Notes under the pieces: model-generated
The model's input: the letters and a program-made list of their open reading frames with translations, nothing else
Told to the model about the DNA's origin: nothing
Database searches by the model: none
Shown: positions 1 through 10,000 of the stretch, one piece after another
Numbering within the stretch: the stretch's first letter is position 1
Layout of the letters: each line of letters starts with the position of its first letter
Translations under genes and position numbers: made by a program
Assembly: GCF_020217185.1 (NCBI RefSeq)
Contig: NZ_JAIWNX010000056.1
Location: 1 to 10,000, forward strand
Length of the DNA stretch: 10,000 nt
From: Asticcacaulis sp.
GTDB taxonomy: Bacteria > Pseudomonadota > Alphaproteobacteria > Caulobacterales > Caulobacteraceae
Direction: 5' to 3'

Positions 1-20
1 GCAAAGCATATAAAAAAGAG

Positions 21-50
21 ACCCGCAGTCTGTGGCTGCGGGTTTTTTTT
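21..50 (+). terminator. Rho-independent terminator of an upstream plus-strand gene
   Basis: An 8-bp perfect stem, ACCCGCAG (21-28) with CTGCGGGT (36-43), encloses a 7-base loop and runs into eight T residues (43-50). This is a textbook intrinsic terminator for transcription entering from the left. The gene it serves lies outside the window. In Caulobacter the gene next to dnaQ is, as I recall, secB, which would be convergent here, but nothing in this window proves that. Confidence 0.9.
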
Positions 51-190
51 GCCACGAAAAGCACGAACGTCGAGCGCTTTTAACCCTTGTGCCCGAAGGG
101 CTTCGACTGTGTTGCGGCAAGTGCGGATTTTGGACGCTTCGCGCTATGTATCCGCTCAATGAAGTTCGTGCTTTTCGTGTGGTTCGTGGC
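51..190. repeat. Intergenic inverted-repeat element between the upstream gene and dnaQ
   Basis: A 16-base arm at 53-68 (CACGAAAAGCACGAAC) is matched perfectly in inverted orientation at 164-179. The outer GCCACGAA (51-58) also pairs with TTCGTGGC (183-190), so the right side carries two overlapping copies of the terminal motif. Inside lie smaller pairings: GAGCG 72-76 with CGCTC 153-157, GCGGAT 123-128 with ATCCGC 150-155, and a GCCC-GAA-GGGC hairpin at 91-101. No reading frame in it looks like a protein. It has the build of a dispersed palindromic intergenic element and sits between convergent transcription units, where it could also help end transcription of both. Confidence 0.75.
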
Positions 191-197
191 TAAAATT

Positions 198-896
198 CTA
201 TGAGGCCGTATAGCCCCACATATTCTGGTCTTTGAGATATTTGAGGCAGAAGGCCTTGTGCGCTTCGGCTTCTTTCTCATGAATATGCGAGGGCAGGGGG
301 CGCGGACGCTGGCCGTGGTTCATCACACGGATTTCCGTGCCGTCTTCCGACACCATGCCGTGCATCTTGAGGTCAAGGCCGCGTTCCTTACCGCCCGACA
401 GCTCCAGATAGACGCTGGCCAGCAGACGCGCATCGAGCAGAGCCCCGTGTTTGTCGCGTTCGGCCAGCGAGATATTATAGCGTTTACACAGGGCATCGAG
501 CGAATTGGCCATGCCCGGAAACTTGTAGCGCGCCAGCTCCAGCGTATCGACCCAGCGGTCGGGATCGGTGGGGGTCAGACCCAACCGCTCCAGCTCCATA
601 TTGATAAAGCCACGGTCAAACGAGGCGTTGTGCGCAATGATCGGCGCATCGCCGACAAAGTCGATAAAGGCCTGAGCCAGATCGCCAAATTTCGGCTTGT
701 CCGCCACCATCTCATCGGTGATGCCGTGGACACGGATGGCGTCCGGTTCGATCAGCCGTTCGGGGTTGAAATAGTGGTGAAAGGTCTTGCCCGTCGGCAG
801 CAGGTCGTCGATTTCGATACAGCCGACTTCGATCAGGCGGTGGCCTTTTTTGGGGTCAATGCCGGTGGTTTCGGTATCGAGGACGATCTGACGCAT
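198..896 (-). CDS. dnaQ: DNA polymerase III epsilon subunit, 3'-5' proofreading exonuclease
   Basis: This 232-residue protein is a DEDDh-family exonuclease, the proofreading subunit that binds the polymerase alpha subunit in the replicative polymerase core. Motif ExoI is DTETTG with catalytic Asp7 and Glu9. The VHGIT element is at 56-60, ExoII is HNASFD at 89-94 (Asp94), and ExoIII gives His150 and Asp155 in the HGALLDA stretch. The C-terminal part beyond about 175 is charged and probably flexible, as expected for the region that binds the polymerase subunit. Length is normal for the family. The ATG at 896-894 places DTETTG at the usual distance from the N-terminus, although no clear Shine-Dalgarno sequence precedes it. 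It is the last gene of the maf-aroE-coaE-dnaQ run, 39 bases after coaE, and ends in TAG next to the palindromic element at 51-190. Confidence 0.96.
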   Translation of the reverse strand: MRQIVLDTETTGIDPKKGHRLIEVGCIEIDDLLPTGKTFHHYFNPERLIEPDAIRVHGITDEMVADKPKFGDLAQAFIDFVGDAPIIAHNASFDRGFINMELERLGLTPTDPDRWVDTLELARYKFPGMANSLDALCKRYNISLAERDKHGALLDARLLASVYLELSGGKERGLDLKMHGMVSEDGTEIRVMNHGQRPRPLPSHIHEKEAEAHKAFCLKYLKDQNMWGYTAS

Positions 897-935
897 GGGC
901 GTAATTTGACTCGCGTTTGCCGGGCTTGTCCAGAG

Positions 936-1526
936 TCAGGCGGCGTGCAGGGCGCGGATAATCTCACGCACCTGTTGACGATTGGCCTCAAGCGTTTGCG
1001 AGGTGTCGATGATGAAATCCGCGCGGCGCCGTTTTTCGGCGTCGGGCATCTGACGCGCCAATATGTCCGCAAACTTTTCCGCCGTCATGCCGGGACGCGC
1101 CAGAACGCGGGTGGCCTGAACCTCAGGCGGGGCGGATACGACAACCACCTTGTCGAAGGTTGTTTCCGCGCCGGTTTCAAACAAGAGCGGAATATCGCAC
1201 AGGGTGAGGGGTGTGCCTGAGGCGGCATGATGGGCCAGAAAGGCCTCCCGATCCGCGACGGTCGCTGGATGCACCAAAGCATTCAGCCGGGCAAAACCGT
1301 CCGGTTTTTGCTTAAGGGCAAGCGATAGCTTGGCGCGATCAACCGCGCCGTCTGTCACCACCTCGCCAAAGGCCTCGACCAGCGCGGCTTTCAACGGTTC
1401 AGAGGTGGCGTATAGCCGGTGGACCGTCTCATCGGCATCCCAGACCGGCACGCCTTCATCGGCGAACATGCGGGCTATGGTCGATTTGCCCATGCCGATG
1501 GAGCCGGTGAGACCCAGACGGATCAC
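936..1526 (-). CDS. coaE: Dephospho-CoA kinase
   Basis: CoaE phosphorylates the ribose 3'-hydroxyl of dephospho-CoA with ATP, the final step of coenzyme A synthesis, in the cytosol. The 196-residue product has the P-loop GSIGMGKST at 8-16, the substrate-binding DADETVH at 30-36, an HP pair at 86-87 before the lid helix, the DIPLLFETGAE segment at 111-121, and the C-terminal RRADFIIDT element typical of the family. The start codon is GTG (1526-1524). Its first bases overlap the aroE TGA stop as GTGA, and a GGGTGAG-like ribosome-binding site lies a few bases upstream inside aroE. This implies translational coupling. The stop is TGA at 938-936. Nothing is missing or truncated. Confidence 0.96.
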   Translation of the reverse strand: MIRLGLTGSIGMGKSTIARMFADEGVPVWDADETVHRLYATSEPLKAALVEAFGEVVTDGAVDRAKLSLALKQKPDGFARLNALVHPATVADREAFLAHHAASGTPLTLCDIPLLFETGAETTFDKVVVVSAPPEVQATRVLARPGMTAEKFADILARQMPDAEKRRRADFIIDTSQTLEANRQQVREIIRALHAA

Positions 1527-2368
1527 TTTGTCTCACCCAGAAACTCAAGGGCCAGACCACGCACATCGAAGTCCGCATCCGGGGCCTGACCATAGAAGGC
1601 GGCGAAGGACGGGCGCGCCTGTTCAATCAACATCATCAGCCCATCAACCGTCTTCAACCCACGCGCCTCGGCCGCCTGTAACCAGTTGGTTTTCAAGGGT
1701 CGGTAGGTCATGTCCATAGCGGTTGCCGACGGATCGAGCGCGTCAAACAGGGGCAGGGGTCCGCCCGACGCCGCATTGATCACGGCTACCGAACCGGCAA
1801 AGGCGCGGTCGATATCGCTCAGGGCATAGGCACTGACGCCCTCTTTGAACGCAAAGACGATCTCTTCAGCGCGGGCGACGGTGCGATTGACGATGCGCAC
1901 GTCGCGGCAGCCCTTATCCAGCAAGGCGGCCACCACGGCGCGTGACGCCCCGCCGGCACCCAGAAGGGTAACCGCGCCTGCCGTCAGGTCACAGTCAGGT
2001 GCCTGTAGATGAAAGGCCTGAATAAGGCCGTGGCCGTCTGTGGAATCCGCGTGCACGCTGCCGTCTTCGTCAAAGGTCAGCAGATTGGCCGAGCCACAGC
2101 GACGCGCCAGATCGGTGGAGGTGTCGGCCAGCTTCAGCGCCAGTTCCTTGAACGGGGCCGTGATGTTCAAGCCCTTGATACCATTGGTGCGGCACGACAG
2201 GATGAGACGCTCAAACGCATGATCATCCGCCGGTGCAAAGGGCGCATAGACACCATTCAGGTCCATATGTCTCAGCCAGGCCGTGTGCAGAAAGGGGGAG
2301 AGGGATTGCCGGATCGGCTGACCGACGACGCCGGCGACCCTGGCCGCGCCTGTGGGGAGGTGTTTCAT
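1523..2368 (-). CDS. aroE: Shikimate dehydrogenase (NADP+)
   Basis: AroE reduces 3-dehydroshikimate to shikimate with NADPH in the aromatic amino acid (chorismate) pathway. The 281-residue product shows the shikimate-binding SLSP at 22-25, NITAPFKE at 68-75 with the catalytic lysine Lys74, GSAN (Asn95), and STDGHG with catalytic Asp111. These are followed by the Rossmann loop GAGGASRA at 137-144, NRT at 161-163 for NADP phosphate recognition, DMTYRPLKT at 219-227, and VDGLMMLIEQA near the C-terminus. Some motif positions differ from the most common forms (GSANLL for GAVNTL, STDG for NTDG, INAAS for NATS), but the catalytic Lys-Asp pair is intact, so I expect an active enzyme. The ATG (2368-2366) overlaps the maf stop as ATGA, and the stop overlaps the coaE start. 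Confidence 0.95.
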   Translation of the reverse strand: MKHLPTGAARVAGVVGQPIRQSLSPFLHTAWLRHMDLNGVYAPFAPADDHAFERLILSCRTNGIKGLNITAPFKELALKLADTSTDLARRCGSANLLTFDEDGSVHADSTDGHGLIQAFHLQAPDCDLTAGAVTLLGAGGASRAVVAALLDKGCRDVRIVNRTVARAEEIVFAFKEGVSAYALSDIDRAFAGSVAVINAASGGPLPLFDALDPSATAMDMTYRPLKTNWLQAAEARGLKTVDGLMMLIEQARPSFAAFYGQAPDADFDVRGLALEFLGETK

Positions 2369-2973
2369 GCCGGTATAATCTCGTAATGTCTGAGTTGCGC
2401 CAGCAGGGGCAGCAAGGGCAGGCCCAGAACGGTGAAATAATCACCCTTTATCGAGTCGAACAGGTGAACGCCGTGCGCTTCAAGCATGTAGCAGCCGACG
2501 CTGGACAGGATGTCTTCACCCGCCGTCTCTATATAGTGGGTTATGAAATCTTCACTGAGGCGGCGCACAGTCAGGTCCGCCGTATCGGCGTGCGACCACA
2601 GAAGCTGACCGTTTTGCGCCACCGCCACGGCGGAGTGCAGATAATGGGTCTTACCCGAAAAGCGACGTAGTAAATCGGCTGCGTCGGCGAGTGTTTTCTG
2701 CTTGGAAATCAACTCTTTATCGAGTTGAAGGACCGAGTCCGCGCCAATGACCAGACCGGCCTGAGCGCGCGACACGTGCAGGGCTTTTTCCTGTGCCAGT
2801 TTCAGAGCGACCGCCTTGGGCGTAAAGCCGCGAAACAGGCACTCGTCCTTGATGACGTCTTCGTCGATATCGGCCGGAATTTTCGTGAAACTCAGGCCGC
2901 AATTGGTGAGCAGGGTGGCGCGAATCCTGGAGCCGGAGGCCAGGATCAGGGGAGGGGGAACAGATAGGGTCAT
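2365..2973 (-). CDS. maf: Maf/YceF/YhdE-family nucleoside triphosphate pyrophosphatase
   Basis: Maf proteins hydrolyse non-canonical or regulatory nucleoside triphosphates to monophosphate plus pyrophosphate, with dTTP/UTP-type and m7GTP-type subgroups. The 202-residue product has the N-terminal signature LASGSRIRATLL (about 11-22), the GADSVL motif near 77-82 with the family's catalytic acidic residue, the GKTHYLHSAVAV strand near 107-118, and the C-terminal IKGDYFTVLGLPL. The substrate subgroup cannot be decided safely by eye. The SVGCYMLEAHG segment replaces the more usual DKAGAYGIQG, a noticeable divergence. The start is ATG at 2973-2971, with no strong ribosome-binding site in front of it. 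The leader runs through the palindromic repeats at 2987-3151. It is first in the four-gene operon, and its TGA overlaps the aroE ATG. Confidence 0.92.
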   Translation of the reverse strand: MTLSVPPPLILASGSRIRATLLTNCGLSFTKIPADIDEDVIKDECLFRGFTPKAVALKLAQEKALHVSRAQAGLVIGADSVLQLDKELISKQKTLADAADLLRRFSGKTHYLHSAVAVAQNGQLLWSHADTADLTVRRLSEDFITHYIETAGEDILSSVGCYMLEAHGVHLFDSIKGDYFTVLGLPLLPLLAQLRHYEIIPA

Positions 2974-2986
2974 ATGTTAGCCGTCA

Positions 2987-3061
2987 CTAGTGTCCTGAAT
3001 CTGAAATTCGCATGTGCTTGATATCGCTCTCTGGCGAATTTCAGATTCAATAGGACACTAG
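2987..3061. repeat. Palindromic intergenic repeat, copy 1 (with GANTC sites in its arms)
   Basis: This 75-base element is bounded by CTAG on both sides. The left arm (2987-3011) pairs perfectly with the right arm (3034-3061) over 25 bp, except for a 3-base bulge (AAT, 3049-3051) on the right. The inner stem is GAATCTGAAATTCGC (2997-3011) with GCGAATTTCAGATTC (3034-3048). The loop is 22 bases and contains GATATC. Each arm carries a GANTC sequence (GAATC 2997-3001, GATTC 3044-3048), the CcrM methylation target in Caulobacterales. Copy 2 lies 13 bases away in the opposite orientation. Intergenic palindromic repeats associated with GANTC sites have been described in Caulobacter; assigning this element to that family is my inference. 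Confidence 0.9.
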
Positions 3062-3074
3062 CAAATTATTGTAA

Positions 3075-3151
3075 CTCGTATCGTTTTCGAATTTGAAGTT
3101 CGCCCGGCTCTCGATATCAAAATGAAGCGAACTTCAAATTCACGATACTAG
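3075..3151. repeat. Palindromic intergenic repeat, copy 2 (inverted, GANTC lost)
   Basis: This 77-base element has the same architecture as the repeat at 2987-3061, in reverse orientation. The inner 15-bp stem is GAATTTGAAGTTCGC (3089-3103) with GCGAACTTCAAATTC (3127-3141). The outer stem is CTCGTATCG (3075-3083) with CGATACTAG (3143-3151), one mismatch. The 23-base loop again contains CGATATCAA. Compared with copy 1 the inner stem differs at two positions, and both are compensated on the opposite arm. One of them turns GAATC into GAATT, so this copy has no GANTC site. No protein is encoded. Confidence 0.88.
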
Positions 3152-3245
3152 GCCTTATGTAAAACGCGCGGAGCTTTTTCCGATTTGAAACAGACAGTCA
3201 ACGCATACTTGGTTTCTGGCTTGATTTCTGGTTTATTTCCGGGGT

Positions 3246-3266
3246 GCAGGGGTCCGCGACCCCTGC
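3246..3266 (-). terminator. Hairpin after ppsR, probable terminator
   Basis: A perfect 9-bp GC-rich stem, GCAGGGGTC (3246-3254) with GACCCCTGC (3258-3266), closes a 3-base CGC loop 22 bases beyond the ppsR stop codon. It is probably the 3' end signal of the ppsR transcript. There is no clean U-tract on the minus strand, so it may instead block exonucleases or work together with Rho. The remaining DNA between here and the repeats (3152-3245) shows only short direct repeats of TTTCTGG and no gene. Confidence 0.6.
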
Positions 3267-3288
3267 GTCTTAACCCTGAACTCAAAAC

Positions 3289-4152
3289 CTAAATCCCACC
3301 CAGACGCCCGGTGCGTTTTTCATTGAGCAGGCTGATGATCGAAGCCGAGGTTTCTTCGACCGAGCGGCGGGTGACGTCGATCACCGGCCAGCCCTTGCGT
3401 TCAAACAGACGCCGGGCAGCGATGATTTCTTCACGCACGGCTTCGGCGTCGGTATAGGAAGTGGGCCGCTCATCCCCGGCGGTGGTATAGGCCAGAACGC
3501 GGGCCTTGCGGATCTGTATCAGGCGATCGGGTGAAGCGATGAGGCCGACGATCAGCGGCTCGCTCAGTTCGTCCAGTTCCGGCGGCAGGTCACGACCGGG
3601 GACGAGGGGGATATTGGCGGCCTTATAGCCCCGGTGGGCCAGATAGATGCAGGTCGGCGTCTTTGAGGTGCGCGACACACCGATCAGGATAATTTCGGCC
3701 TGACGCAGCTTGTCGGCCAGAGCGCCGTCATCGTGGGCAATGGCGTAGTTGAGCGCTTCGATGCGGTCGAAATAGTCGCTGTCGAGATTGTGCTGCGCGC
3801 CGGATTTTTTGGAAAATTCGGCGGCCCCCAGATAGCGCGAATAGGCCAGAACCACCGAATCGAGTACGCCGATGGTGGGGATGTCGCGCTCACGGCAGAA
3901 GGTTTCGAGCTTTTGCCGCAGTTCGGCATCGACCAGGGTGTGCAGAACAATGCCCGGATAGGACTCGATCTCGGTCAGGGCGCGATCCATCTGCTTGTCC
4001 GAACGGATCAGCACATAGATGTGTTCGATGGGGAAGATACCTTCGAAGCGCGCCGCGGCCGCCTTGGCCAGAGCATTGAGGGTTTCACCGGTGGAGTCGG
4101 ACACCAGATGAACGTGAAAATGGATACCGATTTTCGCGCCGGATGTAGTCAT
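3289..4152 (-). CDS. ppsR: Pyruvate,phosphate dikinase / PEP synthase regulatory protein (DUF299 kinase-phosphorylase)
   Basis: This family controls PPDK or PEP synthase by ADP-dependent phosphorylation of a threonine next to the catalytic histidine, and by phosphate-dependent removal of that phosphate. It sets carbon flow between pyruvate and PEP. The 287-residue product has SDSTGETL at 18-25, YFDRIEALNYAIAHDDG at 127-143, the characteristic P-loop GVSRTSKT at 158-165, and VIDVTRRSVEETSASI at 257-272 near the C-terminus. I chose the ATG at 4152-4150, which gives a normal family length with the conserved HFHVHLVSDSTGET close to the N-terminus. An in-frame ATG at 4284 would add 44 non-conserved residues encoded by origin DNA. 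In the Caulobacter literature the ortholog, RP001, marks one border of the chromosomal origin, and here too it diverges from hemE across that region. Which of the two enzymes it targets cannot be told from this window. Confidence 0.93.
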   Translation of the reverse strand: MTTSGAKIGIHFHVHLVSDSTGETLNALAKAAAARFEGIFPIEHIYVLIRSDKQMDRALTEIESYPGIVLHTLVDAELRQKLETFCRERDIPTIGVLDSVVLAYSRYLGAAEFSKKSGAQHNLDSDYFDRIEALNYAIAHDDGALADKLRQAEIILIGVSRTSKTPTCIYLAHRGYKAANIPLVPGRDLPPELDELSEPLIVGLIASPDRLIQIRKARVLAYTTAGDERPTSYTDAEAVREEIIAARRLFERKGWPVIDVTRRSVEETSASIISLLNEKRTGRLGGI

Positions 4153-4207
4153 GAAATTTATCTGTGCACGCTTTCTGGGGAAAAACGGGGGAAGATTTGC
4201 GTCTCTA

Positions 4208-4216
4208 TCGGGATAA
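4208..4216 (-). other. Candidate weak DnaA box (TTATCCCGA, minus strand)
   Basis: The minus strand reads TTATCCCGA, matching 7 of 9 positions of the TTATCCACA consensus. The same 8-mer, TTATCCCG, recurs on the plus strand at 4420-4427. The repetition within one origin suggests a lineage-specific weak box, but a chance match is possible. Confidence 0.4.
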
Positions 4217-4249
4217 ACCTTCGCCTTCGCCGTGCCAAGCCGCCAAGCC

Positions 4250-4295
4250 GGGGAAAAGGTGAAAAACCGGGCGTATTCGGTCACCGGTTTTCCCC
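4250..4295. repeat. Origin dyad with two competing pairings
   Basis: GGGGAAAA (4250-4257) pairs with TTTTCCCC (4288-4295), extended inward by GGTGA (4258-4262) with TCACC (4281-4285). This makes a 13-bp stem with a 2-base bulge and an 18-base loop. The alternative pairing of AAAACCGG (4263-4270) with CCGGTTTT (4284-4291) uses the same right-hand bases, so the two cannot form together. The dyad lies within the origin and 98-143 bases upstream of the ppsR start. It could be an origin structure or a leader fold in a ppsR transcript. Confidence 0.7.
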
Positions 4296-4342
4296 AATCA
4301 CGGGCATCGGTGACTCTTTTGTGACGGCTTTGTGTGTAAATC

Positions 4343-4357
4343 TTAACAAAAAATTAA
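4343..4357. promoter_or_regulatory. CtrA-binding site 1 (TTAA-N7-TTAA)
   Basis: TTAA (4343-4346), seven bases (CAAAAAA), then TTAA (4354-4357) followed by C. This is a perfect full CtrA site of the kind that represses initiation at the Caulobacter origin. Confidence 0.88.
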
Positions 4358-4383
4358 CCGTGTATGGCCGCCACTCTCAGTCG

Positions 4384-4398
4384 TTAGGATTTTCTTAA
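4384..4398. promoter_or_regulatory. CtrA-binding site 2 (TTAG-N7-TTAA)
   Basis: TTAG (4384-4387), seven bases, then TTAA (4395-4398). This is the common GTTAG-type left half. It shares the 10-base direct repeat GTTAGGATTT with site 3, which starts 21 bases downstream. Confidence 0.83.
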
Positions 4399-4404
4399 TC
4401 AGTG

Positions 4405-4419
4405 TTAGGATTTGGTTAA
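4405..4419. promoter_or_regulatory. CtrA-binding site 3 (TTAG-N7-TTAA)
   Basis: TTAG (4405-4408), seven bases, then TTAA (4416-4419). Its right edge abuts the TTATCCCGG candidate DnaA box (4420-4428), an arrangement that would let CtrA and DnaA exclude each other. Confidence 0.83.
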
Positions 4420-4428
4420 TTATCCCGG
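4420..4428 (+). other. Candidate weak DnaA box (TTATCCCGG) between a CtrA site and a GANTC site
   Basis: TTATCCCGG matches 7 of 9 positions of TTATCCACA. It directly follows CtrA site 3, and its last base is the first base of the GATTC methylation site at 4428-4432, so three cell-cycle signals touch within 28 bases. Binding by DnaA is inferred only from similarity and position. Confidence 0.42.
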
Positions 4429-4449
4429 ATTCCCACAGGCTGTGAAAGA

Positions 4450-4464
4450 TTAAAAATTCATTAA
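4450..4464. promoter_or_regulatory. CtrA-binding site 4 (TTAA-N7-TTAA)
   Basis: TTAA (4450-4453), seven bases (AAATTCA), then TTAA (4461-4464) followed by C. This is a perfect full site, the nearest of the four to hemE. In Caulobacter, CtrA at such sites also represses the strong hemE promoter inside the origin. Confidence 0.86.
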
Positions 4465-4480
4465 CGTCGCTCTGTGCAAA

Positions 4481-4505
4481 GGCCGGGAAAACGGCCATCA
4501 TTTTT
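4481..4505 (+). terminator. Terminator-like hairpin in the hemE leader
   Basis: GGCCG (4481-4485) pairs with CGGCC (4492-4496) around a 6-base loop, followed by ATCA and five T residues (4501-4505). If transcription of hemE starts upstream of this point, it could act as an attenuator, or it could stop stray transcription across the origin. The 5-bp stem and the gap before the T-run make it weak. Confidence 0.4.
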
Positions 4506-4616
4506 CCCCGATGCGACGTTTTTGCGCAGCATCCACGGCCTAACTACCCCTTCTATCTTTCTAAAAATCTTTTAGAGGGATTGAGGGAATACCGTCGGAA
4601 GCCTATGGATTGACTC

Positions 4617-5642
4617 ATGACCTCGCACACGCCATCCATAGTCTCGGTCCTTCAGGGACAGACGTTGAAAACGCCGCCCGTCTGGTTCATGCGTCAGGCT
4701 GGTCGCCATCTGCCGGAATACCGTGAGCTTCGGGCGACGACGGCGGATTTTCTCAGCTTTTGCCTAAACCCGGAAAAGGCCGCCGAAGCGACGCTGCAGC
4801 CGGTACGTCGCTACGGCATGGACGGAGCCATCCTGTTTTCCGATATTCTGGTTATCCCCATGGCCTTGGGTCAGGACGTTCGCTTTGAAGCGGGTGAGGG
4901 GCCTGTTCTTGGGGACTTACCCTCTGTAGCGCGGATGGCTGATCTGGCTGGCTCGGCGGGAGAAGCCTTGAAGGCCGTGGGTGAGACCCTGAAAATCCTG
5001 CGTTCGGAATTGCCGAAAGAGGTGACGCTTCTGGGATTCTGTGGCGGGCCGTGGACGGTGATGACCTATATGCTCAATGGGCGCAAAGCCCATGACCGCT
5101 CACTGATCCGCGCCTTTGTTTATGAGCAGCCGCAACTGGTGGCGCAGGTGATGGACGTGGTCATTGAGGCTTCAGCGCAGTATCTGAAGATGCAGGCCGA
5201 TTGCGGCGCGCAGGTCCTCAAAATCTTCGAAAGCTGGGCCGAAGGCTTCCCCGATCCCTTGTTTGATCAACTGGTTATCGAACCCCATCAAAGGCTGGTG
5301 CGGCGTGTGCGCGAACTGGGGATCACCCTGCCCATTATCGGCTTTCCGCGCGGGGCCGAGGCACGCTGTCTCGACTATGCCGATCAGGTCGAGGTCCAGG
5401 GTATGGCGCTGGGGACCGCCACACCTTTGAAACTGGGGCAGGCGATCCAGAAAAAATTGCCGATACAGGGGGCGCTCGATCCGGTCGTTCTGCGTTCCGG
5501 TGGCGCCGCGCTGGACGATATGGTGCTGAAAATGAAATCCGCCTGGGGGCAGGGGCCGTATATTTTTAATCTGGGGCATGGCATCTTTCCCGACACCCCC
5601 ATCGCTCATGTCGAGCGGACGCTACATCTCATAAGAAGCTGA
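4617..5642 (+). CDS. hemE: Uroporphyrinogen III decarboxylase
   Basis: HemE removes the four acetate carboxyl groups of uroporphyrinogen III to give coproporphyrinogen III in haem synthesis. It is a cytosolic TIM-barrel enzyme. The 341-residue product is full length. It has PPVWFMRQAGR at 20-30 with the propionate-binding Arg26 and Arg30, FSDILVIP with catalytic Asp76, GFCGGPWTVMTYML at 140-153 with Tyr151, FESWAEGF at 204-211, GFPRGA at 242-247, and the C-terminal GHGIFPDTP with His321. The usual Tyr after MRQAGR is His31 here. The ATG at 4617 follows a GACTC methylation site directly and has no strong ribosome-binding site. The TGA stop shares one base with the hemH ATG (TGATG). Its promoter must lie in the origin, so its expression is likely tied to CtrA and replication timing, as in Caulobacter. 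Confidence 0.97.
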   Translation: MTSHTPSIVSVLQGQTLKTPPVWFMRQAGRHLPEYRELRATTADFLSFCLNPEKAAEATLQPVRRYGMDGAILFSDILVIPMALGQDVRFEAGEGPVLGDLPSVARMADLAGSAGEALKAVGETLKILRSELPKEVTLLGFCGGPWTVMTYMLNGRKAHDRSLIRAFVYEQPQLVAQVMDVVIEASAQYLKMQADCGAQVLKIFESWAEGFPDPLFDQLVIEPHQRLVRRVRELGITLPIIGFPRGAEARCLDYADQVEVQGMALGTATPLKLGQAIQKKLPIQGALDPVVLRSGGAALDDMVLKMKSAWGQGPYIFNLGHGIFPDTPIAHVERTLHLIRS

Positions 5643-6667
5643 TGAAAAAAGTCGCTGTTGTTCTGTTCAATCTCGGCGGGCCCCTGACCCAGGCCGATGT
5701 CAAACCGTTTCTCTACAACCTGTTCAGCGACAAATACATTATCGGCCTGCCGTCCCCCTTGCGGCAGATGGTGGCGCGCCTGATTTCATCTCGCCGCGAA
5801 ACCTCGGCTCAGGCCAATTACCGCCTGATGGGAGGCGGGTCGCCCATCGTCAAGGAAACCGAGGCGCAGGCCGAGGCCTTGAGCTGCCATCTGTCGAAAA
5901 CCGTCAAGGATCTGGAATTCAAGGTCTTTATCGGGATGCGCTACTGGCATCCGTTTATCGAGGATACGGTGAAGGCCGTTGAGGCGTGGGCGCCGGATCA
6001 GGTGGTGGCCCTGCCGCTCTATCCGCAGTTTTCGACCACCACCACCCTGTCGTCGTTTGTGACGTTCAAAAAGGCCTATAAGGGCGCGGCTCCGGTCAAG
6101 TATCTGTGCTGCTATCCGCAAAATCCGGCCTTCGCCAAATCCTATGCCGATCTGATCCGTCAGAAGTTGTCTGGCCTGAGCAACCTCAAGGATTATCGTC
6201 TGCTGTTTTCGGCGCATGGCCTGCCGGAGAAGATCATCAAGAAGGGCGACCCGTATCAGGCGCAGGTCGAGGCCAGTGTCGCCGCCATCATGGAACAGGT
6301 GGGGATGCAGATCGACCACGTCGTCTGCTATCAAAGCCGGGTTGGGCCGCTGAAATGGATTGGTCCTTCGACCGACGAAACGATTATCGACACGGTCAAA
6401 AGCGGGAAATCGCCCGTGGTCGTGCCGGTGGCCTTTGTCTCTGAACATATCGAAACGCTTGTCGAACTCGATATGGAGTATAAACATCTGGCCGACGAGC
6501 ACGGGGCGAAGGACTATGTCCGCGTGCCGGTGGTCGGTATCGAGCCGCTGTTTATCCGGGCGCTGGGCGATGAGGTACTGCGCGCCATCGGGTCAGAGGC
6601 CACCATTATGGCCGATTACGCCTGTGATGCCTGCCACGGGCAATGCCCCAAACAAAAGGGCTTTTGA
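5642..6667 (+). CDS. hemH: Ferrochelatase, with probable [2Fe-2S] cluster
   Basis: HemH inserts ferrous iron into protoporphyrin IX, the last step of protohaem synthesis. The 341-residue protein has NLGGP at 10-14, MRYWHPF at 99-105, LYPQFSTTTTLSS at 126-138, FSAHGLP at 189-195 with the metal-handling His192, CYQSRVGPLKWIGPSTDE at 229-246, and PVAFVSEHIETLVELDMEY at 262-280 with the conserved Glu residues. It also has a Cys pair at 156-157 and a C-terminal CDACHGQC (Cys328, 331, 335). This matches the pattern of bacterial ferrochelatases known to hold a [2Fe-2S] cluster, with one ligand from mid-protein and three near the C-terminus; the Caulobacter enzyme is one of those reported. There is no membrane anchor. 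It starts at the TGATG junction with hemE, with AAGAAG upstream, and is probably translationally coupled. Confidence 0.97.
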   Translation: MKKVAVVLFNLGGPLTQADVKPFLYNLFSDKYIIGLPSPLRQMVARLISSRRETSAQANYRLMGGGSPIVKETEAQAEALSCHLSKTVKDLEFKVFIGMRYWHPFIEDTVKAVEAWAPDQVVALPLYPQFSTTTTLSSFVTFKKAYKGAAPVKYLCCYPQNPAFAKSYADLIRQKLSGLSNLKDYRLLFSAHGLPEKIIKKGDPYQAQVEASVAAIMEQVGMQIDHVVCYQSRVGPLKWIGPSTDETIIDTVKSGKSPVVVPVAFVSEHIETLVELDMEYKHLADEHGAKDYVRVPVVGIEPLFIRALGDEVLRAIGSEATIMADYACDACHGQCPKQKGF

Positions 6668-6669
6668 GC

Positions 6670-7125
6670 ATGAACCATTACGACCTGCTGCGTGGCCTGC
6701 ACATACTGGCCGTTATTGCCTGGATGGCCGGGCTGCTCTATCTGCCGCGCCTGTTCATCAACCATATCGCCAATCGAGATAAGCCTCAGGTGGTTGAGGT
6801 CCTGAGCGGTATGGAGCGGCGTCTGCTGCGCTTTATCATGAATCCGGCCATGATCGCCGCCTGGCTGTTCGGAGCCGGGCTGATCTACAGCAATGTGCAC
6901 GATCGTTTTGGCTGGAAGTTCTTTTACGAGCCGTGGTTTGTGGTGAAGATGATCGGCATTGTGCTGATCACCGGCTATCATCATTTTCTGGCGGTGCGGT
7001 TCAAAAAGCTCCAGCGCGGCGAAGACATTGGTTCGGAAAAGTTCTGGCGCATCGCCAATGAGATTCCGGCCATCATTGCCATTGTCATGGTCATTGCCGT
7101 GACCACCGAAATGTTCACGATCTGA
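6670..7125 (+). CDS. hemJ: Protoporphyrinogen IX oxidase, HemJ type (integral membrane)
   Basis: HemJ oxidises protoporphyrinogen IX to protoporphyrin IX, the substrate of ferrochelatase, in the inner membrane of bacteria that lack HemG/HemY. The 151-residue product has four likely membrane segments (about 8-30, 57-75, 88-107, 130-148). It begins with the family-typical RGLHILAVIAWMAGLLYLPR containing the conserved His11, then has MNPAM at 57-61, VKMIGIVLITGYHH at 92-105 with Lys93, and a final NEIPAIIAIVMVIAV helix. I chose the ATG at 6670, two bases after the hemH stop. It has AAAGGG nine bases upstream and places the first helix at the usual position. An in-frame ATG at 6643 would add nine residues overlapping hemH. 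Position after hemE and hemH completes a three-gene haem operon. Confidence 0.94.
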   Translation: MNHYDLLRGLHILAVIAWMAGLLYLPRLFINHIANRDKPQVVEVLSGMERRLLRFIMNPAMIAAWLFGAGLIYSNVHDRFGWKFFYEPWFVVKMIGIVLITGYHHFLAVRFKKLQRGEDIGSEKFWRIANEIPAIIAIVMVIAVTTEMFTI

Positions 7126-7385
7126 AATCACCTCTCTTTGATCGGGAAGGTCAGGTGAGGTCCGCCCTTGACCTTTCGGCGTTTGGGTGTATTGCTCAGA
7201 ACCATTGCGCGCGCCAAACGGGTATTAAGTCGCGCATTTCCCGGCCCCACGGTTCTCGTGGTTTCAAGGCCTCCCCCAGTTTCCATACAGCGTTCACGCG
7301 CTGGTTTATCAGACAGGCACGGCCTAAGACCTTGACTTTGTTTATAAAGTCATCGTGACCGCGTGCCGTATCAGAGACCTCTCCC
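7126..7385 (+). other. hemJ-rho intergenic region / rho leader with several small dyads
   Basis: This 260-base gap has no convincing gene. It holds several inverted repeats: TCACCT 7128-7133 with AGGTGA 7153-7158; AAGGTCA 7147-7153 with TGACCTT 7169-7175; CGTTTGG 7180-7186 with CCAAACG 7214-7220; CCACG 7247-7251 with CGTGG 7257-7261; and the dyad at 7333-7352. The first two share bases and sit just after hemJ, so they could form a weak terminator for the haem operon. The rest lie in the probable rho leader. Rho genes elsewhere are autoregulated by early termination in their leaders, which would fit, but I see no decisive signal or promoter. Confidence 0.5.
7333..7352. promoter_or_regulatory. 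Perfect AT-rich dyad upstream of rho
   Basis: TGACTTT (7333-7339) and AAAGTCA (7346-7352) form a perfect 7-bp inverted repeat with a 6-base spacer (GTTTAT), ending 33 bases before the rho ATG. Its size and symmetry suit an operator for a dimeric regulator, but it could equally be a leader hairpin. It overlaps a TTGACT hexamer (7332-7337) that resembles a -35 element without a convincing -10 partner. Confidence 0.5.
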
Positions 7386-8753
7386 ATGTCCGAAGACAAC
7401 GAAATCGAATACGACACCACGCTGGAAGACGCCGCCGAAGACGAAAACGGCAGCGACAATGGTGATGACGAGTCGGAAAACCCCAATCAGGAAAAACTGT
7501 CGCTTCAGGAACTGAAGGACAAGTCGCCGGCCGACCTGCTGGCCTTTGCCGAACAGATCGGTGTTGAAAACGCCGCCTCCATGCGGATGCAGGACCTGAT
7601 GTTTGCGGTTCTGAAAACACTGGCCGAAGAAGGCGTCGAAATCACCGGCTCCGGCGTTATCGAAGTACTGCAGGACGGGTTTGGCTTCCTGCGTTCGCCT
7701 GAAGCCAACTATCTGCCCGGTCCCGATGACATCTACGTGTCGCCGCAGCAGATTCGCCGCCACGCCCTGCGCACCGGCGACACGGTCGAAGGCCCGATCC
7801 GCAGCCCACGCGAAGGCGAGCGTTACTTCGCCCTGTCGAAGATCAAGACGATCAATTTCGAAGACCCCGAAGCCATTCGCCATAAGGTGCATTTCGATAA
7901 CCTGACGCCGCTCTATCCCGAAGAGCGCCTGAAAATGGAAATCGAAGACCCGACGATCAAGGACCGTTCGGGACGCATCATCGACATTGTGGCGCCTCTG
8001 GGTAAGGGTCAGCGCTGCCTGATCGTCGCCCCGCCGCGCGTCGGTAAGACGGTTATGCTGCAAAACATCGCCAAGTCGATCGCCGCCAACCATCCGGAAT
8101 GCTACCTGATGGTGCTGCTGATCGACGAACGCCCGGAAGAAGTGACGGACATGCAGCGCACCGTGCGCGGCGAAGTCATCTCCTCCACCTTCGATGAGCC
8201 GGCAACACGCCACGTTCAGGTGGCCGAAATGGTCATCGAAAAGGCCAAGCGCCTAGTCGAACACAAACGCGATGTGGTCATCCTGCTCGACTCGATCACC
8301 CGTCTCGGCCGTGCCTACAACACGGTCGTGCCGTCATCGGGTAAGGTGCTGACCGGCGGTGTCGATGCCAATGCTCTGCAACGCCCCAAACGCTTCTTCG
8401 GTGCGGCGCGTAATATCGAAGAGGGCGGCTCGCTGACCATCATCGCCACCGCGCTGATCGACACCGGTTCGCGCATGGACGAAGTGATCTTTGAAGAGTT
8501 CAAGGGCACGGGTAACTCGGAAATCGTGCTGGACCGTAAGGTCGCCGATAAGCGCGTCTTCCCGGCCATGGACATCCTCAAGTCGGGCACGCGTAAGGAA
8601 GACCTGCTGGTCGATAAGTCGGACCTGCAAAAAACCTACGTGCTGCGCCGTATCCTCAATCCGATGGGTGCCCAGGATGCCATCGAGTTCCTGATCGACA
8701 AGCTGCGTCAAACCAAGAACAATGGCGAATTCTTCCAGAGCATGAACACCTGA
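7386..8753 (+). CDS. rho: Transcription termination factor Rho
   Basis: Rho is a hexameric RNA-dependent ATPase that loads on unstructured RNA and ends transcription. The 455-residue product begins with an acidic extension: 16 Asp/Glu and no Lys/Arg in residues 1-36. The N-terminal helix bundle contains [21 protein letters not shown] (about 40-60). The cold-shock-like primary RNA site has DGFGFLRS (97-104). The motor domain has Walker A APPRVGKT (215-222), [14 protein letters not shown] (243-256), Walker B VVILLDS (297-303), the Q-loop [19 protein letters not shown] (317-335) and the R-loop GTGNSE (374-379). All catalytic motifs are intact. E. coli Rho is 419 residues; the extra length is mostly the acidic N-terminus. 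No good Shine-Dalgarno sequence precedes the ATG. Transcription ends at the hairpin at 8797-8823. Confidence 0.98.
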
Positions 8754-8823
8754 TCCTTGCCAAATCAGGCGACACAGGATCATTGTGAATCTATCCGGGC
8801 CGGAGCAATCCGGCCCTTTCTTT
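8751..8823 (+). terminator. Tandem hairpins ending the rho transcript
   Basis: The main terminator is a perfect 8-bp stem, GGGCCGGA (8797-8804) with TCCGGCCC (8809-8816), capped by a GCAA tetraloop and followed by TTTCTTT. It is preceded by a second hairpin, TGATCCT (8751-8757, which includes the rho stop codon) with AGGATCA (8776-8782). A GAATC methylation site (8787-8791) lies between the two. An intrinsic terminator after rho ensures that the rho message does not rely on Rho for its own 3' end. Confidence 0.88.
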
Positions 8824-8865
8824 ATCCGCTCTCATTTGTCGATGCGAGCCTTGCGGAGACCCGCT

Positions 8866-9120
8866 ATGAAAGTCACCTTCGATATCGAATGCACGCCGCA
8901 GGAAGCCCGCGCGTTTTTGGGCCTGCCCAATGTCGAGACGCTGAACGACTATATGGTTGAGCAGATGAAGGCCCGCGTCGAGCAGAATATCCAGTCGATG
9001 CAGCCCGAGGAGATCATCAAGACCTGGTCGAGCTTCGGCGTGCAAGCACAGGATCACTTCCTCAAGATGATGCAATCCGCGGCGACCGCCAGCATGGGCG
9101 GTTTCAAGGGCGGTAAGTAG
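8866..9120 (+). CDS. Small conserved alphaproteobacterial protein, probably DUF6489
   Basis: This is an 84-residue soluble protein with no signal peptide or membrane segment. It starts MKVTFDIECTPQEARAFLGL, followed by a charged helical stretch (Val-Glu-Gln-Met-Lys-Ala-Arg type, about 31-48), a TWSSFG turn near 53-58, and a Gly/Lys-rich tail. The N-terminal CTP-EEAR-FLGLP-like pattern matches what I recall of DUF6489, a small family in Alphaproteobacteria with no known function; this call is from memory. The ATG at 8866 is chosen because GGAG lies seven bases upstream and the conserved segment begins there. It sits between the rho terminator and mnmE, with only six bases before the mnmE GTG at 9127, so the two are probably co-transcribed. 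Confidence 0.72.
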   Translation: MKVTFDIECTPQEARAFLGLPNVETLNDYMVEQMKARVEQNIQSMQPEEIIKTWSSFGVQAQDHFLKMMQSAATASMGGFKGGK

Positions 9121-9126
9121 GCTCTC

Positions 9127-10000
9127 GTGTTTCACGTGAAACAGACGATTTTCGCCTTGGCCTCGGCGCAAGGTCGGGCCGGGGTGTCGGTCATCCGCGT
9201 CTCCGGGCCTCAAGCCGCACACGTGGTTGAGGCCTTGCTGGGGCGCTTGCCGCGTCCACGCTATGCGACGCTCGGTCATCTGCGCTATGACGGCGAGCTG
9301 ATAGATCAGGGTCTGGTCCTGTGGTTCAAGGGGCCGAACAGTTTTACCGGCGAAGACTGCGCTGAATTTCATATCCACGGCTCACGCGCGGTACTCGAAC
9401 GCCTCTATGCGGTGTTTCGCGCCGAGGGCCTGCGTCACGCCGAGCCGGGTGAGTTTTCACGGCGGGCCTTTGAAAATGGCAAGCTCGACCTGACTCAGGC
9501 CGAGGCCATTTCCGATCTGGTTGAGGCCGAGTCCGAGGCGCAGCGACGACAAGCCCTGATGCAGCTCGAAGGTGGTTTCCGTGATCGCTATGCCCAATGG
9601 CGCGATGCGCTGATCCGTATTCTGGCCCATATCGAAGCCATCGTCGATTTCCCGGATGAGGATATTCCGGAACACCTCAGCGAACGCATTATTGCGGATA
9701 TCATCGCGCTGAAGACTGAGGTCGGGGCGGCGATCACGGATGCGAGACGCGGGCAACAAATCCGCGAAGGCTATCGCATCGCCATTATGGGCAAGCCCAA
9801 TGCCGGCAAGTCGAGCCTGTTTAACGCCTTGCTGCAAACCGACGCGGCCATCGTCACACCGATCGCTGGCACGACGCGCGATGTGATTGAATCTCCCATT
9901 CGTATCGGACCCTATGCCGCCTTGATCTATGACACGGCAGGCCTGCGCGAAACCGAGGATGTGGTGGAGTCCGAAGGTATCCGCCGGGCGAAGGCGAGGG
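9127..10000 (+). CDS. mnmE: tRNA uridine-5-carboxymethylaminomethyl modification GTPase MnmE (5' part)
   Basis: With MnmG, MnmE makes the cmnm5 modification of the wobble uridine in certain tRNAs. The 291 codons present cover the N-terminal tetrahydrofolate-binding domain (TIFALASAQGRAGVSVIRVSGP near the start, GEDCAEFHIHGS at 75-86, HAEPGEFSRRAFENGKLDLTQAEA at 104-127), the start of the helical domain, and the G domain with G1 GKPNAGKSS at 222-230, G2 AGTTRD at 247-252 and G3 DTAG at 269-272. The rest, including G4 and the C-terminal Cys, lies beyond the window. There are two in-frame GTG starts, 9127 and 9136. The first is closer to a possible ribosome-binding site, while the second gives an N-terminus more like relatives. 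The parS palindrome at 9128-9143 lies over both. In Caulobacter the next genes are mnmG, rsmG, parA and parB. Confidence 0.95.
   Translation, partial: MFHVKQTIFALASAQGRAGVSVIRVSGPQAAHVVEALLGRLPRPRYATLGHLRYDGELIDQGLVLWFKGPNSFTGEDCAEFHIHGSRAVLERLYAVFRAEGLRHAEPGEFSRRAFENGKLDLTQAEAISDLVEAESEAQRRQALMQLEGGFRDRYAQWRDALIRILAHIEAIVDFPDEDIPEHLSERIIADIIALKTEVGAAITDARRGQQIREGYRIAIMGKPNAGKSSLFNALLQTDAAIVTPIAGTTRDVIESPIRIGPYAALIYDTAGLRETEDVVESEGIRRAKAR
9128..9143. other. parS centromere site (ParB-binding palindrome)
   Basis: TGTTTCACGTGAAACA is a perfect 16-bp palindrome identical to the bacterial parS consensus. ParB binds such sites, spreads, and lets ParA move the origin region to the new pole. It is placed as expected, about 4.7 kb from the centre of the proposed origin and probably a few kilobases from parAB. 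It overlaps the mnmE start, so its bases also encode the Phe-His-Val-Lys-Gln stretch. No second parS was found in the window. Confidence 0.95.

Follow-up and report, generated by a model that had tools for sequence, protein, structure and literature searches.

We found that the intergenic region at positions 4154–4616 of the window (the whole stretch analysed, 10,000 nucleotides, which is all of contig 266 of a 3.44 Mb genome in 320 contigs) very probably serves as the origin of chromosome replication in this Asticcacaulis species, and that it is of the Cori type. As a whole, the data are likely to be best explained by a Cori-type origin at which a block of CtrA on three of four predicted sites (sites 1–3) excludes DnaA. 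A Cori-type origin with a CtrA array had been put forward in the original prediction; it is supported by the flanking genes, by parS and ctrA in the same genome, by skew minima and parB in relatives, and by the sites themselves and the conservation of their spacing. The features referred to below are as follows.

3289–4153, − strand, COG1806/DUF299 gene (PPDK/PEPS regulator), left flank; NF003742, 319 bits, cut-off 225
4154–4616, candidate intergenic origin region between COG1806/DUF299 and hemE; GC 0.47
4331–4339, − strand, weak DnaA-box-like 9-mer, TTACACACA, 2 mismatches
4343–4357, + strand, predicted CtrA site 1, TTAACAAAAAATTAA, TTAA-N7-TTAA; full in 25 of 25 genomes
4384–4398, + strand, predicted CtrA site 2, TTAGGATTTTCTTAA, TTAG-N7-TTAA in the window; 24 of 25 genomes keep seven or more of the eight letters
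4405–4419, + strand, predicted CtrA site 3, TTAGGATTTGGTTAA, TTAG-N7-TTAA in the window; 23 of 25 genomes keep seven or more of the eight letters
4420–4425, + strand, TTATCC, the first six letters of a DnaA box; directly after site 3 in 24 of 25 genomes
4434–4439, + strand, CACAGG, conserved in position: all 25 genomes have it 14 bp past the first base of TTATCC
4450–4464, + strand, predicted CtrA site 4, TTAAAAATTCATTAA, TTAA-N7-TTAA
4473–4480, + strand, TGTGCAAA; this place reads TGTGAAAAA in 18 of 25 genomes, weakly DnaA-box-like on the − strand
4512–4517, + strand, TGCGAC, conserved element from the genus comparison
4551–4576, candidate unwinding region, an AT-rich stretch before hemE, proposed from the genus comparison
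4617–5642, + strand, hemE, right flank of the Cori type; TIGR01464, 347 bits, cut-off 303
9128–9143, perfect palindromic parS site, TGTTTCACGTGAAACA, where the mnmE reading frame begins; 4.7 kb from the array

The flanking genes are those between which the C. crescentus Cori sits, according to passages of PMC1914354. For the COG1806/DUF299 gene we took as start the ATG that ends at 4153; the reading frame as listed extends to a GTG at 4284, and the NF003742 match starts at residue 55 of this longer frame. To the right of the array the gene order is hemE, hemH, a hemJ-like gene (117 bits, below its cut-off of 138), rho and then mnmE, the last named from its relative in genome G005. A search of 61 genomes recovered hemE in every one, and 30 of the neighbourhoods were retrieved. 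GC content falls to 0.41 over 4301–4480, compared with 0.50–0.63 in the 500-base steps of the window. The genome encodes CtrA (NF045991, 408 bits against a cut-off of 350). The parS site was called as perfect against the consensus that we assume for this element, and it overlaps the opening codons of the mnmE frame. In G005, parB lies ∼9.6 kb from the array and the neighbourhood holds three perfect parS sites; its presumed parA reading frame was matched by no model at an E-value of 1e-40.

Cumulative-skew minima were placed in local stretches of relatives, not in whole chromosomes. The local minimum was 381 bp from the array in G012 (a joined 80-kb stretch), 1,574 bp in G013 (140 kb) and 12,184 bp in G010 (160 kb). 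The sampled GC skew of G012 was −0.04 at 1.00–1.02 Mb and +0.03 at 1.06–1.08 Mb, with hemE at 1.04 Mb. In G005 the sampled skew was noisy near the locus, with a flip that is smeared over 1.69–1.94 Mb, and the 19.9-kb stretch ends too near the array to place a minimum. An origin at dnaA, which lies about 100 kb (G012), 156 kb (G005) or 155 kb (G010) from hemE, was considered and was not supported in G012 or G010: the G012 sample around dnaA stays negative with no change of sign, and the G010 local minimum is 12 kb from the array, in a stretch that excludes dnaA.

Conservation, the hemE tree, the DnaA-like box and the repeat described below were all compared across 25 genomes of the genus, this one included. 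Each contained between 3 and 6 TTAA-N7-TTAA sites at one mismatch or fewer, and sites 1–3 were recognisable in place in every one. Sites 1 and 2 are 41 bp apart in nine genomes and 42 bp apart in 16, and sites 2 and 3 are 21 bp apart in all 25. No genome has a full site 3, the left half being imperfect in each. The pattern of two sites at 21 bp was found in 29 of 149 family genomes, against two of 149 for a reversed control. In that draw 19 of 23 Asticcacaulis genomes had it (18 at hemE); outside the genus it was seen in one g8 genome, at hemE, and in nine genomes of g32, six of them beside hemE. We presume g32 to be Caulobacter, partly from its five-site loci (L144, L146 and L149). This genome has a single occurrence of the pair.

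The start-to-start distances between sites 1–4 are 41, 21 and 45 bases, in agreement with the original prediction, which had gone on to propose that the four sites are nearly in helical phase, most CtrA dimers facing the same side. At 10.5 bp per turn these distances amount to 3.90, 2.00 and 4.29 turns, so only sites 1–3 are in phase. These lie within 34 degrees of each other, and the proposal holds for them; site 4 is about 100 degrees off sites 2–3, is also 6 bp closer or missing in other clades, and its place on the same face is not supported. Random spacings would be equally good with a probability of 0.07 for all three and of 0.02 for the first two.

Whether the fixed spacing of sites 1–3 reflects phasing of CtrA dimers at all is a matter on which we are nearly evenly divided, and we put the chance that it stems instead from common descent and overlapping sites of other proteins at somewhat under a half. 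In other genera, the spacings of adjacent sites were not significantly periodic (Rayleigh p about 0.17 over 17 genus-spacing pairs), which counts against helical phasing as a family-wide rule and is consistent with descent. Neighbouring segments with no CtrA sites are likewise constant in length: TGCGAC to TTCTATC measures 39 bp in all 25 genomes, and a fixed length is thus not peculiar to the CtrA spacers. Against an origin by descent and overlap, the spacer between sites 1 and 2 has a mean identity of only 44%, yet its length is 26 or 27 bp in every genome, a single step of 1 bp, whereas segments elsewhere vary by up to 13 bp.

The observation that sites 2 and 3 share the direct repeat GTTAGGATTT at a 21-base period was borne out, the two copies starting at 4383 and 4404. 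The suggestion that local duplication had made one of the two sites was not. Both places exist 21 bp apart in all 25 genomes, and only six close relatives have the near-identical repeat: over their first ten bases, the copies agree at ten positions in L001–L005, at nine in L006 and at four to seven in the other 19. The likeness of the repeats is therefore most simply a later one, acquired in the ancestor of the six.

Site 4 behaves differently from the triad. Its distance from site 3 is 45 bp in 14 of the 25 genomes and 39 bp in five; six lack it. In five of these six an additional site precedes site 1 by 40 bp, whereas none of the 19 genomes possessing site 4 has such an upstream site at one mismatch or fewer. 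On the hemE tree, the three states of site 4 together with the outgroup need three changes, the minimum possible, which indicates few events rather than many independent ones; support for the branch that unites the 45-bp genomes is weak (58/31). Moving site 4 by 6 bp turns its helical offset around, which speaks against its being in phase.

One possible, though rather doubtful, reading is that the origin switch was rebuilt in Asticcacaulis, with a rigid in-phase CtrA triad acting as one block over very weak DnaA boxes and an outer site that turns over, in place of a dispersed set of five CtrA sites with a good DnaA G-box. Site 4 would have been lost, a site 0 gained 40 bp upstream and site 4 regained 6 bp closer. 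Were this true, the number of sites would be roughly kept while their position was free. The locus offers a natural experiment on the arrangement of a cell-cycle repressor at an origin, telling which spacings are fixed and which are free, and how weak DnaA boxes may be under a strong overlying repressor.

No DnaA box with one mismatch or fewer was found in the window, nor in 14 of the 25 genus members (the window among them); the remaining 11 had such a match. Looser 9-mers (two mismatches or fewer) numbered 157 in the 420-bp regions of the genus, compared with 52.5 (largest 72) in mononucleotide shuffles, in which dinucleotides are not kept. The TGTG of the weak DnaA-like box begins 12 bp before site 1 in all 25 genomes. 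The missing boxes might have been explained by an altered contact segment in DnaA, but we rejected this: RPRQ and DIGRRFGGRDHTTVLHA, which we take to be the contact segments, are identical in the 12 proteins compared (nine of Asticcacaulis and three of g32), with differences in the residues beside them. The boxes thus look weak rather than re-coded. Neither of two strict IHF consensus patterns was matched in any of the 25 genus members; among the g32 control loci, only three of 13 had a match. GANTC (CcrM) sites occupied no single genus-wide place, the best place being common to 13 of 25 genomes, and the window had no Rfam match at gathering scores. CTA-rich words, CTAACTACC and CTACTACC, occur at 4540–4576 and in the same columns in relatives, just before the AT-rich stretch; we take them to be reminiscent of DnaA-trio elements.

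We propose that phosphorylated CtrA (CtrA∼P) would bind sites 1–3 as a rigid block, at 41/42 and 21 bp and near whole helical turns, joined by the variable outer site. Bound CtrA would cover or abut the weak DnaA boxes, TGTG...TAA before site 1 and TTATCC after site 3, and exclusion of DnaA would be expected at TGTGTGTAA and TTATCC. With CtrA over the weak boxes DnaA could not assemble, so replication would be off while CtrA is active, as in the swarmer type. Removal of CtrA would then permit cooperative binding of DnaA to the weak boxes and opening of the AT-rich stretch near hemE. CtrA occupancy, DnaA exclusion and the place of unwinding are parts of this scheme that we infer. At Cori, passages of PMC4468827 describe CtrA as excluding DnaA from weak boxes, and report that weakening all five CtrA sites only mildly perturbs the normal replication cycle of C. 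crescentus. The principle of CtrA control is established; what is new here is the rigid triad with its moving outer site, and cooperativity within the triad is again something that we infer.

It is improbable that the array serves chiefly as a promoter region through which CtrA controls hemE or the divergently transcribed COG1806 gene, with nearby origin activity independent of it. The sites do lie ∼150–275 bp upstream of hemE and between divergent genes, and activation of a promoter by CtrA at Cori is named as a possible mechanism in passages of PMC4468827. However, the skew minima fall within 0.4–1.6 kb in two genomes, and there are several sites with DnaA-like boxes at their edges instead of one site. 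The promoter and origin roles are not mutually exclusive. Our preferred account remains the Cori-type origin with a CtrA block on sites 1–3.

The four-site cluster itself was confirmed by a search of the 10 kb window for TTAA-N7-TTAA at one mismatch or fewer, which returned sites 1–4 and no others. The four had been described as full sites. This is correct for sites 1 and 4, the only two that read TTAA-N7-TTAA in full; sites 2 and 3 have TTAG as the left half, which also falls outside a looser CtrA rule, TTWW, given in passages of PMC1914354. The site count alone is not extreme, since 1.0 match was expected in the whole window and 2 of 200 shuffles reached four. What is unusual is the clustering and the restriction to TTAR half-sites, not the bare count. 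With this stricter pattern, four sites were reached in none of 5000 local dinucleotide shuffles of each of three regions. A chance cluster in AT-rich DNA is therefore a negligible prospect: GC is only 0.36 over 4343–4464 and four one-mismatch matches anywhere in the window do occasionally arise by shuffling, but the stricter sites do not reach four in shuffles of the same stretch and the positions of sites 1–3 are kept throughout the genus. Across the genome, TTAR-N7-TTAA gave 43 + 44 (87) strand-wise matches at 54 distinct places (counted by eye) and is not really enriched, a reversed-pattern control giving 43 + 38 (81). Nowhere else in the genome are there more than two such sites within 130 bp (counted by eye). 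A full TTAA-N7-TTAA is present at G000:C11:6796-6810, ∼100 bp beyond the part of the genome's own dnaA gene that encodes the DnaA C-terminal domain.

Comparison with hemE loci of other Caulobacteraceae showed that the triad spacing is genus-wide and that the layout differs from that of g32, the presumed Caulobacter. One locus (L145, where the contig ends inside the region) was left out, so that 34 of 35 other-genus loci and 13 of 14 g32 loci were used. None of the 34 had four sites within 122 bp. In the g32 loci L144, L146 and L149, five sites are spread over about 400 bp with spacings of 210, 48–49, 122 and 21 bp, and the 21-bp pair adjoins hemE; in Asticcacaulis three sites occupy 77 bp in mid-region. 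The remaining g32 loci have three to six sites with other spacings. All 13 scored g32 loci have a DnaA-box match at one mismatch or fewer, compared with 11 of 25 in Asticcacaulis and none in the window. In 11 of the 13 an exact TGATCCACA on the − strand starts 13 bp before the outermost CtrA-type site; this is nearly the geometry of the box at site 1 of Asticcacaulis (12 bp), whereas the window has no such sequence. A strict IHF match, seen in three g32 loci, is likewise missing from the window. With very similar DnaA DNA-binding domains and different layouts, the related genera would make swap experiments possible.

Going by passages of PMC1914354, PMC4468827 and PMC6399470, the C. crescentus Cori shares with the window the placement between COG1806 and hemE, TTAA-N7-TTAA CtrA sites (five in Cori), weak DnaA boxes near the CtrA sites (in the window, DnaA-like candidates) and an AT-rich region; parS is about 8 kb away there, compared with 4.7 kb here. 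The predicted origins of Rickettsia and Wolbachia, as described in passages of PMC1914354, also lie beside hemE and have CtrA-type sites, but by that account they belong to AT-richer genomes and carry from zero to seven sites. Marine Caulobacter origins share the use of CtrA, which probably evolved independently there, according to passages of PMC4468827. Among named hemE loci, mostly of other Alphaproteobacteria, 75 of 80 have zero to two CtrA-type sites in the 500 bp upstream. Five occur in this interval in A. tiandongensis (L040), and three each in L067 and L073. Two Cohaesibacter loci, which are outside the Caulobacterales, have five (L089) and three (L090) upstream of hemE. The primary comparison of Caulobacter origins is reportedly that of Shaheen et al. 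2009. Among papers listed in literature searches for Asticcacaulis, none treats this origin, judged by title and the opening of the abstract; subscription journals fall mostly outside this body of text, which makes it weak evidence of absence.

Two repeats lie elsewhere in the window. Between maf and the COG1806 gene, at 2987–3151, there is a palindromic MITE-like element of ∼165 bp; the genome holds 10 near-full-length copies at 86–100% identity, including that of the window, and partial ones besides. After dnaQ, at 53–179, an inverted repeat, CACGAAAAGCACGAA, encloses an 89-bp loop; the rest of the genome holds 12 matches to it, all weaker or partial.
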